From: Pseudomonadota bacterium
Lineage (GTDB): Bacteria; Pseudomonadota; Gammaproteobacteria; Burkholderiales; Thiobacteraceae
Assembly: GCA_021812385.1 (NCBI GenBank)
Contig: JAKANO010000017.1
Location: 1 to 64,000 of the forward strand
Length of the DNA: 64,000 nucleotides
Direction: 5' to 3'
Shown here in pieces: positions 1 through 64,000 of this stretch. The notes beneath the pieces are model-generated. The model saw only the letters and a program-made list of their open reading frames with translations. It did not search any database and was not told the DNA's origin. The translations under genes were made by a program, and so were the position numbers. Position 1 is the first letter of the stretch, and the number at the start of each line of letters is the position of its first letter.

Positions 1-2244
1 TTGGCTGACTTGGTCGAAGTTAGTGCCGGTGGCGATGGTGGCGCTGTTGGGGGTGGCAATGGCGATGCCGGCGGGGGCGCTGATGCCGATGATGGGCTGG
101 CCGCCTGGTTGTTTATTTTGACCCTCTCCCCGGCCCTCTCCCTGGGAGGGAGAGGGGGATTTATTTGGGTCGGTGTTGCTGCCTTTCTCCAAGCTCTCAA
201 TCGCTTCGATCAGGTGATGCTGATGCCCGCTTTTGCTCTGGCTGCCAGGCGCTTTATCGGCGCTTATCGTCTGATTATTCTTGCCGGTCTCAGGCAGGTT
301 GGCCAACTGATGCGCGGCATGATCCCCCAAGGTGTTGGCCAGTTCATGCGCGGCCTTGAGATTGCTCGTGAGCTCTTGCCGATCCAGTTGTTTGCCGGTG
401 GCACTTCTTCTGGCATCGGTGCTGATGATCAGCCCCTTGGCGCTGCGTATCGCACCTGCCGCATCGGTTCTGAGCTCGAAGCCTTCGCCCCTGGGTTCGC
501 CCTTGCCCTCGGTTCGGGGATGGATCAGGTAGCCTTGGTTGAGCTGGGTTTTGGCGTGCTCGGAGGATAGCTTGGCTCGGGTTTCGTTGGTGCTGTCGTC
601 GAACAAGAGTTCGTTGTACAGATTGCCCTTGTATTCCTTGGACTTGATGCCGCTCAGAGTTTTGTTGGCGGGCAGGGTTCCGGCACCGCTGAAGCTGGCC
701 GGCATGTTGCGGCCGTTGTGCGCCAGGCCCACCACCACCGGGCGGTCGATGTCGCCTTCGATGAAATCGACCAAGACTTCTTGGCCGATTCGGGGGATGA
801 ATTGGCTGCCCCAGTTGGCGCCTGCCGATGAGTGGGCTACACGCACCCAGGTGGAGGATTTGTCGTCGAACTGGGCCGTGCGTTGGGGATGGTCTTGCGG
901 TCTTTGCCAGTGGAATTGCAACTTGATGCGGCCGTGCTCATCGGTGTGGATTTCCTCATTGGCCGGGCCGACCACGGTGGCGGTCTGCATGCCGGGGGCG
1001 GTGGGCTTGGTGCTGGGTTCGGGGTGGAGCGGGATGCCGCGGCGCACGGCGGTGAAGCTGTTTGAAAACGGTGAGGTGTTAGGGGTGAGGGGTGAGGCGG
1101 TGTCCGTGGCGGTTTTACTCCTATCGCCTAACGCCTCACGTCTATCGTCGAGTAGGTTATTTGCCGCTTGCAGCGTAAATCCCGTAACCAGGAACTCCCG
1201 TTCCCGCGCCAAGTCTTGGTCGTGTACCGGGTGGTTGTCCAGGGTGAACCAGTGGCCCAGGTGCAAGTCCCGCACTTGGCTTTGGGCGCTAAAGTGTTTG
1301 GCTTGGGCGTCTTTGGCGTCTTGGCGCAGTGCGGCGTAGCGTTGCACTTCATCGCTGTCAGCCCCGTAGTATTGGGTCTGCGGGTCGTAGGATTCGAGGC
1401 TTACTTGGGCATCGGCGCCGGCGTCGCCTGCATCGATGCGGCTATTGGCTTGGGTGTGGTGGGTGACCACGGGTTTGTAGTCGTAGCTGGCGAGCGATGT
1501 GAGGCCGGGGACGAGTTGGCGGCTGCCGTTCCATTCTTGGATCACGTCTTCACCACTTTCGGCATGGCCGAAGCGTAGGTTGCTCTGTGGGTTTTGCGGC
1601 AGGCTGAGCGGGTCGTCGAAGAAGATGACGGTGTGTAGCGGGTTGTCGCCGGGGGTGTATTGGAAGCGATAGCTGATGCCTTCTTCGGCGGCCAAACGCT
1701 GAATGAATGCCAGGTCGGATTCGCGGTATTGGATGCAGTAGGAGCGGCTGGGATATTCTTTGCTCAGGTCGGCCTGCCAGGCGAAGCTTTGTTGGAAGAT
1801 GGGGTTGGCGGCGCGGTGTTCGTCCAGTATCTGGCCGATGATTTGCATCACGCTTTGGTCTTGGAATACGCGGGCGGCGCGGCGTTGCGATAACAGGGCC
1901 AGGGCGGGCTCGATGGTGAGCTGGTAGCGCGCGAAGCCGCCGTCGCTAGCCAATTGCTGGCTGGAGCTGACGAGGCCGGTAATGGTGCGTTCGGTGCTGT
2001 CGGGCAATTCGATGCCGATTTCGACGGGTTGGCCGTTGAAATGTTTTAATTCCAAAGCGGCATCGGGGGAGAGGCAGGTAAGCTGGTAGCGGTAGCACTG
2101 GGAGAGTTGTTCAGTGCCAGTCAGGTTCTCGGGCAGCAGTGCGTCGTCGGCGATGCCGGCGTTGGCGGCGAAGCGCAGCCTGAGGATGCGGTTGTCTTGC
2201 TGGAAGGCGCTGGCGAAGTCGGCGATGAGCTGGGAAAAATCCAT
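1..2244 (-). CDS. vgrG: VgrG (TssI) spike protein, copy 1, 3' end outside window
   Basis: T6SS spike protein: trimeric puncturing tip that sits on the Hcp tube and carries effectors. The frame is open from ATG at 2244 (an in-frame TAG lies just upstream at 2248-2250) to the window edge, 748 codons. It aligns almost end to end with the second VgrG at 36622-39492: the first ~60 residues differ moderately, then long near-identical blocks follow (e.g. GQILDEHRAANPIFQQSF; HTDEHGRIKLQFHW, the gp5/OB-fold region). The C-terminal part (DUF2345-like in copy 2) is cut by the edge. Two palindromic repeats lie inside the frame (121-160, 1071-1139). It is the last visible gene of the leftward group tssJ-tssK-tssL-vgrG, 16 nt after tssL. 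No effector for this copy is visible because it would lie left of the window. Confidence 0.95.
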   Translation of the reverse strand, partial: MDFSQLIADFASAFQQDNRILRLRFAANAGIADDALLPENLTGTEQLSQCYRYQLTCLSPDAALELKHFNGQPVEIGIELPDSTERTITGLVSSSQQLASDGGFARYQLTIEPALALLSQRRAARVFQDQSVMQIIGQILDEHRAANPIFQQSFAWQADLSKEYPSRSYCIQYRESDLAFIQRLAAEEGISYRFQYTPGDNPLHTVIFFDDPLSLPQNPQSNLRFGHAESGEDVIQEWNGSRQLVPGLTSLASYDYKPVVTHHTQANSRIDAGDAGADAQVSLESYDPQTQYYGADSDEVQRYAALRQDAKDAQAKHFSAQSQVRDLHLGHWFTLDNHPVHDQDLAREREFLVTGFTLQAANNLLDDRREALGDRSKTATDTASPLTPNTSPFSNSFTAVRRGIPLHPEPSTKPTAPGMQTATVVGPANEEIHTDEHGRIKLQFHWQRPQDHPQRTAQFDDKSSTWVRVAHSSAGANWGSQFIPRIGQEVLVDFIEGDIDRPVVVGLAHNGRNMPASFSGAGTLPANKTLSGIKSKEYKGNLYNELLFDDSTNETRAKLSSEHAKTQLNQGYLIHPRTEGKGEPRGEGFELRTDAAGAIRSAKGLIISTDARRSATGKQLDRQELTSNLKAAHELANTLGDHAAHQLANLPETGKNNQTISADKAPGSQSKSGHQHHLIEAIESLEKGSNTDPNKSPSPSQGEGRGEGQNKQPGGQPIIGISAPAGIAIATPNSATIATGTNFDQVSQ
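121..160. repeat. In-frame CCCTCTCCC-type palindrome inside vgrG copy 1
   Basis: Inverted repeat of C/T-rich and G/A-rich halves (CTCCC...GGGAG core). On the coding (minus) strand it encodes a Ser-Pro-Ser-Gln-Gly-Glu-Gly-Arg-Gly-Glu-Gly linker. The same element sits at the homologous place in vgrG copy 2 (38746-38790), so it predates the duplication. Repeats of this look are otherwise extragenic in many proteobacteria. Confidence 0.7.
1071..1139. repeat. In-frame palindromic element inside vgrG copy 1
   Basis: The left arm starts GTGAGGTGTTAGG and the right arm reads CCTAACGCCTCAC; 12 of 13 positions are complementary across about 43 nt. It falls exactly in the linker between the VgrG N-terminal region and the conserved FTAVRRGIPLHPEP segment. 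In vgrG copy 2 a different palindrome occupies the same linker (37745-37820). Confidence 0.65.
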
Positions 2245-2260
2245 ACGCTACGTTTTCGCT

Positions 2261-3013
2261 TTACGTGCCTGAGGGAGGTGTCTGTTGTGCTGACTTGGCG
2301 GCTTCTGCGGGTAAGCTGGGCAACACGCTTACGTCTTCTGCTTGATTGCCGAGAAAGTGGGCATAGGCGAAGAAAATGGCGATGGCGACACCGGCCAGCA
2401 ATGCAAAAAATAACCACAAAGGTAATTCGTGGCGCACGAATTCTTGAAATCGGAAGGGTAATTTCCAGTGTGGGGCAAAGCTAGCCTTGCCGCCGCGGGC
2501 TTGTGCAATCTCTTGGCCGATACGCCCAATCAGATAACTCAAGCGCTCGGTACCTTCGAGCAAGTATTTGCCCTGAAAGCCGAGCACTAGGCAGGTGTAG
2601 TACACCTCTAGTGTGTCGATATTTTTGTCAGGGTCAAGGCGCAACATTTCAAGTCGATCGAAAAATCCCTCGCCCGCCAGGTGCTCGCCGAAGATGCGTA
2701 ACTGTAGTGGCGCGCGTTCCCATTCGTCGCGGATGGTTCCTTCGCAACTCAGAATGGTTTCGTCGAGTAGCGCGCAGAATGCGTATTTTGAGCTTTCAAT
2801 GGATTCCGGAGACTTGCCGAAATTGCGCGCGTTTTTTTCGAATAAGGCGAGGAAGTCATCAATGCGCCGACCAAGCTCGCCGGCGCTTGCCGGCACGTTG
2901 CCGTTGCGCAATAAGAACAAAAGGTAGATGCCTTCTTGCAGCATGTCTTTCAGCGTGGGCGCGCTTGCCTCGGCAGCGGTGATCGGGGTATCGAGTATGG
3001 CGGCGGTATTCAT
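2261..3013 (-). CDS. tssL: TssL / DotU-family T6SS inner-membrane protein
   Basis: Part of the TssJLM membrane complex that docks the baseplate to the envelope. 250 residues: a cytoplasmic DotU/IcmH domain (about residues 20-190, with the conserved YAFCALLDETIL near 77-88 and LGFQGKY near 144-150), then one C-terminal membrane segment (about 197-220) and a short periplasmic tail. There is no OmpA-like peptidoglycan-binding extension, so this is the short TssL form and wall anchoring would have to come from another protein. It lies 9 nt after tssK and 16 nt before vgrG, in one leftward operon. Confidence 0.95.
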   Translation of the reverse strand: MNTAAILDTPITAAEASAPTLKDMLQEGIYLLFLLRNGNVPASAGELGRRIDDFLALFEKNARNFGKSPESIESSKYAFCALLDETILSCEGTIRDEWERAPLQLRIFGEHLAGEGFFDRLEMLRLDPDKNIDTLEVYYTCLVLGFQGKYLLEGTERLSYLIGRIGQEIAQARGGKASFAPHWKLPFRFQEFVRHELPLWLFFALLAGVAIAIFFAYAHFLGNQAEDVSVLPSLPAEAAKSAQQTPPSGT

Positions 3014-3022
3014 GGAAGCCTC

Positions 3023-4372
3023 TTAACGGAAAACGGCGATGAGTTCGAGTTTGAAATCGAGCAGCGCTTGCGGCACATAGATACAAATACTGCGCGATTT
3101 CAGCATGCGCTCGAAAATTGCGCCTTGTGGCTCAAGTGCGAAATAGTGGTTGCCAACGCGCACTGGAATGGGTGCTGGCGTTTGCGCGGCATAGCTTAGG
3201 CGCACACCCGGCAGGGCGGAGTTGAGGATTTTGTCGACATCGTCCGGTGCGCCGACTTTGAGTTTGTAGGGAACGGTTTCGATCACTTGTGCTGCGGGCA
3301 ACTCACTCGATATGGAGAGATAAAAATCGGTGCCTTCCAGCAATCGGTCGCTCTCCAGCTTGCCGATATGGAATGACGGTTTGGGATTGGCCAACGGAAT
3401 CAGCATGTAGCGGCTGGAAATCACGGTGTCCAGCAGATCGCGAATCAGGCTGTCGAGTTTTTGGAACGTAGCGGTTAAATCATTGTGAGCGTAGATCGGA
3501 ATTTCGTTAAGTGTGAGCGCGGAGGAAAATGTCAGTAGCTCGCCCGCGAATTGCGCCAGTGTTTTATAAAGCTCTTCCGGGTGCGCTTGCGGAAAGCGTG
3601 CCATGTGATTGAGTAGTGGGAACACTCGATTAACCGTGTGCAACAACCAGAATGAGGCAATATCGGAGCTGCCATATTCAACGACATTTTTGGTGCGCTC
3701 GCGGTGGGTGCTGGCCAGTGCTTGGCTTTTGACCAGGAGAATATCCAGCATTCGGCGCACGATCATGTGCAAGTTATTGGAGGCGCCAATCGCAACCGCC
3801 GGAGGAATGAAATTCGCATCCACGGACCACGCGCCAGCAGGATTTTTCAGCAGACGTGCTAAGGCGATGGATAAATGGCCGTCGCGATTTTCCGGTTCCA
3901 GCATGAGGCGCACATTGGCGCGCAGTGTTGCAATGTCGGATTCCAGTGCGTCGGTGTAGAGATCGGAGACGCTGACATCCGAGGTATGAAAACGTATCGG
4001 CTTGGCGGTGTCGGAGAGGTTATCGCTCTGGTTGCCGCCAAAGGCATTCAGGGTGGGCAAGCAGGCGTAAACAATGGTCTCGACGCCGAGTTGCGGCAGT
4101 TCACGCAAATCGCGCGTCAGCGGTAGCGGGTCAGCACTTGGCGCGTCGAATTGCGTGCCGTCCTGAAACACGGCTTGCAATTGATTTAGATGCAATGTGC
4201 CGGCGGCGAGCGCGTCGTTATCGACTGCAACAGCTTGAATGCCCCAAGGGTGCGCATGCATCAGCCGTAGCGCTTCTGCCATGCGCGCATCGACAAATAA
4301 TGCCTGCTGTTGAAAGTGCTGCGGGCGCAGGAACATGCCTTCACCCCAGAGCACACGCAATGCGCTACTCAT
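3023..4372 (-). CDS. tssK: TssK baseplate adaptor
   Basis: TssK links the T6SS baseplate to the TssL/TssM membrane complex. It opens with the family signature near the N-terminus (LWGEGMFLRPQHFQQQ) and, at 449 residues, has the normal family length. An upstream ATG at 4384 is in frame, but the ATG at 4372 forms a 4-nt ATGA overlap with the tssJ stop codon, so translational coupling favours 4372. It belongs to the leftward tssJ-tssK-tssL-vgrG operon. Confidence 0.95.
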   Translation of the reverse strand: MSSALRVLWGEGMFLRPQHFQQQALFVDARMAEALRLMHAHPWGIQAVAVDNDALAAGTLHLNQLQAVFQDGTQFDAPSADPLPLTRDLRELPQLGVETIVYACLPTLNAFGGNQSDNLSDTAKPIRFHTSDVSVSDLYTDALESDIATLRANVRLMLEPENRDGHLSIALARLLKNPAGAWSVDANFIPPAVAIGASNNLHMIVRRMLDILLVKSQALASTHRERTKNVVEYGSSDIASFWLLHTVNRVFPLLNHMARFPQAHPEELYKTLAQFAGELLTFSSALTLNEIPIYAHNDLTATFQKLDSLIRDLLDTVISSRYMLIPLANPKPSFHIGKLESDRLLEGTDFYLSISSELPAAQVIETVPYKLKVGAPDDVDKILNSALPGVRLSYAAQTPAPIPVRVGNHYFALEPQGAIFERMLKSRSICIYVPQALLDFKLELIAVFR

Positions 4373-5172
4373 TGAACGCCCCATTTAGGTAGGCCGAGAC
4401 TTGGCGAAACATTAATAGTGACCGCGGGAATGGTTGTGGCCGGTTTCGTGCTGATCGGCTCGGGTGGGGTGGGCAATGGCGTGACAGGTTTAGCTGCTCT
4501 AACGGTCTGCACGTGACTAGCCGTGGCAGGAATAGGGTTTGCACGCTTCGCTTTGTAATAATGCTTCTTGGGTTTATGACTGACGGTCTTTTCGGGTTCC
4601 GGGGGGATGGGCACAACAGGGGCGGCAATATTGTCCGCCGGGCATGCTGGTTTCGCATCGAGCGGCTGGCCCGGGATAGTGGCTGCTTGCATGTCATTTA
4701 AACGGAGATAGCAATCCAAGGCTTGGAACGATAAGCCCTTGGCACGAATTTGATCGGCATCGATCAAGAAGCGCCAGTAGTGCGGATCGGGGCGGCGGAA
4801 GAAAGCAACAACGCCTAAGTATTTGGTCTCGGGCAACAGCATTTGCGTGCTGATGTGCGTTGTGCCCGGTACCATCAAGATCTCGGAACGCTTGATCAAG
4901 CTATCTCCAAAAAGCTCAGCATCGGTGCGTGTGCTGGTTGCTAAATCGAAAGTCAGCAAGTCAAATTCCTTTGCCTGCTTCAGTTGATATAAGCGAACTA
5001 CAACGGAAAGCGGCTTGCCTGCGATATCGCGATTAATCACTGCGTCGGCATTGGCACGCACTTCATAGGGCTTGGGCTCTACAACCGGGGTCGAAGCGCA
5101 ACCGTTCAGCAAAGATAGCAATGCTGCGATAACTAAAGCATAAGATCCACGATGGGCGGTGGCTGTTTTCAT
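4369..5172 (-). CDS. tssJ: TssJ outer-membrane lipoprotein of T6SS, with long Pro/Lys tail
   Basis: TssJ is the outer-membrane lipoprotein that binds the periplasmic part of TssM. Signal peptide and lipobox are clear: hydrophobic segment, then LLNGC with the lipidated Cys at residue 25, followed by Ala-Ser, so outer-membrane sorting is expected. The transthyretin-like TssJ domain covers about residues 35-180 (VVVRLYQLKQAKEF, FFRRPDPHYWRFL). Typical TssJ proteins end near here; this one continues for about 85 residues rich in Pro, Lys, Thr and Ala, with KKHYYKAKRA. The tail could span periplasm or touch peptidoglycan, but that is inference. First gene of the leftward operon. Confidence 0.9.
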   Translation of the reverse strand: MKTATAHRGSYALVIAALLSLLNGCASTPVVEPKPYEVRANADAVINRDIAGKPLSVVVRLYQLKQAKEFDLLTFDLATSTRTDAELFGDSLIKRSEILMVPGTTHISTQMLLPETKYLGVVAFFRRPDPHYWRFLIDADQIRAKGLSFQALDCYLRLNDMQAATIPGQPLDAKPACPADNIAAPVVPIPPEPEKTVSHKPKKHYYKAKRANPIPATASHVQTVRAAKPVTPLPTPPEPISTKPATTIPAVTINVSPSLGLPKWGVQ

Positions 5173-5295
5173 GATCTTTTCTCCTGCGCTTAATTAAAGT
5201 TTTTAGCATTGTAAATTAATAGCTGGAAAGATGCCAATGTTATACCATTATCCATATAGCGATATGAGAAACAGCTTTAAAGAATACATAACATT
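5173..5295. promoter_or_regulatory. Divergent intergenic region driving both T6SS arms
   Basis: AT-rich 123-nt gap between the divergent starts of tssJ (leftward) and the M15-peptidase gene (rightward). Both T6SS operons must start here or inside their first genes. The tssJ side has a good ribosome binding site (AGGAG, 5169-5185 region read on the minus strand). No sigma-54 -24/-12 pair was recognised; several A/T-rich -10-like hexamers exist but none can be singled out. Confidence 0.5.
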
Positions 5296-6069
5296 ATGTT
5301 ATATATAGTAATATTACCTATTTTAATAGTTGCTTATGTCGGATTCAGATATTTCTATGTTATGGCTGAAAATGCCGTCAACATGGGAAGTCGGCCGGCG
5401 GCATGGCATGCATTGAGAGATTTTTGGCAGCGTCTCGATTTAGCGAAAAGGCTATGGCAATCGATTACATCTTTTCTGATGTTGATGCGCCACCAACGCT
5501 TGTTGGCGCTGATGCTGCTGGTTGTTGTGGTCAGTGTTGGAATTACGTTGGCCCTTGGAGGGAGGCATTGGTTGGAACGGCCGAGCGAGAAAGAAATACG
5601 GTTTGCATCTAATGCGAGATTGGCGTTACTTGAAGAGAAACTGGTGCCGCCCCCACCGCTGCCGCCCAGTATTTTCCTGGGTTCTGATCGACCTGCGCTG
5701 GGATCGGCGGATCGTGACTGGTCCAAACTGCAACCGGTGTTTCGACAAGAATTACTGATGCTATTAGCGCGCATGTCAGCGCAAGGGTATGACTTTGCTT
5801 TACTTGAAGGCTATCGCAGTCCTGAGCGGCAGGAAATGCTTGCGGCGCTTGGCCCGCATCTAACGCAAGCGCGTGCTTACGAGAGCCGGCATCAATACGG
5901 ATTGGCTGCAGATTTGGCGCCATTACGCAACGGCGTGCTTGTATTTAATGTGGACGATCCCTGGGCAAAAACTGCTTATTTTATGCTTGGCCAAGAAGCG
6001 AAATTGTTGGGTTTAGTTTGGGGTGGCGGGTGGAAGCTTCAGGACTATGGACATGTTGAGCACCATTAA
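5296..6069 (+). CDS. Membrane-anchored M15 peptidase, TagX-like peptidoglycan hydrolase
   Basis: Two hydrophobic segments lie in the N-terminal third (about residues 1-20 and 65-88), followed by a peptidase M15 domain. The zinc/catalytic pattern is visible: SRHQYGLAAD (His199, Asp206) and the C-terminal GHVEHH (His253-His257). YRSPERQEML upstream fits the family SGxRsxxxQ motif. In Acinetobacter T6SS loci, TagX is an M15-type L,D-endopeptidase thought to open peptidoglycan for machine assembly; position next to tssJ/tssM supports the same role here. The protein ends directly after the last His-rich motif. Start chosen at the first ATG; the ribosome binding site is weak. Confidence 0.75.
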   Translation: MLYIVILPILIVAYVGFRYFYVMAENAVNMGSRPAAWHALRDFWQRLDLAKRLWQSITSFLMLMRHQRLLALMLLVVVVSVGITLALGGRHWLERPSEKEIRFASNARLALLEEKLVPPPPLPPSIFLGSDRPALGSADRDWSKLQPVFRQELLMLLARMSAQGYDFALLEGYRSPERQEMLAALGPHLTQARAYESRHQYGLAADLAPLRNGVLVFNVDDPWAKTAYFMLGQEAKLLGLVWGGGWKLQDYGHVEHH

Positions 6070-6088
6070 AAATTTGTTCAACACATTG

Positions 6089-6106
6089 AATATAAATGTT
6101 TATATT
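6089..6106. repeat. 18-bp perfect palindrome in the gap before tssM
   Basis: AATATAAA-TG-TTTATATT, perfectly self-complementary, in the very AT-rich 200-nt gap between the M15 gene and tssM. It could be an operator or a hairpin; there is no T-run directly after it to make a standard terminator. Nothing else was recognised in the gap. Confidence 0.45.
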
Positions 6107-6269
6107 ATGTTTTTTCCAAATATTGTGATGACCAATGAATAAAAATTTTCTCCCAATTCAATATGCGAATGTTATAATCATCATGTCTATGTACTATTCT
6201 TTTGATATATAACGGGAATGGCTTTGCGAATAGCGCATGTGAATTTAAAGCAGATGTGGGACAAATAAA

Positions 6270-9200
6270 ATGAGATGGCAATGGTTGCGCAATCCTAAAA
6301 TTGCTTCGGCGATTGGCTTTTTAATCCTGGTGGCAATTATTTGGTTTGCAGGGCCGGCTTTGGGTCTTAAGTCTGTCGAGTCACGCACCGCGTGGCTGTT
6401 TGTGATCATGTTGATTTGGGTAGCGACGCTCCTGGTCGGCAAAATTCTTGCTGATCGTGCGGGCTCCCTACTCGAGCGCGTATTGCGTCGTCAAACCGAT
6501 GACGCGGTGCTGGCGGCCAGCCCCAACGCGCGCTCTGAAGTCGCTGCCTTGCGGAAGAACCTATTAACCGCGATTGATACCCTCAAAACCTCCAAACTGG
6601 GTAAAACCAAAGGCAAAGCTGCGCTGTATGAATTGCCTTGGTACATGATTATTGGCCATCCCTCGGCCGGTAAAAGCAGTGCAATCGTTAATTCCGGTTT
6701 GACATTCCCTTTTAGCAACAAAGGCAAATCCAGCATCCAAGGTGTTGGCGGAACCCGTAATTGCGATTGGTTTTTCGCTACCGAGGGCGTTTTAATCGAT
6801 ACCGCTGGCCGTTATTCGACGCAGCGCGAAGACCGTCCCGAATGGCTCGAATTTTTGAAGTTGTTGAAGAAGCATCGTTCGCGCGCACCGGTGAATGGCA
6901 TTTTGGTTGCAGTCAGTTTGCCGGAATTGATGCAACATCAAACTGAGACATTCGCGGCCTATGCGCGCCAAGTGCGCGAACGCATCAATGAAATAGACGA
7001 CACCTTTGGCATTAAAGTGCCGGTTTATTTGGTGATCACGAAAATAGACTTGTTGGGTGGGTTTAGTCAGTTCTTTGAGGACATGACGGAGGAAGAGCGT
7101 AGCCAGGTATGGGGGGCAACGCTGACGCATGAGCAGGGCAGGGATTTCGACGCAGGGCGCGCCGTGGGCCAGCATTTTGACGCGCTGCTGCAGGGGTTGA
7201 CGCAACAAGGGATGGACAAGCTGGCGCTAAATCGCGGCAATGTGAAGCGTCCAGCCCTATTTGCATTTCCGATCGAGTTTCAAGGTATTCGCGAATCGGT
7301 TTGCAAGTTCGTGGATATTTTGTTCGAGGAGGATCCGTACCATACGCGACCTTTGCTGCGCGGCTTCTATCTGACCAGCGCCTTGCAGGAGGGCAATCCG
7401 CGTATTGCTGCGGGCGTGCGGGTAGCGCGTAAATTTGATTTGCCGCGTTCCGGCTTTGAAACCACGCAAACGCCAGCCGCGAACAGTTACTTTCTGCGTG
7501 AATTTTTTCGCGATGTCATTTTCCCCGACCAATTCATGGTGGGGCGCCAATCTAACCCGGTACGCAATCGCGCTCGATTAGCCGCAATCGCTGCGGGAAT
7601 CATGGGCCTGGCCCTGCTTGCAGCAACTTGGACATGGTCCTATGTAGGCAATCAAAAGCTCATGGAGGAAGCGCACCAGGAATTGATAAGCGCGCGTAAG
7701 TTGGCGGAAACCGGCCAGTTACTCGATCGTCTTAAAAGTGTTGAGTTATTGCAGTTGCGCGTAGAGCAACTGTATCGCTACCGGCAAGAGGGGCACCCTT
7801 GGCAATTGGGCTTCGGCTTGTATCAAGGCGATGAAGTGGAGCGTGCCTTGCGCACTATTTATTTTGCCGAAGTGCGTAACCTGATGTTGATGCCGGTTAA
7901 AGCAGATTTGGAACAAAAGCTGGCAAACCTAAGACCTGTCGATAACTCATCCGCAACAACAGCGTTGTCGACCGAGACTGCCGGTGCGGCATTGCGCAAA
8001 GTCGGTTATGGGCAATTGGCTAACCCGAGTGGATCGTCCTGGATCAATATTAAGCAAGCGGCCAGCGCTGCCGCAGCGGCCACAGCAGTTGCCGTTTCCA
8101 CAGAGTCGCCAGCGAAACTTGCAACACGTGCGGCTAGCGAAACGGAGCAAGCTTATAACGCGCTCAAAACCTATCTGATGCTGCATTCTCGAGATCTGAT
8201 GGATGCGCCGCATTTGGCAAATCAGTTGCCACGGAGTTGGCAAGCTTGGCTGGAAGCGCATCGCCAAGGTGAATCACAAGCTGAAATAAGCCGTATCGCT
8301 GGACGCATTATTGCTTTCTACTTGGCGCAGATTCCAGAATCCGACCTGCCGCTGATCGACAATAACACTGCGTTGGTAGGTGAAGCGCGCACCGTGTTGC
8401 GCTCGGAAATGCGCCGCATGCCTGCGAAGGAGCGTCTCTACAATGAACTCAAGGCGCGTGCAAACGCACGTTATGCGCCCTTAACCGTTGGTCGAATTCT
8501 CAATAATGCGGACGCAGATATTATCGCGGGGAGCGCATCAGTGCCGGGTGCTTTCACGCGGGAAGCCTGGGATAACTATTTCCGCAATGCGATTAACGAA
8601 GCGAGTAAGGGTGAATTAAAGGGCGATGACTGGGTGTTGGCGGTCGCCATGAGCGAACTATCCAGCAAGGATGCGACTTCGGAACGCAACCGCAGCGAAC
8701 TTGAAGCCATGTACCGTGCTGAATATGCGCAGGAGTGGAAGAAGTTCTTGCAAGGCGTCGCGGTGCAGGATTTCGGGGATCTGGAAAAGTCCGCGATTGC
8801 GGTGGGTCGCATGGGCGATGTAGCGAATTCCCCGGTGAAGCGCATTCTGCAACGCGCGGCTTTTGAAACGGCTTGGGATAACCCGAGCGAGCTCAGTAAA
8901 AAATTAGAATCGGCAAAAACCAATGTAGTGGCAAAAGCCGAGCAACTCATCAGAAGCAATTATCCGGCGGCGCCCAATCCAAGCGCTGGCACCATGCAGT
9001 ATGGAGAAGTCGGTACGCAGTTCGCATTGTTGGCAAGCATGGCAGGCACGGCAAATGCGCGCGCCCCCATCGATACCTACATGGATTTGCTGGTTAAGAT
9101 CAAAGCCAAGTTAGCGTCAATTGCAGCTTCTGCGGAACCCGGCATGGGTGCGCGTCAACTCATGCAGGCGACTTTAAGCGGTACAAATTCTGAATTTTCC

Positions 9201-10058
9201 GAAGCTTTGTCTCACGTTGACAACGTGTTGTTGAGCAATGCCAGCGAAGACACAAAAGCTTATCTACGTCCGATTTTAGTGCGGCCATTGATTCAGGCCT
9301 ATAGCACTTTGGTCCCGCTGGTTGAAGCGGACATCAATCGTGTATGGGAGCAACGGGTGTATGTGGGGTGGCAAGGCTTGGCTTCCAAGTATCCCTTTGC
9401 CAATAATGCCAATGAAGCACAAATGTCCGACATTGCGAAATTCTTACGCCCGGTAGATGGCGTATTACCGCGCTTTGTCGATCAGAATTTAGGACCATTG
9501 GTCGCCAAGCGATCCGATGGTTTGGTGGGCCGTACTTGGGCCAATGTCGGCGTCCGTTTCAATCCTGCATTTTTGAGCAGCCTATCGCGTTTGCTCGCGA
9601 CGGGCGCAGCGGTGCTTCAAGAGGGCGACGGATCGCGTTTTGAATTGCAGCCGATACCCACGCCGGGCTTATCCGAGATTCTGATCGAAATTGATGGTCA
9701 AGTGCTGCGCTATCGCAATGGCCCACAACCGTGGGTGGCCTTTAGTTGGCCAAACAACGCGCAGAGCCAAGGTGCGCGCCTGCAAGCCATTTCATTTGCC
9801 GGTGTCCCGACCCAAGTCGCGAACTATAACGGTCGCTTGGGTTTAATGCGCTTGCTGGCGGATGCGCGTGCATTAAATCCAACGGTCAGCAGTGGTACGG
9901 TCGAATGGCGCTTCAAACCGGTGCGCCCAGATGGCAAAGATTCTGCCAAGCAAGAAATGGACACCATTCGCTTTAATTACCGTCCGGTCAGTGGTGCAAA
10001 TTTACTTGCGCTGTCCAATTTGCGCGGGCTGGCCTTGCCGCAACATATAACGAACTGA
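6270..10058 (+). CDS. tssM: TssM / IcmF-family T6SS membrane ATPase-like protein
   Basis: Central inner-membrane component of the TssJLM complex, crossing to the periplasm to meet TssJ. 1262 residues, normal length. Two N-terminal membrane segments (about 13-32 and 42-60); a cytoplasmic NTPase-like domain with Walker A GHPSAGKS (129-136) and a Walker B-like LIDTAGRY near 170-178; a third membrane segment near 434-456; then a large periplasmic domain. The intact Walker A suggests nucleotide binding, which varies among TssM proteins. It is followed after 10 nt by tagF, in the rightward operon. Confidence 0.96.
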   Translation: MRWQWLRNPKIASAIGFLILVAIIWFAGPALGLKSVESRTAWLFVIMLIWVATLLVGKILADRAGSLLERVLRRQTDDAVLAASPNARSEVAALRKNLLTAIDTLKTSKLGKTKGKAALYELPWYMIIGHPSAGKSSAIVNSGLTFPFSNKGKSSIQGVGGTRNCDWFFATEGVLIDTAGRYSTQREDRPEWLEFLKLLKKHRSRAPVNGILVAVSLPELMQHQTETFAAYARQVRERINEIDDTFGIKVPVYLVITKIDLLGGFSQFFEDMTEEERSQVWGATLTHEQGRDFDAGRAVGQHFDALLQGLTQQGMDKLALNRGNVKRPALFAFPIEFQGIRESVCKFVDILFEEDPYHTRPLLRGFYLTSALQEGNPRIAAGVRVARKFDLPRSGFETTQTPAANSYFLREFFRDVIFPDQFMVGRQSNPVRNRARLAAIAAGIMGLALLAATWTWSYVGNQKLMEEAHQELISARKLAETGQLLDRLKSVELLQLRVEQLYRYRQEGHPWQLGFGLYQGDEVERALRTIYFAEVRNLMLMPVKADLEQKLANLRPVDNSSATTALSTETAGAALRKVGYGQLANPSGSSWINIKQAASAAAAATAVAVSTESPAKLATRAASETEQAYNALKTYLMLHSRDLMDAPHLANQLPRSWQAWLEAHRQGESQAEISRIAGRIIAFYLAQIPESDLPLIDNNTALVGEARTVLRSEMRRMPAKERLYNELKARANARYAPLTVGRILNNADADIIAGSASVPGAFTREAWDNYFRNAINEASKGELKGDDWVLAVAMSELSSKDATSERNRSELEAMYRAEYAQEWKKFLQGVAVQDFGDLEKSAIAVGRMGDVANSPVKRILQRAAFETAWDNPSELSKKLESAKTNVVAKAEQLIRSNYPAAPNPSAGTMQYGEVGTQFALLASMAGTANARAPIDTYMDLLVKIKAKLASIAASAEPGMGARQLMQATLSGTNSEFSEALSHVDNVLLSNASEDTKAYLRPILVRPLIQAYSTLVPLVEADINRVWEQRVYVGWQGLASKYPFANNANEAQMSDIAKFLRPVDGVLPRFVDQNLGPLVAKRSDGLVGRTWANVGVRFNPAFLSSLSRLLATGAAVLQEGDGSRFELQPIPTPGLSEILIEIDGQVLRYRNGPQPWVAFSWPNNAQSQGARLQAISFAGVPTQVANYNGRLGLMRLLADARALNPTVSSGTVEWRFKPVRPDGKDSAKQEMDTIRFNYRPVSGANLLALSNLRGLALPQHITN

Positions 10059-10068
10059 GGTTGAACGC

Positions 10069-11094
10069 GTGCTCCCGTTCTTAAAGCCACTGGAAGAAAC
10101 CGTTAACTATGCCATCGTTGGCAAGTTGCCCAATCGGCCTGATTTTGTGCGCATCAATGCCACGCATCCCGTGGTATTCGAGTTTGATGAGCTCATTCAA
10201 AACGCAATGACCCAATTGCTGAAAGAGCCGGAAAGCGAGCAGCGTTATCTAAGCACGGTCACCGACTTCTATTACACCTCGCGCGATCAACAATGGGTGT
10301 TTATGGGCGTGTTGATGGGAAGCCGCGACCTTTCAGGACGTCGCTTCCCATTTTTTGCGGGCATAGTCCTGCCTTATGCGCAGATTGCGCCGGATGCGGC
10401 ATTAACGCCGATTTCCCACGAAATATATTTCGACGAATTGCGGCGCCAAATCGCGAATGCTATTGATAACGCGGTGGAAGCCATATCGTGCCAAGCCTAT
10501 CTAAATACCCAGTGCAATGATGATAGCTGTGGCGCGGTCGACTTCACGCTGGCGCGAGATCTAGTCGAGCGATTTTCAACCAGCCAAACCGTTTCACGTT
10601 TAAGCCAGGTTCTGTCTCTAGATTCAAAGCAGGCAGACCTCGATCAAGCTTTGTTGAACATTGCTTGTTATGGGGACTTTTTAAGGCGCTTTGAAAATCC
10701 AGCCACGCTGCAAGAAATCTTATTGCCGCTACCGGTTGAAACGGGTGAAGGCACGCTCATAGCCGCTGAATGGCTATCGCTGTTGATGGCTGCGTGGGGC
10801 CAACCGACATGGCGTGGCAGCTATTTTATTCGGCGTGATGTGGATTCGGCTTGGTTGGCTGCTTCCTACGGACGAATTCCAGAGCGCTTCATGCCTTGGA
10901 TCGTCGGTGGCGCATTGAACGATTCGGTACGCTTGAATTTGGTCGCCGAAGAAGAGGCATGGCGCGCACATATTTATTACGCCGAAACTGCTTATGCGCT
11001 GGGACGCTTACTGAGCGATCCCGGCGCTTCGATGATGGCGTTGCGCGAAGCCTTGATTGAAATTGGGCGCAAATTAGCACGGGACCCGCGCTAG
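10069..11094 (+). CDS. tagF: TagF (ImpM-family) T6SS post-translational regulator
   Basis: TagF proteins repress T6SS assembly post-translationally, in some species through Fha or the threonine phosphorylation pathway. N-terminal signature GKLPNRPDFVRINATHP and SGRRFPFF match the family's small domain; about 341 residues, longer than the minimal TagF. It starts at GTG with GAGG about 9 nt upstream and lies 10 nt after tssM. No ppkA, pppA or fha gene is in the window, so the partner pathway is not visible. Confidence 0.85.
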   Translation: MLPFLKPLEETVNYAIVGKLPNRPDFVRINATHPVVFEFDELIQNAMTQLLKEPESEQRYLSTVTDFYYTSRDQQWVFMGVLMGSRDLSGRRFPFFAGIVLPYAQIAPDAALTPISHEIYFDELRRQIANAIDNAVEAISCQAYLNTQCNDDSCGAVDFTLARDLVERFSTSQTVSRLSQVLSLDSKQADLDQALLNIACYGDFLRRFENPATLQEILLPLPVETGEGTLIAAEWLSLLMAAWGQPTWRGSYFIRRDVDSAWLAASYGRIPERFMPWIVGGALNDSVRLNLVAEEEAWRAHIYYAETAYALGRLLSDPGASMMALREALIEIGRKLARDPR

Positions 11095-11134
11095 CGGCTG
11101 GTCATTTTATTGTTTTAAAACTTAGGGGATTGCC

Positions 11135-11638
11135 ATGGCAAAAGAAAGTACTCAACAAAAACTGTCCCGAGTTCGTCCACCGCGGGTGCAGATCACATAT
11201 GACGTCGAGATCGGGGACGCGATCGAAACCAAGGAGCTGCCGTTCGTGTTGGGCGTGCTGGGCGAATACAGCGGCCAGCCCAAGGTCGAGCTGCCCAAGC
11301 TCAAGGAGCGCAAATTCGTGGCCATCGACCGCGACAATTTCGACGAAGCCTTGAAGGGCATGGCGCCGCGCCTGGCCTTGCAGGTGGACAACACCTTGAA
11401 GGGCGACGACAGCCGGCTATCGGTCGAATTGAACTTCAACAAGCTGGAGGATTTCGAGCCGCAGCGCATCGTCGATCAAGTCGATCCCCTGCGCCAGCTC
11501 CTGGAAATCCGCAGCCGCCTCTCCGATCTGCGCAACAAAATCATCGGCAACGACAAGCTCGAAGAATTGCTCGACGAAATCGTGCGCGATTCGGAAAAGC
11601 TCGAAGCCATCCAACAATCCAATCCCAAGGGGGAATAA
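11135..11638 (+). CDS. tssB: TssB (VipA) contractile sheath small subunit
   Basis: Forms the contractile T6SS sheath with TssC. 167 residues, normal size; the N-terminal RVRPPRVQITYDVEIGDA is the family signature and the C-terminal helix (about 125-160) is the part that binds TssC/ClpV. It lies 3 nt upstream of tssC, so the two are co-translated. Codon use becomes markedly more G/C-ending than in tssM-tagF, as expected for a highly expressed structural gene. Confidence 0.97.
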   Translation: MAKESTQQKLSRVRPPRVQITYDVEIGDAIETKELPFVLGVLGEYSGQPKVELPKLKERKFVAIDRDNFDEALKGMAPRLALQVDNTLKGDDSRLSVELNFNKLEDFEPQRIVDQVDPLRQLLEIRSRLSDLRNKIIGNDKLEELLDEIVRDSEKLEAIQQSNPKGE

Positions 11639-11641
11639 AAC

Positions 11642-13126
11642 ATGAGTACGCCATTGCAAGTGCAAACCACGATGCATGCCCCGGTGATGCCTGGGACGGG
11701 CTTGCTGGACGCCATCATCGACGAGAGCCATGTCGCGACCAACGAAACCGAACATACCCATACCCGTGAGTTGATCAATGAATTGGTCGATCAAGTCCTG
11801 TCCGGCGCCGTCACGGTTTCCAAGGACTTGGCCGCCAGCATCGATATGCGCGTGGCCGAGTTGGATAAGCTGATTTCCGATCAGCTCAACGCCATCATGC
11901 ATCACCCTGATTTCCAAAAACTGGAATCATCCTGGCGCGGCCTGAAATACCTGGTGATGCAGTCCGAGACCAGCACCCAGCTCAAGATCAAGGTGTTGAA
12001 CGTATCCAAAAAGGAATTGGTCAAGGACTTCAAGACCGCCCCCGAGTTCGACCAAAGCGCCTTGTTCAAGAAAATCTACGAAGAGGAATATGGCACCTTT
12101 GGCGGCGCGCCTTACGCCGCATTGGTCGGCGACTACGAGTTTTCGCGCCATCCCGAGGACTTCTTCCTGATGGAGCAAATGTCGCATGTCGCCGCCGCTG
12201 CGCATGCGCCATTCGTGGCCGCAGCCGCACCATCTATCTTCGGCCTGGAAACGTTTACCGATATCGGCAAGCCTCGCGACTTGAGCAAAATTTTCGACAC
12301 CGTCGAATACGCCAAGTGGAAATCCTTCCGCGAATCCGAAGACTCGCGTTATGTCGGCTTGATGCTGCCGCACATGCTGGGTCGCTTGCCCTATGGCCGC
12401 GATACCACGCCGGTCGAAGCGTTCGGATTCGAGGAGGACGTCAACGGCACCGATCACGGAAAATATCTGTGGACCAATGCCGCTTATGCCTTCGGCGCAC
12501 GGCTCACTGAGGCATTCGCTAAATTCGGTTGGTTGGCCGCAATCCGCGGCGTAGAAGGCGGCGGTCTGGTCGAAGGCCTGCCGACCCACACCTTCAAGAC
12601 CGACGATGGCGAAATCGCGCTGAAATGCCCGACCGAAGTCGCGATCACCGATCGCACCGAAAAACAGCTTTCCGACCTCGGCTTCATCAGCTTGGTGCAT
12701 TGCAAGAACAGCGATTACGCCGCGTTCTTCAGTGGCCAATCGTCGCAAAAGGCCAAGACGTACAACACCGACGCCGCTAACGCCAATGCGCGCCTGTCGT
12801 CGCAACTACCTTACATCTTCGCGGTATCGCGCATTGCCCACTACATGAAGGCAATCATGCGCGACAAGATCGGCAGTTTTGCCTCGCGTCAGAACGTGCA
12901 GGATTTCCTCAACACCTGGCTGGCGCAGTATGTGCTGCTGGACGACTCGGCCTCGCAAGAAGCCAAGGCCAAGTATCCGCTGCGTGAAGCCCAAGTGGAT
13001 GTGGTGGATGTGCCCGGCAAACCTGGTACTTACCGCGCAGTCGCTTTCTTGCGCCCGCATTTTCAGTTGGATGAGTTGACGGTTTCGCTGCGCTTGGTGG
13101 CGGAACTGCCGAAGTCGACCCGTTGA
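11642..13126 (+). CDS. tssC: TssC (VipB) contractile sheath large subunit
   Basis: Large sheath subunit. 494 residues with typical blocks: PDFQKLESSWRGLKYL near 90-105, SRHPEDFFLMEQMSHVAAAAHAPF (split by usual conserved residues) near 168-190, and a C-terminal FLRPHFQLDELTVSLRLVAELP. It sits between tssB and hcp in the standard TssB-TssC-Hcp order. Confidence 0.97.
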   Translation: MSTPLQVQTTMHAPVMPGTGLLDAIIDESHVATNETEHTHTRELINELVDQVLSGAVTVSKDLAASIDMRVAELDKLISDQLNAIMHHPDFQKLESSWRGLKYLVMQSETSTQLKIKVLNVSKKELVKDFKTAPEFDQSALFKKIYEEEYGTFGGAPYAALVGDYEFSRHPEDFFLMEQMSHVAAAAHAPFVAAAAPSIFGLETFTDIGKPRDLSKIFDTVEYAKWKSFRESEDSRYVGLMLPHMLGRLPYGRDTTPVEAFGFEEDVNGTDHGKYLWTNAAYAFGARLTEAFAKFGWLAAIRGVEGGGLVEGLPTHTFKTDDGEIALKCPTEVAITDRTEKQLSDLGFISLVHCKNSDYAAFFSGQSSQKAKTYNTDAANANARLSSQLPYIFAVSRIAHYMKAIMRDKIGSFASRQNVQDFLNTWLAQYVLLDDSASQEAKAKYPLREAQVDVVDVPGKPGTYRAVAFLRPHFQLDELTVSLRLVAELPKSTR

Positions 13127-13175
13127 TTTGATCGTTTGTTTTTTTCGCAACAGCAATAGAAAAGGAGAAGTAACC

Positions 13176-13670
13176 ATGGCATTTGACGCATTTTTGAAAA
13201 TTGATGGTATCCCAGGGGAAAGCAGCGACGCCAAGCACTCGGAGTGGATCGAGGTAGTCTCCTTTGCACACAGCATGGATCAACCTGCCTCGGCAACCGC
13301 CAGCAGCGCCGGTGGCGCAACCGCCGAGCGCGTGAATCACTCCACCTTCAACTTCTCGCATTTGCTGGATAAAGCCAGCCCCAAGCTGTACGAAGCCTGC
13401 TGCACCGGCAAGCACATCAAGGAAGTGACCCTGGAACTGTGCCGTTCGGGTGGCGATAAGGTGAAGTACATGGAAGTTAAATTGGAACAAGTTCTGATTT
13501 CCAGCGTTGCCCCGTCCGGTGCGGCAGGCGATGGCTTTCCAAGCGAGGATGTAAGTTTGTCCTATGGCAAGATCAAGTGGACATACACACAACAGAAGCG
13601 TGCCGATGGCGCGGGCGGCGGCAATGTTTCCGCTGGTTGGGACCTGACGGCCAACAAGGTAGCAGCATAA
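13176..13670 (+). CDS. hcp: Hcp (TssD) inner-tube protein
   Basis: Hexameric ring protein that stacks into the T6SS tube and can carry small effectors in its lumen. 164 residues: starts MAFDAFLKIDGIPGES and ends with the conserved IKWTYTQQK strand plus a short tail. An in-frame start 48 nt upstream is rejected because AAGGAG sits 7-12 nt before the ATG at 13176. The next gene is a small predicted effector, which suggests Hcp-borne delivery. Confidence 0.96.
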   Translation: MAFDAFLKIDGIPGESSDAKHSEWIEVVSFAHSMDQPASATASSAGGATAERVNHSTFNFSHLLDKASPKLYEACCTGKHIKEVTLELCRSGGDKVKYMEVKLEQVLISSVAPSGAAGDGFPSEDVSLSYGKIKWTYTQQKRADGAGGGNVSAGWDLTANKVAA

Positions 13671-13679
13671 ATCTGAGAA

Positions 13680-13709
13680 CGCGGCAGATGGATATCTCTG
13701 TCTGCCGCG
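13680..13709 (+). promoter_or_regulatory. Stem-loop between hcp and the effector gene
   Basis: Perfect 9-bp stem (CGCGGCAGA / TCTGCCGCG) around a 12-nt loop, starting 10 nt after the hcp stop codon. No T-run follows, so it is more likely an mRNA-stabilising or partial attenuation element that keeps hcp expression above that of the downstream effector pair than a full terminator. Role is inferred. Confidence 0.55.
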
Positions 13710-13745
13710 ATTTGAAGAATCCTGTTTATATGGGAGCGAAACAAT

Positions 13746-14219
13746 ATGGCCGAGAATTATTCATTGGGTGTCGGTGTCGATTTGTCGATGGACTTAAAGA
13801 AAAAGGTTAAGGATGTTGCAGATGCCTATCATAAATCAACTAAAAAGAAGATTGTAATTACCAGCGGTACCCGTACTGCGAAGAGCCAAGCTGATGCTAT
13901 GTACACTAAATTGCAGCAAGGTGACGACCTGAAAATTTATGCTGACCAGAATGCCGCGGGAAAGATCAAGAAAATATATGAGAATGGTGTAAAGGTGAAA
14001 AAAGGGAAGGATGTAATAATTTCAGAAATGGAGAAGGAAATCGACAGCCAAATTGCGGAAGGAGTCTACATCTCTAAGCATTTAAAAAAGGGGGCAATTG
14101 ATGTCAGAAGCCGTGATATGACTTTCAAAGAAAAGGAGTCATTCAAAGAAGCGGCCAAGGGTGTCGCAGATACGGTTATTCTTGAGACAACCCCACCCCA
14201 TTTCCACTTGCAGTTTTGA
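13746..14219 (+). CDS. Predicted T6SS effector: small M15-type peptidoglycan peptidase
   Basis: 157 residues, no signal peptide. It shows the M15 metallopeptidase pattern: VITSGTRTAKSQADAMY (about 37-53, like the family SGxRxxxxQ), SKHLKKGAIDV with His112 and Asp119 (S-x-H-x(3)-G-x-x-D), and C-terminal PPHFHLQF with His152/His154. These match the H-D-H zinc ligands. Lack of an export signal, position right after hcp, AT-rich codon use unlike tssBC, and an overlapping gene for a secreted protein all point to an antibacterial effector that cuts wall peptides in the target periplasm. It is a minimal single-domain protein, so transport inside Hcp is the simplest route. Exact bond cut is unknown. 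Confidence 0.7.
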   Translation: MAENYSLGVGVDLSMDLKKKVKDVADAYHKSTKKKIVITSGTRTAKSQADAMYTKLQQGDDLKIYADQNAAGKIKKIYENGVKVKKGKDVIISEMEKEIDSQIAEGVYISKHLKKGAIDVRSRDMTFKEKESFKEAAKGVADTVILETTPPHFHLQF

Positions 14220-14698
14220 TGATGCCAACGTTTAGAAGAAATTTATTCCTGCGGATATTACTTTGCATTTTCCTGCTCGTGCCTTGCTTCATGATTGAGG
14301 CTGCGCAAGAAAACACAGTGCAATCAGGGGAACAAGGTAGGAAATCTGGCCCGATAATAATTTATCCATCCATTGTGTCGCCTGCGACAAATATAACAAT
14401 CACGTTTCCAAAGAATCATCCAAAAAATGTGTCGATTAGGTCGCCGGGCGGTGAATGGTATGTCGTCCATGAAAAGTCAGAGCGCGTTTCACTGTTACCT
14501 TACCGCCAATTTTTACTAGCAACTTCGGTGAAGAAAAGAGTTTCAGAGATTAGAGGTGTGAAATGGTTTGATGGTAAGAGAATCGTAGAGCGGGTCTTCA
14601 ATGAACCCGGGGAGTACTTGTTTTATATGGCCGATAACTTGGAAACAGAGCCTGAAAACACATACTCCATGATGGCAACTATCGTATATAAGCCTTAG
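14219..14698 (+). CDS. Predicted periplasmic immunity protein for the M15 effector
   Basis: 159 residues with an N-terminal signal peptide (basic start, hydrophobic stretch about 9-27, cleavage likely near ...EAA-QE). No family recognised; the rest looks like a small beta-rich domain (GPIIIYPSIVSP, WYVVHEKSE, GEYLFYMADN). Start: the effector stop and this ATG share TGATG at 14217-14221, so the genes are translationally coupled. An ATG at 14222 is also possible. A secreted product coupled to a wall-peptidase effector is the usual form of a T6SS immunity protein. Function rests on context only. Confidence 0.6.
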   Translation: MMPTFRRNLFLRILLCIFLLVPCFMIEAAQENTVQSGEQGRKSGPIIIYPSIVSPATNITITFPKNHPKNVSIRSPGGEWYVVHEKSERVSLLPYRQFLLATSVKKRVSEIRGVKWFDGKRIVERVFNEPGEYLFYMADNLETEPENTYSMMATIVYKP

Positions 14699-14822
14699 GC
14701 CCCTAATAATAAGTAATGCGCCTCTCTTGACCCAAACATTTCTCAATTAATCTAGCCGCGATCCCCTAGTCGGTTACCTATGTACAGCTATCGTATAAAA
14801 CTGCTTTTGGAATGATATCGGC

Positions 14823-16190
14823 ATGAGCTGGTTAATCGCCCTCACGACTCGTCTCATCTCCTTGCTAGTGCTGATTGCGGCATGGGTGGGGGTGTTGTGG
14901 TTTGCGATCCGCATCGATATCTCGCGCTTCAACCTGCTGAGCCTGATCGGCTTGCATGCCTTGCCGCCATTCGCGCTGTGGGCCTCCTGGTTGATTTGGC
15001 GGCGCCGTTCGCAAAAAGCCAAAATCACCGCAGCAGAAGAGGTGCAGAAGCAGGCTGAAGCCGAGCAGCAAGCGCAACAAGAAAGCGCCCGCAAGGCATT
15101 CGAAGAATCATTGCGTATGCGGCAATTCGCCTTGGATTGCCGTTGGGCCGAGGTGCGTAGCGACCAGCCGGAGTTGGTGGGCGCCGACGAGGTTGTGCCG
15201 ATGTCCGGCGCAGAGGATGGCGCGGCCCCTGGAGAGCGCTTGTTATCTTCCTTATCGAATACCTTAAGCGATTTGTTCAGCCTATGCCCCGGCGCGCAGC
15301 GCTTGCCGATTTTCGTGGCCGAGTCCGCGATGTTCGATCGGGAACTGGCCGCTCGGGCAGTCGCTGCATGCTGCGATGCGAAAAAACTTCCCCTGATTCG
15401 GGTTCTGCCTGCTGCTGAGGGTGTGGCGGAAGCGATATTTTCACGTTTTGAAAGCGACCCTCATGCTCCAGGCGCACTGTTTCTGGCCGTGGATGGTCCG
15501 AGCGTAGTCGACGATGAAGAAGACGATGAGTTTGGCGCAATTGAACCAAAGCATGCCGACGCTATGGTGGTGCTGTTATTTACCCATCCGGACTACGATC
15601 TTGCGTTTAAAGAATTGGAGGCGGCACCAGGGCAGGCGGGGGAAGAAGTAGACCCAATGACGCCATTTTGGGAGCGCAATCGGCTTCAACTTCAGGGCTT
15701 ATCGGAACGCTTGTCGCGCATGCCAATAGATGCATGTACTTCCCTGATGGAATTGCCGATCCTGGGCCAGCTGCGCCGTCCGGTAGCCGTTGCCGGCAAG
15801 AAGGCCGAGACGGCCTGGCGTAGCGCCATCGAGCAAGCGCTGATCAATGCCAATCTGAAAAAACTGGAATTCCAGCGCGACCAGACGGCAACAGCCGAAG
15901 TAGGTGCAGAGGACGAAATTTCCTGCGCTTGGATCGTGCATAACGCCGGCAGCTACGAGACATCCGGCGACCGATTGGCGGCGTTGGGCAGGGGCCTGGA
16001 CGCGCATGGCATCGAGCTGAACATCATTCGCCAAGCAACCAACGTCCTGGCGCAAGTCAAATTGGGTGTGGTCGATCAGTGGGCCAGCCTGGCCCTGGCT
16101 GTAACCCGTGCGCAAGCCCTGGAAGCGCCGACCTTGTGGGCGGCCTTCGGCGCGCGCAGTGCCGTAGGCTTAGTGACACAAAAAATCTAA
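14823..16190 (+). CDS. T6SS-locus inner-membrane protein of unknown function
   Basis: 455 residues. Two hydrophobic N-terminal segments (about 8-27 and 38-59), a charged coiled-coil-like stretch (about 62-98, rich in Lys, Ala, Glu, Gln), and a large cytoplasmic domain. The C-terminal region (AWIVHNAGSYETSGDRL ... DQWASLALAVTRAQ) faintly resembles thiolase-like folds. T6SS adaptor proteins of the DUF2875/Tla3 type combine an N-terminal membrane helix with such a fold, so an effector-adaptor role is one possibility; I cannot confirm family membership. It lies 10 nt upstream of the PAAR gene and is likely co-expressed with it. Confidence 0.6.
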   Translation: MSWLIALTTRLISLLVLIAAWVGVLWFAIRIDISRFNLLSLIGLHALPPFALWASWLIWRRRSQKAKITAAEEVQKQAEAEQQAQQESARKAFEESLRMRQFALDCRWAEVRSDQPELVGADEVVPMSGAEDGAAPGERLLSSLSNTLSDLFSLCPGAQRLPIFVAESAMFDRELAARAVAACCDAKKLPLIRVLPAAEGVAEAIFSRFESDPHAPGALFLAVDGPSVVDDEEDDEFGAIEPKHADAMVVLLFTHPDYDLAFKELEAAPGQAGEEVDPMTPFWERNRLQLQGLSERLSRMPIDACTSLMELPILGQLRRPVAVAGKKAETAWRSAIEQALINANLKKLEFQRDQTATAEVGAEDEISCAWIVHNAGSYETSGDRLAALGRGLDAHGIELNIIRQATNVLAQVKLGVVDQWASLALAVTRAQALEAPTLWAAFGARSAVGLVTQKI

Positions 16191-16200
16191 GGGGAATGGA

Positions 16201-16464
16201 ATGCGTAAAGTCATCCGTTTAGGCGACGACACCAGCCATGGCGGCAAAGTCGTCAGCGCAACCAGCCATGTCACCGTAGGCGGCAAACCCGTGGCGCGCT
16301 TGGGTGACAAATGCACCTGCCCCAAGCGCGGACACAATAACTGCGTGATCGTCGAAGGCGATGCCGCATGGACGATCGACGGTATTCCCGTGGCACTGGA
16401 AGGGCACAAGATTTCTTGCGGTGCGGTGCTGGTGTCTTCGGCGCCGAATAACGGACGCGAATGA
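16201..16464 (+). CDS. PAAR-domain spike tip protein
   Basis: 87 residues making a bare PAAR domain, which sharpens the VgrG tip. Motif GDDTSHGGKVVSATSHV at the start, repeated turn motifs, and Cys/His candidates for the zinc site (His12, Cys39-x-Cys41, His46, Cys49 region). No extension domain is attached, so it does not itself carry a toxin. It sits between the membrane protein gene and tssA. Confidence 0.92.
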   Translation: MRKVIRLGDDTSHGGKVVSATSHVTVGGKPVARLGDKCTCPKRGHNNCVIVEGDAAWTIDGIPVALEGHKISCGAVLVSSAPNNGRE

Positions 16465-16483
16465 AGTAGAGGAGAAGCGAAGC

Positions 16484-17587
16484 ATGACCAAACAACTCGT
16501 AGCCGAACTGCTCGAACCGATCCCGGGCGGCCATCCGGGTGGAACGGATCTGGCCTATTTCAAGGAATTCGATGCCATCCGCGAGGCGCGACGCGCCGAC
16601 GATCCAACCCTGGCGCAAGGCGCGTGGGTGACCGAGGTAAAAGCGGCGCAGTGGCCGCTGGTGCGCGAATTGTGCGAAGAAGCGTTGCGCAAGAAGAGCA
16701 AGGATTTTCAGATCGCCTGCTGGTATACCGAAGCGCTGACGCGGCTTGAAGGCTTTAGCGGCCTGGATACCGGGCTGAAACTACTGAATGGCCTGCTCAC
16801 GGATTTCTGGGAATTCGCTTATCCCGAACTCGATCCGACCGACTTGGAAGAGCGCATCAGCAAATTCGAGTGGCTGGATACGCAAATGCCGCATGTGTTG
16901 CGCAGCGTGCCTCTGACCAGTGCCAAATCCGGCGGCTATAGCTGGTTGCAGTGGGAGGAGTCGCGCTCGGTCGAAAATCTCGGCGCGCGCGATGCCCAGG
17001 CCAAGGAAGCGGCCTTGGCCGAGGGTAAGCTGGCGGCAGATACCTTCGATAAGGCCGCCGATGCTTCCGGCGGCAAATTTTATGAAAAATTACTGGCGCA
17101 ATTGATCGCCGTACAAAACACCCATGCCGAGCTGGAGACGCTGGTGGATCGGGCCTTTGGCGCCGATGCGCCCAGCCTGCGCAGCATGCGCGACGCCATA
17201 GCCGGTTGCGTCGATTTAGCCAATCGGCTGGCCGTTCGTACCGGTGCAAAAGCGCAGCCGGCCCCCGCAATAGCAAGGCCCATTACGCCTGTGATGGACA
17301 GCCCGGCAACAGACAGTATCGTTACGCAGCAAGAAAGACCCGCCATGAACGCACCCCAGTTTTCCGGCCCCATCCAATCGCGCAGCGAAGCGGTGAACCA
17401 ACTGCGCGAGATTTCCCGATTTTTCCGCGATACCGAGCCGCATAGCCCGGTGGCTCTGTTGGCCGACCGCGCCGCGCGCTGGGCCGAAATGCCGCTGGAA
17501 CAATGGCTGAGCACGGTCATCAAGGACGATGCCACGCTGGGGCAGTTGCGCGAATTGCTGGATTGGGATCGCGGTGGGGCGTCTTAG
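16484..17587 (+). CDS. tssA: TssA (ImpA-type) T6SS cap/assembly protein
   Basis: TssA primes and caps the growing sheath and tube. 367 residues: ImpA_N domain at the start (LLEPIPGGHPGGTDLAYFKEFDAI split over 9-34; LLTDFWEFAYPELDP near 104-118), a variable Ala/Pro linker (about 255-290), and a C-terminal domain with SRSEAVNQLREISRFFRDTEPHSPV-like sequence that is typical of short TssA. The longer in-frame start at 16361 overlaps PAAR heavily; the ATG at 16484 has GGAG 10 nt upstream and is preferred. Last T6SS gene of the rightward operon. Confidence 0.93.
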   Translation: MTKQLVAELLEPIPGGHPGGTDLAYFKEFDAIREARRADDPTLAQGAWVTEVKAAQWPLVRELCEEALRKKSKDFQIACWYTEALTRLEGFSGLDTGLKLLNGLLTDFWEFAYPELDPTDLEERISKFEWLDTQMPHVLRSVPLTSAKSGGYSWLQWEESRSVENLGARDAQAKEAALAEGKLAADTFDKAADASGGKFYEKLLAQLIAVQNTHAELETLVDRAFGADAPSLRSMRDAIAGCVDLANRLAVRTGAKAQPAPAIARPITPVMDSPATDSIVTQQERPAMNAPQFSGPIQSRSEAVNQLREISRFFRDTEPHSPVALLADRAARWAEMPLEQWLSTVIKDDATLGQLRELLDWDRGGAS

Positions 17588-17593
17588 ATTAGT

Positions 17594-17716
17594 TTGAACC
17601 GCCAAGAGCGCCAAGAAAACCTTTGAAATTTTGCCGATAGCAGTCAATTTTTTCCGCGCCTGGCGTTTTTTCGTTGCACCGATAAGGGTTTAACTTGGCG
17701 CTCTTGGCGTCTTGGC
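17594..17716. repeat. CCGCCAAG-type extragenic palindrome (copy A)
   Basis: Arms built from repeats of CGCCAAGA on the left and TCTTGGCG on the right, around about 70 nt of unrelated spacer. It fills much of the 210-nt tssA-dnaX gap and could act as a transcript end for the T6SS operon. Related copies lie at 26235, 27124, 29501 and 62677. Confidence 0.75.
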
Positions 17717-17797
17717 CCTGCATAGCCCTTTCCCAACGCAAACGCCATAAAAAATTCAAGCCAGCCACGCCCCAGCCAGCCCTGTTAAAATAGGGCC

Positions 17798-19429
17798 ATG
17801 AGTTATCAAGTTCTGGCCCGGAAATGGCGCCCCAAAACCTTTGCCGAATTGGTCGGGCAAGAGCACGTGGTTCGGGCGCTGTCCAATGCCATCGATCAGA
17901 ATCGCCTGCACCACGCCTATTTGCTCACCGGCACGCGCGGCGTAGGCAAGACCACCATCGGCCGCATCATCGCCAAGTGCCTGAATTGCGAGACCGGCTT
18001 GACCTCCCAGCCGTGCGGCGTGTGCGCCGCCTGCACCGAAATCGATCGCGGCCGTTTTGTCGACATGATCGAGCTCGACGCCGCTTCCAATACCGGCATC
18101 GACAATATGCGCGAAGTGCTGGACAACGCCCAGTACGCGCCTACCAGCGGCCGCTTCAAGGTCTACCTTATCGACGAAGTGCACATGCTGTCGAAGGCGG
18201 CGTTCAACTCCATGCTGAAGACCCTGGAAGAGCCGCCGCCGCATGTGAAATTCATCCTCGCCACCACCGATCCGCAGAAAATCCCGGTGACGGTGCTGTC
18301 GCGCTGCCTGCAATTCAATTTGAAGCAAATGTCGCAAGCTTCGATCGTCGGGCATTTGGAGCGCGTGTTAAAGGAAGAGGGCGTCAGTTTCGATACTGCC
18401 GGCCTGCGCCTGTTGGCGCGTGCGGCGCAAGGCTCGATGCGCGATGCGCTGAGCCTCACCGATCAAGCGATTGCCCACGGCGCAGGGCAGATTCAAGAAT
18501 CTGAAGTGCGCGCCATGCTCGGCGCGGTGGACCAAGGCTATTTATTCGAATTGCTGGATGCGCTGTCGCGCCAAGAGGGCGCGAATATTTTGGCCATTGC
18601 CGACCGCATGGCCGAGCGCAGCTTGTCCTTCGACGCCGCGCTGCAAGACCTGGGCGTGCTGCTGCACCAGATCGCCCTGGCGCAGACCGTACCCGAAGCG
18701 CTGAGCGACGATGTGCCGGAGAAAGCGCGCATCGAAGCTCTGGCCAAGGCCTTGGGCTTGGATGAAGTGCAGCTTTATTATCAGATCGCCTTGCATGGGC
18801 GCAAGGACTTGTATCTCGCGCCGGACGAATATGCTGGCTTTAGCATGACCTTGCTGCGCATGCTGTCGTTTCGGCCGGAAGCGCAGGCCTTGGCCGGCGT
18901 AGCGCCGATGGCGAGCGCGCAAAAAAAAACTAATATAGAAGCCGCTGCGCCCCGCGCCGTAGCGCCGGGAATAGGGCCAGCAGCGCCCGAAACAAGACCG
19001 GTAGCGTCTGAAAACAGGTCGGCAGCGCCTGCGCCAAGCGGCGAATTCAGCGGCGATTGGGTCAACCTCGTCAATCAACTCAAGCTCGGCGGCATGGCAA
19101 AAATGCTCGCCCAGCATTGCGAACTGGCCAAACAAGAAGGCGACCTGTTGGCGCTGACCCTGCCGCCGGAGCACAAACACCTCGCCGAGAAATCCTATCA
19201 AGACAAGCTCAAATCGTCGCTGAGCGAATATTTCGGCAAGCCGATGCGCGTCACGATCGAACTCGGCGCCACCACCGGCCCTACGCCGGTGCAAGTGCAG
19301 CAGAGCGAAAAGGCAGCGCAAGAAAAGCGCGCCATAGAATCCATAGAGCAAGATCCTTTTGTGCGCGACCTGGTGGAACAGTTCGACGCCAAAGTGATCG
19401 AATCCACCATTAAACCCTTACAGACCTAG
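17798..19429 (+). CDS. dnaX: DNA polymerase III subunit tau/gamma
   Basis: Clamp-loader ATPase. AAA+ domain with Walker A GTRGVGKT (45-52), four-Cys zinc module (Cys64, 73, 76, 79), Walker B LIDEVH near 126-131 and the SRC sensor near 168. Domains I-III run to about residue 370, then a low-complexity linker and a tau-type C-terminal region (about 405-543). An A9 tract at the domain III/linker border (codons 375-378) may yield the shorter gamma form; see the separate entry. Start codon supported by strong N-terminal conservation (MSYQVLARKWRP). Followed closely by ybaB and recR, the classical order. Confidence 0.97.
   Translation: MSYQVLARKWRPKTFAELVGQEHVVRALSNAIDQNRLHHAYLLTGTRGVGKTTIGRIIAKCLNCETGLTSQPCGVCAACTEIDRGRFVDMIELDAASNTGIDNMREVLDNAQYAPTSGRFKVYLIDEVHMLSKAAFNSMLKTLEEPPPHVKFILATTDPQKIPVTVLSRCLQFNLKQMSQASIVGHLERVLKEEGVSFDTAGLRLLARAAQGSMRDALSLTDQAIAHGAGQIQESEVRAMLGAVDQGYLFELLDALSRQEGANILAIADRMAERSLSFDAALQDLGVLLHQIALAQTVPEALSDDVPEKARIEALAKALGLDEVQLYYQIALHGRKDLYLAPDEYAGFSMTLLRMLSFRPEAQALAGVAPMASAQKKTNIEAAAPRAVAPGIGPAAPETRPVASENRSAAPAPSGEFSGDWVNLVNQLKLGGMAKMLAQHCELAKQEGDLLALTLPPEHKHLAEKSYQDKLKSSLSEYFGKPMRVTIELGATTGPTPVQVQQSEKAAQEKRAIESIEQDPFVRDLVEQFDAKVIESTIKPLQT
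18921..18929 (+). other. A9 slippage tract in dnaX (probable gamma-producing site)
   Basis: Nine consecutive A residues in frame CAA AAA AAA ACT. One extra A (or a -1 ribosomal shift) gives AAC then TAA; one A fewer gives CTA ATA TAG. So slippage in either direction ends the protein within two codons of the tract, at 378-379 residues, right after the clamp-loader domains. Thermus thermophilus makes gamma by transcriptional slippage on an A9 tract in dnaX, and E. coli by ribosomal frameshifting on an A-rich site. Confidence 0.7.
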
Positions 19430-19441
19430 CAGGAGAAGAAC

Positions 19442-19768
19442 ATGATGAAAGGCGGCTTGGGCAACCTGATGAAACAGGCCCAGATGATGCAAGAGAACAT
19501 GAAAAAGATGCAGGAGCAATTGGCTTCCGTGGAAGTCGAAGGCCAATCCGGCGGTGGCATGGTCAAGGTAACCATCACCTGCCGCTACGACGTGAAACGC
19601 GTCAAGATCGACCCCAGCTTGCTGGCGGACGATAAAGAGATGTTGGAAGACTTGGTCGCTGCAGCGATGAACGATGCGGTGCGAAAAGTCGAAACCACAT
19701 CCCAGGAGAAAATGGGCGCAATGACGTCCGGCATGGGTTTGCCGCCGGGCTTTAAGATGCCGTTTTAA
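19442..19768 (+). CDS. ybaB: YbaB/EbfC nucleoid-associated protein
   Basis: Small DNA-binding dimer, 108 residues. Met-rich N-terminal helix ([19 protein letters not shown]), then the conserved core around [21 protein letters not shown] and [16 protein letters not shown]. It lies 12 nt after dnaX and upstream of recR, the common dnaX-ybaB-recR operon. AGGAG precedes the first ATG at 19442; the second ATG is at 19445. Confidence 0.95.
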
Positions 19769-19777
19769 GGCTTGCAC

Positions 19778-19844
19778 CCCAGAGACACAGAAACATTGAG
19801 ACACAGAGATTTTCTGGTTTTCTCGGTGACGCTGTGTCTCTGTG
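19778..19844. repeat. GAGACACAG-type extragenic palindrome
   Basis: Left part carries AGAGACACAG twice, right part CTGTGTCTCTGTG; the halves are complementary around a T-rich middle. It fills the ybaB-recR gap, so the two genes are separated by a hairpin although they belong to one classical operon. A second palindrome family, different from the CCGCCAAG type. Confidence 0.65.
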
Positions 19845-19856
19845 CTTAGCTAACGA

Positions 19857-20456
19857 ATGAAATCTCCCTCAACTCTCGACGAACTGATCGAAGCCCTGCG
19901 TGCACTTCCCGGCGTGGGGCCGAAATCCGCCCAGCGCATGACGTATTACTTGCTGCAGCATGACCGCAAGGGCGCGGCGCGTTTGGCGGCGGCTTTGTCC
20001 ACCGCGCTTTCAAAAATCCAGCATTGCCAGAAGTGCAACAGCTTCACCGAGGATGCGGTGTGCGCGCTGTGCGCTTCGCCCAACCGCGATGCGACGACGC
20101 TGTGCGTGATCGAAATGCCGGCCGACCTGATGATGATGGAACAGACGCAAGTTTATCGCGGCCTGTATTTCGTGTTGATGGGGCGCCTGTCGCCGCTCGA
20201 CGGCATCGGCCCCAAGGAATTATATTTGGATCGCCTGATCAAGCGCGCTACCGATGGCGTGGTCAAGGAAGTGCTGCTCGCCACCAATTTCACGGTTGAG
20301 GGCGAAGCCACCGCGCATTACCTCGGCGAACTGCTGAAGGAGAAGGGCATCAAGGTCACGCGCATTGCGCGCGGCGTACCGGTCGGCGGCGAGTTGGAAC
20401 ACACCGATACCGGCACCCTGGCGCAGGCGGTGTTGGAGCGGCGCGAAGTATCGTAA
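19857..20456 (+). CDS. recR: RecR recombination mediator
   Basis: RecFOR pathway protein that helps load RecA at gaps. 199 residues, normal length: helix-hairpin-helix near 15-35 ([12 protein letters not shown]), four-Cys zinc finger [16 protein letters not shown] (about 57-72), and Toprim domain with [10 protein letters not shown] and the conserved [19 protein letters not shown] block. Confidence 0.96.
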
Positions 20457-20528
20457 TATCCCGGAAAGGATGGGGGTGGACTCGCCCCCCAAAAGGCAAT
20501 CTTCAAACAATAACGATTGGAGGAGACC

Positions 20529-21158
20529 ATGCAGACCATCCTGGTAATCAACCCCAAAGGCGGCAGCGGCAAGACCACGCTCTCCACCAACCTCGCCGGC
20601 TTCCTGGCCTGGCGCGGCGACTCGGTCACCCTGGGCGACATGGACCGCCAACAATCCAGCCTGCATTGGCTCTCCATTCGCTCCGCCGACTTGCCCGCGA
20701 TCCACGGCTGGGATGCGCGCGACGACGATCTCGCCAAACCACCTCATGGCACGGATTATTTGATCCTCGATGCGCCAGCCGGCATCCACGGCAAAGAACT
20801 GACCAACGCCCTCAAGCACGCGAACAAAGTACTGGTGCCGGTGCAGCCGTCACTGTTCGACATGTGGGCCACCTCGGAATTTTTCGACGCGCTGAAAGAA
20901 CACAAAGCCCTGCGCCACCACCATGTCGATATCGGCGTCATCGGCATGCGCATCGATCCCCGCACCCGCGCCGCCGCCACGCTGCAACATTATTTCGAGA
21001 AGTACGAACTGCCCGTCATCACCAACCTGCGCGACACCCAGGTCTATATCCAAGCCGCAGCGATGGGGGAGACGCTATTCGATCTGCCGCGTTCGCAGAG
21101 TGAAAAGGAGTTGGAGCATTGGCTGCCGTTGATTGATTGGGTGCGGGTGAAGGGGTGA
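20529..21158 (+). CDS. ParA/MinD-family ATPase
   Basis: 209 residues. Deviant Walker A KGGSGKTTLSTN at residues 11-22, Walker A' DMDRQQSS, and Walker B-like YLILDAPAGI near 78-87. Standalone single-domain ParA with no ParB or centromere-like repeats next to it, so cargo is unknown; solitary ParA-like proteins often position other structures or act in regulation. Start placed at the ATG with GGAGGAG 5-11 nt upstream, 12 nt inside the longest frame. A G/C hairpin-like stretch (20471-20490) separates it from recR. Confidence 0.85.
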   Translation: MQTILVINPKGGSGKTTLSTNLAGFLAWRGDSVTLGDMDRQQSSLHWLSIRSADLPAIHGWDARDDDLAKPPHGTDYLILDAPAGIHGKELTNALKHANKVLVPVQPSLFDMWATSEFFDALKEHKALRHHHVDIGVIGMRIDPRTRAAATLQHYFEKYELPVITNLRDTQVYIQAAAMGETLFDLPRSQSEKELEHWLPLIDWVRVKG

Positions 21159-21212
21159 TGGGACGTGCCTTGAACTGGCACATAATATTTTCACGCAAAT
21201 AATCATAACCAA

Positions 21213-21863
21213 ATGACCATGCATGTTTTTGATTGGAAATTCAAAGGCGCTTGCGATGAAACAAGGATTCTTACCCTTCAAACCGCCGTGCCATTCGAGG
21301 ATATCGCCGGCTGGATAAGGCGCGAGATGGACATCCTCTGTGGACACACTGTGGACTGTGGCGACAAGCAAGGATACAGACGCGTGATTTACTGTGTTGA
21401 GGTAACCCCATATTTATTTGATATTTTTTTCAATTCACAATATGGGTATCGGGGTGCGTACTATCAATCACCCGAATGCGGTCTCTCTGCCAACGCCCTC
21501 CTATTTAATACTGTCGCACCCCGATTGATAGAATGGACACGTAACCATTACGCCGTTCAAGATACCGAGTTTGCAACGAAGTCTCTCTTAGGGGAATCGG
21601 CAAAGGCATGGCTCGCGGAAGAAACGCTTTCTCGCTGTGAGCAATGCACTGGTGAATGGAATTCCTCTGTACGATCAGATATCGAGATATTAAATTGTCG
21701 TTGGGAAAGCGATTCGCACCAACACGCGGAATGGGGGCGACAGGCTCCACTGTTTAGGAAGATTCGCTTTATTGGGGCATTTCTAAATGATGCGGGCGAA
21801 GAATATGTTGCTTCTCACAAAAAAGATCGGGCCGCAGATATTTGCGCTCGTGGATGGTCCTGA
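21213..21863 (+). CDS. Hypothetical protein, family not recognised
   Basis: 216 residues, no signal peptide or membrane segment. Notable: high aromatic content in the middle (YLFDIFFNSQYGYRGAYY) and seven Cys, including CEQC near 146-149. Codon use is more A/T-rich than in flanking parA and the nitronate monooxygenase, so it may have been acquired separately. No neighbours suggest a role. It is followed by 147 nt without a recognised feature. Confidence 0.5.
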   Translation: MTMHVFDWKFKGACDETRILTLQTAVPFEDIAGWIRREMDILCGHTVDCGDKQGYRRVIYCVEVTPYLFDIFFNSQYGYRGAYYQSPECGLSANALLFNTVAPRLIEWTRNHYAVQDTEFATKSLLGESAKAWLAEETLSRCEQCTGEWNSSVRSDIEILNCRWESDSHQHAEWGRQAPLFRKIRFIGAFLNDAGEEYVASHKKDRAADICARGWS

Positions 21864-22010
21864 CAGCTTGTAACCAATTCCAACTCAAAGTGATGCCGTA
21901 GCGATTGATCAAACTATGCAGGTGAAAAGCAAGCGCCCAACCCCTTTACATTCGGATAAAAAGGTCGTAAAAGACTCTTTTAACGTTTTATTCCGCTGTA
22001 GGAGCGCACC

Positions 22011-23177
22011 ATGGTCACCGATCTACCGCTATTCAATCTGAAGGGAAAACGCCTGCTGCCGATTGTGCAGGGCGGCATGGGCGTCGGGGTGTCCGCGCAC
22101 CGCTTGGCCGGTACGGTGGCGCGCAAGGGCGGGATGGGCACTATCGCCAGCATTGATCTACGGCATCATCATCCTGATTTGGTCGAGCAAGGCCGGCACT
22201 GCCGCGATAAGGAAAAGCTGGACAGCATGAACCTGATCGCCTTGGATCGCGAGGTGCGCACCGCGCTGGCTATGGCGGAGGGGCATGGCATGGTGGCGGT
22301 GAACGTGATGAAGGCGGTGACCGAACATGCAGCCCTGATTCGCCAGGCGTGCGAGAGCGGGGTGCAGGCGGTGGTTATGGGCGCGGGCCTGCCGCTGGAT
22401 TTGCCGGAGATGACAGAAGGCTACCCGGACGTGGCGCTGATCCCGATTTTGTCCGAGTCGCGCGGGGTGGGCATCGTGCTCAAGAAATGGATGCGCAAAA
22501 ACCGCCTGCCGGATGCGATCGTGATCGAGCATCCGCACTATGCCGGCGGCCATCTGGGTTCGCCCAATCTGCAAGACGTTGGCAATGCGCGTTTCGATTT
22601 CCCGGGGGTGTTGGAAGGCATCTTCCAGTTGTTCAAGGAGCTAGGCATCGAGCGCGAGCGTATTCCCTTGATTCCCGCCGGGGGCATCAATAGCCATGAA
22701 AAAATTCGCGAGTTGCTGGCGCTGGGCGCGAGCGCGGTGCAGATCGGTACGCCGTTCGCGGTGACGGCGGAGGGCGACGCCCATCCTAATTTCAAGAAAG
22801 TATTGGCCGAGGCCAGGCCGGAGGAGATCGTCACTTTCATGAGCGTGGCGGGCCTGCCGGCGCGCGGCGTGCTCACGCCGTGGCTCAAAAATTATCTCAG
22901 CCGCGAAGGCAAGTTGCAGGCCTGCGCCAAGAGCGACCGCCAGCGCTGCGCCTCGTCGCTGCATTGCCTGATCCAATGCGGCTTGCGCGACGGTATCGCC
23001 CGCGCCGGGCAATTCTGCATTGACGCGCAACTGGCAGCAGCCTTGCGTGGCGACGTTAAAAAAGGGCTGTTCTTTCGTGGTTCGGAGAGCTTGCCATTCG
23101 GCAGCGCAATACGCAGCGTTCAGGAGTTGATGGAATATTTTTTGACGGGTTTCAAACCCGGCGCGCTGGCGGGTTGA
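22011..23177 (+). CDS. NAD(P)H-dependent flavin oxidoreductase, nitronate monooxygenase family
   Basis: TIM-barrel FMN enzyme of the 2-nitropropane dioxygenase superfamily, 388 residues. Family blocks: PIVQGGMGVGVSAHRLA near the start, VVMGAGLPLDLPE near 122-134, IPAGGINSHEKIRELLALGA near 221-240 and VQIGTPFAVTAE just after, plus EHPHYAGGHLG near 169-179 carrying the conserved active-site His. Closest type is the long enoyl-reductase/NMO-like group; the true substrate cannot be read from sequence. Monocistronic by position. A purine-rich GTAGGAG lies before the ATG. Confidence 0.85.
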   Translation: MVTDLPLFNLKGKRLLPIVQGGMGVGVSAHRLAGTVARKGGMGTIASIDLRHHHPDLVEQGRHCRDKEKLDSMNLIALDREVRTALAMAEGHGMVAVNVMKAVTEHAALIRQACESGVQAVVMGAGLPLDLPEMTEGYPDVALIPILSESRGVGIVLKKWMRKNRLPDAIVIEHPHYAGGHLGSPNLQDVGNARFDFPGVLEGIFQLFKELGIERERIPLIPAGGINSHEKIRELLALGASAVQIGTPFAVTAEGDAHPNFKKVLAEARPEEIVTFMSVAGLPARGVLTPWLKNYLSREGKLQACAKSDRQRCASSLHCLIQCGLRDGIARAGQFCIDAQLAAALRGDVKKGLFFRGSESLPFGSAIRSVQELMEYFLTGFKPGALAG

Positions 23178-23232
23178 GCGGGTATTGCATCAGCGGGTAT
23201 AGTCCGTCATTTCCCGGCTGCTTTTACGGTGA

Positions 23233-23373
23233 GGCTTTACCCGGGCGCACAACTTTGTGTTCGATATAGGGGGCAACAAGTACCGCGTGATCGCCGCCTT
23301 ACACTTTGATCGGCAAATGCTATACGTGAGGCATGTATTTACGCATGTCGACTATGACCGTTGGAGACCATGA
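23233..23373 (+). pseudogene. Truncated HigB-type toxin remnant (C-terminal half)
   Basis: Open frame of 46 codons after an in-frame TGA at 23230. Translation shows NFVFDIGGNKYRVIAALHF, then a run ending FTHVDYDRW, which matches the C-terminal half of HigB mRNA interferases (typical F-N-I-x-G-N-x-Y-R and THxxYD motifs). The N-terminal half is missing. Its stop overlaps the higA start as ATGA, so the original higBA coupling is still visible. No start codon supports expression. Confidence 0.75.
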
Positions 23374-23783
23374 TGGGTGCAACCGAACTCGCAAAAATTG
23401 AGAAGCACTGCAAAGCTTTGCTCGAAGCTTTGCCACTAAATGTCATCCGCTCGGAAAAGGCTTATAAGGAGGCGGTGCGTCAATTGGATATGTTGCTCGA
23501 TGCAGGCGGCGCCGACGAGCACCACCCGCTTGCCCTGGCCGTACATCAACTGGGGGAGGCTATCGAGGCTTATGAAGCGCGCCACCATCCCATGCCGGAT
23601 TTGCCGCCAAACGAAATGCTGCGCTTCTTGATGCAGGAGAATGGTCTTACGCAACAAGGGCTGCCGGAGATTGGAAGCCAGGGCGTTGTATCGGAAATCC
23701 TGTCCGGGAAACGCAAGTTGAACGCGCGTCAAATTGCGAATTTGGCGAGCCGCTTTAATGTGCCGGAGAGCGTGTTTTTTTAA
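23370..23783 (+). CDS. higA: HigA-type antitoxin / Xre-family regulator, orphaned
   Basis: 137 residues. N-terminal dimer part, then a helix-turn-helix in the C-terminal half (MLRFLMQENGLTQQGLPEIG ... VVSEILSGKRKLNARQIANLASRF), as in HigA antitoxins of the COG5499 type. Start taken at ATG 23370, which overlaps the stop of the HigB remnant (ATGA); a TTG start 9 nt upstream is possible but less likely. With its toxin gene lost it probably persists as a DNA-binding protein or is in decay. Confidence 0.85.
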   Translation: MMGATELAKIEKHCKALLEALPLNVIRSEKAYKEAVRQLDMLLDAGGADEHHPLALAVHQLGEAIEAYEARHHPMPDLPPNEMLRFLMQENGLTQQGLPEIGSQGVVSEILSGKRKLNARQIANLASRFNVPESVFF

Positions 23784-23814
23784 TCTTGCTTACGGGTAAT
23801 AGCGGCGGGTAATG

Positions 23815-23846
23815 GTGCCGGTTGTTGCCGGCAAGGATGCCGGCAC
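23815..23846. repeat. GCCGGC hairpin between convergent genes
   Basis: GTGCCGG ... CCGGCAC outer arms with a nested GCCGGC-AAGGAT-GCCGGC. It lies between the convergent higA and SQR-like genes and may end both transcripts, although no clear T-run follows on the plus strand. Confidence 0.5.
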
Positions 23847-23873
23847 TACTGATGACGGCTTGGTTTCGCGGCA

Positions 23874-25433
23874 TCAAGTTCCGCCGCCGTGGAATTCCAC
23901 CCCCGGTTGATTTTCCGGTAATTCCGCCAGGATCAAATTGCGCCGCTCCCGTTCCATGTCCGCCAGCGCGACTTCGCCTAAATAGGCCTTGGCATCCTTC
24001 AGTGCGGCATTCAACAACAGGGCCGCAATGGCCTTTTCTTCTACGTTGAGTGTCTTGGCCAGGGCGCGCAGTTCATAGTTGGCATCCCGTTCCACAGGGA
24101 TATCGAGGCGGCGTGCGATCGCCCCAGCGCGCGTCGCTTGCGTGCCAGCTTGTGCTTTCTCCGATTGCAAGCGCCGCAGCGTGGTGGCGACAATACTGGT
24201 GGCATTGCGCGCTTGTTCGCCTAGCTTGAGTTTAATCTTGTTGATGAAGTATTGCTCGAACTCCACCTTGGCCGAGTGCACCCAGCGGCCTTGCTTGATC
24301 AGGTTGATGTTGCGCAGTGGAATCTGCGGTTCCGCAAGATGGGCGGCGCCGGTTTCGCCCATGTCCGACAGCCATTTGGCGCGTTGCGGCAGGGCGCTGC
24401 TCAGCGCTTCGTTTTTGATGCTGGCGCTGATATTGCGCGCCAGGGTATCCACCTGGTTCTGGATCGAATACACCGATTCGGGCGCACCGACCGCGACCGG
24501 CGTGCTTGCAGACGGCGCTTGCGCCACGCATATCCCGGCCGCGTACACATTGGGATAAGTTGGGTTGCGCAGGTATTCGTCCACGCTCACCATGCCGCGC
24601 GCATTGGTCAGTTCAGGCGTGCGCCTAAGCGCCGCGATGCCCTTGTAAGCGGGCGCATAGATGCCGAACGCGAAGGGCAGGGTAGTGCGCTCGATTTCCG
24701 TACCGTTGGGGCCGTATTGCGTGAGATGAATTTCGCCCGGCGTGATCTTGGTGGTTTTCATATTGGTGAGCGTGCCAATATCGTGCGCTGCCAGCGCATC
24801 TTCCAACAAGCGTTTGGTTTCCGTTTCTGCACCCATGCCAAAATGCGCGGGATATGGTTCGGGCGTCACCACGGTGATCGTCACCCGTTCGCGCATGCCG
24901 CGGCGACGCAAGTCGGCATCCACCAGGAATGCGGTTTCGTACATGGGGCCGAGGATGGCGCATCCCGCTGCGGCGCCGATAACGATAGGCCCAGGGTTTT
25001 TGACGAATTCCTTGTAGGCAATGGAGGCATCGAGCGCTTGTTCGAGGCCAACGACGGAATGCACATTGCCGAGCGCCGGGTCCATGCCCGGCACTTCCTC
25101 GTAGGTGGGCGCGCTGCCTACGGCGAGCACCAGAAAGTCATAGTTCAATCGGCTGCCATCGGCGAGTTCTACTTGATTGCTGGCCGCATGGATTTGCGCC
25201 AGGCCCTGCATGACAAAGTGAATCCCCCGTGCTTCCAAAAATGGATCGATGGGAAATGCAATGTCGCCGCGATTGCGCCAGCCCATGGCGATCCAGGGAT
25301 TGGACGGAACGAAGTTGAAATACGCCCGATCCGACACGACCGTCACTTGATCGCTCGGCGCTAAGCGGCTCTTGATTGCGTATGCGGCCGGCACGCCCGC
25401 GATTCCTGCACCTACGATTACGACATGAGTCAT
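23874..25433 (-). CDS. FAD-dependent oxidoreductase, sulfide:quinone oxidoreductase-like
   Basis: 519 residues. N-terminal dinucleotide-binding motif VVIVGAGIAGVPAAYAI (4-20), second motif VLAVGSAPT near 101-109, and a third conserved FAD block near 308 (NVYAAGICVA). The SQR-type stretch GAAAGCAILGPMYE (about 153-166) keeps one of the redox-active Cys positions; another Cys lies in AAGICVA, but the third Cys of classical SQR is not apparent. The last ~120 residues are a charged helical extension absent from standard SQR. Located behind ppiC at the end of the nar group, 28 nt away, so it may feed electrons to quinone for nitrate respiration. Substrate uncertain. Confidence 0.7.
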   Translation of the reverse strand: MTHVVIVGAGIAGVPAAYAIKSRLAPSDQVTVVSDRAYFNFVPSNPWIAMGWRNRGDIAFPIDPFLEARGIHFVMQGLAQIHAASNQVELADGSRLNYDFLVLAVGSAPTYEEVPGMDPALGNVHSVVGLEQALDASIAYKEFVKNPGPIVIGAAAGCAILGPMYETAFLVDADLRRRGMRERVTITVVTPEPYPAHFGMGAETETKRLLEDALAAHDIGTLTNMKTTKITPGEIHLTQYGPNGTEIERTTLPFAFGIYAPAYKGIAALRRTPELTNARGMVSVDEYLRNPTYPNVYAAGICVAQAPSASTPVAVGAPESVYSIQNQVDTLARNISASIKNEALSSALPQRAKWLSDMGETGAAHLAEPQIPLRNINLIKQGRWVHSAKVEFEQYFINKIKLKLGEQARNATSIVATTLRRLQSEKAQAGTQATRAGAIARRLDIPVERDANYELRALAKTLNVEEKAIAALLLNAALKDAKAYLGEVALADMERERRNLILAELPENQPGVEFHGGGT

Positions 25434-25461
25434 GGCAGATTCCTCCGGGTCGATTTATATG

Positions 25462-26217
25462 TTACTGCACCAGCGGCGTGGCGGCGTTGCTCAACTCGAC
25501 ACCCTGGATGTCCATTTGGCCGAGCAGAATTTCCAAGTATTGCCGCGTCGCCTTGGTCTTGGCGTAGTCGGTCAAAAAACGCGCGATGCTTTCTTTGACC
25601 AGTTCAAACGGCAATTGCGCGCCCGTTGCTTTGCGTTGCACGCGCACGATGTGCAGGCCGAAGCGGGTTTCCACCAGGCGCTTGGCAATTTCGCCCGACT
25701 CCAGCGCGAATACCGCGCGTTCGAATTCCGGTACGGCCTGGCCGCGCGTGAGCTGCCCCAGGTTGCCGCCCAAATCGCCGGATGGGCAGTTGGAATAGTC
25801 GCGCGCACATTGTTCGAAGCTGGCGGGGTCATCGAGTACTCGTTCTAAAATCTCCTGCGCTTTTTGCCGCAGCGCGCCGAGCGGCACCTTGTCCGTCACC
25901 TGAAACAGGATATGGCTTGCTTCCACCAGATCGCCGCTGCGGAAACGTTCGGGATGGTTGTCGTAATAGCGGCGGCATTCTTCCTCGCTTGGGGTAGGCG
26001 CTTTCACCGCCTGCGCGAGCAGGCGGTCGATGCCGGCATCTTCCTCATGCGCGGTATTAGCTACCAGTCCGGCTTGGCGTGTCGCCTGCAGCAGCGCTAG
26101 GCGCAACACCAGCGCTTCCGTCGCGGCCTTGACCGGGTTGGGCGCTTCCGCGTGATGCGGCAGTTCCTGCTCAATATCGGCATCGGTGATTTCTATGCCG
26201 TTTACGCTGATTGACAT
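25462..26217 (-). CDS. Parvulin-type peptidyl-prolyl isomerase of the nar cluster
   Basis: 251 residues, no signal peptide, so cytoplasmic. N-terminal helical part, then a PpiC/parvulin domain (about 118-215: ASHILFQVTDKVP ... CPSGDLGGNLGQLTRGQAVPEFE ... VETRFGLHIVRV). NifM-like isomerases sit directly behind narI in Pseudomonas and several betaproteobacteria and are thought to help nitrate reductase folding. Same order here, with a palindromic repeat in the narI-ppiC gap. Confidence 0.9.
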   Translation of the reverse strand: MSISVNGIEITDADIEQELPHHAEAPNPVKAATEALVLRLALLQATRQAGLVANTAHEEDAGIDRLLAQAVKAPTPSEEECRRYYDNHPERFRSGDLVEASHILFQVTDKVPLGALRQKAQEILERVLDDPASFEQCARDYSNCPSGDLGGNLGQLTRGQAVPEFERAVFALESGEIAKRLVETRFGLHIVRVQRKATGAQLPFELVKESIARFLTDYAKTKATRQYLEILLGQMDIQGVELSNAATPLVQ

Positions 26218-26234
26218 GATTTACTCCAAATAGA

Positions 26235-26370
26235 TTGAACCGCCAAGACGCCAAGAGCCCCAAGAAAGACAAGTCCTTGCATAGGAAAACCGCGTGACCA
26301 ATTTGATGAGAATCCTGTTTGCATTCTTGCTTCGCTTTTATCTTGGCGCTCTTGGCGTCTTGGCGGTTAG
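26235..26370. repeat. CCGCCAAG-type extragenic palindrome (copy B), narI-ppiC junction
   Basis: Left arm TTGAACCGCCAAGACGCC..., right arm ...CTTGGCGTCTTGGCGGTT, with about 65 nt of unrelated spacer. Within the leftward nar transcript the arms would fold into a long hairpin between narI and ppiC. Confidence 0.8.
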
Positions 26371-26389
26371 TGTTTATGTCCTTTAAAAA

Positions 26390-27076
26390 TCAGCCGCGCT
26401 GCCGCACCACTTGATAGCTGCGTGCCAGATAAGTGACGGCCGCAAAGCCGCTCCACACATGCACCAGTCGGCTGAAGGGAAACAGCACGAACAGGGTCAT
26501 GCCGAACAGCAGATGAATCTTGTAAATCAGCGGCGCTCCCAGCAGGAAATCCGCCGCGCCGGCGCGGAAGATGACGATGTGTTGCGCCCAGCCGGCGAGC
26601 AGCAGCATCACGCCGCCGTCGGTGTGTTGCAGCGAGAACAAGATGCTGATCAGTCCCAATACCAAGGTCACGAACACCCACAACAGGATGATGATGTCCA
26701 TCGGCTTACTGGTGGCGCGGATGCGCGGCTCGGTGAGGCGGCGATGCAGCAGCAGTGTGATGCCGGCCAAACACAGCAGGCCGGCCGCGCCGCCGCTGAC
26801 GATGGCGAGCATCTGCTTGTTGGGCGTGGAAAGGCCGAGCGATTCATACAGCCAGTGCGGCGTCAGCAGGCCGGCGGCGTGGCCGAAGAACAGGAACAGA
26901 ATCCCAATATGAAACAGGTTGCTGCCGAGCCGCAACTGCGCGCGCCGCAGTAGTTGGCTGGAATCGCTCTTCCAGGTGTATTGCTCGCGGTCAAAGCGGA
27001 TCAGGCTGCCGAGCAGGAAAATGCCCAGCGCCACGTAAGGGTAGATGCCGAACAGCAGATAGTTTGCGTATTCCAT
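26390..27076 (-). CDS. narI: Respiratory nitrate reductase gamma subunit (cytochrome b)
   Basis: Membrane di-heme b subunit that takes electrons from quinol. 228 residues, five predicted membrane segments. Heme-ligand His pairs are visible: FHIGILFLFFGHAAG (two His about 10 apart) and IYKIHLL ... SRLVHVWSG. The frame is open further upstream, but that part reads through the palindromic repeat; ATG 27076 has AAGGAG about 8 nt upstream and matches the family start (MEYANYLLFGIYPY). Confidence 0.96.
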   Translation of the reverse strand: MEYANYLLFGIYPYVALGIFLLGSLIRFDREQYTWKSDSSQLLRRAQLRLGSNLFHIGILFLFFGHAAGLLTPHWLYESLGLSTPNKQMLAIVSGGAAGLLCLAGITLLLHRRLTEPRIRATSKPMDIIILLWVFVTLVLGLISILFSLQHTDGGVMLLLAGWAQHIVIFRAGAADFLLGAPLIYKIHLLFGMTLFVLFPFSRLVHVWSGFAAVTYLARSYQVVRQRG

Positions 27077-27123
27077 GATGGGCTCCTTATCAGAATCCAA
27101 AGTTTTAAATAAGCTGAAATCCG

Positions 27124-27240
27124 TTTGAACCGCCAAGACGCCAAGCGCGCCAAGAAAACCCATCATGCAAATCCGATCTTCCCCCCTTGATGAGGGAGGG
27201 GGGATAGAGCTTGGCGTCCTTGGCGTCTTGGCGGTTCAAT
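27124..27240. repeat. CCGCCAAG-type extragenic palindrome (copy C), narJ-narI junction
   Basis: Arms as in the other copies. The spacer carries a nested C-run/G-run palindrome (about 27180-27205: CCCCCC...GGGAGGGGGG), so two palindrome families are stacked in this one junction. Confidence 0.8.
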
Positions 27241-27253
27241 CGTTTTGCTCTTT

Positions 27254-27919
27254 CTATGCCCCGGCCACTTGAGTCTGACGATACGGCTTCGGCAGAGCGG
27301 CGTAGGCAACCTGCGGCTGCGCGCCAAGCAGCGGCTCGCGGCCATCGATGGCGGGCCCGAAGGTTTCCATGGCCTCGTCCATGTCGCGTACCGGTGGCTC
27401 CTGCAAGGGCTGCGCTTCCACCGGTGACAGCGCTTGCAGTACATCGAAAATGGTGTGGTAAGGGCTGCCGTTTTTGTTCAATTTGCCGCCGATCAAGGCC
27501 AGCACATGCACTGCATCGCCGAGCAGGGCAGCGGCATCCGCTTGCGGACGTTGCGACAGATATTCCAGGAACAGCGGCACGTAGTCCGGCAATTCGTCGG
27601 CGGTCATCAGCAAACCATGCGTGCGATATTCTTGCAGCAGGTTGACCATGGCTTGCCCACGGTCGCGCGATTCGCCATGGATGTGCTCGAACAGATGCAG
27701 CGAATGCGAAGGATTCTGATCGAAGGTGGCGACGTAGTTTTGCTGCAACTCGATCAAGGTGGACGTGCGCAGCAATTCGAACAGCGGGGCGAGCGTGATT
27801 GCGGCGTTGCGGTTTTGATCGCTCTCCTGGATCAGCAGCGCTTCCACATGATGCAACTGCTCCAGCCAATCGGCCTGTGGATAGGTCAGCAATAATGCCA
27901 ATGCTTGATAGCTTTTCAT
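27254..27919 (-). CDS. narJ: Nitrate reductase assembly chaperone NarJ
   Basis: Redox-enzyme maturation protein that holds apo-NarG for molybdenum cofactor insertion. 221 residues; family motifs LLTYPQADW near the start, HLFEHIHGESRDRGQAMVNL (about 71-90) and DELPDYVPLFLEYL (about 105-118). ATG at 27919 lies 1 nt after the narH stop and its GGGAG site lies inside narH, so coupling is likely. The longer frame (27967) is not supported. Confidence 0.95.
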   Translation of the reverse strand: MKSYQALALLLTYPQADWLEQLHHVEALLIQESDQNRNAAITLAPLFELLRTSTLIELQQNYVATFDQNPSHSLHLFEHIHGESRDRGQAMVNLLQEYRTHGLLMTADELPDYVPLFLEYLSQRPQADAAALLGDAVHVLALIGGKLNKNGSPYHTIFDVLQALSPVEAQPLQEPPVRDMDEAMETFGPAIDGREPLLGAQPQVAYAALPKPYRQTQVAGA

Positions 27920-27920
27920 C

Positions 27921-29474
27921 TCAAACTCCCTCCGCCGTTTTCTTGCGGGATTTGGGCATATCCGCATAAATGATCGAGCCCTGCTTTTTGGTGCCGAACA
28001 AGCTGCTTGCGCTTACGCCATCGGAGCAGCCGTTGCCGAAGGAGAAGCCGCAGCTGCCTTTTTCATCGTAGGCATCGATCACTTCCTCGCGATGAGCGCT
28101 CGGAATCACGAAGCGATCTTCGTAGTTGGCGATTGCCATGATCTGGTACATGTCCTGCACCTGCGCCTCGGTCAGTCCGACCTGTTCTAGTACAGCGGTG
28201 TTGGCAACGCCGTCCACCGACTTGCCGCGCATGTAAGCGCGCATGGCGAGCATGCGATCCAAGGCGTTGACGATGGGCGCTTCCTTGCCGCCGCTGAGCA
28301 GATTGGCCAGATACTTGACCGGGATGCGCAGCGATTGGGTATCGGGGATAATGCCGTTCATGCCCATCTTGCCGCTCTCCGCCGTGGCCTGGATCGGCGA
28401 CAGCGGCGGGATGTACCACACCATGGGCAGCGTGCGGTATTCCGGATGCAGCGGGAACGCGACTTTCCAGTCGATGGCCATTTTGTACACCGGCGATTTG
28501 CGCGCCGATTCCAGCCAGGCTTCCGGGATGCCTTCGCGGCGCGCGGCTGCAATCACCGCCGGATCGTTCGGGTCGAGGAAAATCTTCAACTGCGCTTCGT
28601 ACAAATCCTCTTGATCCGCGACACTGGCGGCTTCCTCGATGCGGTCAGCGTCATACAGGATCACGCCCAGATAGCGGATGCGGCCGACGCAGGTTTCGGA
28701 ACAAACGGTCGGTTGTCCGGCCTCGATGCGCGGATAGCAGAAGATGCACTTCTCCGCCTTGCCGGATTTCCAGTTGTAGTAAATCTTCTTGTACGGGCAG
28801 CCGCTGATGCACATGCGCCAGCCGCGGCACTTGTCCTGGTCCACCAGCACGATGCCGTCTTCCTCGCGCTTGTAGATCGAGCCGGAAGGGCAGGAGGCCA
28901 CGCAAGTCGGATTCAAGCAGTGCTCGCACAAGCGCGGCAGATACATCATGAAAGTATTCTCGAAGGTGGAATACATTTCCTTCTGCACGTCGTCGAAACA
29001 TTTGTCGCGGCTGCGCGAGGCGAATTCGCCGCCGAGATCGTCTTCCCAGTTCGGGCCCCAATGGATCTTGTCCATCTTCTTGCCGGTGATCACCGACACC
29101 GGGCGCGCCGTGGGCGGCGTCTGCGACAGCTTGGCCTTTTGCAGATGCTCGTAGTCGAAGGTGAAGGGCTCGTAGTAGTCGTCGATCTCCGGCAGATTCG
29201 GGTTGCCGAAGATATTTGCCAGGATGCGCCACTTCGCACCTTGGCGCGGTGCAATGCCGCCGTCGCTGTTGCGTTTCCAGCCGCCGTTCCACTTGTCCTG
29301 GTTTTCCCATTCCTTCGGGTAGCCGATGCCGGGCTTGGTTTCGACGTTGTTGAACCAGGCGTATTCCATGCCGTCGCGCGAGGTCCACACGTTCTTGCAA
29401 GTGACCGAGCAGGTGTGGCAGCCGATGCACTTGTCCAGGTTCAACACCATGGCGATTTGCGCTCTGATTTTCAT
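27921..29474 (-). CDS. narH: Nitrate reductase beta subunit (iron-sulfur)
   Basis: Electron-transfer subunit with three [4Fe-4S] and one [3Fe-4S] clusters. 517 residues. Cys groups: CIGCHTCSVTC (16-26), CEHCLNPTCVASCP, CRGWRMCISGCP (Trp in place of one Cys, the family mark of the 3Fe cluster), and CIFC ... CSETC. It lies between narG and narJ in the leftward operon, with a palindromic repeat in the narG-narH gap. Confidence 0.97.
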   Translation of the reverse strand: MKIRAQIAMVLNLDKCIGCHTCSVTCKNVWTSRDGMEYAWFNNVETKPGIGYPKEWENQDKWNGGWKRNSDGGIAPRQGAKWRILANIFGNPNLPEIDDYYEPFTFDYEHLQKAKLSQTPPTARPVSVITGKKMDKIHWGPNWEDDLGGEFASRSRDKCFDDVQKEMYSTFENTFMMYLPRLCEHCLNPTCVASCPSGSIYKREEDGIVLVDQDKCRGWRMCISGCPYKKIYYNWKSGKAEKCIFCYPRIEAGQPTVCSETCVGRIRYLGVILYDADRIEEAASVADQEDLYEAQLKIFLDPNDPAVIAAARREGIPEAWLESARKSPVYKMAIDWKVAFPLHPEYRTLPMVWYIPPLSPIQATAESGKMGMNGIIPDTQSLRIPVKYLANLLSGGKEAPIVNALDRMLAMRAYMRGKSVDGVANTAVLEQVGLTEAQVQDMYQIMAIANYEDRFVIPSAHREEVIDAYDEKGSCGFSFGNGCSDGVSASSLFGTKKQGSIIYADMPKSRKKTAEGV

Positions 29475-29500
29475 GAATTACTCCTTAAGCAAAAACAACT

Positions 29501-29581
29501 TTGAACCGCCAAGGACGCCAAGAGCGCCAAGAAGGGCAAAAAAAGGTTTTCCTTGGCGCTCTTGGCGTCTTGGCGGTTCAA
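29501..29581. repeat. CCGCCAAG-type extragenic palindrome (copy D), narG-narH junction
   Basis: The tightest copy: about 33-nt arms (TTGAACCGCCAAGGACGCC... / ...TTGGCGTCTTGGCGGTTCAA) around a short A/G-rich loop. It ends 4 nt from the narG stop codon and would form a strong hairpin between the narG and narH messages. Confidence 0.85.
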
Positions 29582-29585
29582 TGTT

Positions 29586-32500
29586 TTAAAGTGCTTCATT
29601 TAATGGCCCTTCCATCCAGTCCACCTTGTTCATCTTGCGCACCACCACATACTCGTCGCGATTCGATCCGACGGTGCCGTAGTAGTTGAAGCCATAGGCC
29701 TGCTGCGCATAGCCGCCGATCATGTGCGTGGGCTTGGTCACGGTGCGCGTGACCGAGTTGTGGATGCCGCCGCGGAAACCGCTGACCTCGGCGCCCGGCA
29801 CGTTCACGATCTTCTCCTGCGCGTGGTACATCAGCGCCATGCCGCGCGGCACGCGTTGGCTGACCACGGCGCGCGCGGTGAGCGTGCCGTTGACGTTGTA
29901 GACCTCGATCCAGTCGTTATCGACGATGCCGGCTTCTTTCGCCTCAGGTTCCGATATCCACACATGCGGCCCGCCGCGCGACAGCGTGAGCATGCGCAGG
30001 TTGTCGGTGTAGGTGCTGTGGATGCCCCACTTCTGGTGCGGCGTGATCCAGTTCAACACCAGCTGTTTGTTGCCGTTGCCGTGCTTGTCGATCACCGGCT
30101 TGATGGTCTTGGTGTCGATGGGCGGCTTGTACACGCATAAGCCTTCGCCGAAATCCAGCATCCAGCGATGATCCTGATAAAACTGCTGGCGGCCGGTGAG
30201 GGTGCGCCACGGGATCAGCTCATGCACGTTGGTGTAGCAGGCGTTGTAGCTCACGTGCTCCGACTCCAGCCCGCTCCAGGTGGGGGAGGAAATGATTTTG
30301 CGCGGCTGCGCCTGCACGTCGCGGAAGCGGATCTTGTCGTCCTCGCGCGGGATGGCCAGATGCGCGTGCGCCAGCCCGGTGATCTTGGACAAGGCATTCC
30401 AGGCTTTCACCGCCACTTGGCCGTTGGTTTCCGGCGCCAGCATCAGGATCACTTCCGCCGCGTCGATGGCGCTGTCGATCTTGGGCAGGCCGCGGCTTAC
30501 GCCTTCTTCGCGCACCGTGCCGTTGAGTTCGGCCAGTTGCTGCACTTCGCTCTCGGTATTCCAGGCGATGCCCTTGCCGCCGTTGCCGATCTTGGTCATG
30601 AGCGGGCCGAGCGAGGTGAACTTGCGATAGGTGTCGCCGTAGTCGCGCGTGACCACCGTCATGGTCGGCATGGTCTTGCCGGGTATCGGCTCGCATTCGC
30701 CTTTTTTCCAATCGCGCACTTCCATGGCTTGGCCCAACTCGCTGGGCGTATCGTGCATCAGCGGGGTCAGCACCAGATCCTTTTGCGTGCCCAAATGTTT
30801 CGCCGCCAGCTCGGAGAATTTCTTGGCGATGACCTTGTAAATCTCCCAGTCGGATTTGCTTTGCCATAGCGGCTGCACCGCTTCCGACAGCGGATGAATG
30901 AAGGGGTGCATGTCGGAAGTGTTGAGATCGTCTTTCTCGTACCAGGTCGCGGTCGGCAGCACGATGTCGGAGTACAGGCAGGTGGTGGACATGCGGAAAT
31001 CCAGCGTGACCAGCAGGTCCAGCTTGCCTTCCGAACCCTTGTCGTGCCAGCTCACTTCCTTCGGCTTGGATTCGCCCAGCTCGCCCAGGTCCGGGCCGAG
31101 CACGGCGTTCTGCGCGCCCAGCAGGTACTTGAGCAAGTACTCGTGGCCCTTGCCGCTGGAGCCCAGCAGGTTGGAGCGCCAGATGAACATGTTGCGCGGG
31201 AAGTTTTTCGGGTTGTCCGGGTCTTCGCAGGACATTTTCAGCGCGCCGCTTTTCAGTTGTTCGACGGCGTACTTCGCCGGCTCCATGCCGGCGGCTTCCG
31301 CTGCCTTGGTGATTTCCAGCGGATTCATTTCCAGCTGCGGTGCGGAAGGCAGCCAGCCCATGCGTTCGGAGCGCACGTTGAAGTCGATCAGGCGATAGTC
31401 CGCCGCGCTGGCAGATGCCGTGGGCGAGAGGATTTCACCGACATCAAGCTTTTCATGTCGCCACTGGCTGCTGTGGTTGTAGAAGAAGGACGTGCCGTTC
31501 ATTTGCCGCGGTGGGCGGCTCCAGTCGAGGCCGAAGGCAAGCGGCGCCCAGCCGGTCTGCGGCCGCAGTTTTTCCTGGCCGACATAGTGCGCCCAGCCGC
31601 CGCCGGATTGGCCGACGCAGCCGCACATGATCAGCATGTTCATGATGCCGCGATAGATCATGTCGTTGTGGTACCAGTGGTTCAAGGCCGCGCCGACGAT
31701 CACCATGGACTTGCCGTGCGTCTTGTCGGCGTTGTCGGCGAACTCGCGCGCCACGGTGATGATGTCGGCGCGTTTCACGCCGGTGTGGCGCTCGGCCCAC
31801 GCAGGGGTGTAGGGCACGCCGGCGTTGTAGTCGTTGGCCACATTGCCGCCGCCCAAGCCGCGATCCACGCTGTAGTTGGCCAACATCAAGTCGTACACCG
31901 TGGCGACTTTCACTTCTTGCCCGTGCAGCCCATGTAGATTGACTCGCTTCACCGGTATATTGCGCACCGCCATGTCCGCGTGGTCGGTGCCGCCGAAATA
32001 AGGCATGCCGACGCCGACAATTTCGTCCTTGCCGTCGATCAGGCTGAGCTGCGGATTGACCTCCTTGCCGGATGCGCCGTCGCGCATCTCTAGATTCCAT
32101 ACGCCGGCTTCGCCCCAGCGGAAGCCGATGGAACCGTTGGGCACCACCAGATAGCCGGTGTTGGCGTCGATCATCACGGTCTTCCAGTCCGGGTTGTTCT
32201 CCTGGCCGAGCTTGCCATCCAAATCGGAGGCGCGCAGGAAGCGGTCCGCGACCAGCGTGCCTTGATGATCCTTCAAGATCACCAGCATCGGCATGTCGGT
32301 GTATTGGCGGATGTAATTGCTGAAGTATTCGCTTTTCCCTTTGGCGTGAAACTCGCTCAGGATGACGTGGCCCATGGCCATGGCCAGGGCGGCGTCGGTG
32401 CCTTGTTTGGGCGCCAGCCAGATGTCGCCGAATTTCACCATCTCGCCGTAGTCGCTGGACACCGCCACGGTCTTGGTGCCCTTGTAGCGCACCTCGGTGT

Positions 32501-33299
32501 AGAAGTGCGCGTCCGGCGTGCGCGTTTGCGGCACGTTGGAACCCCACACCATGAGATAGGTGGAGTTGTACCAGTCGGCGGATTCCGGCACGTCGGTCTG
32601 CTCGCCCCACACCTGCGGGCTGGCGGGCGGCAGGTCGCAATACCAGTCGTAGAACGACAGGCACACGCCGCCGATCAAGGACAGATAGCGCGAACCGGCG
32701 GCATAGCTGACCATGGACATGGCCGGAATCGGCGAGAAGCCGATCACGCGATCCGGGCCGTATTCCTTGATGGTGTGCACGTTGGCGGCGGCGATGAGTT
32801 CCGTTACTTCGTCCCAGGAAGCGCGCACAAAGCCTCCCAGGCCGCGCACCGATTTATAGTGCTGGGTTTTTTTCGCATCGTTGGTGATGGCCTTCCACGC
32901 TTCCACCGGCTCCAGGGTCTTGCGCGCCTCGCGCCACAGCTCCATCAGGCGGCCGCGAATCAGCGGATATTTCACGCGCTGCGCGCTGTATACATACCAG
33001 GAATAGCTCGCACCGCGCGGGCAGCCGCGCGGCTCGTGATTAGGCAAATCGGGACGGGTGCGCGGATAGTCCGTCTGCTGCGTCTCCCAGGTGATGAGGC
33101 CGTTCTTGACGTAGATTTTCCAACTGCACGAGCCGGTGCAATTCACGCCGTGCGTTGAGCGCACGATCTTGTCGTGCTGCCAGCGGCTCCGGTAGGCGTC
33201 TTCCCAGGAGCGATCTTCGTTGGTGACGACACCGTGATCGCCGGAGAAATTATCCTGGTCTTTGTTGAAGAACATCAGTCGGTCGAGAAAGTGGCTCAT
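29586..33299 (-). CDS. narG: Respiratory nitrate reductase alpha subunit (molybdenum catalytic)
   Basis: Catalytic subunit that reduces nitrate to nitrite on the cytoplasmic side. 1237 residues, normal size. The FS0 cluster ligands follow the family pattern H-x3-C-x3-C-x34-C: His50, Cys54, Cys58, Cys93. Molybdenum/bis-MGD regions are conserved (WYNSTYLMVWGSNVPQTRTPDAHF split over about 236-259). No Tat twin-arginine leader, consistent with a cytoplasm-facing membrane-bound Nar enzyme. Preceded by narK2, followed by narH. Confidence 0.98.
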   Translation of the reverse strand: MSHFLDRLMFFNKDQDNFSGDHGVVTNEDRSWEDAYRSRWQHDKIVRSTHGVNCTGSCSWKIYVKNGLITWETQQTDYPRTRPDLPNHEPRGCPRGASYSWYVYSAQRVKYPLIRGRLMELWREARKTLEPVEAWKAITNDAKKTQHYKSVRGLGGFVRASWDEVTELIAAANVHTIKEYGPDRVIGFSPIPAMSMVSYAAGSRYLSLIGGVCLSFYDWYCDLPPASPQVWGEQTDVPESADWYNSTYLMVWGSNVPQTRTPDAHFYTEVRYKGTKTVAVSSDYGEMVKFGDIWLAPKQGTDAALAMAMGHVILSEFHAKGKSEYFSNYIRQYTDMPMLVILKDHQGTLVADRFLRASDLDGKLGQENNPDWKTVMIDANTGYLVVPNGSIGFRWGEAGVWNLEMRDGASGKEVNPQLSLIDGKDEIVGVGMPYFGGTDHADMAVRNIPVKRVNLHGLHGQEVKVATVYDLMLANYSVDRGLGGGNVANDYNAGVPYTPAWAERHTGVKRADIITVAREFADNADKTHGKSMVIVGAALNHWYHNDMIYRGIMNMLIMCGCVGQSGGGWAHYVGQEKLRPQTGWAPLAFGLDWSRPPRQMNGTSFFYNHSSQWRHEKLDVGEILSPTASASAADYRLIDFNVRSERMGWLPSAPQLEMNPLEITKAAEAAGMEPAKYAVEQLKSGALKMSCEDPDNPKNFPRNMFIWRSNLLGSSGKGHEYLLKYLLGAQNAVLGPDLGELGESKPKEVSWHDKGSEGKLDLLVTLDFRMSTTCLYSDIVLPTATWYEKDDLNTSDMHPFIHPLSEAVQPLWQSKSDWEIYKVIAKKFSELAAKHLGTQKDLVLTPLMHDTPSELGQAMEVRDWKKGECEPIPGKTMPTMTVVTRDYGDTYRKFTSLGPLMTKIGNGGKGIAWNTESEVQQLAELNGTVREEGVSRGLPKIDSAIDAAEVILMLAPETNGQVAVKAWNALSKITGLAHAHLAIPREDDKIRFRDVQAQPRKIISSPTWSGLESEHVSYNACYTNVHELIPWRTLTGRQQFYQDHRWMLDFGEGLCVYKPPIDTKTIKPVIDKHGNGNKQLVLNWITPHQKWGIHSTYTDNLRMLTLSRGGPHVWISEPEAKEAGIVDNDWIEVYNVNGTLTARAVVSQRVPRGMALMYHAQEKIVNVPGAEVSGFRGGIHNSVTRTVTKPTHMIGGYAQQAYGFNYYGTVGSNRDEYVVVRKMNKVDWMEGPLNEAL

Positions 33300-33324
33300 G
33301 GTGTTGCTCCTTGCAGTCGCAGAT

Positions 33325-33390
33325 AGCGGTTAGCAGTGAGCGGTGAGTGCGGGGCGGTTTTACCGCTTGCTGCTCACCGCTTACCGCTTA
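33325..33390. repeat. GCGGTGAGC-type palindrome overlapping the narK2 stop
   Basis: Left arm AGCGGTTAGCAGTGAGCGG, right arm CTCACCGCTTACCGCTTA, imperfectly complementary. Its right end supplies the narK2 stop codon (TAA at 33388-33390 on the minus strand). The same family occurs in frame inside vgrG copy 2. Confidence 0.65.
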
Positions 33391-34998
33391 CGGATTCTTG
33401 ATCTCGGAACTGGCGCGCAGATAGAACCACCAGTTCAGCACCAGGCACACGGCGTAAAAAATCGCGAAGCCATACATCGCGAACTGCGGCGTGCCGGCCT
33501 TGATTTGCTGGCCGATCACGACCGGCGCGATGAAAGCGCCGTAGGCGGCGACCGCCGAAGTCCAGCCCAGCACCGGTCCGGCCTGGGTGCGATCGAAAAT
33601 CACGCCGACGGTGCGGAAGGTCGAGCCGTTGCCGATGCCGGTGGCGGCGAACAGCAAGACAAAGGTGAGGATGAACTGGGTGAAGTAGATTTCCGGCGTG
33701 GCGGACTGGTAAGCCTGCATCATGATCCAGCCGGCATAGGCCGAGGCCGCGACCATCACCAGCGAGATGACTTGGGTCACGATGGAGCCACCCAACTTGT
33801 CGGAAATCCAGCCGCCGAGCGGCCGCACCGCCGCGCCGACAAAGGGGCCGATCCAGGCGTAGGTGAAGGCCGAGATCGCGTTGGGATTTTTGCTGTGCGT
33901 CCATAAACCGGTCGCAGCATCCAGCACATGCTTGTCGCCGAAGATGACGGTGATCGACAAGGGCAGGGCCATGGAAAAGCCGATGAAGGAGCCGAAGGTT
34001 ACGACATACAGCGCGGTCATGGACCAGGTGTGCTTGTTCTTGAAGATCGCAAACTGCTTGGCGACGTTCTCCCGCATCGGGCCGAAGGCCGCGAGCTTGA
34101 TGATCAGCAGGGCGCTGATGATGTCCAGCGGAATGGCCACCCACATGCTGATGAGACCCAGGCCGGTAGGCGCCGGCAGGTAGACATACAGGATGAGAAT
34201 GGAGGGGATGAAGGCCAATGTGTAGAGCCATGTGACCTTGGCGAATGCAAAAATCGGATTCTCGCAATCCGGCGAGATCGGCTTCAGATTGTTCATGCCG
34301 AACCAGCACAGAATGGATAGCGGCACCAGTGAGAACACCCAGGCAAAACCGGCGTTCTGAATCCAGGTGGGTGTGCCGGCGGCAATCTTGCCGAGAATCC
34401 AGCCGCTGTCTTTTAAGAGCGTCATGGATTCGCCGCCGAAGCTGCCGAGCACGCCCACCGTCATCACCAGCGGGATCACGACCTGCATCGTCGTCACGCC
34501 GAAATTGCCGAGGCCGGCATTCAGGCCCAGCGCCGTGCCTTGCAGGCGCTTGGGGAAGAAGGTGCTGATGTTGGACATCGAGCTGGCGAAGTTGCCGCCG
34601 CCTACGCCGGACCACAAGGCCATCAACTGAAAAGCCCATAAGGGCCAGCCGGGGTGTTGCAGGACGATGCCGGTGCCCAGGGCGGGCGCCAGCAGCATGG
34701 CGGTGGTGAGGAAGATGACATTGCGCCCGCCGGCGATGCGAATGAAGAAGGAGGAGGGGATGCGCATGGTTGCGCCGGAGATGCCGGCGATGGCCGTCAG
34801 CGTGAACAACTCGGCCTGGGTGAAGGGGAATCCGAGGTTGAGCATCTGCACCGTGATGATGCCCCACATGCCCCACACCGCGAAGCCGCATAGCAGGGCC
34901 GGCACCGAAATCCACAAGTTGCGATAGGCGATGCGTTTGCCGGTAGATTCCCAGAACTGATCGTTCTCCGGGTCCCAGTCTTTGATATTGGCGCTCAT
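33388..34998 (-). CDS. narK2: Nitrate/nitrite transporter, NarK2-like (NNP family)
   Basis: Major-facilitator protein of 536 residues, about 12 membrane segments. Nitrate signature in segment 5 region: GLNAGLGNFGVTTMQ, and RLQGTALGLNAG just before it; Arg residues in segments 2 and 8 are expected to bind the substrate. Longer than NarK1, with a large middle loop. Its ATG overlaps the narK1 stop by 4 nt (ATGA). NarK1 types import nitrate with protons and NarK2 types exchange nitrate for nitrite; assignment to type 2 is based on order and sequence style. Confidence 0.9.
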   Translation of the reverse strand: MSANIKDWDPENDQFWESTGKRIAYRNLWISVPALLCGFAVWGMWGIITVQMLNLGFPFTQAELFTLTAIAGISGATMRIPSSFFIRIAGGRNVIFLTTAMLLAPALGTGIVLQHPGWPLWAFQLMALWSGVGGGNFASSMSNISTFFPKRLQGTALGLNAGLGNFGVTTMQVVIPLVMTVGVLGSFGGESMTLLKDSGWILGKIAAGTPTWIQNAGFAWVFSLVPLSILCWFGMNNLKPISPDCENPIFAFAKVTWLYTLAFIPSILILYVYLPAPTGLGLISMWVAIPLDIISALLIIKLAAFGPMRENVAKQFAIFKNKHTWSMTALYVVTFGSFIGFSMALPLSITVIFGDKHVLDAATGLWTHSKNPNAISAFTYAWIGPFVGAAVRPLGGWISDKLGGSIVTQVISLVMVAASAYAGWIMMQAYQSATPEIYFTQFILTFVLLFAATGIGNGSTFRTVGVIFDRTQAGPVLGWTSAVAAYGAFIAPVVIGQQIKAGTPQFAMYGFAIFYAVCLVLNWWFYLRASSEIKNP

Positions 34999-36269
34999 GC
35001 TGTACCTCCTTTTGGTGTGTTTTTTTCAAACGGATGCCGGGCTTGCAGCACATGCACCTGGCGCACTTCGGTCAGGTACATCCAGATCAATGAAATCCAA
35101 GTGATGCCGTACATCAACATGAAGATGCCGCTGTTGATGCCGGTGATGTCGACAATCGCGCCGAACATGATCGGCAACACAAAACCGCCAAGGCCGCCCG
35201 CCAAGCCGACGATGCCGGAAATGACGCCGATGTTGTGCGGGTACTCATCGGAGATATATTTGAATACCGAGGCCTTGCCGAAGGCCCAGGCCGCGCCCAT
35301 GGTGAACATCAGCGCGGTGAACATCCAAACGTTGAGTCCGATGTGAAAGGTTTTCGGGCCGCTGACGGTATGCACGGTGAAATCGGTCTGCGGGTAGGAC
35401 AGGATGAATAAGCAGACCCAGGACACCCACAGCACCCACCAGGTGACTTGGTGTGCGCCGAACTTGTCCGACAGCCAGCCGCCGAAGGCGCGCAGGATGC
35501 CGCCGGGCAGGGAAAAGGCGGCGGCGAGCAAGGCCGCGGTTTGGATGTTGAAGCCGTATTCGGTGATGTAGTACTTGGTCATCCACAAGGCCAGCCCGAC
35601 ATAGCCGCCGAACACGATGGAGTAGTACTGGCACAGCTTCCACACCTTGGGATCCTTCAGCGCTTGCAGCTGATCGCGCACGGTAATATGCGAATCGACG
35701 TGATGCGCCTTATCGGTGTAACTGAAAATCCAGAAGCCGATTGCCGTCACCAGCATGGTCACGGCATACACGGTGGGTACCATCTGCCAGCCATAGGCCA
35801 CCACGATGGTCGGTGCGACAAACTTGGTCAGCGCCGCCCCGGAATTACCCGCGCCGAATATCCCCATGGCGAAACCTTGGCGCCCCTTGGTGAACCAGCG
35901 CGCCACATAGGCGATCCCCACTGAAAACGAACCGCCTGCCGCGCCAACGAAAAGCCCAAGCAGCAGAAAATGCCAGAATTGCGTTGCATAGCTGATTAGA
36001 TAAATCGGCAGCACCGTGGAGAGCATCAAAATGAAAAACACCACGCGGCCGCCGAATCGGTCTGTCCACATGCCCAGCGGCAGGCGAATCAAGGAACCGG
36101 TCAGCACTGGCATTGCAACCAGTAGGCCAAATTCGGTTTCATTCAGTCCCAAGGTCTTTTTGATTGGGATGCCGATGACCGCAAACATCATCCACACGGC
36201 AAAGCAAATCGTGAATGCGATGGTGCTGGATGCCAACACCGATATTTGTTTATGCGTCTGGGTGGTCAT
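34995..36269 (-). CDS. narK1: Nitrate transporter, NarK1-like (NNP family)
   Basis: Major-facilitator protein of 424 residues with about 12 membrane segments; conserved RLPLGMWTDRFGGR (loop 2-3) and FGAGNSGAALTKF (nitrate signature). The frame is open 46 codons further upstream, but ATG 36269 is preceded by GGAGGAAG and matches the usual start. First gene of narK1K2GHJI; the promoter region to the right holds NarL-type sites. Confidence 0.92.
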   Translation of the reverse strand: MTTQTHKQISVLASSTIAFTICFAVWMMFAVIGIPIKKTLGLNETEFGLLVAMPVLTGSLIRLPLGMWTDRFGGRVVFFILMLSTVLPIYLISYATQFWHFLLLGLFVGAAGGSFSVGIAYVARWFTKGRQGFAMGIFGAGNSGAALTKFVAPTIVVAYGWQMVPTVYAVTMLVTAIGFWIFSYTDKAHHVDSHITVRDQLQALKDPKVWKLCQYYSIVFGGYVGLALWMTKYYITEYGFNIQTAALLAAAFSLPGGILRAFGGWLSDKFGAHQVTWWVLWVSWVCLFILSYPQTDFTVHTVSGPKTFHIGLNVWMFTALMFTMGAAWAFGKASVFKYISDEYPHNIGVISGIVGLAGGLGGFVLPIMFGAIVDITGINSGIFMLMYGITWISLIWMYLTEVRQVHVLQARHPFEKNTPKGGTA

Positions 36270-36344
36270 ACTTCCTCCACAAAGCAGATAAAGAAGTCCG
36301 AATAACGTTAAGGCCAGTGTAAACACAGCATAGAAAATAAATAG

Positions 36345-36351
36345 AGGGGTA
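36345..36351 (-). promoter_or_regulatory. Candidate NarL heptamer 1
   Basis: Read on the narK1 strand it is TACCCCT, a full match to TACYYMT, about 76-82 nt upstream of the narK1 start codon. Confidence 0.5.
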
Positions 36352-36374
36352 GAAACTGAGCGGATCGCTCGGAA

Positions 36375-36390
36375 TACCACCAAAGTGGTA
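36375..36390. promoter_or_regulatory. Candidate NarL 7-2-7 inverted pair
   Basis: TACCACC-AA-AGTGGTA: two inverted heptamers separated by 2 nt, the arrangement recognised by NarL/NarP-type C-terminal domains. Both halves differ from TACYYMT at position 5 (A), and the first also at position 7. About 106-121 nt upstream of narK1. Confidence 0.6.
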
Positions 36391-36469
36391 GAGGCAGGAG
36401 AGCGCAAATAACTATAAATTAAGCCTCGAAAACAGTTCCATGTAGCGAGAATGGCCGTCGGGGTGCAAT

Positions 36470-36476
36470 AGGGGTA
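36470..36476 (-). promoter_or_regulatory. Candidate NarL heptamer 2
   Basis: TACCCCT on the narK1 strand, a full match to TACYYMT, about 200 nt upstream of the narK1 start. A distal site would fit DNA looping or a role for the opposite side. Confidence 0.4.
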
Positions 36477-36621
36477 CTACTTTTTTAGATTGTTCTCACA
36501 GCTGAGAAAACCCGAACTCGGATACATTCTTGACGCTATGCCATGACAACGATATAGTACTTCGTCATATTGCGAGCCTAAGCGCTTTATCGTAACCTCC
36601 CGCCCAGCTCTGGAATTTCAT

Positions 36622-39492
36622 ATGACTCTCCCAATTGCCGTCACGCAGAGCCTGCTCGCCGACTACGCCAGCCTACTGCAACAAGCCAACCGCATCCTGC
36701 GCCTGCGCTTCGCCGCCAATTCCGGCATCGCCGAAGACACCCTCACCCCCGAATCGCTCAAGGGCAGCGAACAACTCTCACGCTGCTATCGTTATGTACT
36801 TACCTGTGTGTCCCCCGACGCCGCCCTGGAGTTGAAATATTTCAATGGGCTTCCAGCAGAAATCGCCATTGAGTTGCCCGACAGCTCCGAGCGCACCATT
36901 ACCGGCCTAGTCACCAGCAGCCGACAACTCGAATCGGATGGTGGCGCGGCGCGCTACCAGCTCACCATCGAACCGGCTTTGGCCCTGTTGCGAGAGCGCC
37001 GCGCCGCCCGCGTCTTCCAAGATCAAAGCGTGATGCAAATCATCGGCCAGATACTGGACGAACATCGCGCCGCCAATCCCATCTTCCAACAAAGCTTCTC
37101 CTGGCAAGCCGACCTGAGCAAGGAATATCCAAGCCGCTCCTACTGCATCCAATACCGCGAATCCGACCTGGCATTCATTCAGCGTTTGGCCGCCGAAGAA
37201 GGCATCAGCTATCGTTTCCAGTACAGCAGCGGCGACAACCCCCTGCATACCGTCATCTTCTTCGACGACCCGCTGAGCCTGCCGCAAAACCCCCAAGCCA
37301 ACCTGCGCTTCGGCCATGCCCAGCCGGGCCTGGATAAAAATCCCGGCGAAGACGTCGTAAAAGAATGGAACGGCAACCGCCAACTTGTCCCCGGGCTCAC
37401 CTCGCTGGCCAGCTACGACTACAAACCGGTGGTCACCCAGCACACCCAAGCCAAGAGCCGCATCGATGCAGGCGATGCCGGCGCCGATGCCCAAGCAAGC
37501 CTCGAGTCCTACGACCCGCAGACCCAATACTACGGCGCCGACAACGATGAAGTGCAACGCTACGCCGCACTGCGCCAAGACGCCAAAGACGCCCAAGCCA
37601 AACACTTCAGCGCCCAAAGCCAGGTGCGGGATCTGCACCTGGGCCACTGGTTCACCCTGGACAACCACCCGGTACACGACCAAGACTTGGCGCGGGAACG
37701 GGAGTTTCTGGTTACGGGATTTAATCTAGAAGCCCACAACAATCTGGGGAGCGGGGAGCAGGGAGCGGGGAGCGGTAACAGCCAAACCACCTCACCGCTC
37801 ACCGCTTCCCGCTCACCGCTTACCCAAGACACGCCCTACACAAACAACTTCACCGCCGTGCGCCGCGGCATCCCGCTCCACCCGGAGCCCATCACCAAGC
37901 CCACCGCCCCCGGCATGCAGACCGCCACCGTGGTCGGCCCGGCCGGAGAAGAAATCCACACCGACGAACACGGCCGCATCAAACTGCAATTCCACTGGCA
38001 ACGACCGCAAGACCACCCGCAAGGCACGGCCCAGTTCGACGACAAATCCTCCACCTGGGTGCGTGTAGCCCACAGTAGTGCCGGCGCCAACTGGGGCAGC
38101 CAGTTCATCCCCCGAATCGGCCAAGAAGTCTTGGTCGATTTCATCGAAGGCGACATCGACCGCCCAGTCGTCGTGGGGCTGGCGCACAACGGACGGAACA
38201 TGCCGGCGACCTTCAGCGGTGCTGGAACCCTACCTGCCAACAAAACCCTGAGCGGCATCAAGTCCAAGGAATACAAGGGCAATTTGTACAACGAACTCTT
38301 GTTCGACGACAGCACCAACGAAACCAGAGCCAAGCTATCCAGCGAACATGCCAAAACCCAGCTCAACCAGGGCTACCTGATCCATCCCAGGACCGAGGGC
38401 AAGGGCGAACCTCGAGGCGAAGGCTTCGAGCTTAGAACCGATGCCGCAGGCGCGATACGCAGCGCCAAGGGGCTGATCATCAGCACCGATGCCAGAAGAA
38501 GTGCTACCGGCAAGCAACTCGATCGGCAAGAACTCACCAGCAATCTCAAGGCCGCGCATGAACTGGCCAATACATTAGGCGAACATGCCGCGCATCAGTT
38601 GGCCAACCTGCCCGAGACTGGCAAGAATAATCAGACGATAAGCGCCGACAAAACACCGGGCAGCCAGAGCAAGAGCGGGCATCAGCATCACTTGATCGAA
38701 GCGCTGGAAAGCCTGGAGAAGGGGACAAATACCGACCCAAATAAATCCTCCTCTCCCTCCCAGGGAGAGGGCCGGGGAGAGGGTCAGAATAACCAACCCG
38801 GCGGACAGCCGCTCATCGGCATCAGCGCCCCCTCCGGCATTGCCATCGCCACACCCAACAGCGCCACCATCGCCACCGGCACCAACTTCGACCAAGTCAG
38901 CCAACGCGACACCAACCAGACCACCGGGCGACGCTGGATCCACAACGTAGGTGAATCCATTAGTTTGTTCGTCTCCGGCACCAAGGCTACGCTCAAAGAG
39001 ACCCTGAAGCTCATCGCCGCCAAGGGCAAGATTATGGTGCAGGCGCAGAGTGGGGAGATTGAAGCCACAGCAGATCAAGCAATCAAGATCACTTCAGTTT
39101 CCGCCAGCCAATTCTGGGCAGCCAAGGCTGACATCACCTGTGTGTGTGGCGGCGCTTACGTCAAGATCAGTGGTGGCAACATCGAGATTCATGCGCCGGG
39201 TACAGTGTCGATCAAAGGCGCAAGCGTGCCGGTGAGTGGGCCGGCGAGTATAGGAGTAACGATGCCGACAATGCCGAATATCGAGCCAGCCCAGATGAAT
39301 AATGGAGCAACAGATCAATTTGTCATATTTGCAGATGAAGATGGGCACGTATTGAAAAATCGACCATATCGTATTTGGATGAAAAATGGTGAATTGGTTG
39401 CGGGAGTAACTGATGTGAACGGTGCCACAAAGCTATTAAAAGCTGAGGCAGAAAAAATTGTTGACCTGCAAATCGTGAAAAGAGTGGTGTGA
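36622..39492 (+). CDS. vgrG: VgrG (TssI) spike protein, copy 2, complete
   Basis: 956 residues. N-terminal gp27-like region (about 1-370), gp5/OB-fold region around HTDEHGRIKLQFHW (about 450), Gly-rich needle region, and a C-terminal DUF2345-like part (about 760-890). The last ~65 residues (from about 39295, FVIFADEDGHVLKNRPYRIW) look like a small transthyretin-like end domain and are clearly more A/T-rich than the rest. Two palindromic repeats sit in frame (37745-37820 and 38746-38790). Its stop overlaps the next gene (GTGA), which encodes the likely cargo. Far from any other T6SS structural gene: an outlying vgrG island. Confidence 0.95.
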   Translation: MTLPIAVTQSLLADYASLLQQANRILRLRFAANSGIAEDTLTPESLKGSEQLSRCYRYVLTCVSPDAALELKYFNGLPAEIAIELPDSSERTITGLVTSSRQLESDGGAARYQLTIEPALALLRERRAARVFQDQSVMQIIGQILDEHRAANPIFQQSFSWQADLSKEYPSRSYCIQYRESDLAFIQRLAAEEGISYRFQYSSGDNPLHTVIFFDDPLSLPQNPQANLRFGHAQPGLDKNPGEDVVKEWNGNRQLVPGLTSLASYDYKPVVTQHTQAKSRIDAGDAGADAQASLESYDPQTQYYGADNDEVQRYAALRQDAKDAQAKHFSAQSQVRDLHLGHWFTLDNHPVHDQDLAREREFLVTGFNLEAHNNLGSGEQGAGSGNSQTTSPLTASRSPLTQDTPYTNNFTAVRRGIPLHPEPITKPTAPGMQTATVVGPAGEEIHTDEHGRIKLQFHWQRPQDHPQGTAQFDDKSSTWVRVAHSSAGANWGSQFIPRIGQEVLVDFIEGDIDRPVVVGLAHNGRNMPATFSGAGTLPANKTLSGIKSKEYKGNLYNELLFDDSTNETRAKLSSEHAKTQLNQGYLIHPRTEGKGEPRGEGFELRTDAAGAIRSAKGLIISTDARRSATGKQLDRQELTSNLKAAHELANTLGEHAAHQLANLPETGKNNQTISADKTPGSQSKSGHQHHLIEALESLEKGTNTDPNKSSSPSQGEGRGEGQNNQPGGQPLIGISAPSGIAIATPNSATIATGTNFDQVSQRDTNQTTGRRWIHNVGESISLFVSGTKATLKETLKLIAAKGKIMVQAQSGEIEATADQAIKITSVSASQFWAAKADITCVCGGAYVKISGGNIEIHAPGTVSIKGASVPVSGPASIGVTMPTMPNIEPAQMNNGATDQFVIFADEDGHVLKNRPYRIWMKNGELVAGVTDVNGATKLLKAEAEKIVDLQIVKRVV
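37745..37820. repeat. In-frame GAGCGGGGAGC-type palindrome inside vgrG copy 2
   Basis: G/A-rich left half and CCGCTC/CCGCTT-rich right half, imperfectly complementary, encoding a Gly/Ser/Thr/Pro linker (NLGSGEQGAGSG ... TASRSPLT). Same linker position as the 1071-1139 palindrome of copy 1 but a different sequence family, related to the element at 33325-33390. Confidence 0.65.
38746..38790. repeat. In-frame CCCTCTCCC-type palindrome inside vgrG copy 2
   Basis: Encodes SSPSQGEGRGEGQN. Counterpart of 121-160 in copy 1; CTCCC and GGGAG halves with GGCC core. Confidence 0.7.
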
Positions 39493-40940
39493 GCATGGCA
39501 ACACATAAAGTACGGCGTGGAGAAACGCTGTCGTCAATTGCTAAAACTTATTCAGTTGATACGAATCTTTTAGCTAAAGCTAACAATCTTAATAATGTAA
39601 ATAATATTAGCGTCCATCAAACTCTAACAATCCCTTCAATGCGAAATCGGAATGCGCCTGATGTAACTTGGCCTAAAAAAAGCCCAAGCACATCGTTAGT
39701 AAAAGCAATTGAAGGGGATATTTCGGAGATATTTGATGGATGTATGGCGATTGGCAAACGTATTGGGCTTGATTGGATTGAAGAAGTTTTGCAACGCCTG
39801 CGAACACAGGAAGCAAATGAGAGTGTTCAGCAGAAAAATAAAGTGCCTGTAACTAAGCAGGTCAAGCGGAGTACTCATCAACAAACTAAAGCAGTCAAAA
39901 AAGGGAGTCGGAGCAAAAAAAGACTCAATGATGTAAAGGACAAGCTAAAGGAGGCGCTAGGTAAAGAGCCGCACGTTGTGACATTTAACGGGGTAAAGCT
40001 GAGTGAGAATGAGAAAAAACAAATCATTGCTTCTGTTGCTGTGTGTGAAATGAGCACGGATGGCTTCGGCAGTATAAATTCAGACCAGGAATTTGCTGGT
40101 AGAAAATTTGGTAATAAAGGTATTGCTACAAGCTACTCACGTATTGTTCATATAGGCCTGTCTTATGGCGTAATTCAGTATACGCAAGACTCCGGAAGTC
40201 TAGGGTACCTATTAAAAAAGATGCATGAAAAAAACTCATCCAAATTTAAGGAAGTGTTTGGTGGAGGGGATGAAGAGATCGCAAATAATTTGCTTATCTT
40301 GACTGCGGATGGACGTGCGGATTTGGTTAATGATGCGACTATCCCTCTAAGCGGGCAGGCTTATTGGAATAAAATCAGGAAAAAGGATGAAGGTAAGGAG
40401 CTTTCCAAGCTAGCTAACTCGGACGAAGATAAAGATAACAAATCTGATCTACCAACCAACAAAGAAATTCGCGGCAAAAGGGTGCAACCAATCGCTCCGG
40501 CAAAGGGGGAGGCGGCAATTGATATCTGGACAGGGGTATGGAGAGAGCGCTTCTTGAGTGCCGGAAAGGTAGTGGATTTTCAGGAAGTTCAGTTAGAGGT
40601 GGCAGTTGAAAAATACTTAAATCCGATTTTGAAAACCGCAAAAGCAAATAAACTCAGATCCGCGCCTGGCCTTGCATTTGCTGCAGCATGTTCCATTCGG
40701 GGTGGGCCTGATAGCACACTTGCGGGCCTCGTTTATGCGGTTGCGAATGAATTAGATATCGAATTGCCTTTTACATCATCGGAAGATGAAAGGAAATGTC
40801 TTGAGGAAATTGCAAAAGGGAAAGGCAAAGTAAAATCATTGAAATTTGATGAAGATGAATCACGCCGCGCAGAATTGTTACTAAAAGATGAATTGGGTTT
40901 CTTGTCAGAGGATTTATATGATGTTCAAACCTATGCGTAA
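39489..40940 (+). CDS. Predicted VgrG-linked effector: LysM plus GH46-like muramidase domain
   Basis: 483 residues. N-terminal LysM peptidoglycan-binding module (about 4-50: HKVRRGETLSSIAKTYSV, LTIPS). Lys/Gln-rich linker, then a domain starting near 170 with IIASVAVCEMSTDGFGSINSD (Glu187) and SRIVHIGLSYGVIQYTQDSGSLG (about 217-239). This Glu plus Gly-x-x-Q-[FY]-T-x-x-x-G-S pattern resembles GH46 chitosanases and the GH46-type muramidase at the end of Vibrio cholerae VgrG-3. Start: GTG at 39489 overlaps the vgrG2 stop by 4 nt; ATG at 39495 is an alternative. No signal peptide. The next gene is an LprI-type lysozyme-inhibitor homologue, which supports wall-glycan cutting. Catalytic assignment is inference. 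Confidence 0.7.
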   Translation: MSMATHKVRRGETLSSIAKTYSVDTNLLAKANNLNNVNNISVHQTLTIPSMRNRNAPDVTWPKKSPSTSLVKAIEGDISEIFDGCMAIGKRIGLDWIEEVLQRLRTQEANESVQQKNKVPVTKQVKRSTHQQTKAVKKGSRSKKRLNDVKDKLKEALGKEPHVVTFNGVKLSENEKKQIIASVAVCEMSTDGFGSINSDQEFAGRKFGNKGIATSYSRIVHIGLSYGVIQYTQDSGSLGYLLKKMHEKNSSKFKEVFGGGDEEIANNLLILTADGRADLVNDATIPLSGQAYWNKIRKKDEGKELSKLANSDEDKDNKSDLPTNKEIRGKRVQPIAPAKGEAAIDIWTGVWRERFLSAGKVVDFQEVQLEVAVEKYLNPILKTAKANKLRSAPGLAFAAACSIRGGPDSTLAGLVYAVANELDIELPFTSSEDERKCLEEIAKGKGKVKSLKFDEDESRRAELLLKDELGFLSEDLYDVQTYA

Positions 40941-41397
40941 AAACAGAAAACTTATTTCATTTTCATACGTTTTTTGCCTGCTTATGTTTACCGTGCAATT
41001 TAGTTATGCGGAATCAAATAAAGGCAATATTCTTAACAATGGGGGAAATGAGGCAAAGAGTGAAATTTATAATCCTTATGAGGACTATTTGAAAGAGGAT
41101 AAATTGCTCAATGAATCCTATAAATCTTTGAGCCAAATGCTAGATAAAAAAGATGCAGGCTTGCTTAAACAAGCTCAGCGTAAGTGGATCAAGTGGCGCG
41201 ATGCGACGTGCATTCGCGCGCAAACTAAAGTAAATCGTAGCCTTGGATCTTTCGGAAATAGTGTTCGTGATGATTGCCTAATTTCACTGACTGAACAGCG
41301 CACTAATGAGATTCAGCAATTTATCAAAGATCCTAGAGGTGCATTGCAAAAGAAATTCGATTTCTCACGAGAGAACGATTTTTTGGATAGCAATTAA
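40918..41397 (+). CDS. LprI/DUF1311-like lysozyme inhibitor, predicted immunity protein
   Basis: 159 residues. Signal peptide (MRKNRKLISFSYVFCLLMF..., cleavage likely after FSYA). Mature part carries the DUF1311/LprI pattern: LNESYKSLSQMLDKK then LLKQAQRKWIKWRDATC, and a second conserved Cys (DDC) after it. LprI-family proteins inhibit lysozyme, so a periplasmic shield against the muramidase-like effector upstream is a coherent reading. The gene overlaps the effector 3' end; AGAGGA lies about 6 nt before ATG 40918. ATG 40933 is a shorter alternative. Confidence 0.8.
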   Translation: MMFKPMRKNRKLISFSYVFCLLMFTVQFSYAESNKGNILNNGGNEAKSEIYNPYEDYLKEDKLLNESYKSLSQMLDKKDAGLLKQAQRKWIKWRDATCIRAQTKVNRSLGSFGNSVRDDCLISLTEQRTNEIQQFIKDPRGALQKKFDFSRENDFLDSN

Positions 41398-41468
41398 CCA
41401 AGTATAGTGTCACGATTTTCTGCGCCCCGACGCTACCAGCATCAGCCAAGACTCGATCTAGGTTTTAG

Positions 41469-41642
41469 TGTATTTCTGAAGTGGACAAAAATACCGGCGA
41501 TGCTTTCGAACCTAAGGTCAACTCGCTTGGCCACGACACCAACAAGAGCAAGTCCGATAGAGCGCTAGAGAAGTTGCACGGAAATCATCTTCATATCACG
41601 GTCACGGATGCGGAGCTGGGAATGGCCAGGGGCAAGAAATGA
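41469..41642 (+). pseudogene. C-terminal fragment of a lost T6SS peptidase effector
   Basis: 57 open codons after an in-frame TAG at 41466. The end reads ALEKLHGNHLHITVTD, resembling the closing His-x-His zinc-ligand strand of M15/LAS-type peptidases. The rest of the enzyme is absent; upstream (41398-41468) nothing matches. It overlaps the next gene by ATGA, the usual effector-immunity junction. Read as a beheaded effector left behind by recombination. Confidence 0.6.
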
Positions 41643-42469
41643 AGAAAGTCGTAGCCGCAGTGTTCGTATTTCTGATACTCAACGCCACCACTACAGCTCT
41701 GGCCATTACTGAAACGGAAATGCCGAGTGTTTGGCCGATGCGCTATGTGATATTTGTAGATACGGAACGTTGGTATAAAGCCGGTGTAGAGAATTGGAAA
41801 GATAACCCGAAGCGCAAGGGGTGGATGGAAGGATTCATCCCCGGCACATTCGTCAAAGCTCAAGGTGCCAAGGGAAGACTGGTGGCCATGCGCATCGATT
41901 TTGATAAGAGTGGCAAAGTCATTTCAAAAGTACTCAATAATGTTCCGCTGTCCGGTATGCTTACCAAGAGCAAGCGATTAGAGCTAGTCACGCCGGTTGG
42001 CTTTTCGCCATCGTGGCTAATTACCAAATCGACCTACTTGGGGCCCTATCAATACGACCCCAACAACGGTGACCAAGATTGGGAAGAGGGCCGCATGACC
42101 TTCTGTGGTCATCGGGAAATGGAACGCCTCCAGATCGAGATGATCAACGATGTCGACGGCCCCACGGAGGAATACAAGCTAGAACCAGAAGAAGGTCTGT
42201 TCTATTGCAACGACTGGTCGAAACAGCTCGCCAACCCGAACCGCCCCTGGATCGACGTCACCTCCTATGAAAAGCGCGGCACGCGTGTGCGCAAGTTCCA
42301 GGGCTACGGTCTGTTTGGCGTAACCAAGCCAGTGGTGGGCAAGCATTACAAAACCTGGATCTGCTTTGCCGACTGTCCCGATGGCAAGCCGGGACCGATT
42401 GCCGACATCAAGGCTTGGAGCAAGCAATATCGTTTGCCGGTGGAAAATCGTAACTTCGGTTTGGAATAG
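41639..42469 (+). CDS. Secreted protein, predicted orphan immunity protein
   Basis: 276 residues with a clear signal peptide (MKKVVAAVFVFLILNATTTALA). No family recognised; mature part is Trp/Tyr/Lys-rich with four Cys (FCGH, FYCND, WICFADC) that could form disulfides in the periplasm. Its ATG overlaps the stop of the truncated effector (ATGA), so it is most simply the immunity protein of that lost effector, kept as protection against kin. Function rests on context. Confidence 0.55.
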   Translation: MKKVVAAVFVFLILNATTTALAITETEMPSVWPMRYVIFVDTERWYKAGVENWKDNPKRKGWMEGFIPGTFVKAQGAKGRLVAMRIDFDKSGKVISKVLNNVPLSGMLTKSKRLELVTPVGFSPSWLITKSTYLGPYQYDPNNGDQDWEEGRMTFCGHREMERLQIEMINDVDGPTEEYKLEPEEGLFYCNDWSKQLANPNRPWIDVTSYEKRGTRVRKFQGYGLFGVTKPVVGKHYKTWICFADCPDGKPGPIADIKAWSKQYRLPVENRNFGLE

Positions 42470-42493
42470 CACTTTATGCATTCCTCGCAATGG

Positions 42494-42569
42494 GATAAAG
42501 GTGGCGCTACCCATTTATCCGAATCAAAAAGTGTGCTGTACCGAGTAAATGGGTAGCGTCCCCTTTATC
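42494..42569. repeat. Small inverted-repeat element (MITE-like)
   Basis: 24-nt arms at 42494-42517 and 42546-42569 match in 22 of 24 positions; 28-nt spacer. The arms contain GCTACCCATTTA / TAAATGGGTAGC. It sits in the 139-nt gap between two secreted-protein genes. Could be a non-autonomous mobile element or a hairpin repeat; no target-site duplication was obvious. Confidence 0.6.
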
Positions 42570-42608
42570 GCGTGTTATACGGCAACCATTAGAGCAAGGT
42601 GAAGGTGA

Positions 42609-43943
42609 ATGATGATTTCATACCCGACCAAGTTTAGCAAAGCACTGAGACAATTCATTGCCCTTGTGGCCGCATTCTCCTGCCTGTCAGAAATTTACGC
42701 TCAGGAGTGCATGTATCCCGAAAACCGTCATTTTTTGGAGAATCGTGATCCCTATACGGGTTATCAGCCGATTGGTTATAAAGGGAGCATGGAGCGTGAT
42801 GAGGTTTGGTTCAAGCACGTTAAGGCAGTCAATTCTGGTGGCGTAACGATAGGGTACAGATTCAAGAAACAACGCCCACAAGACCAGTCCGTATATTCGT
42901 CTATTGAGCCAGTGTTTTTGGGAGGGAAGACAAATGGCTTTGCTGCTTATCGAGACGGATGCGGAGTACTACTCAATTCAAATGGCTTGGAATTTGGCTT
43001 GCCCAAATTTGTTGCAATAGAACAGGACTACGTTTCGGAAGGTCAGGGACAGAATGTCATCCGACTCAAGCTGATAGGCCTTGCCTCGGGTGGCTGGAAA
43101 TTTGCGCTATTCAAAAATGGGAAACTAAATGCGCTGTCAAGGAATGATTACTTGGATTCTTCTATAGCCAATGCCCTAAATGACAAGCATCAACTTCCTC
43201 GGGGCTACCAAGGCGTTAGCACAAAAAAGTCCAGCGGCTGGGGGGTTGTTAAGCTTGACACACTGGATGAAATTATCGAGCCGCGATGGCAAGGAGTTGG
43301 TGGTTTAACTGTTTATAAAGACACCCATTGGAAAGATATTCGGGCTAAGTACCTAATGGCAAAAGATGAACAAGGCTTGCATCTTTTCTCGACAAAAGGA
43401 GATGCAATAAGATTACCGCCGTTCGACGATATCAAAGCTGAGTATTACTGGGTTCCGACTTGCTACATTGGCCCAGGTACCTGGGTTGAGACGGTAATTA
43501 CAACAACTAACAAGGAGAATGCGACATGCCGAATATATTCAGTCAACATGACCCCATTATTCAACGTCGATATCAATGTCGATAGAACAACTAGAGAGTG
43601 CCCCCGACCAAAAGCGACCGTGACCTTTTCATTCACGAACAGCCTTGGCCGAACGCAGACGTACGACATTAAACCCGATGGACAACTTTTCATTCGGGCG
43701 GAAAACGCGGATGAACTCGTATACCAATTCGGCACTGGAGTCATGGTGTTCAGGAAAGTTACTTCGGAAGGTACGTTATATTGGGTTGCTGGCCCGGATG
43801 GTGCACGACTAAACGACCTGGTCTTCACAGAACTTACACCTCTCGGGTGCGATTTTGTACGAGTTAAGCACAATAACGATTGGGTTATGCTGCGACCTGA
43901 CGGCCAGATTGAAAAAAATCTGCAAGTGCCTTTTAGTTGTTAA
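42609..43943 (+). CDS. Secreted protein of unknown function, possible immunity protein
   Basis: 444 residues with a signal peptide (hydrophobic about 14-28, cleavage near IYAQE). Repeated short blocks reminiscent of WG-type beta repeats (GWKFALFKNGKL, GWGVVKLDTLDEIIEPRW, DWVMLRPDGQIE) suggest a beta-propeller-like periplasmic protein. Several Cys (CMYPEN, DGCG, TCYIGP, TCRIY, RECPRP). It follows the immunity-type gene in the vgrG2 island and has similar moderate G+C; a second immunity role is possible but unproven. Start: ATG 42609 with AAGGTGAAGG upstream; ATG 42612 next to it. Confidence 0.5.
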   Translation: MMISYPTKFSKALRQFIALVAAFSCLSEIYAQECMYPENRHFLENRDPYTGYQPIGYKGSMERDEVWFKHVKAVNSGGVTIGYRFKKQRPQDQSVYSSIEPVFLGGKTNGFAAYRDGCGVLLNSNGLEFGLPKFVAIEQDYVSEGQGQNVIRLKLIGLASGGWKFALFKNGKLNALSRNDYLDSSIANALNDKHQLPRGYQGVSTKKSSGWGVVKLDTLDEIIEPRWQGVGGLTVYKDTHWKDIRAKYLMAKDEQGLHLFSTKGDAIRLPPFDDIKAEYYWVPTCYIGPGTWVETVITTTNKENATCRIYSVNMTPLFNVDINVDRTTRECPRPKATVTFSFTNSLGRTQTYDIKPDGQLFIRAENADELVYQFGTGVMVFRKVTSEGTLYWVAGPDGARLNDLVFTELTPLGCDFVRVKHNNDWVMLRPDGQIEKNLQVPFSC

Positions 43944-44152
43944 AGGTGCACGAAGGAGGTATCGGAAATCTATGTGTGAGTCCGGGTTGCTTGCGGGCCC
44001 TTGGCAGGAAAGGCTGGGTACAATATCGCGAGATCGAGCAGCGCACGCCATGCACACGATGATTTTTTGATGTTCACAACCAACTGCTAACAGTGCCGCT
44101 CCATCCCCAAACCACTCCCAAGAAACGCCAGTGGCAAGCACATTCGCCCGAG

Positions 44153-44638
44153 ATGTACGGAATCTCACGTCGCGAATCTGGGGGCAATCCGCATTGGCGC
44201 GTGCGCTTTAGCCGTAGGGGCAAGGAGTACAGCGAACGTTTTTATGATCATCGGCAGGGTGGTCATGATGCAGCGCTGTTGGCGGCGCAGGCCTGGCGTA
44301 CCAATATGCTGGGGCGGGTGGAGGCCATGACCAAGGCGGAGTTCTCGGCCTTGCGCCACAAGAACAATACATCGGGTTACGCTGGCGTGTTTCTCGTTAC
44401 GCGATATTGCAAGCGGCGCGATGGCAGCGTCTATGAATACGCCTGTTGGGAGGCGCGCACGCCGAAGGGTATGAAGCCGGTGCGCTGCTGCTCGTTTGGC
44501 ATTGAAAAATATGGATTTGACGAGGCTTATATTCGCGCCGTGGCGGCACGCATGGACTTTCTCGAAAACTTGGAAGGCGCGCATTTGCCGCGCGTGCCGC
44601 AACAATATCGCAAGTCGCGGAACGAAAATGGCGGATAA
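44153..44638 (+). CDS. AP2-domain-like DNA-binding protein
   Basis: 161 residues from ATG 44153. Central segment SGYAGVFLVTRYCKRRDGSVYEYACWEA followed by FGIEKYGFDEAYIRAVAARM (split here by a loop) fits the bacterial AP2/ERF-type DNA-binding fold, and the start MYGISRR...HWRVRFSRRGKEYSERF is typical of standalone AP2 proteins. A longer frame from GTG 44093 exists without a ribosome binding site. Such proteins are common in accessory regions; target unknown. It ends 6 nt from the convergent restriction enzyme gene. Confidence 0.7.
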   Translation: MYGISRRESGGNPHWRVRFSRRGKEYSERFYDHRQGGHDAALLAAQAWRTNMLGRVEAMTKAEFSALRHKNNTSGYAGVFLVTRYCKRRDGSVYEYACWEARTPKGMKPVRCCSFGIEKYGFDEAYIRAVAARMDFLENLEGAHLPRVPQQYRKSRNENGG

Positions 44639-44644
44639 GAATGC

Positions 44645-47437
44645 TTATTTCGGCTTGCGCGTTCGCTTGCCTTTTTCAGTTGCCAGCAGCAGCGATGTGT
44701 AACGCTGATACAGCTCGAACAAAAACGCCACGCGTTCGGCGTCGTTCTTGAAGCTCTTTTTCCCATAGGCGGCATCCACCGCCGCGTCGAGTTTTTGGTG
44801 GGCTTTTACCAGCGCGGACGGCATGGTGAGCGGGTCGTAGAGGTCGGCGAGCGTGGCGTCGGGGAATTGGGCGCGGGCGTCGAGAACGGCTTGGGCGGCG
44901 GCTTCGATTTTTTCGCGTTGGGCGTCGGTGAGTTGATCGGGCCAAGGGAAGTTGTTGTAGACAATGTGGGCTGAGTAGCGATAGCGGCTTTCAAGTCGGC
45001 CCGCGACAGCGCGCATCCATGCATTATGTATCGTCGAGGAAAGCACACCAAAGTGATACCGCGTCGCATTCGGCAACATCCGTACCAAATTGCTACAAAA
45101 GGTACTCGCTTCCTCGAACCCAACCGGAACAAATGCCCGTCGTTCCGAAGAAACTTCTGGTATCAGCAAGTAGGGGTGGTCGGGGATTAATTCCGTTCCG
45201 AAATGCGTTGGGACATCCGCCGCAGCCAACGTCTGCTTACGCTTGCTAGCTAAACGAAATTTCTTCACGGCCTCCACTCGCGCCATCGCTTCCGGCATTT
45301 GGCGTAGTTCGTTCGGCGGGCAATCACCTAGCCACAAGCACCAGCGCTCGTAGCCATTGAGAAACTCATCTGCTCCAAGCCAGCGGTGGAAATAATTTGC
45401 CGCCTTTGGCTCACGCCTCAGAAACTCATCGCGTTCTTCAGTCGTAAACAGGTAATTACCATCGTCGATGGGTTGGCTGCCAATGCCAATTTCCGGCACG
45501 TTGCAAATCGGCGTGGAGCGTCGCGTCAAAACCACATCCGGCGCATCCACCAGATACGGATTGATGTTGGCCACGTTCACCGCATGCGGTTCGCCCCGGA
45601 TATCCTCGTACTCGTAGATGGTTTTCTTGTCTGCATCGAACGCGCCGAAGCCGATGATGACGCAATGCACCGCGGCCACACCTTTCGCCTCGTTGCTCCA
45701 CTGAAAAGTGCGATGCGCGAAGTGAATGTGTATGCCCTGCGCCAGCAGCCAGCCCCACAGCACGCCGACTTGTTCGCCTTGGGAAATACTGTTGGTGGAG
45801 ACGAAAGCGCAGCGGGGGTTGCCCTCTCCCCCGGCCCCTCCCCCGCTTGCGGGGGAGGGGTGCATATAGCGCGCCGCTTTGACATACCACGCGGCAACGA
45901 AATCCAGCAGGCCGCCGCCATCGATACCTTCGAACACACGGCGCGTGTCTTCGCGCTGTTCATCACTCATGTATTTCGCACCGACGAACGGCGGATTGCC
46001 GAACACAAAACTTGCACGCTCCGCCGGCAGAACCTCATTCCAATCCGTTGTCAGCGCATTTCCATGATAAATATGCGGCGTGCGCTTGAGCGGGATGCGG
46101 GCGAAGTACATGCCGAATTCTTCCGACACGCGCACGTTCATCTGGTGATCCATGAGCCACAGCGCCACTTGGGCGATTTGGGCGGGGAATTCTTCGATCT
46201 CGATGCCGTAGAACTGATCCACGTCCACGCCGATGAGTTGATGCACGTCGAGGAATTTCTGGCTGCTGTCGTGGCTGGCGCGCAGCACGTCCAGTTCCAG
46301 CGCGCGCAGTTCGCGGTAGGCGATCACCAGGAAATTGCCGCAGCCGCAGGCAGGGTCGAAGAAGGTGAGGGTGCGCAGTTTTTTGTGGAACTCGAACAGT
46401 TTGTTTTTGTTGTTGCGCACGCGCTGGAATTCGTCGCGCAGTTCGTCCAGGAACAGCGGCTTGATGAGCTTGAGGATGTTTTCCTCGCTGGTGTAGTGCG
46501 CGCCCAGGTTGCGCCGGGCCTTGCCGTCCATGATGCTCTGGAACAACGCACCGAAGATGGCGGGGGAGATGGCGGCCCAATCCAGGGCGCAGCAGTCGAG
46601 CAGCGCGTCGCGCATGGCGGCGTCGAAGGCGGCGATGGGCAGGGTTTCCTCGAACAGCTTGCCGTTCACATAGGGGAAGGCGTTGATCTGTTCGTCGAGG
46701 TTTTTCGAGCGCTTGTCTTCCGGCGTGTTGAGCACTTGGAAAAACTGCGCGAGCTGTGAGCCGAGGTCGCTGCCATCGGGTGCGGTGCGCTCGTCGAGCC
46801 AGATGCGAAAACTGCCGGCGGGCTGGTAGATGCCGGTATCCTCGGCGAACAGGCAGAACAGCAGGCGCACCAGCAGCAGTTCCAGCGGGTGGCCATCAAA
46901 GCCGCTGGCCTTGAGCTGGTCGTGCAGCTTGCCCATGCGCTCGGCGGCCTTGATGTTGACCGGGTTTTGCGGCGCGATGACCTGGGTGCGGTAACCGGCG
47001 ATGAAGGCGAAATGCTTGATGCGCTTGTGCAGATCGGCGATCTTGAATTCGGTCTCGGTGGCGTCTTCCAGGTCGTAGAGGCGGAAGCGCTCGAAGTCGG
47101 ACACCAGGATGTAGCACGGCAAATCGCGTTCGGCGATGCCGTCGAAATAATCCGCCGCCTGGGCGAAGGCACGGTTGAGATCGGCGCCCCGGCTCTTGTG
47201 CTCGATCAGCAGCATGCCTTTCCAGAAGGCGTCGATGCGGCCGTGCTTGAGCTTCTCGCCGACGCGGGCGATTTGCACCTGCTTCTCGAAGATAGCGACG
47301 CGCTTGCGCTCGATGCCGAACACGCCGAAGAAATCGTTCCAGAAGCTTTGCGCCTCGGCGCGCTCGGATTCCTCGCCCGCCCACTGGCGGGAGAACTCAT
47401 GGGCGCGGTTGCGGATTTCGTTCCAGGAAAGCGGCAT
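44645..47437 (-). CDS. Type IIL (MmeI-like) fused restriction endonuclease-methyltransferase
   Basis: 930 residues. N-terminal PD-ExK-type nuclease in the exact MmeI spacing D-x9-E-x-K: Asp69 (GRIDAFWKG), Glu79, Lys81 (LIEHKS). Helical spacer, then a gamma-class adenine methyltransferase: FFDPACGCGNF (SAM site, about 364-374) and GNPPFVG (catalytic NPPF, 481-484). The C-terminal third is the target-recognition region. MmeI-type enzymes methylate one strand and cut about 20 nt away, acting as one-protein defence systems. An in-frame palindromic repeat (45826-45866) inserts HPSPASGGGAGGEG between methyltransferase motifs; whether activity survives is open. The frame is otherwise intact. Confidence 0.92.
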   Translation of the reverse strand: MPLSWNEIRNRAHEFSRQWAGEESERAEAQSFWNDFFGVFGIERKRVAIFEKQVQIARVGEKLKHGRIDAFWKGMLLIEHKSRGADLNRAFAQAADYFDGIAERDLPCYILVSDFERFRLYDLEDATETEFKIADLHKRIKHFAFIAGYRTQVIAPQNPVNIKAAERMGKLHDQLKASGFDGHPLELLLVRLLFCLFAEDTGIYQPAGSFRIWLDERTAPDGSDLGSQLAQFFQVLNTPEDKRSKNLDEQINAFPYVNGKLFEETLPIAAFDAAMRDALLDCCALDWAAISPAIFGALFQSIMDGKARRNLGAHYTSEENILKLIKPLFLDELRDEFQRVRNNKNKLFEFHKKLRTLTFFDPACGCGNFLVIAYRELRALELDVLRASHDSSQKFLDVHQLIGVDVDQFYGIEIEEFPAQIAQVALWLMDHQMNVRVSEEFGMYFARIPLKRTPHIYHGNALTTDWNEVLPAERASFVFGNPPFVGAKYMSDEQREDTRRVFEGIDGGGLLDFVAAWYVKAARYMHPSPASGGGAGGEGNPRCAFVSTNSISQGEQVGVLWGWLLAQGIHIHFAHRTFQWSNEAKGVAAVHCVIIGFGAFDADKKTIYEYEDIRGEPHAVNVANINPYLVDAPDVVLTRRSTPICNVPEIGIGSQPIDDGNYLFTTEERDEFLRREPKAANYFHRWLGADEFLNGYERWCLWLGDCPPNELRQMPEAMARVEAVKKFRLASKRKQTLAAADVPTHFGTELIPDHPYLLIPEVSSERRAFVPVGFEEASTFCSNLVRMLPNATRYHFGVLSSTIHNAWMRAVAGRLESRYRYSAHIVYNNFPWPDQLTDAQREKIEAAAQAVLDARAQFPDATLADLYDPLTMPSALVKAHQKLDAAVDAAYGKKSFKNDAERVAFLFELYQRYTSLLLATEKGKRTRKPK
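45826..45866. repeat. In-frame C/G-rich palindrome inside the restriction enzyme
   Basis: CCCTCTCCCCCGGCCCC and GCGGGGGAGGGG halves around GCTTGC. On the coding strand it gives a Pro/Ser/Gly-rich insert (MHPSPASGGGAGGEGN) 60-75 residues after the NPPF motif. Confidence 0.7.
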
Positions 47438-47698
47438 GGCTAAAGGGCCAGCCAGTGTTTGTAACCAGGATGGTGCTGGGTGTTGGGCATGAGGATATTC
47501 GCGTTATTGGTTTTCTTAAAAATACAATCGTAACACAGCCAAGGGCGCGGTTTTTGACGTACAAAATTGCCGTATGCGAATAGGTTTTCGACTATGATTG
47601 CGGGGCTGTCGGCATAAGCGTCACCATGTATAATTTGACCAATAACACCTGCCAATCCACGATGGCCGCCGGCGGGTTGTTTTCTCGGAGACCCGAAA
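47438..47698. other. Gap between restriction enzyme and Fic relic
   Basis: 261 nt without a supported gene. A TATAAT at 47626-47631 could be the -10 box of the rightward antitoxin. A minus-strand frame (47440-47754) ends 3 nt before the restriction enzyme start but has no convincing start or family. Confidence 0.35.
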
Positions 47699-47857
47699 AT
47701 GCTGCTCACTCCCATCCTGAATAAAAAAATCAGCCAAGCTGTCCAGACCTCCATGCGGATTGAGGGCTACCAACCCAGCCAGTCGCCCACGCTCAAAATG
47801 CAGGTCAAAGCGCTCATGGAACAGCACTGTGTCCAAGTATCAGTTCAAAGAAAGTGA
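47699..47857 (+). CDS. VbhA-like small antitoxin of a Fic module
   Basis: 52 residues, too short for most gene finders. It contains SMRIEG (residues 19-24), an exact fit to the inhibitory (S/T)xxxE(G/N) motif that blocks Fic AMP-transferases, within a helical stretch SQAVQTSMRIEGYQPS. Overlaps the next frame, which encodes the N-terminal part of a Fic protein. GGAG at 47687-47690 lies about 8 nt before the ATG. Confidence 0.65.
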   Translation: MLLTPILNKKISQAVQTSMRIEGYQPSQSPTLKMQVKALMEQHCVQVSVQRK

Positions 47858-48047
47858 CATTTATCTCCCCGGCACCGATATCCCCAGAAATCGTCTGGGG
47901 GTAGAGGATCCGGAGTTGTTGCATGAGATTGAAGAAACGCTGCTGCAACAGGCCTATCAAACCTTCATCGCCGAATGCGAAGCCACCACCCGCTTCGATG
48001 AAGCCTACCTTAAGTCTCTACAACGATTCACCTTGTGTCAGCCATGA
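47829..48047 (+). pseudogene. Truncated Fic-family toxin (N-terminal ~72 codons)
   Basis: GTG start inside the antitoxin gene. Shows the Fic N-terminal pattern: IYLPGTDIPRNRLGVEDPE then RFDEAYLKSLQRF, which normally leads into the YxWAG segment. The frame stops two to three residues later, before the catalytic HPFx(D/E)GNGR motif, so no AMP-transferase activity is possible. Its TGA overlaps the narX start (ATGA), marking the exact right edge of the accessory island. Confidence 0.75.
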
Positions 48048-49927
48048 GCGAGCCGAATACTTCTTTGCGCCACTCGCTGCTGATCCGCATCGCCGGGGCG
48101 ATGACGATTGTCACGCTGGTCGTACTGGCCGGGATGGGCAGCGCCGTGATTATCTCGGAGACCGCGCGCGGCAATGCCGCCGCGATCAATGTCGCCGGGT
48201 CGTTGCGCATGCAAAGCTACCGTATCGCCGCGCTGGCTTCCGCAGCACGTGCGCCCACGGCGCGAGAAGCCGATCGGTTGGAATTGGAGCAGGCCATCGC
48301 TGCCTTCGAACAAGCGTTGAATAGCCCGGAGTTGACCAACCCCGATATTGCCGGCGCCAACAGCAAGAGCGCCGCGCTCAGGCAGAAAATCGTCGTGGAT
48401 TGGAATCAGCGCATTAAGCCCTGGCTTGGCCTGCATCCGCAGCGCCAAGACGATTTGCGCGGGCTGCTGCAACGCACCGATGCTTTCGTCTCGGACATCA
48501 ACTTGTTGGTAAAGCAAATCGAACGCGATACCGAACAGCGCATTGGTTTTCTGCGCACGACGATTAGCGCGACTTTGCTCGTCACTCTCGGCGTGATGCT
48601 GTTGACGATGGTTTTCTTGCACAAGGCGTTGCTGACGCCGTTGCGCGGATTGGTGGCTTTCACCACCCGCATTCGGCGCGGCGATTTGGCGGCGCGCACG
48701 CCGTATGTCGGCCAGGATGAATTGGGCCGGCTTGGACACGCCTTTAATTTGATGGCGGAGGATCTGGCTGCGCTGTATGGTTCTTTGGAAGCTAGGGTCG
48801 CGGAAAAAACTGCCGATCTGGAGCGCAGCAATCGTTCCTTGGAATTGCTGTATCACTCCATCGCGCGTCTTTACAGCGGCTCGGTCGATGCGAATACTTA
48901 TAAATTGCTGATGCGGGAAATCGAAGAGGTATTGGAGCTCGGCCACGGATCGACCTGTCTGGTCGAGGCTGAAGCGCAGGGCAATGTTTCGGTATTGGCC
49001 TCGACACTCAAGCCGGCCGACGGCGAAATCGCTTTTTGCAGCCTCAGCACCTGCGCCGAGTGCTTGGAGGGCGAAGGCTTGCGTTTCCGCAATTTGGCGG
49101 GACGGCAAGTCTTGTCGATTCCATTGCGCGATGCCGAGCGGGTGCATGGCGTATTGCAATTGAGCGTTCCCGAGGGGCGCGAAGTTGCGCCGTGGAAGAT
49201 CCGCTTGCTGGAAGCCTTGTCGCGCCATATTGGCACGGCGATCGGTACCTTCAAGCGCGCGGAACACGAGCGCATTTTGTCGTTGCTGGAGGAGCGCTCG
49301 GTGATCGCGCGCGAGTTGCACGACTCCTTGGCGCAGTCTTTGTCTTATATGAAGATACAAGTCAGCCGCTTGGCCGGCGTGCTCGCGCGCGCACAAAAAT
49401 CCGCCGAGGCCGATGCCGTGTTGAGTGAGTTGCGCGAGGGTTTAAATAGCGCTTATCGTCAATTGCGCGAGTTGCTGACGACCTTCCGTTTGCAGATTGA
49501 GGAGGAGAGCCTTGCGGCGGTCTTAAACAAGACGGCGCAGGAATTCGCAGAGCGCGGCAAGATCAAGATTAGCTTCGAATCGCATCTGACCAATTGCACA
49601 TTGTCAGCCAACGAAGAAATTCATATATTGCAAATTGTGCGCGAAGCTTTGTCTAATGTGGTGCACCATGCGCACGCAGAAAACGCCAAGATCATGTTAT
49701 GCAGCGAAGCCGAGGACCGGATCAGCATTGCAGTTGAAGATGACGGCAGCGGAATTGTTAATAAGCTTGCGCAGACCCACCATTATGGAATGGCGATCAT
49801 GGAGGAGCGCGCCAAAGGCTTGGGCGGCACCTTGGAAATCATGAATCGCGCGCAAGGCGGCACCCGGCTCGAAGTGCGCTTTGTGCCGGCGAGTCGCCGT
49901 AACCTTAAACTGCAGCAGAGTGCTTAA
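48044..49927 (+). CDS. narX: Nitrate/nitrite sensor histidine kinase NarX-like
   Basis: 627 residues. First membrane helix about 12-36, then the NarX/NarQ P-box INVAGSLRMQSYRIA (48-62) for nitrate binding, periplasmic helices, second helix about 171-192, HAMP, a Cys-bearing central module (CSLSTCAEC near 342-350), HisKA_3 with the phospho-acceptor His426 in RELHDSLAQS, and HATPase_c (DDGSGI; GMAIMEERAKGLGG). Its start overlaps the Fic relic stop; no recognisable native promoter remains directly upstream. Followed by narL after 3 nt. Confidence 0.93.
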   Translation: MSEPNTSLRHSLLIRIAGAMTIVTLVVLAGMGSAVIISETARGNAAAINVAGSLRMQSYRIAALASAARAPTAREADRLELEQAIAAFEQALNSPELTNPDIAGANSKSAALRQKIVVDWNQRIKPWLGLHPQRQDDLRGLLQRTDAFVSDINLLVKQIERDTEQRIGFLRTTISATLLVTLGVMLLTMVFLHKALLTPLRGLVAFTTRIRRGDLAARTPYVGQDELGRLGHAFNLMAEDLAALYGSLEARVAEKTADLERSNRSLELLYHSIARLYSGSVDANTYKLLMREIEEVLELGHGSTCLVEAEAQGNVSVLASTLKPADGEIAFCSLSTCAECLEGEGLRFRNLAGRQVLSIPLRDAERVHGVLQLSVPEGREVAPWKIRLLEALSRHIGTAIGTFKRAEHERILSLLEERSVIARELHDSLAQSLSYMKIQVSRLAGVLARAQKSAEADAVLSELREGLNSAYRQLRELLTTFRLQIEEESLAAVLNKTAQEFAERGKIKISFESHLTNCTLSANEEIHILQIVREALSNVVHHAHAENAKIMLCSEAEDRISIAVEDDGSGIVNKLAQTHHYGMAIMEERAKGLGGTLEIMNRAQGGTRLEVRFVPASRRNLKLQQSA

Positions 49928-49930
49928 TTC

Positions 49931-50590
49931 ATGGCGGATACGCATTTAACCAGTTTGTTGATCGTGGATGACCATCCACTGTTTCGCAAAGGCGTGAAGC
50001 AGCTGATTAGCGATGCGGGAGGCTTTGATTTGGTCGGTGAAGCATCCTCTGGCGCAGAGGGCATCGACCTTGCGTATCTGCGCCAGCCCGAAATGATTTT
50101 GTTGGATCTCAATATGAAGGACATGAGCGGCATTGATGTCCTGAAGGTTCTCAAGGCCGCCGATTTCGATTCCAGGGTGATCATGCTGACGGTGTCGGAC
50201 CAGCAGGAAGACTTGGTGGCGGCGCTGCGTGCCGGCGCCGATGGCTATCTGCTCAAGGACATGGAGCCGGAGGACTTGGTGGCGCGATTAACCGATGCCG
50301 CGCGTGGTCAAACTGTTTTGAGCCCTGCGCTGGCCGGTCTATTGGTGCATGCGATGCGCCAGGACAGCAAGCCCAAGACCCCGGACGAGGCGGGCCTGAC
50401 GGAGCAAGAGCGCAAAATCGTCGAACGCATCGCAGTGGGCAAGAGCAACAAACTCATCGCGCGCGAACTGAATATCGCCGAAGGCACGGTGAAGGTGCAT
50501 GTGAAGCATTTGCTTAAAAAGTTGAACCTCAAATCGCGTGTAGAGGCGGCGGTTTGGGCGGTTGAACGTAATCATAAGTTGACGTCGTAG
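49931..50590 (+). CDS. narL: Nitrate/nitrite response regulator NarL-like
   Basis: 219 residues. Receiver domain with acidic pair DD (13-14), phospho-acceptor Asp59 (MILLDLNMKDMSG) and Lys near 109; C-terminal LuxR-type helix-turn-helix (about 154-208: LTEQERKIVERIAVGKSNKLIARELNIAEGTVKVHV in two parts). Partner of narX. Expected targets are the TACYYMT heptamers in front of narK1. Confidence 0.95.
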   Translation: MADTHLTSLLIVDDHPLFRKGVKQLISDAGGFDLVGEASSGAEGIDLAYLRQPEMILLDLNMKDMSGIDVLKVLKAADFDSRVIMLTVSDQQEDLVAALRAGADGYLLKDMEPEDLVARLTDAARGQTVLSPALAGLLVHAMRQDSKPKTPDEAGLTEQERKIVERIAVGKSNKLIARELNIAEGTVKVHVKHLLKKLNLKSRVEAAVWAVERNHKLTS

Positions 50591-50591
50591 C

Positions 50592-51176
50592 ATGCGAATG
50601 CGTAATGCCCTCGCTTTAGTGTTCGGTATTTTGCTGAGTGTTTCGGCCATTGCAGCCGACCCTGCATTTTGGTCGAAGTTGCAGCAGGGTGGCTATGTGA
50701 TTTTAATGCGCCATGGTCCCGTCGATAGCATGACGCATAGCACCAACCCGAATGCGGATTTCGATAACTGCGTCGGCCAGAGTAATTTATCGCCGCAGGG
50801 CCAACAAGAAGCGGCGCTCACGGGACGTGCTTTCAAAAAACGTCACATCCCGATCGGAGAAGTGCTGGCCGGTCCTTATTGTCGGACGCAAGATACGGCG
50901 CGTATCGCGTTTGGCAAAGTGCAAGTTTGGGATGCCTTGGATTTGCAAACGGCCTTACCCGAAGACGAAGCGGCTAAACGCGCCGAGGCTGTGTCCGCGC
51001 GCATTGGGCAATATAAAGGCCGAAAAAATTTAGTGCTGGTTACGCACAAACCCAATATCGATGCCCTGACCCTGGAGCTGGTCGCCCCCGGCGCCATTTT
51101 GATTCTTCAGCCGGGTGGCGGATCGGATTTCAGCGTAGTAGGGCGCATTGCGATTAAGGATTTATCCAATGATTGA
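50592..51176 (+). CDS. Secreted histidine phosphatase-family protein
   Basis: 194 residues with a signal peptide (about 1-22, cleavage at SAIAA-D). Histidine phosphatase core: LMRHGPVDS (Arg-His-Gly, catalytic His), LSPQGQQEAALTGRAF, PYCRTQDTARIAF, and LVTHKPNI for the second His. Periplasmic location with this fold suggests a broad phosphatase; the substrate is unknown. 1 nt after narL, so co-transcribed. Confidence 0.85.
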   Translation: MRMRNALALVFGILLSVSAIAADPAFWSKLQQGGYVILMRHGPVDSMTHSTNPNADFDNCVGQSNLSPQGQQEAALTGRAFKKRHIPIGEVLAGPYCRTQDTARIAFGKVQVWDALDLQTALPEDEAAKRAEAVSARIGQYKGRKNLVLVTHKPNIDALTLELVAPGAILILQPGGGSDFSVVGRIAIKDLSND

Positions 51177-51181
51177 GCGGC

Positions 51182-51895
51182 ATGAACCAATTTAGCTTAA
51201 TCGCGGTTTTTTTCGTCGGCTTGTTGGGTGCGGTGCATTGCTTTGGCATGTGCGGCAGCATCGTCGGCGCGTTGACGCAGCAACTTCCCAAAGATCGCAT
51301 ACGCTGGCCATTCCATCTGGCCTATAGCATCGGCCGCATTGCCAGCTATGCCATGGCAGGCGCTTTGGTCGGCAGCGTTGGGCAAGCCGGCATGCTGTTT
51401 CGAGATGTGGCGCCGATTCAACATTTGCTATTTGGCTTATCGAGTGTGATGTTGATTTTGCTGGGGTTACATCTTTCGGGTGTATGGGGTGTGGTGCAGC
51501 ATATAGAGCGGATTGGCGCATTTGTTTGGAAGCGCATCCAGCCTTACACGACCAGATTTTTACCTGTGAATACGCTTCCGCGCGCATTAACCCTTGGTGC
51601 TTTATGGGGGTGGTTGCCCTGCGGCTTGGTGTATAGCATTTTGATCGTTGCTTTAGCCAGCGCTAGTCCCGGCAGAGGGGCGCTCGTGATGTTGTCTTTC
51701 GGCTTGGGTACATTGCCTAGCCTTTTGGCCTTAGGGTTTTTTTGGGAGCGTTGCCGTAATTGGATTCAAGATCCCCGAGTACGCTTGGTCGCAGGTCTTA
51801 TCGTCGTTGCCTTTGGCGCATATGGCCTGTTTCATGTGGGCTCTACCTTGGCCTCCAACGGCTGGTATGGCAGCTGCCATGTTCCCGTTTCTTGA
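51182..51895 (+). CDS. SafE/TauE-like membrane protein (COG2836 type)
   Basis: 237 residues, about six membrane segments. Conserved HCFGMCGSIVGALT in the first segment (Cys pair plus His, typical of the metal-linked COG2836 proteins) and WLPCGLVYSILIVAL in the middle. These often accompany cbb3 oxidase genes and may assist copper handling. An in-frame TTG at 51173 overlaps the preceding stop; ATG 51182 is chosen. Confidence 0.8.
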   Translation: MNQFSLIAVFFVGLLGAVHCFGMCGSIVGALTQQLPKDRIRWPFHLAYSIGRIASYAMAGALVGSVGQAGMLFRDVAPIQHLLFGLSSVMLILLGLHLSGVWGVVQHIERIGAFVWKRIQPYTTRFLPVNTLPRALTLGALWGWLPCGLVYSILIVALASASPGRGALVMLSFGLGTLPSLLALGFFWERCRNWIQDPRVRLVAGLIVVAFGAYGLFHVGSTLASNGWYGSCHVPVS

Positions 51896-52230
51896 TTAAT
51901 TTCTCATCATTTCTAGGAGTCATTGGTTATTTTGGGCTAATCATGGCTTTAAATGACGAAGCTGGATTTGATAGTTGCAATTGCTTAGCTATCATCAAGA
52001 TATCTTGTTGTTAACAACAGTCTAAGAGGTCAGTGTTGCTTGTCCGTAGCATAAGAAGATGTTAATATCCTTATATTAAATAACTCCCCATGGCCGTGGG
52101 GCAAGGAAGAGGATTTGCAATGCCAAACTTCGATTTGATCATCGCATGTGCTGACAGTTCCTTGCTTTTAGACTGGACAGCGGCATCTGTAGGGCATTTT
52201 CTGTAGCCCTCGGAATAGCAAAACCTACTC
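51896..52230. promoter_or_regulatory. Promoter region upstream of the cco cluster
   Basis: 335-nt gap. Contains a perfect 14-nt palindrome TGTTGTTAACAACA at 52006-52019, an A/T-rich stretch (52060-52082) that can hold a -10 box, and a hairpin CCCCA-TGGCCG-TGGGG near 52087-52102. No convincing FNR box was seen. A 28-codon frame at 52120-52206 has a purine-rich leader but no recognisable product. Confidence 0.45.
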
Positions 52231-54741
52231 ATGAATAGTCCAGCACAAAATAGGGATATTTGCTTCCACTGCGGGCTGCCCGTGCCAGCGGCAGCGCATT
52301 ATCCGGTTTTGTTGTCTGATGAGCGTCATGCCACTTGTTGCCGCGGCTGCCAAGCAGTAGCGCAGATGATCGTGGATAGCGGCAATGCGGATTATTACCG
52401 GCACCGCACTGCCTTTCCTCCCACTGCGATACAGCAGGATCCGCTTCAAATTCTGCAACAACTCCAATTATTCGATCTGCCGGAAATACAACGTTCGTTT
52501 GTAAAGGCCGGGACAGGTGACGTGCGCGAAGCCGCGCTGATCCTCGAAGGCATCGTCTGCGCCGCCTGCATCTGGCTGAATGAGCGCCATCTGATGCAAT
52601 TGCCTGGCGTGCTGGCGGTGGAAATCAATTACAGCACGCGCCGCGCGCGCGTGCAGTGGGACAACAGCAAGATCCAGCTCTCGGCAATTCTGCAAGCCAT
52701 TCGCGATATCGGTTATTCAGCACATCCTTTCGATCCGCAACAGCAAGAACAGGTATTCATGCGCGAGCGTGCGAGTAGTCAGCGGCGTCTGGCCATCGCC
52801 GGCCTAGGCATGATGCAGGTGATGATGTATGCGATTTCAACATACGTTGCCGATCCCGGCACGATGACGTGGGATATCGAGGCTTTAATGCGCTGGGCCA
52901 GCCTGATGATGACTATCCCCGTGGTGTTTTATTCCGCATGGCCGTTCTTTCAAGGCGCATGGCGCGATCTGCGGCGGCGCTATCTCGGCATGGATGTGCC
53001 GGTTGCACTGGGCATCGGTGCCGCATTTTTAGCCAGCCTATGGGCCACGCTCACGCATTCCGGTGAAGTGTATTTCGACTCCATCTCCATGTTCGTATTT
53101 TTCCTGCTCGCCGGGCGCTATTTGGAAATGGGCGTACGGCGCAAGTCGGCGGCCGCCGTGGAAGCCCTGGCCAAATTGATTCCGGCAGTGGCAACGCGCT
53201 TCTGTGATTACCCCGCACAACAAAATACCGAAGTGGTGCCGGTGTCGCAACTGGCGGCCGGTGATGTCCTCATGATTAAGCCGGGCGAAGCCATACCTGC
53301 TGATGGCGTGGTGTTAACGGGCAACAGTGAAGCCGATGAATCCTTATTGACGGGAGAATCGCGTGCCTTGGCAAAGGCGCCCGGCGATCGTTTGGTGGGC
53401 GGTGCTATCAATGTATCGAGCCCGCTGCTGATGCGCGTGGAAAAAGTCGGCGCGGATACACTGCTTTCCGGCATATTGCGTTTACTGGATCGCGCACAGG
53501 CCGAGAAGCCGCGCATTGCCATGCTGGCAGACCGATTTGCCGCATGGTTCGTGTTTGCCTTGCTAGTGATTGCAGCGGCCATTGCGCTCGCCTGGATTGC
53601 GGTGGATGCATCGCGCGCCTTTTGGATTACGGTGTCGGTATTGGTGGTCACCTGTCCTTGCGCGCTGGGCTTGGCCACACCCGCAGCGCTGACCGCCGCG
53701 ACCGGACGCCTGACGCGCATGGGTTTGCTGATCACGCGTGGCCATGCGCTGGAAACCTTGGCCAAGGTCAGCCATGTGATTTTCGACAAGACGGGAACAT
53801 TGACGCTAGGCCGTCCGGTCTTGCTCGACACCATCCCCCTCGGTGCTGTGCCCGCTGCGCGCTGCCGCGCCTTAGCCAGTGCGCTGGAAGGCATGTCGGA
53901 ACATCCGATCGCACGCGCACTCCACGACGCCGACGCATTGCCGGTGCAAGTGCAGGACGTAAGCAGCCTAACCGGCCAAGGCCTGGAAGGCAGCTTCGAT
54001 GGCCTGCGCATGCGCTTGGGACGCCCGGAGTTTGTGGCGCAGTTGCATGGCCAGCCCTTGCCGGCCCAGCTTGCAGTGCGAGATGACCAAAGCCTGGTTG
54101 CCTTGGGCGATGCGCAAGGTTGGCTCTGCGTATTCATACTGGGTGATCAACTGCGCGCGGATGCCATGCAAGCAGTAGACCGTCTCAAGCATTTGGGTGT
54201 GCAAGTCAGCCTGCTTTCCGGCGATGGCACGGCCGTGGTGCGGCGCGTGGCCGAGCGCCTGGGGATTGCGCACTATGCGGGCCAATTATTACCGCAAGAC
54301 AAGTTGCAGCATTTGCGTGACCTGCAGCAGCAGGGTGAGATCGTCGCCATGGTGGGCGATGGCGTAAACGATGCGCCGGTGCTGGCCGCCGCACAGGTTT
54401 CAATCGCCATGGGGCAGGGCGCGGAAGTGGCGCAGGCCAGCGCCGACATGGTGATGATGACGGGCCAACTGGAGCGCTTGGCCGATGCGATCATCGTTGC
54501 GCGGCGCACCGCCGGCGTGATCCGGCAGAATTTGGTGTGGGCCGCGATCTACAATTTAATAGCGATCCCAGCCGCGGCCTTGGGCTTGGTAACCCCATGG
54601 ATGGCCGGCATCGGCATGTCGTTTTCTTCGCTGTTGGTGGTGTTGAATGCCTTGCGTTTAAGTTATGTGCGGCCTGAAATTGCCGTACCCGTTGCGGCAC
54701 CGATCATGACGCCGGCCGCGCTTGCCGCGGAGGGGCGCTAA
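52231..54741 (+). CDS. ccoI: Copper-transporting P-type ATPase CcoI/FixI for cbb3 oxidase assembly
   Basis: 836 residues. Cys-rich N-terminus (CFHCGLPVP, CCRGCQ) as in FixI/CcoI, one heavy-metal domain (CAACIW near 109-114), eight membrane segments, CPC ion motif in TCPCALG, DKTGT phosphorylation site, LLTGES and GDGVNDAP hinge motifs. CcoI exports copper toward the periplasm to supply the CuB site of CcoN. It is placed directly before ccoS and ccoN here. ATG has no strong Shine-Dalgarno. Confidence 0.95.
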   Translation: MNSPAQNRDICFHCGLPVPAAAHYPVLLSDERHATCCRGCQAVAQMIVDSGNADYYRHRTAFPPTAIQQDPLQILQQLQLFDLPEIQRSFVKAGTGDVREAALILEGIVCAACIWLNERHLMQLPGVLAVEINYSTRRARVQWDNSKIQLSAILQAIRDIGYSAHPFDPQQQEQVFMRERASSQRRLAIAGLGMMQVMMYAISTYVADPGTMTWDIEALMRWASLMMTIPVVFYSAWPFFQGAWRDLRRRYLGMDVPVALGIGAAFLASLWATLTHSGEVYFDSISMFVFFLLAGRYLEMGVRRKSAAAVEALAKLIPAVATRFCDYPAQQNTEVVPVSQLAAGDVLMIKPGEAIPADGVVLTGNSEADESLLTGESRALAKAPGDRLVGGAINVSSPLLMRVEKVGADTLLSGILRLLDRAQAEKPRIAMLADRFAAWFVFALLVIAAAIALAWIAVDASRAFWITVSVLVVTCPCALGLATPAALTAATGRLTRMGLLITRGHALETLAKVSHVIFDKTGTLTLGRPVLLDTIPLGAVPAARCRALASALEGMSEHPIARALHDADALPVQVQDVSSLTGQGLEGSFDGLRMRLGRPEFVAQLHGQPLPAQLAVRDDQSLVALGDAQGWLCVFILGDQLRADAMQAVDRLKHLGVQVSLLSGDGTAVVRRVAERLGIAHYAGQLLPQDKLQHLRDLQQQGEIVAMVGDGVNDAPVLAAAQVSIAMGQGAEVAQASADMVMMTGQLERLADAIIVARRTAGVIRQNLVWAAIYNLIAIPAAALGLVTPWMAGIGMSFSSLLVVLNALRLSYVRPEIAVPVAAPIMTPAALAAEGR

Positions 54742-54742
54742 G

Positions 54743-54910
54743 TTGGAGATTTTATTTTTGCTGATCCCCGTCAGTGTAGTCGTAGTGGCGGTGATCGCCG
54801 CAGCATTTTTGTGGGCGGTGAAATCCGGGCAATTCGAGGATATGGAAGGACCGGCGCATCGTATCGTGATGGATGACGATGCGCCGACCAAGCCGAAGAG
54901 TGTTGAGTAA
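54743..54910 (+). CDS. ccoS: CcoS, small cbb3 oxidase assembly protein
   Basis: 55 residues: one membrane helix, then the family motif [19 protein letters not shown]. Needed for cofactor insertion into cbb3 oxidase. TTG start at 54743 (MEILFLLIP...), with GGAGG 10 nt upstream, 1 nt after the ccoI stop. Confidence 0.9.
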
Positions 54911-54957
54911 TATTTTTTCAAGCTATGAGCGCTTCAATTTACAAGGAGAAGATCGAC

Positions 54958-56376
<1,419 letters not shown>

Positions 56377-56397
56377 CCGGATAACAAGGAGCAAAAC

Positions 56398-57012
56398 ATG
56401 GAATCGTTTCACCAAAAGATCGAGAAAAATATCGGCTTGCTCGGCTTCCTGACCGCATTGGTCGTCAGCGTCGGCGGCCTCGTGCAAATCACGCCGCTAT
56501 TTTTCCAAAAATCCACCACCCAACCGGTCGAGGGCATGAAGCCATACAGCGCCTTGCGCCTCACCGGCCGCGATATTTACATCCGCGAAGGCTGCGTGGG
56601 TTGCCACTCGCAAATGATTCGGCCATTCCGCGCCGAGACCGAGCGCTATGGGCATTACTCCGTGGCCGGGGAATCGGTGTATGACCATCCGTTCCTCTAT
56701 GGTTCGAAACGCACCGGCCCGGATCTGGCGCGTGTCGGCGGGCGCTACTCGGACGATTGGCATCGCGCGCATTTGCATCATCCGCAGGATGTCGTGCCGG
56801 AATCCAACATGCCTTCTTATCCTTGGCTCGAAAAAGCGCCTGCGGATGCAACGGATATCGAAGCCAAGATGCGGGCGTTACGCAAAGTTGGCGTACCTTA
56901 TACCGACGCCGATATCGCCGGGGCCAAAAAGGAAGTGGAAGGTAAAACTGAATTGGAAGCCTTGATCGCTTATTTGCAAGGTTTGGGCACGGACCTCAAG
57001 GATGTGAGGTGA
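56398..57012 (+). CDS. ccoO: cbb3 oxidase subunit II (mono-heme cytochrome c)
   Basis: 204 residues. One N-terminal membrane anchor (about 12-30), then a heme c motif CVGCH (66-70) and the conserved [16 protein letters not shown] and MPSYPWL (axial Met) blocks. AAGGAG 7 nt before the ATG; stop overlaps ccoQ. Confidence 0.97.
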
Positions 57013-57182
57013 TGATGGATAGCACACTCATTGGAACTGTTGTTACGGTGGTGTTTTTCATCATCTTCATCGGTATCTTTATTTGGGCTTGGAGCGATCG
57101 GCGCAAACAGGATTTCGATGCCGCCGCTAACTTGCCCTTCGAGGAAGAAGCGAAGCCTAAACATTCTGCGTATCCACGCTAA
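57012..57182 (+). CDS. ccoQ: cbb3 oxidase subunit CcoQ
   Basis: 56 residues, missed by length cut-offs. One membrane helix (about 8-27), then WAWSDRRKQDFDAAANLPFE, the usual CcoQ end. First ATG shares the A of the ccoO stop (TGATG); ATG 57015 is a second option. Stabilises the oxidase and links CcoP. Confidence 0.92.
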   Translation: MMDSTLIGTVVTVVFFIIFIGIFIWAWSDRRKQDFDAAANLPFEEEAKPKHSAYPR

Positions 57183-57233
57183 TAATTCTATGCGCGGCGC
57201 TCGATAAAAGCGTCTGGTTTAAGGAGAAAAGAT

Positions 57234-58142
57234 ATGAGCGATTTTGTTAATGAATTTTGGAGCTTCTTTGTTGCGGGCATAACGGCGGTCAGCATTATTT
57301 GGATCGCCTGGTTCGTCAAGGGCCAAACGACGCGCAAGCTCGCGCCCGGGCAAAAGGCTGAAGTCATCGAAAAAGCCTGGGATGGGAATTTGCAAGAACT
57401 CAATAACCCATTGCCGCGCTGGTGGCTGATGCTGTTTTATATAACCATATTATTTGCCATCGTTTACCTGGTGCTGTATCCGGGCATGGGTAGTTACAAA
57501 GGTCTTTTGGGTTGGAGCTCGCGCGGCCAATTACAGGATGAGCAAGCGCAAGCCACTCAAAAATACGGCCCGCTGTTCGATAAATATTTGAAGCAGGATT
57601 TAAAGGCCGTAGCAGCTAACCCAGAAGCGCGGGAAACGGGTAAGCATTTATTCCTGACGTATTGCTCGCAATGCCATGGTTCGGACGCAGGTGGCGCGAA
57701 GGGATTCCCGAATTTAACCGATAACGATTGGTTGTATGGCGGGGATCCTGAAACCATCAAGACCACCATCACCAACGGCCGTGACGGCGTCATGCCCGCG
57801 TGGGGTCCGGTGTTAGGCGAGCAGGGCGTCAAAGAAGTTGCAAATTATGTGTTGTCCTTGTCGGGACGTAAGCACGATGCAACATTGGCTGCTGCCGGTA
57901 AGGAGAAGTTTGTCACGATCTGCGCGGCCTGCCACATGCCGGACGGCAAGGGCATGCAAGCCTTGGGTGCGCCCAATTTAACCGACAATGTGTGGCTGTA
58001 CGGCGGCTCGGAGCAGTCCATTATCGAGAGCATTACGAAAGGCCGCAATGGCCACATGCCGGCACAGGGTGAAAAACTGGGTGAAGCCAAGGTGCATCTG
58101 TTGGCCGCCTATGTGTACAGTTTGTCGCAGGGAAAACCATAA
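57234..58142 (+). CDS. ccoP: cbb3 oxidase subunit III (di-heme cytochrome c)
   Basis: 302 residues. Two membrane segments (about 10-28 and 60-82), then two cytochrome c domains with CSQCH (144-148) and CAACH (230-234); FPNLTDNDWLYGG and APNLTDNVWLYGG follow each heme. Delivers electrons to CcoO/CcoN. AAGGAG 8 nt before the ATG. Confidence 0.97.
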   Translation: MSDFVNEFWSFFVAGITAVSIIWIAWFVKGQTTRKLAPGQKAEVIEKAWDGNLQELNNPLPRWWLMLFYITILFAIVYLVLYPGMGSYKGLLGWSSRGQLQDEQAQATQKYGPLFDKYLKQDLKAVAANPEARETGKHLFLTYCSQCHGSDAGGAKGFPNLTDNDWLYGGDPETIKTTITNGRDGVMPAWGPVLGEQGVKEVANYVLSLSGRKHDATLAAAGKEKFVTICAACHMPDGKGMQALGAPNLTDNVWLYGGSEQSIIESITKGRNGHMPAQGEKLGEAKVHLLAAYVYSLSQGKP

Positions 58143-58197
58143 GAAATAGTCGCAAGGGTAGATCGCGTTTCTAAGATCAAGTAAAGGTTGAAGCAGA

Positions 58198-59685
58198 GTG
58201 GCTGAACAGAAGGAAAAGGTAATCCCCATCACGCCGGCGGCGGAAGTCGAACAATCGCTGCTGGCGGTGAAGCAAAAGATTTATCCGCGCGCGGTGCATG
58301 GTTGGTTCGCCAACTGGCGCATCGCGCTGGTGGTGTTTACGCAATTGCTTTACTACGGCCTACCCTGGCTGACCTGGGATAACCGTCAGGCGGTGTTGTT
58401 CGACCTGGCCGCGCGTAAGTTTTATATCCTCGGCCTCGTGCTCTGGCCCCAGGACTTTATTTACCTGACCGGCTTGTTGGTCATCTCGGCTTTTTCGCTG
58501 TTCTTGTTTACCGCTGTTGCCGGTCGGCTGTGGTGCGGTTATGCGTGCCCGCAGACCGTATACACCGAAATGTTCATGTGGATCGCGCGCAAGATCGAGG
58601 GTGATCGTCCCAAGCAGATCAAGCTCGACAAAATGCCGTGGAATGCCGAAAAGATCACCAAGAAAACCGCGAAGCACGCGGCCTGGCTGGCGTTGGCTTT
58701 GTGGACTGGCTTTACCTTCGTCGGTTATTTTGTACCCATTAAGGAATTGGCCGTTTCTTTCGCGCATTGGACGCTGGGGTCATGGGAGATATTCTGGATA
58801 TTCTTCTACGGCTTTGCCACCTATGGCAATGCCGGCTTCATGCGCGAGCAGGTGTGCATCTATATGTGCCCCTATGGCCGCTTCCAGAGCGTGATGTTCG
58901 ATGCCGATACGCTCACCGTAACTTATGATGTGAGTCGCGGCGAGCCGCGCGGTTCTCGCGCCAAGTCGGTAGACCGTCATGCGGCCAAGCTTGGCGATTG
59001 CGTGGATTGCGGTATTTGCGTGCAGGTCTGTCCCACCGATATCGATATACGCGATGGCTTGCAATATGAATGCATCGGCTGCGCCGCCTGCATTGATGCC
59101 TGCGATCAAGTGATGGATAAGATGGGCTACCCGCGCGGCCTGATTCGCTACACCACGGAAAATGTCATCGATGGCAAATATAAGGATGAGGATATCCTGG
59201 CCCATGCCTTGCGACCGCGCACCCTGATTTACGGCGTGGTGCTGCTTGCCATTGTCAGCACCTTCGGCATTACACTGCTGAATCGCGTCCCTTTGCGCGT
59301 AGATGCCATTCGCGATCGAATTGCGATCCGCGAGACTGCCGAGGGATGGGTCGAAAACGTTTACCGCATACAGATTATCAATATGGACGGCAAGACGCAC
59401 CGTTATGCCATTTCTGTGTCCGGTTTGCCGGGCGTTAAAGTCACCGACAAAGTAACGGAGATTGAGATTCCGCCTTTGCAAAATCAAGATATGGTGGTGC
59501 ATTTGCAGTTTGATCCGAACCAGGGCAAATCTGAATCCGAATCTGAATCTGAATCTGAACACAAATCTGAACATAAATCCGAATCGGAATATAAATCCGA
59601 ATCCAGACCTGTGCTTTTTACCGTCCAAGCAGAGGATGATAAGAAGTTGCAGAAATCTGTTAAATCAACCTTTTTGATCCGCTAA
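58198..59685 (+). CDS. ccoG: CcoG/FixG/RdxA polyferredoxin for cbb3 assembly
   Basis: 495 residues. Membrane segments in the first half, an upstream Cys pair in LWCGYACPQTVY, YMCPYGRFQ, and two ferredoxin clusters CVDCGICVQVCP and CIGCAACIDACD. The C-terminal part is the Ig-like FixG_C domain (about 370-495). A Ser/Glu/His/Lys hexanucleotide-repeat insert (59527-59608) interrupts a loop in that domain. CcoG reduces copper for oxidase assembly. GTG start with a weak site. Confidence 0.94.
   Translation: MAEQKEKVIPITPAAEVEQSLLAVKQKIYPRAVHGWFANWRIALVVFTQLLYYGLPWLTWDNRQAVLFDLAARKFYILGLVLWPQDFIYLTGLLVISAFSLFLFTAVAGRLWCGYACPQTVYTEMFMWIARKIEGDRPKQIKLDKMPWNAEKITKKTAKHAAWLALALWTGFTFVGYFVPIKELAVSFAHWTLGSWEIFWIFFYGFATYGNAGFMREQVCIYMCPYGRFQSVMFDADTLTVTYDVSRGEPRGSRAKSVDRHAAKLGDCVDCGICVQVCPTDIDIRDGLQYECIGCAACIDACDQVMDKMGYPRGLIRYTTENVIDGKYKDEDILAHALRPRTLIYGVVLLAIVSTFGITLLNRVPLRVDAIRDRIAIRETAEGWVENVYRIQIINMDGKTHRYAISVSGLPGVKVTDKVTEIEIPPLQNQDMVVHLQFDPNQGKSESESESESEHKSEHKSESEYKSESRPVLFTVQAEDDKKLQKSVKSTFLIR
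59527..59608 (+). repeat. Hexanucleotide repeat tract inside ccoG
   Basis: About 13 imperfect units of the types GAATCT/GAATCC, AAATCT/AAATCC and GAACAC/GAACAT. Encodes KSESESESE followed by HKSEHKSESEYKSES. Length can change by 6 nt (2 residues) without breaking the frame. Confidence 0.8.
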
Positions 59686-59692
59686 GGTAATC

Positions 59693-60202
59693 ATGACAAT
59701 CTTAAAAAACCAACCCTGGTACCGCGAGCCTTGGCCGTGGTTCTTGATTTTGTTGCCGATGACAGCCGTGGTGGCGAGCATGATCACGATATGGCTGGCA
59801 GTGAAGAGTGCAGATGGCCTAGTGGAAGACGATTACTACAAGCAGGGCATCGGTATCAACAAAATCCTGGATCGCGATCAAGCAGCGGAAAATCTGCACC
59901 TGGGCGCAAACCTAGCGATTGATGGCACGGGAAAAATACTCACGATTAAACTGACAGGTAAGCTCGCTTCAAGGCCAGAGACGCTTTTGCTTTCTTTGTT
60001 GCACCCTACACAAGCCGGGCATGACCAGCGTATAACTCTCCAGAAAGGATCGGGGGGCATCTACATTGCAGCAAGCCCTAGTTTGAGTAACGTGCGTTGG
60101 CGCGTGATTTTGGAAGCGCCGCAAGGCGGCTGGCGCCTAGCTGGGCAATGGCTTGCTGGAAAACACATAATCAGCTTGGGCGAAGCGGAAAAGTCGGAGT
60201 AA
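59693..60202 (+). CDS. ccoH: CcoH/FixH-family cbb3 assembly protein
   Basis: 169 residues. Starts PWYREPWPWFLILLPMTAVVAS with one membrane helix (about 14-34), then the conserved VKSADGLVEDDYYKQGIGIN motif and a periplasmic beta domain ending in WRLAGQW. Sits 7 nt after ccoG. FixH is needed for stable cbb3 assembly. Confidence 0.92.
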   Translation: MTILKNQPWYREPWPWFLILLPMTAVVASMITIWLAVKSADGLVEDDYYKQGIGINKILDRDQAAENLHLGANLAIDGTGKILTIKLTGKLASRPETLLLSLLHPTQAGHDQRITLQKGSGGIYIAASPSLSNVRWRVILEAPQGGWRLAGQWLAGKHIISLGEAEKSE

Positions 60203-60247
60203 ACTAGCTGAATTACAACGTTCAAAGTAGGGGCAAGGAGAGGCTAT

Positions 60248-60520
60248 ATGGAGCGCACAATTCAAATTCTTTGGCCGTCTTTTATCGTGGCGGGCATCAT
60301 GGATATCTTAATGTTCGCTTTTTTCGATCCGATGGAAATCATGTACCAAGGGAGCGCGCTTTTTGAATCCCGACTAGCGGCTTACTCCGCAGTCTTTTTC
60401 ATCTTCTGGTTGTTCGGCGCTTCCAGCAGTATTCTCACCTGCTACTTCCAGTGCAGCGTTTCGCAGTCCAAACGCTTTTGTAAAATCCCAGCTCCCCAGT
60501 CGAATCACTCAAAAACCTAA
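60248..60520 (+). CDS. Small membrane protein at the end of the cco cluster
   Basis: 90 residues, two membrane segments (about 8-26 and 43-66), short Cys/Lys/Ser-rich tail. AAGGAG precedes the ATG. Short proteins with MDxLMFAFFDP-like starts occur near cco genes in related bacteria, so a role with the oxidase is likely but not established. Confidence 0.65.
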   Translation: MERTIQILWPSFIVAGIMDILMFAFFDPMEIMYQGSALFESRLAAYSAVFFIFWLFGASSSILTCYFQCSVSQSKRFCKIPAPQSNHSKT

Positions 60521-60532
60521 GTTCGTGTTTAA

Positions 60533-60564
60533 ACCTGGCGCACGACGCGCCAGGTACTGTTTTT
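60533..60564 (+). terminator. Intrinsic terminator closing the cco cluster
   Basis: Perfect 9-bp stem ACCTGGCGC / GCGCCAGGT with a 5-nt loop, then TTTTT at 60560-60564. 13 nt after the preceding stop codon. Confidence 0.9.
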
Positions 60565-60655
60565 CCCACAACGCGTTGCTATGATCCAATAAGAGTCAGC
60601 TTAGCGCTGGCCAAGTTCACATTCGACTTGTTTTCCAAGTCAAAGGAGAACTGTC

Positions 60656-62659
60656 ATGGCATCGAGTTTTCAAAATGCGCAATTGGGCGGCATGCGCCCC
60701 ACATCGATACGAACGGTTCGGCTGCCCAGACGCGAGCGCTTCTATCCATCGCCAGCAGATTGGCGTGATGAGATTATCTATTTTCTCTTGCCGGATCGAT
60801 TTAGCGATGGCCTGGAACATACACGGCCACTACTCGATCCCGGCGCTCGCCAGGCTGCGCGTCCGGCTGGATTTCGCTGGGATAAATGGGCGGAGTCGGG
60901 TGGCGCGCGCTGGCAGGGCGGCAGTATCAAGGGCGTCACTTCAAAGCTGGGCTATCTTGCGCAATTGGGCGTCAGCACGGTGTGGCTGGGGCCGATTTTC
61001 AAGCAACGGCGTCCCGATGACAGCTATCACGGCTACGCCATTCAGGATTTTCTCGAGGTCGATCCGCGCTTGGGAACGCGCGCGGATCTGGTGGCGCTGG
61101 TCGATGCTGCGCATGCGGCGGGATTGCGTGTCATTTTGGATGTGATTTTCAACCACACCGGCAATAACTGGGTGTATGAAGGCGACGCAGACCTGCCGCC
61201 GTATCGGCAATGGCCGGAATTTTATGCGCGCGGCCGTTGGCGCACTGGAACAGGTGAACTAGCCAACGCCATCAATAGCACCGAAGATGGCGTATGGCCC
61301 GAGGAATTGCAGGATGAGGCGCACTACACGCGCGCCGGCGAAGGCAGTCTGTCGGCCGGTGCTATTGACGATCCACATGCGGAGTTTCGGCGCACCGATT
61401 TTGTCGGTCTGCGCGATGTCAATTTTGATGGATCGCGCGCACTGGACAATCTGGCGCGCTGTTTCAAATACTGGATTGCACTTACCGATTGCGACGGCTT
61501 CCGCATCGACACGCTGAAGCATGTGGATGCGGATACCGGACGGAATTTTTGCGGCAGCATCAAGGAATTTGCCGCTAATCTGGGCAAGGCGGATTTTTTT
61601 CTGGTGGGTGAAGTGGCCGGCGCGGACGATGATGCCGAGCGCTACCGCGAAGTACTGGGAACCAATCTGAATGCGACGCTGGATATCGGCGCATCGCGCC
61701 GCTTGCTGCATGCCGTGGCGAAGGGCTTGGTCGCGCCCAGCGGCTATTTCAGTTTTGTGCGAACCTGGAATGACGATTTAGGTTCGCATCGCAATGCAGG
61801 GCGTAGCCATGTCTCGGTGCTGGATGATCACGACCATGTTTCGGGCGACAAGGTGCGCTTCTCCAGCGACGCGGCGAGCGATCATCAAGTGGTCGCCGGC
61901 GTAGCAATCCAGTTCTTCAGCCTGGGTATTCCTTGCGTGTATTACGGCACCGAGCAAGCGTTCGCCGGCCCTGAAAAATCCGAGCGTGACCAATACTTGC
62001 CCGATTACAACGTCGGCAATCCGCCGCCGGACAAATATTTGCGCGAGGCGATGTTCGGTCCAATGCATCCGCGCAAGACGGGCGCTGCCGGGATCGGCAA
62101 CGATGCAAATGCGCTGGATGAAACTTTATTTGGCTTTGGCCCGTTCGGCACGAGTGGCGCGCACGCTTTCAACCCGAAATCCACGACTTTCGTGCGCATC
62201 GCCAATCTGGCGCGCTTGCGCCAGCGCTATCCCGTGTTGCGTTATGGCCGTCTGTACCAGCGACCAATATCCATTTTCAATCAGCCATTCGCCGATGCGG
62301 CGGCCGGTGAAATTATCGCTTGGTCGCGCATTCTCGACGAGGAAGAAGCCTTATGCATCGTCAACGGCCATGGCACAGAGGCGCGTGGCGCCGATGTGGT
62401 GGTGGATGTGCGCTTGAATGCCGTGGATACGCCCGGACAGCCGTGGAGTGCGCCTGGTGGTGGTATAGGCACCCCATACTTTGAGGTGATCGCTAATTCG
62501 GCACAGGCGGTGCATGAGGCCCAACATCCTGGGCAAGCGTATAGCGGCTCGCACCCCGTCGGCCAGCGCCTGCCGGTGCAGTCGCGTAGTGGCGCATTGT
62601 TCGTGGCAATACGCGATGTGCCGGCATCGGAGGTGCTGGTGTTGATCAATCGTATCTGA
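60656..62659 (+). CDS. GH13 alpha-amylase-family glycosidase
   Basis: 667 residues, cytoplasmic by lack of a signal peptide. GH13 regions: DRFSDG near 45, DVIFNHTGNN (region I, about 161-170), DGFRIDTLKH with the nucleophile Asp285, LVGEVAG with the acid/base Glu319, and LDDHDHV with Asp393. A beta C-terminal domain follows (about 530-667). Acts on alpha-glucans or related sugars; exact product not readable. AAAGGAG lies 9 nt before the ATG. It stands alone between the cco terminator and a convergent siroheme synthase. Confidence 0.9.
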   Translation: MASSFQNAQLGGMRPTSIRTVRLPRRERFYPSPADWRDEIIYFLLPDRFSDGLEHTRPLLDPGARQAARPAGFRWDKWAESGGARWQGGSIKGVTSKLGYLAQLGVSTVWLGPIFKQRRPDDSYHGYAIQDFLEVDPRLGTRADLVALVDAAHAAGLRVILDVIFNHTGNNWVYEGDADLPPYRQWPEFYARGRWRTGTGELANAINSTEDGVWPEELQDEAHYTRAGEGSLSAGAIDDPHAEFRRTDFVGLRDVNFDGSRALDNLARCFKYWIALTDCDGFRIDTLKHVDADTGRNFCGSIKEFAANLGKADFFLVGEVAGADDDAERYREVLGTNLNATLDIGASRRLLHAVAKGLVAPSGYFSFVRTWNDDLGSHRNAGRSHVSVLDDHDHVSGDKVRFSSDAASDHQVVAGVAIQFFSLGIPCVYYGTEQAFAGPEKSERDQYLPDYNVGNPPPDKYLREAMFGPMHPRKTGAAGIGNDANALDETLFGFGPFGTSGAHAFNPKSTTFVRIANLARLRQRYPVLRYGRLYQRPISIFNQPFADAAAGEIIAWSRILDEEEALCIVNGHGTEARGADVVVDVRLNAVDTPGQPWSAPGGGIGTPYFEVIANSAQAVHEAQHPGQAYSGSHPVGQRLPVQSRSGALFVAIRDVPASEVLVLINRI

Positions 62660-62676
62660 AGTAAAAAAGAGACCCA

Positions 62677-62758
62677 TGAAGCGCCAAGACGCCAAGCGCG
62701 CCAAGAAAGACAAATGCAAAGTCTTTTTCTTGGCGCGCTTGGCGTCTTGGCGGTTGAA
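62677..62758. repeat. CCGCCAAG-type extragenic palindrome (copy E)
   Basis: GCGCCAAGACGCCAAGCGCG... and ...TTGGCGCGCTTGGCGTC arms around a short A-rich loop, between the convergent GH13 and siroheme synthase genes. Likely serves as a two-way transcript end. Confidence 0.8.
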
Positions 62759-62788
62759 TTGTTTAAAGGGTAAAACAACCTTGCGAGA

Positions 62789-64000
62789 TTAATCCTTGAG
62801 CGGCGCGGCTTGCAGCTTGTCTTGCGAATCCTTGGGATTGAACCACTGTAGTTTGTGCTGCAAGGAGACGACGCTGCCGACGATGATCAGCGTTGGCGGT
62901 TGTAGTTTTGCCTCGGCGGCCAGCTCCGGAAGGGTTTGCAAGGTGCCGGTGAGTACGCGTTGCTTGGAAGTCGTCCCTTGCTGCACGATGGCGGCGGGGG
63001 TTTCGTTGCTCAAGCCATGCGCGACCAATTGCTGGCACAAGGTGGGCAGGCCATGCAGTCCCATGTAGATAACTACAGTCTGGTGCGGTCGCGCCAGCAT
63101 TTCCCAATCCAAATCCATAGTGCCGTCTTTGAGGTGGCCGGTCACGAAGATGCAGGCTTGCGCGTGGTCGCGATGCGTGAGCGGAATGCCGGCATAGGAG
63201 GCCACGCCGGAGGCAGCGGTGATGCCGGGCACCACTTGGAACGGCACACCGTGTTGCGCCAGGGTTTCGATTTCTTCACCGCCACGACCGAAGATGAACG
63301 GGTCGCCGCCCTTGAGGCGCAATACGCGTTTGCCTTCCTTAGCCAAGCGCACCAGCAGTTCGTTGATGCCTTCTTGCGGCAAAGCGTGGTTGTCGCGCTG
63401 CTTGCCGACGTAGATGCGCTCGGCATCGCGCCGCGCCATATCGAGTACGGCTGGGGTGACGAGATTGTCGTGCACCACCACATCGGCTTGCTGCATCAAG
63501 CGCAAGGCGCGGAAGGTGAGCAGATCGGGGTTTCCCGGGCCGCCGCCGACCAGATAGACCTCGCCCATGGGGTGCTCGGATTCGGTTTCTTGCGACAGCA
63601 TTTTTTCCAGGGCGTCATGTGCGGCTTGATCTTGGCCGGCAAACATCATTTCCGCGATCGGACCTTGGAATACTTTCTCCCAGAAAATGCGGCGGTTTTC
63701 TGAGCGCGCAAAGCGCTTTTTGACTTGATCGCGGAATTGACCGGCGAGGGTAGACAAACGGCCGTAGGCGCTGGGGATCAGTGTCTCCAAACGGGCGCGC
63801 AGCATGCGCGCCAACACCGGCGATGCGCCGCCGGAAGAGACTGCGACCAAGATCGGCGAGCGGTCGATGATGGAGGGCAGGATGAAGGAGCACAGCGCTG
63901 GGGTATCCACCACGTTTACCGGAATCTGGCGCGCCTTGGCGGCTTCGGATACGGCGCGATTCGCCGCATCGTCTTCATGCGCGGAAATGACCAGCGTCAT
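62789..64000 (-). CDS. cysG: Siroheme synthase (CysG-type), 5' end outside window
   Basis: 403 codons to the window edge. The visible start is only an internal Met; the first ~65-80 residues with the NAD-binding motif are missing. Left: the rest of the precorrin-2 dehydrogenase/ferrochelatase part ([17 protein letters not shown]), then from about residue 145 the uroporphyrinogen-III methyltransferase part ([53 protein letters not shown]). Makes siroheme for assimilatory nitrite/sulfite reductases. No nitrite reductase is in the window. Confidence 0.95.

Follow-up and report, generated by a model that had tools for sequence, protein, structure and literature searches.

The dnaX linker and its A9 tract

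The window, the whole 64-kb stretch of DNA that was analysed, carries a dnaX gene encoding the tau subunit of DNA polymerase III (Table 1). The gene product matches TIGR02397 with 442 bits, and Pfam places the end of domain III at residue 358 and domain V at residues 420-538. Type VI secretion genes are located directly upstream of dnaX (16201-17587), with a PAAR protein at 16201-16464 and a TssA/ImpA_N protein ORF at 16361-17587. The intergenic region before dnaX harbors a perfect 16-nt inverted repeat (CGCCAAGAGCGCCAAG / CTTGGCGCTCTTGGCG, 17600-17709), of which the arms are 78 nt apart. An imperfect inverted repeat rich in CAGAGACACAG is present between ybaB and recR (19780-19847). No tRNA genes were found within the 64-kb window.

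The linker of DnaX contains a run of nine A residues, 17 residues past the end of domain III and ~69% along the gene. With the C on its 5' side and CTAATATAG on its 3' side, C-A9-CTAATATAG spans 18920-18938. In the zero frame, CAA AAA AAA ACT corresponds to codons 375-378 of the 543-codon ORF. An earlier sequence-only reading had described this tract at 18921-18929 as lying in dnaX with stop codons waiting in both shifted frames, which was confirmed, with TAA one codon and TAG two codons on. The sizes that it gave, 543 residues for tau and about 378 for gamma, agree with the predicted 543 and 378-380 aa. The unslipped product is predicted to be tau of 543 aa. With one added A, the message would read AAC TAA and give a product of 378 aa with the tail ...AQKKN, and with one A lost, it would read CTA ATA TAG and give 379 aa with the tail ...AQKKLI. 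The predicted products for two and three added A's are 380 and 544 aa long.

Table 1. Features of the dnaX gene and of its A9 tract in the window.
Feature	Position	Strand	Basis
dnaX, DNA polymerase III tau (543 aa); gamma would be the first ~378 aa	17798..19429	+	ORF and profile matches
Hypervariable linker, from domain III (to residue 358) to domain V (from residue 420)	18872..19054	+	Pfam boundaries, divergence among congeners
GCG codon preceding the cassette (NCT, mostly GCT, in 81/88 cassette dnaX genes)	18917..18919	+	
Conserved cassette CAA AAA AAA ACT AAT, identical in 5 congeners	18920..18934	+	
A9 slippage tract (putative)	18921..18929	+	Sequence
TAA stop, insertion frame (+1A; ribosomal -1), one codon past the tract	18931..18933	+	
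TAG stop, +2A / -1A frame, two codons past the tract	18936..18938	+	
Domain V (alpha-binding), tau only	19055..19411	+	PF12170, residues 420-538

The dnaX tract is the single A9 in the window with both strands counted, where 1.19 A9 or T9 runs are expected by chance. The 3.29-Mb draft genome has eight A9 or T9 runs in all, the dnaX tract among these. The chance of an A9 falling within ~150 nt after domain III of dnaX is about 2e-4. Judged from such counts, a bare A9 in 64 kb is unremarkable; conservation is what marks the dnaX tract as significant, and the tract is judged real because it is conserved in relatives.

Conservation and distribution of the tract

Ten genomes of the family were compared, the own genome included, and in seven of them the dnaX contig reaches the linker. 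Each of these seven, its linker being intact, keeps CAA AAA AAA ACT at codons ~375-390. An identical 15-mer, CAAAAAAAAACTAAT, is shared by the five genomes of the same genus, with a highly divergent linker on either side of it, and the two genomes of the sister genus have GCT CAA AAA AAA ACT GAA/GAC in dnaX. The sequence-only reading had proposed to check close relatives for the A tract and the flanking stops, and had counted a tract not kept there against itself; the tract (7/7) and the flanking stops proved to be conserved.

A search of 300 genomes of the order located the 14-mer CAAAAAAAAACTRA within dnaX of the own family and of G147, a member of family f8 (Burkholderiaceae including Oxalobacteraceae, a name inferred from named loci). 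In f8, the 14-mer was present in 100 of 294 genomes, and it is situated inside dnaX in 17 genera. The insertion-frame stop always follows the cassette tract by one codon; most f8 sites were gathered with a pattern containing CA9CTRA, so that the core and this first stop are invariant there by sampling, which leaves the flanks and the second stop as the sole unbiased tests in those sites. The cassette (N)CT CAA AAA AAA ACT GA also occurs in dnaX of one distant gammaproteobacterium.

In a tree of DnaX N-termini, the cassette label requires 16 changes and appears in at least four separated places. The own family (f1) forms one clade (support 98), far from f8, in which the cassette marks one subclade with nested losses. 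The further places are L028, with A10, and a distant gammaproteobacterial family. In a gammaproteobacterial sample of one genome per family (100 readable dnaX genes), a run of at least nine A's follows domain III in ten genes, and a run of at least nine T's in none of the 100. In eight of these ten, a stop comes within 11 codons in each of the shifted frames; GC-matched positions in dnaX genes lacking a run of this kind would give 2.3 (p 9e-5). One member of this set, L389 (G632), terminates in the zero frame at a TAA just past its A11, and its -1 frame is open for 209 codons. It belongs to the two-ORF dnaX type of Antonov et al. (PMC3711429), a less common arrangement whose tau depends on the shift. 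The two-ORF genes of that GeneTack cluster, with A7-A10, are likewise a case of A-run recoding of dnaX, but gamma is the zero-frame product there and tau is the zero-frame product here (PMC3711429).

These comparisons suggest a repeated origin of A-run slippage sites in the dnaX of Pseudomonadota, with about 10% of the sampled gammaproteobacterial families having one. In the open-licence literature on dnaX slippage in Burkholderia and on dnaX frameshifting in Oxalobacteraceae, no report of this site was found.

Shifted-frame stops and the probable origin of gamma

The strictly kept stop is the TAA or TGA of the insertion frame, one codon on, and the second stop is loosely placed, mostly 2-22 codons on. 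Among 80 f8 dnaX genes, the second-frame stop is reached after a median of 7 codons, versus 27 at control positions, and within 12 codons in 84%, versus 25% of the controls. The distance is below the codon-shuffled expectation in 18 of 20 genera (sign p 4e-4). It is 2-4 codons in 5/5 congeners, and 78 and 110 codons in the two genomes of the sister genus. Most second-frame stops are supplied by the rare valine codon GTA, which accounts for 50% of Val over the first 15 downstream codons versus 15% over the 50 upstream ones, an enrichment seen in 15 of 18 genera. The abundance of second-frame stops is what would be needed if +1A and +2A messages occurred side by side. As a ribosomal shift in one direction needs the -1 stop alone, the enrichment fits slippage instead, and selection on the stops of both frames thus provides a comparative test that tells slippage from ribosomal frameshifting. 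It appears from these data that such selection keeps the A-run sites of Pseudomonadota dnaX.

We therefore favor, with a probability of roughly 0.8, the view that the dnaX A9 is a programmed transcriptional slippage site of the Thermus type, giving both tau and gamma. RNA polymerase copying the tract would at times insert an extra A or several. Tau of 543 aa would come from messages with 9 or 9+3n A's, whereas the TAA one codon past the tract would end +1A messages (378 aa) and the TAG would end +2A (or -1A) messages (379-380 aa). The shortened products would be gamma, constituted of clamp-loader domains I-III without the polymerase-binding domain. The basis of this reading is the sequence, the domain limits, the conservation, the selection on both-frame stops and the lack of stimulators of the Escherichia coli type; from these we infer that slippage occurs, that RNA polymerase and not the ribosome is its agent, and what is said of the tau:gamma ratio.

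The mechanism proposed by the sequence-only reading is probably right, as conserved tract and stops, and a second-frame stop beyond chance, all point to tau and gamma being made by slippage. Its idea of slippage in either direction is better recast as the addition of one or two A's, as +2A explains the second frame better than -1A. Bacterial RNA polymerase mostly adds A's on A-runs, and the E. coli enzyme made no deletions on the A-runs tested, up to A8, from which +2A is the better reading (PMC6260861). The same enzyme slips little on A-runs up to A8, which counts against slippage; the reading requires that A9 be sufficiently slippery in this host (PMC6260861).

In Thermus dnaX, gamma results from slippage at A9 by the addition of one or more A's, and stops are near in both non-zero frames (PMC5009743, PMC1088944). 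The more robust design that the earlier reading saw in slippage either way is hence not new; the site exemplifies a mechanism that was already known. As in Thermus thermophilus, a run of at least nine A's follows the clamp-loader domains, tau is in the zero frame, and stops are near in both other frames; here these stops are also enriched across relatives, and a truncated gamma is predicted. Unlike in that bacterium of another phylum, whose tract comes after about seven-eighths of the gene (PMC1088944), the run here comes at about 69%, and a wider cassette is conserved (NCT-C-A9-CTGA in relatives).

The main alternative, in which the ribosome shifts to the -1 frame or slides on A_AAA_AAA in the manner of E. 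coli dnaX and gamma ends at the TAA or TGA one codon on, is considered unlikely. The heptamer is correctly framed and the -1 stop is conserved; E. coli dnaX itself uses A_AAA_AAG, and as A-runs can let ribosomes slide (PMC5009743), these may contribute a share. The resemblance extends to the same gene, a Lys-Lys slip region in the linker, a stop one codon on and, as predicted here, a gamma of domains I-III plus part of the linker. However, the E. coli-type frameshift was rejected for the lack of both an SD-like sequence and a stem. SD-like matches lie upstream in 6.8% of the sites versus 6.6% in the null, and the first 50 nt downstream, where a stable stem-loop was sought, have a mean folding energy of -9.0 versus about -15 in the flanks. 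The E. coli dnaX control in the same analysis shows both elements (AGGGAG, and a stem with -19.7). The in-frame heptamer A_AAA_AAG was not found at the site, A_AAA_AAA alone being present, and A6G, the more slippery form, never occurs in the cassette. While a ribosome needs seven A's, the tract is held at nine by CAA/GAA and ACT/AGT codons, and the selection on the other-frame stop, another difference from E. coli, is left unexplained by a ribosomal shift.

In the textbook view, E. coli ribosomal frameshifting is the Pseudomonadota route to gamma, and Thermus slippage is the exception. Three points appear to be new here: how widely and how often such putative slippage sites recur across Pseudomonadota, the extended cassette, and the comparative case that the second-frame stop is under selection. 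Unannotated gamma proteins are predicted in many genomes, and the cassette is present in cultured relatives, e.g., Noviherbaspirillum aridicola (L048).

The cassette surrounding the A-run

Comparison of 88 unique dnaX sites gives NCT CAA AAA AAA ACT GAN as the conserved island. The codon before the A-run is NCT in 81 of the 88 (72 GCT, 3 CCT, 3 ACT and 3 TCT), versus an upstream background of 8.6%; NCT was absent from the f8 search pattern and is hence independent of the collection there. The genus of the window departs from this rule, with GCG or ACG. Among 16 other dnaX sites with at least nine A's, six have NCT, with 1.4 expected (p 0.0014); one of these six, L271, came from a search with a GCT pattern and already figures among the 88. 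In the f8 loci (80 in number, e.g., L120-L147 and L210-L266), the amino acid encoded by an NCT before the A-run may be Ala, Pro, Thr or Ser.

It is highly improbable that the tract is kept for the peptide QKKT, or by recent common ancestry, with no role in recoding. Close relatives do share much sequence and Lys-rich linkers are common, but the surrounding linker is hypervariable and the tract recurs with both-frame stops in distant lineages. Peptide conservation was rejected, as codon choice and variants track the nucleotides. In about 80 betaproteobacterial dnaX genes, selected by protein and blind to the motif, QKKT is always coded CAA AAA AAA ACT where present, and the peptide is otherwise absent. 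Elsewhere in these genes, AAG, CAG and ACC are preferred (AAA is 40% of Lys, CAA 37% of Gln and ACT 10% of Thr), so the codon choice is skewed to the A-run, as it is to GTA. Within genera, variants differ in amino acids (Q to E, T to S or A), yet the A-run and the TGA stay: CAA AAA AAA AGT GAG, GAA AAA AAA ACT GAA/GAG and, with A8, GAA AAA AAA GCT GAA.

Slightly less credible still is an A9 that is a mutational hotspot, an assembly homopolymer artefact or a phase-variation tract: homopolymers are error-prone and chance alone would give about one A9 per window, but the length is identical across independent genomes and genera and the run is never out of frame, which already contradicts this, conservation led to the rejection of a chance tract, and on/off switching is implausible for dnaX, which is essential in known bacteria.

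Under transcriptional slippage, the conserved unit may be larger than the A-run. Tentatively, NCT-C-A9-CTGA, possibly together with a small nascent-RNA hairpin that ends at GCTC immediately ahead of the A's, could form a terminator-like cis element that raises RNA-polymerase slippage and sets it to a fixed tau:gamma ratio. Such an element would have evolved separately in several lineages of Pseudomonadota, and rare GTA codons would maintain the second-frame stop. The signal of an upstream hairpin is weak: the mean 3'-arm helix is 2.59 bp versus 1.61 +/- 0.40 at control positions, and the mean folding z of the region -30..+3 is -0.62.

A small hairpin ending at GCTC can be drawn in many of the f8 dnaX sites.
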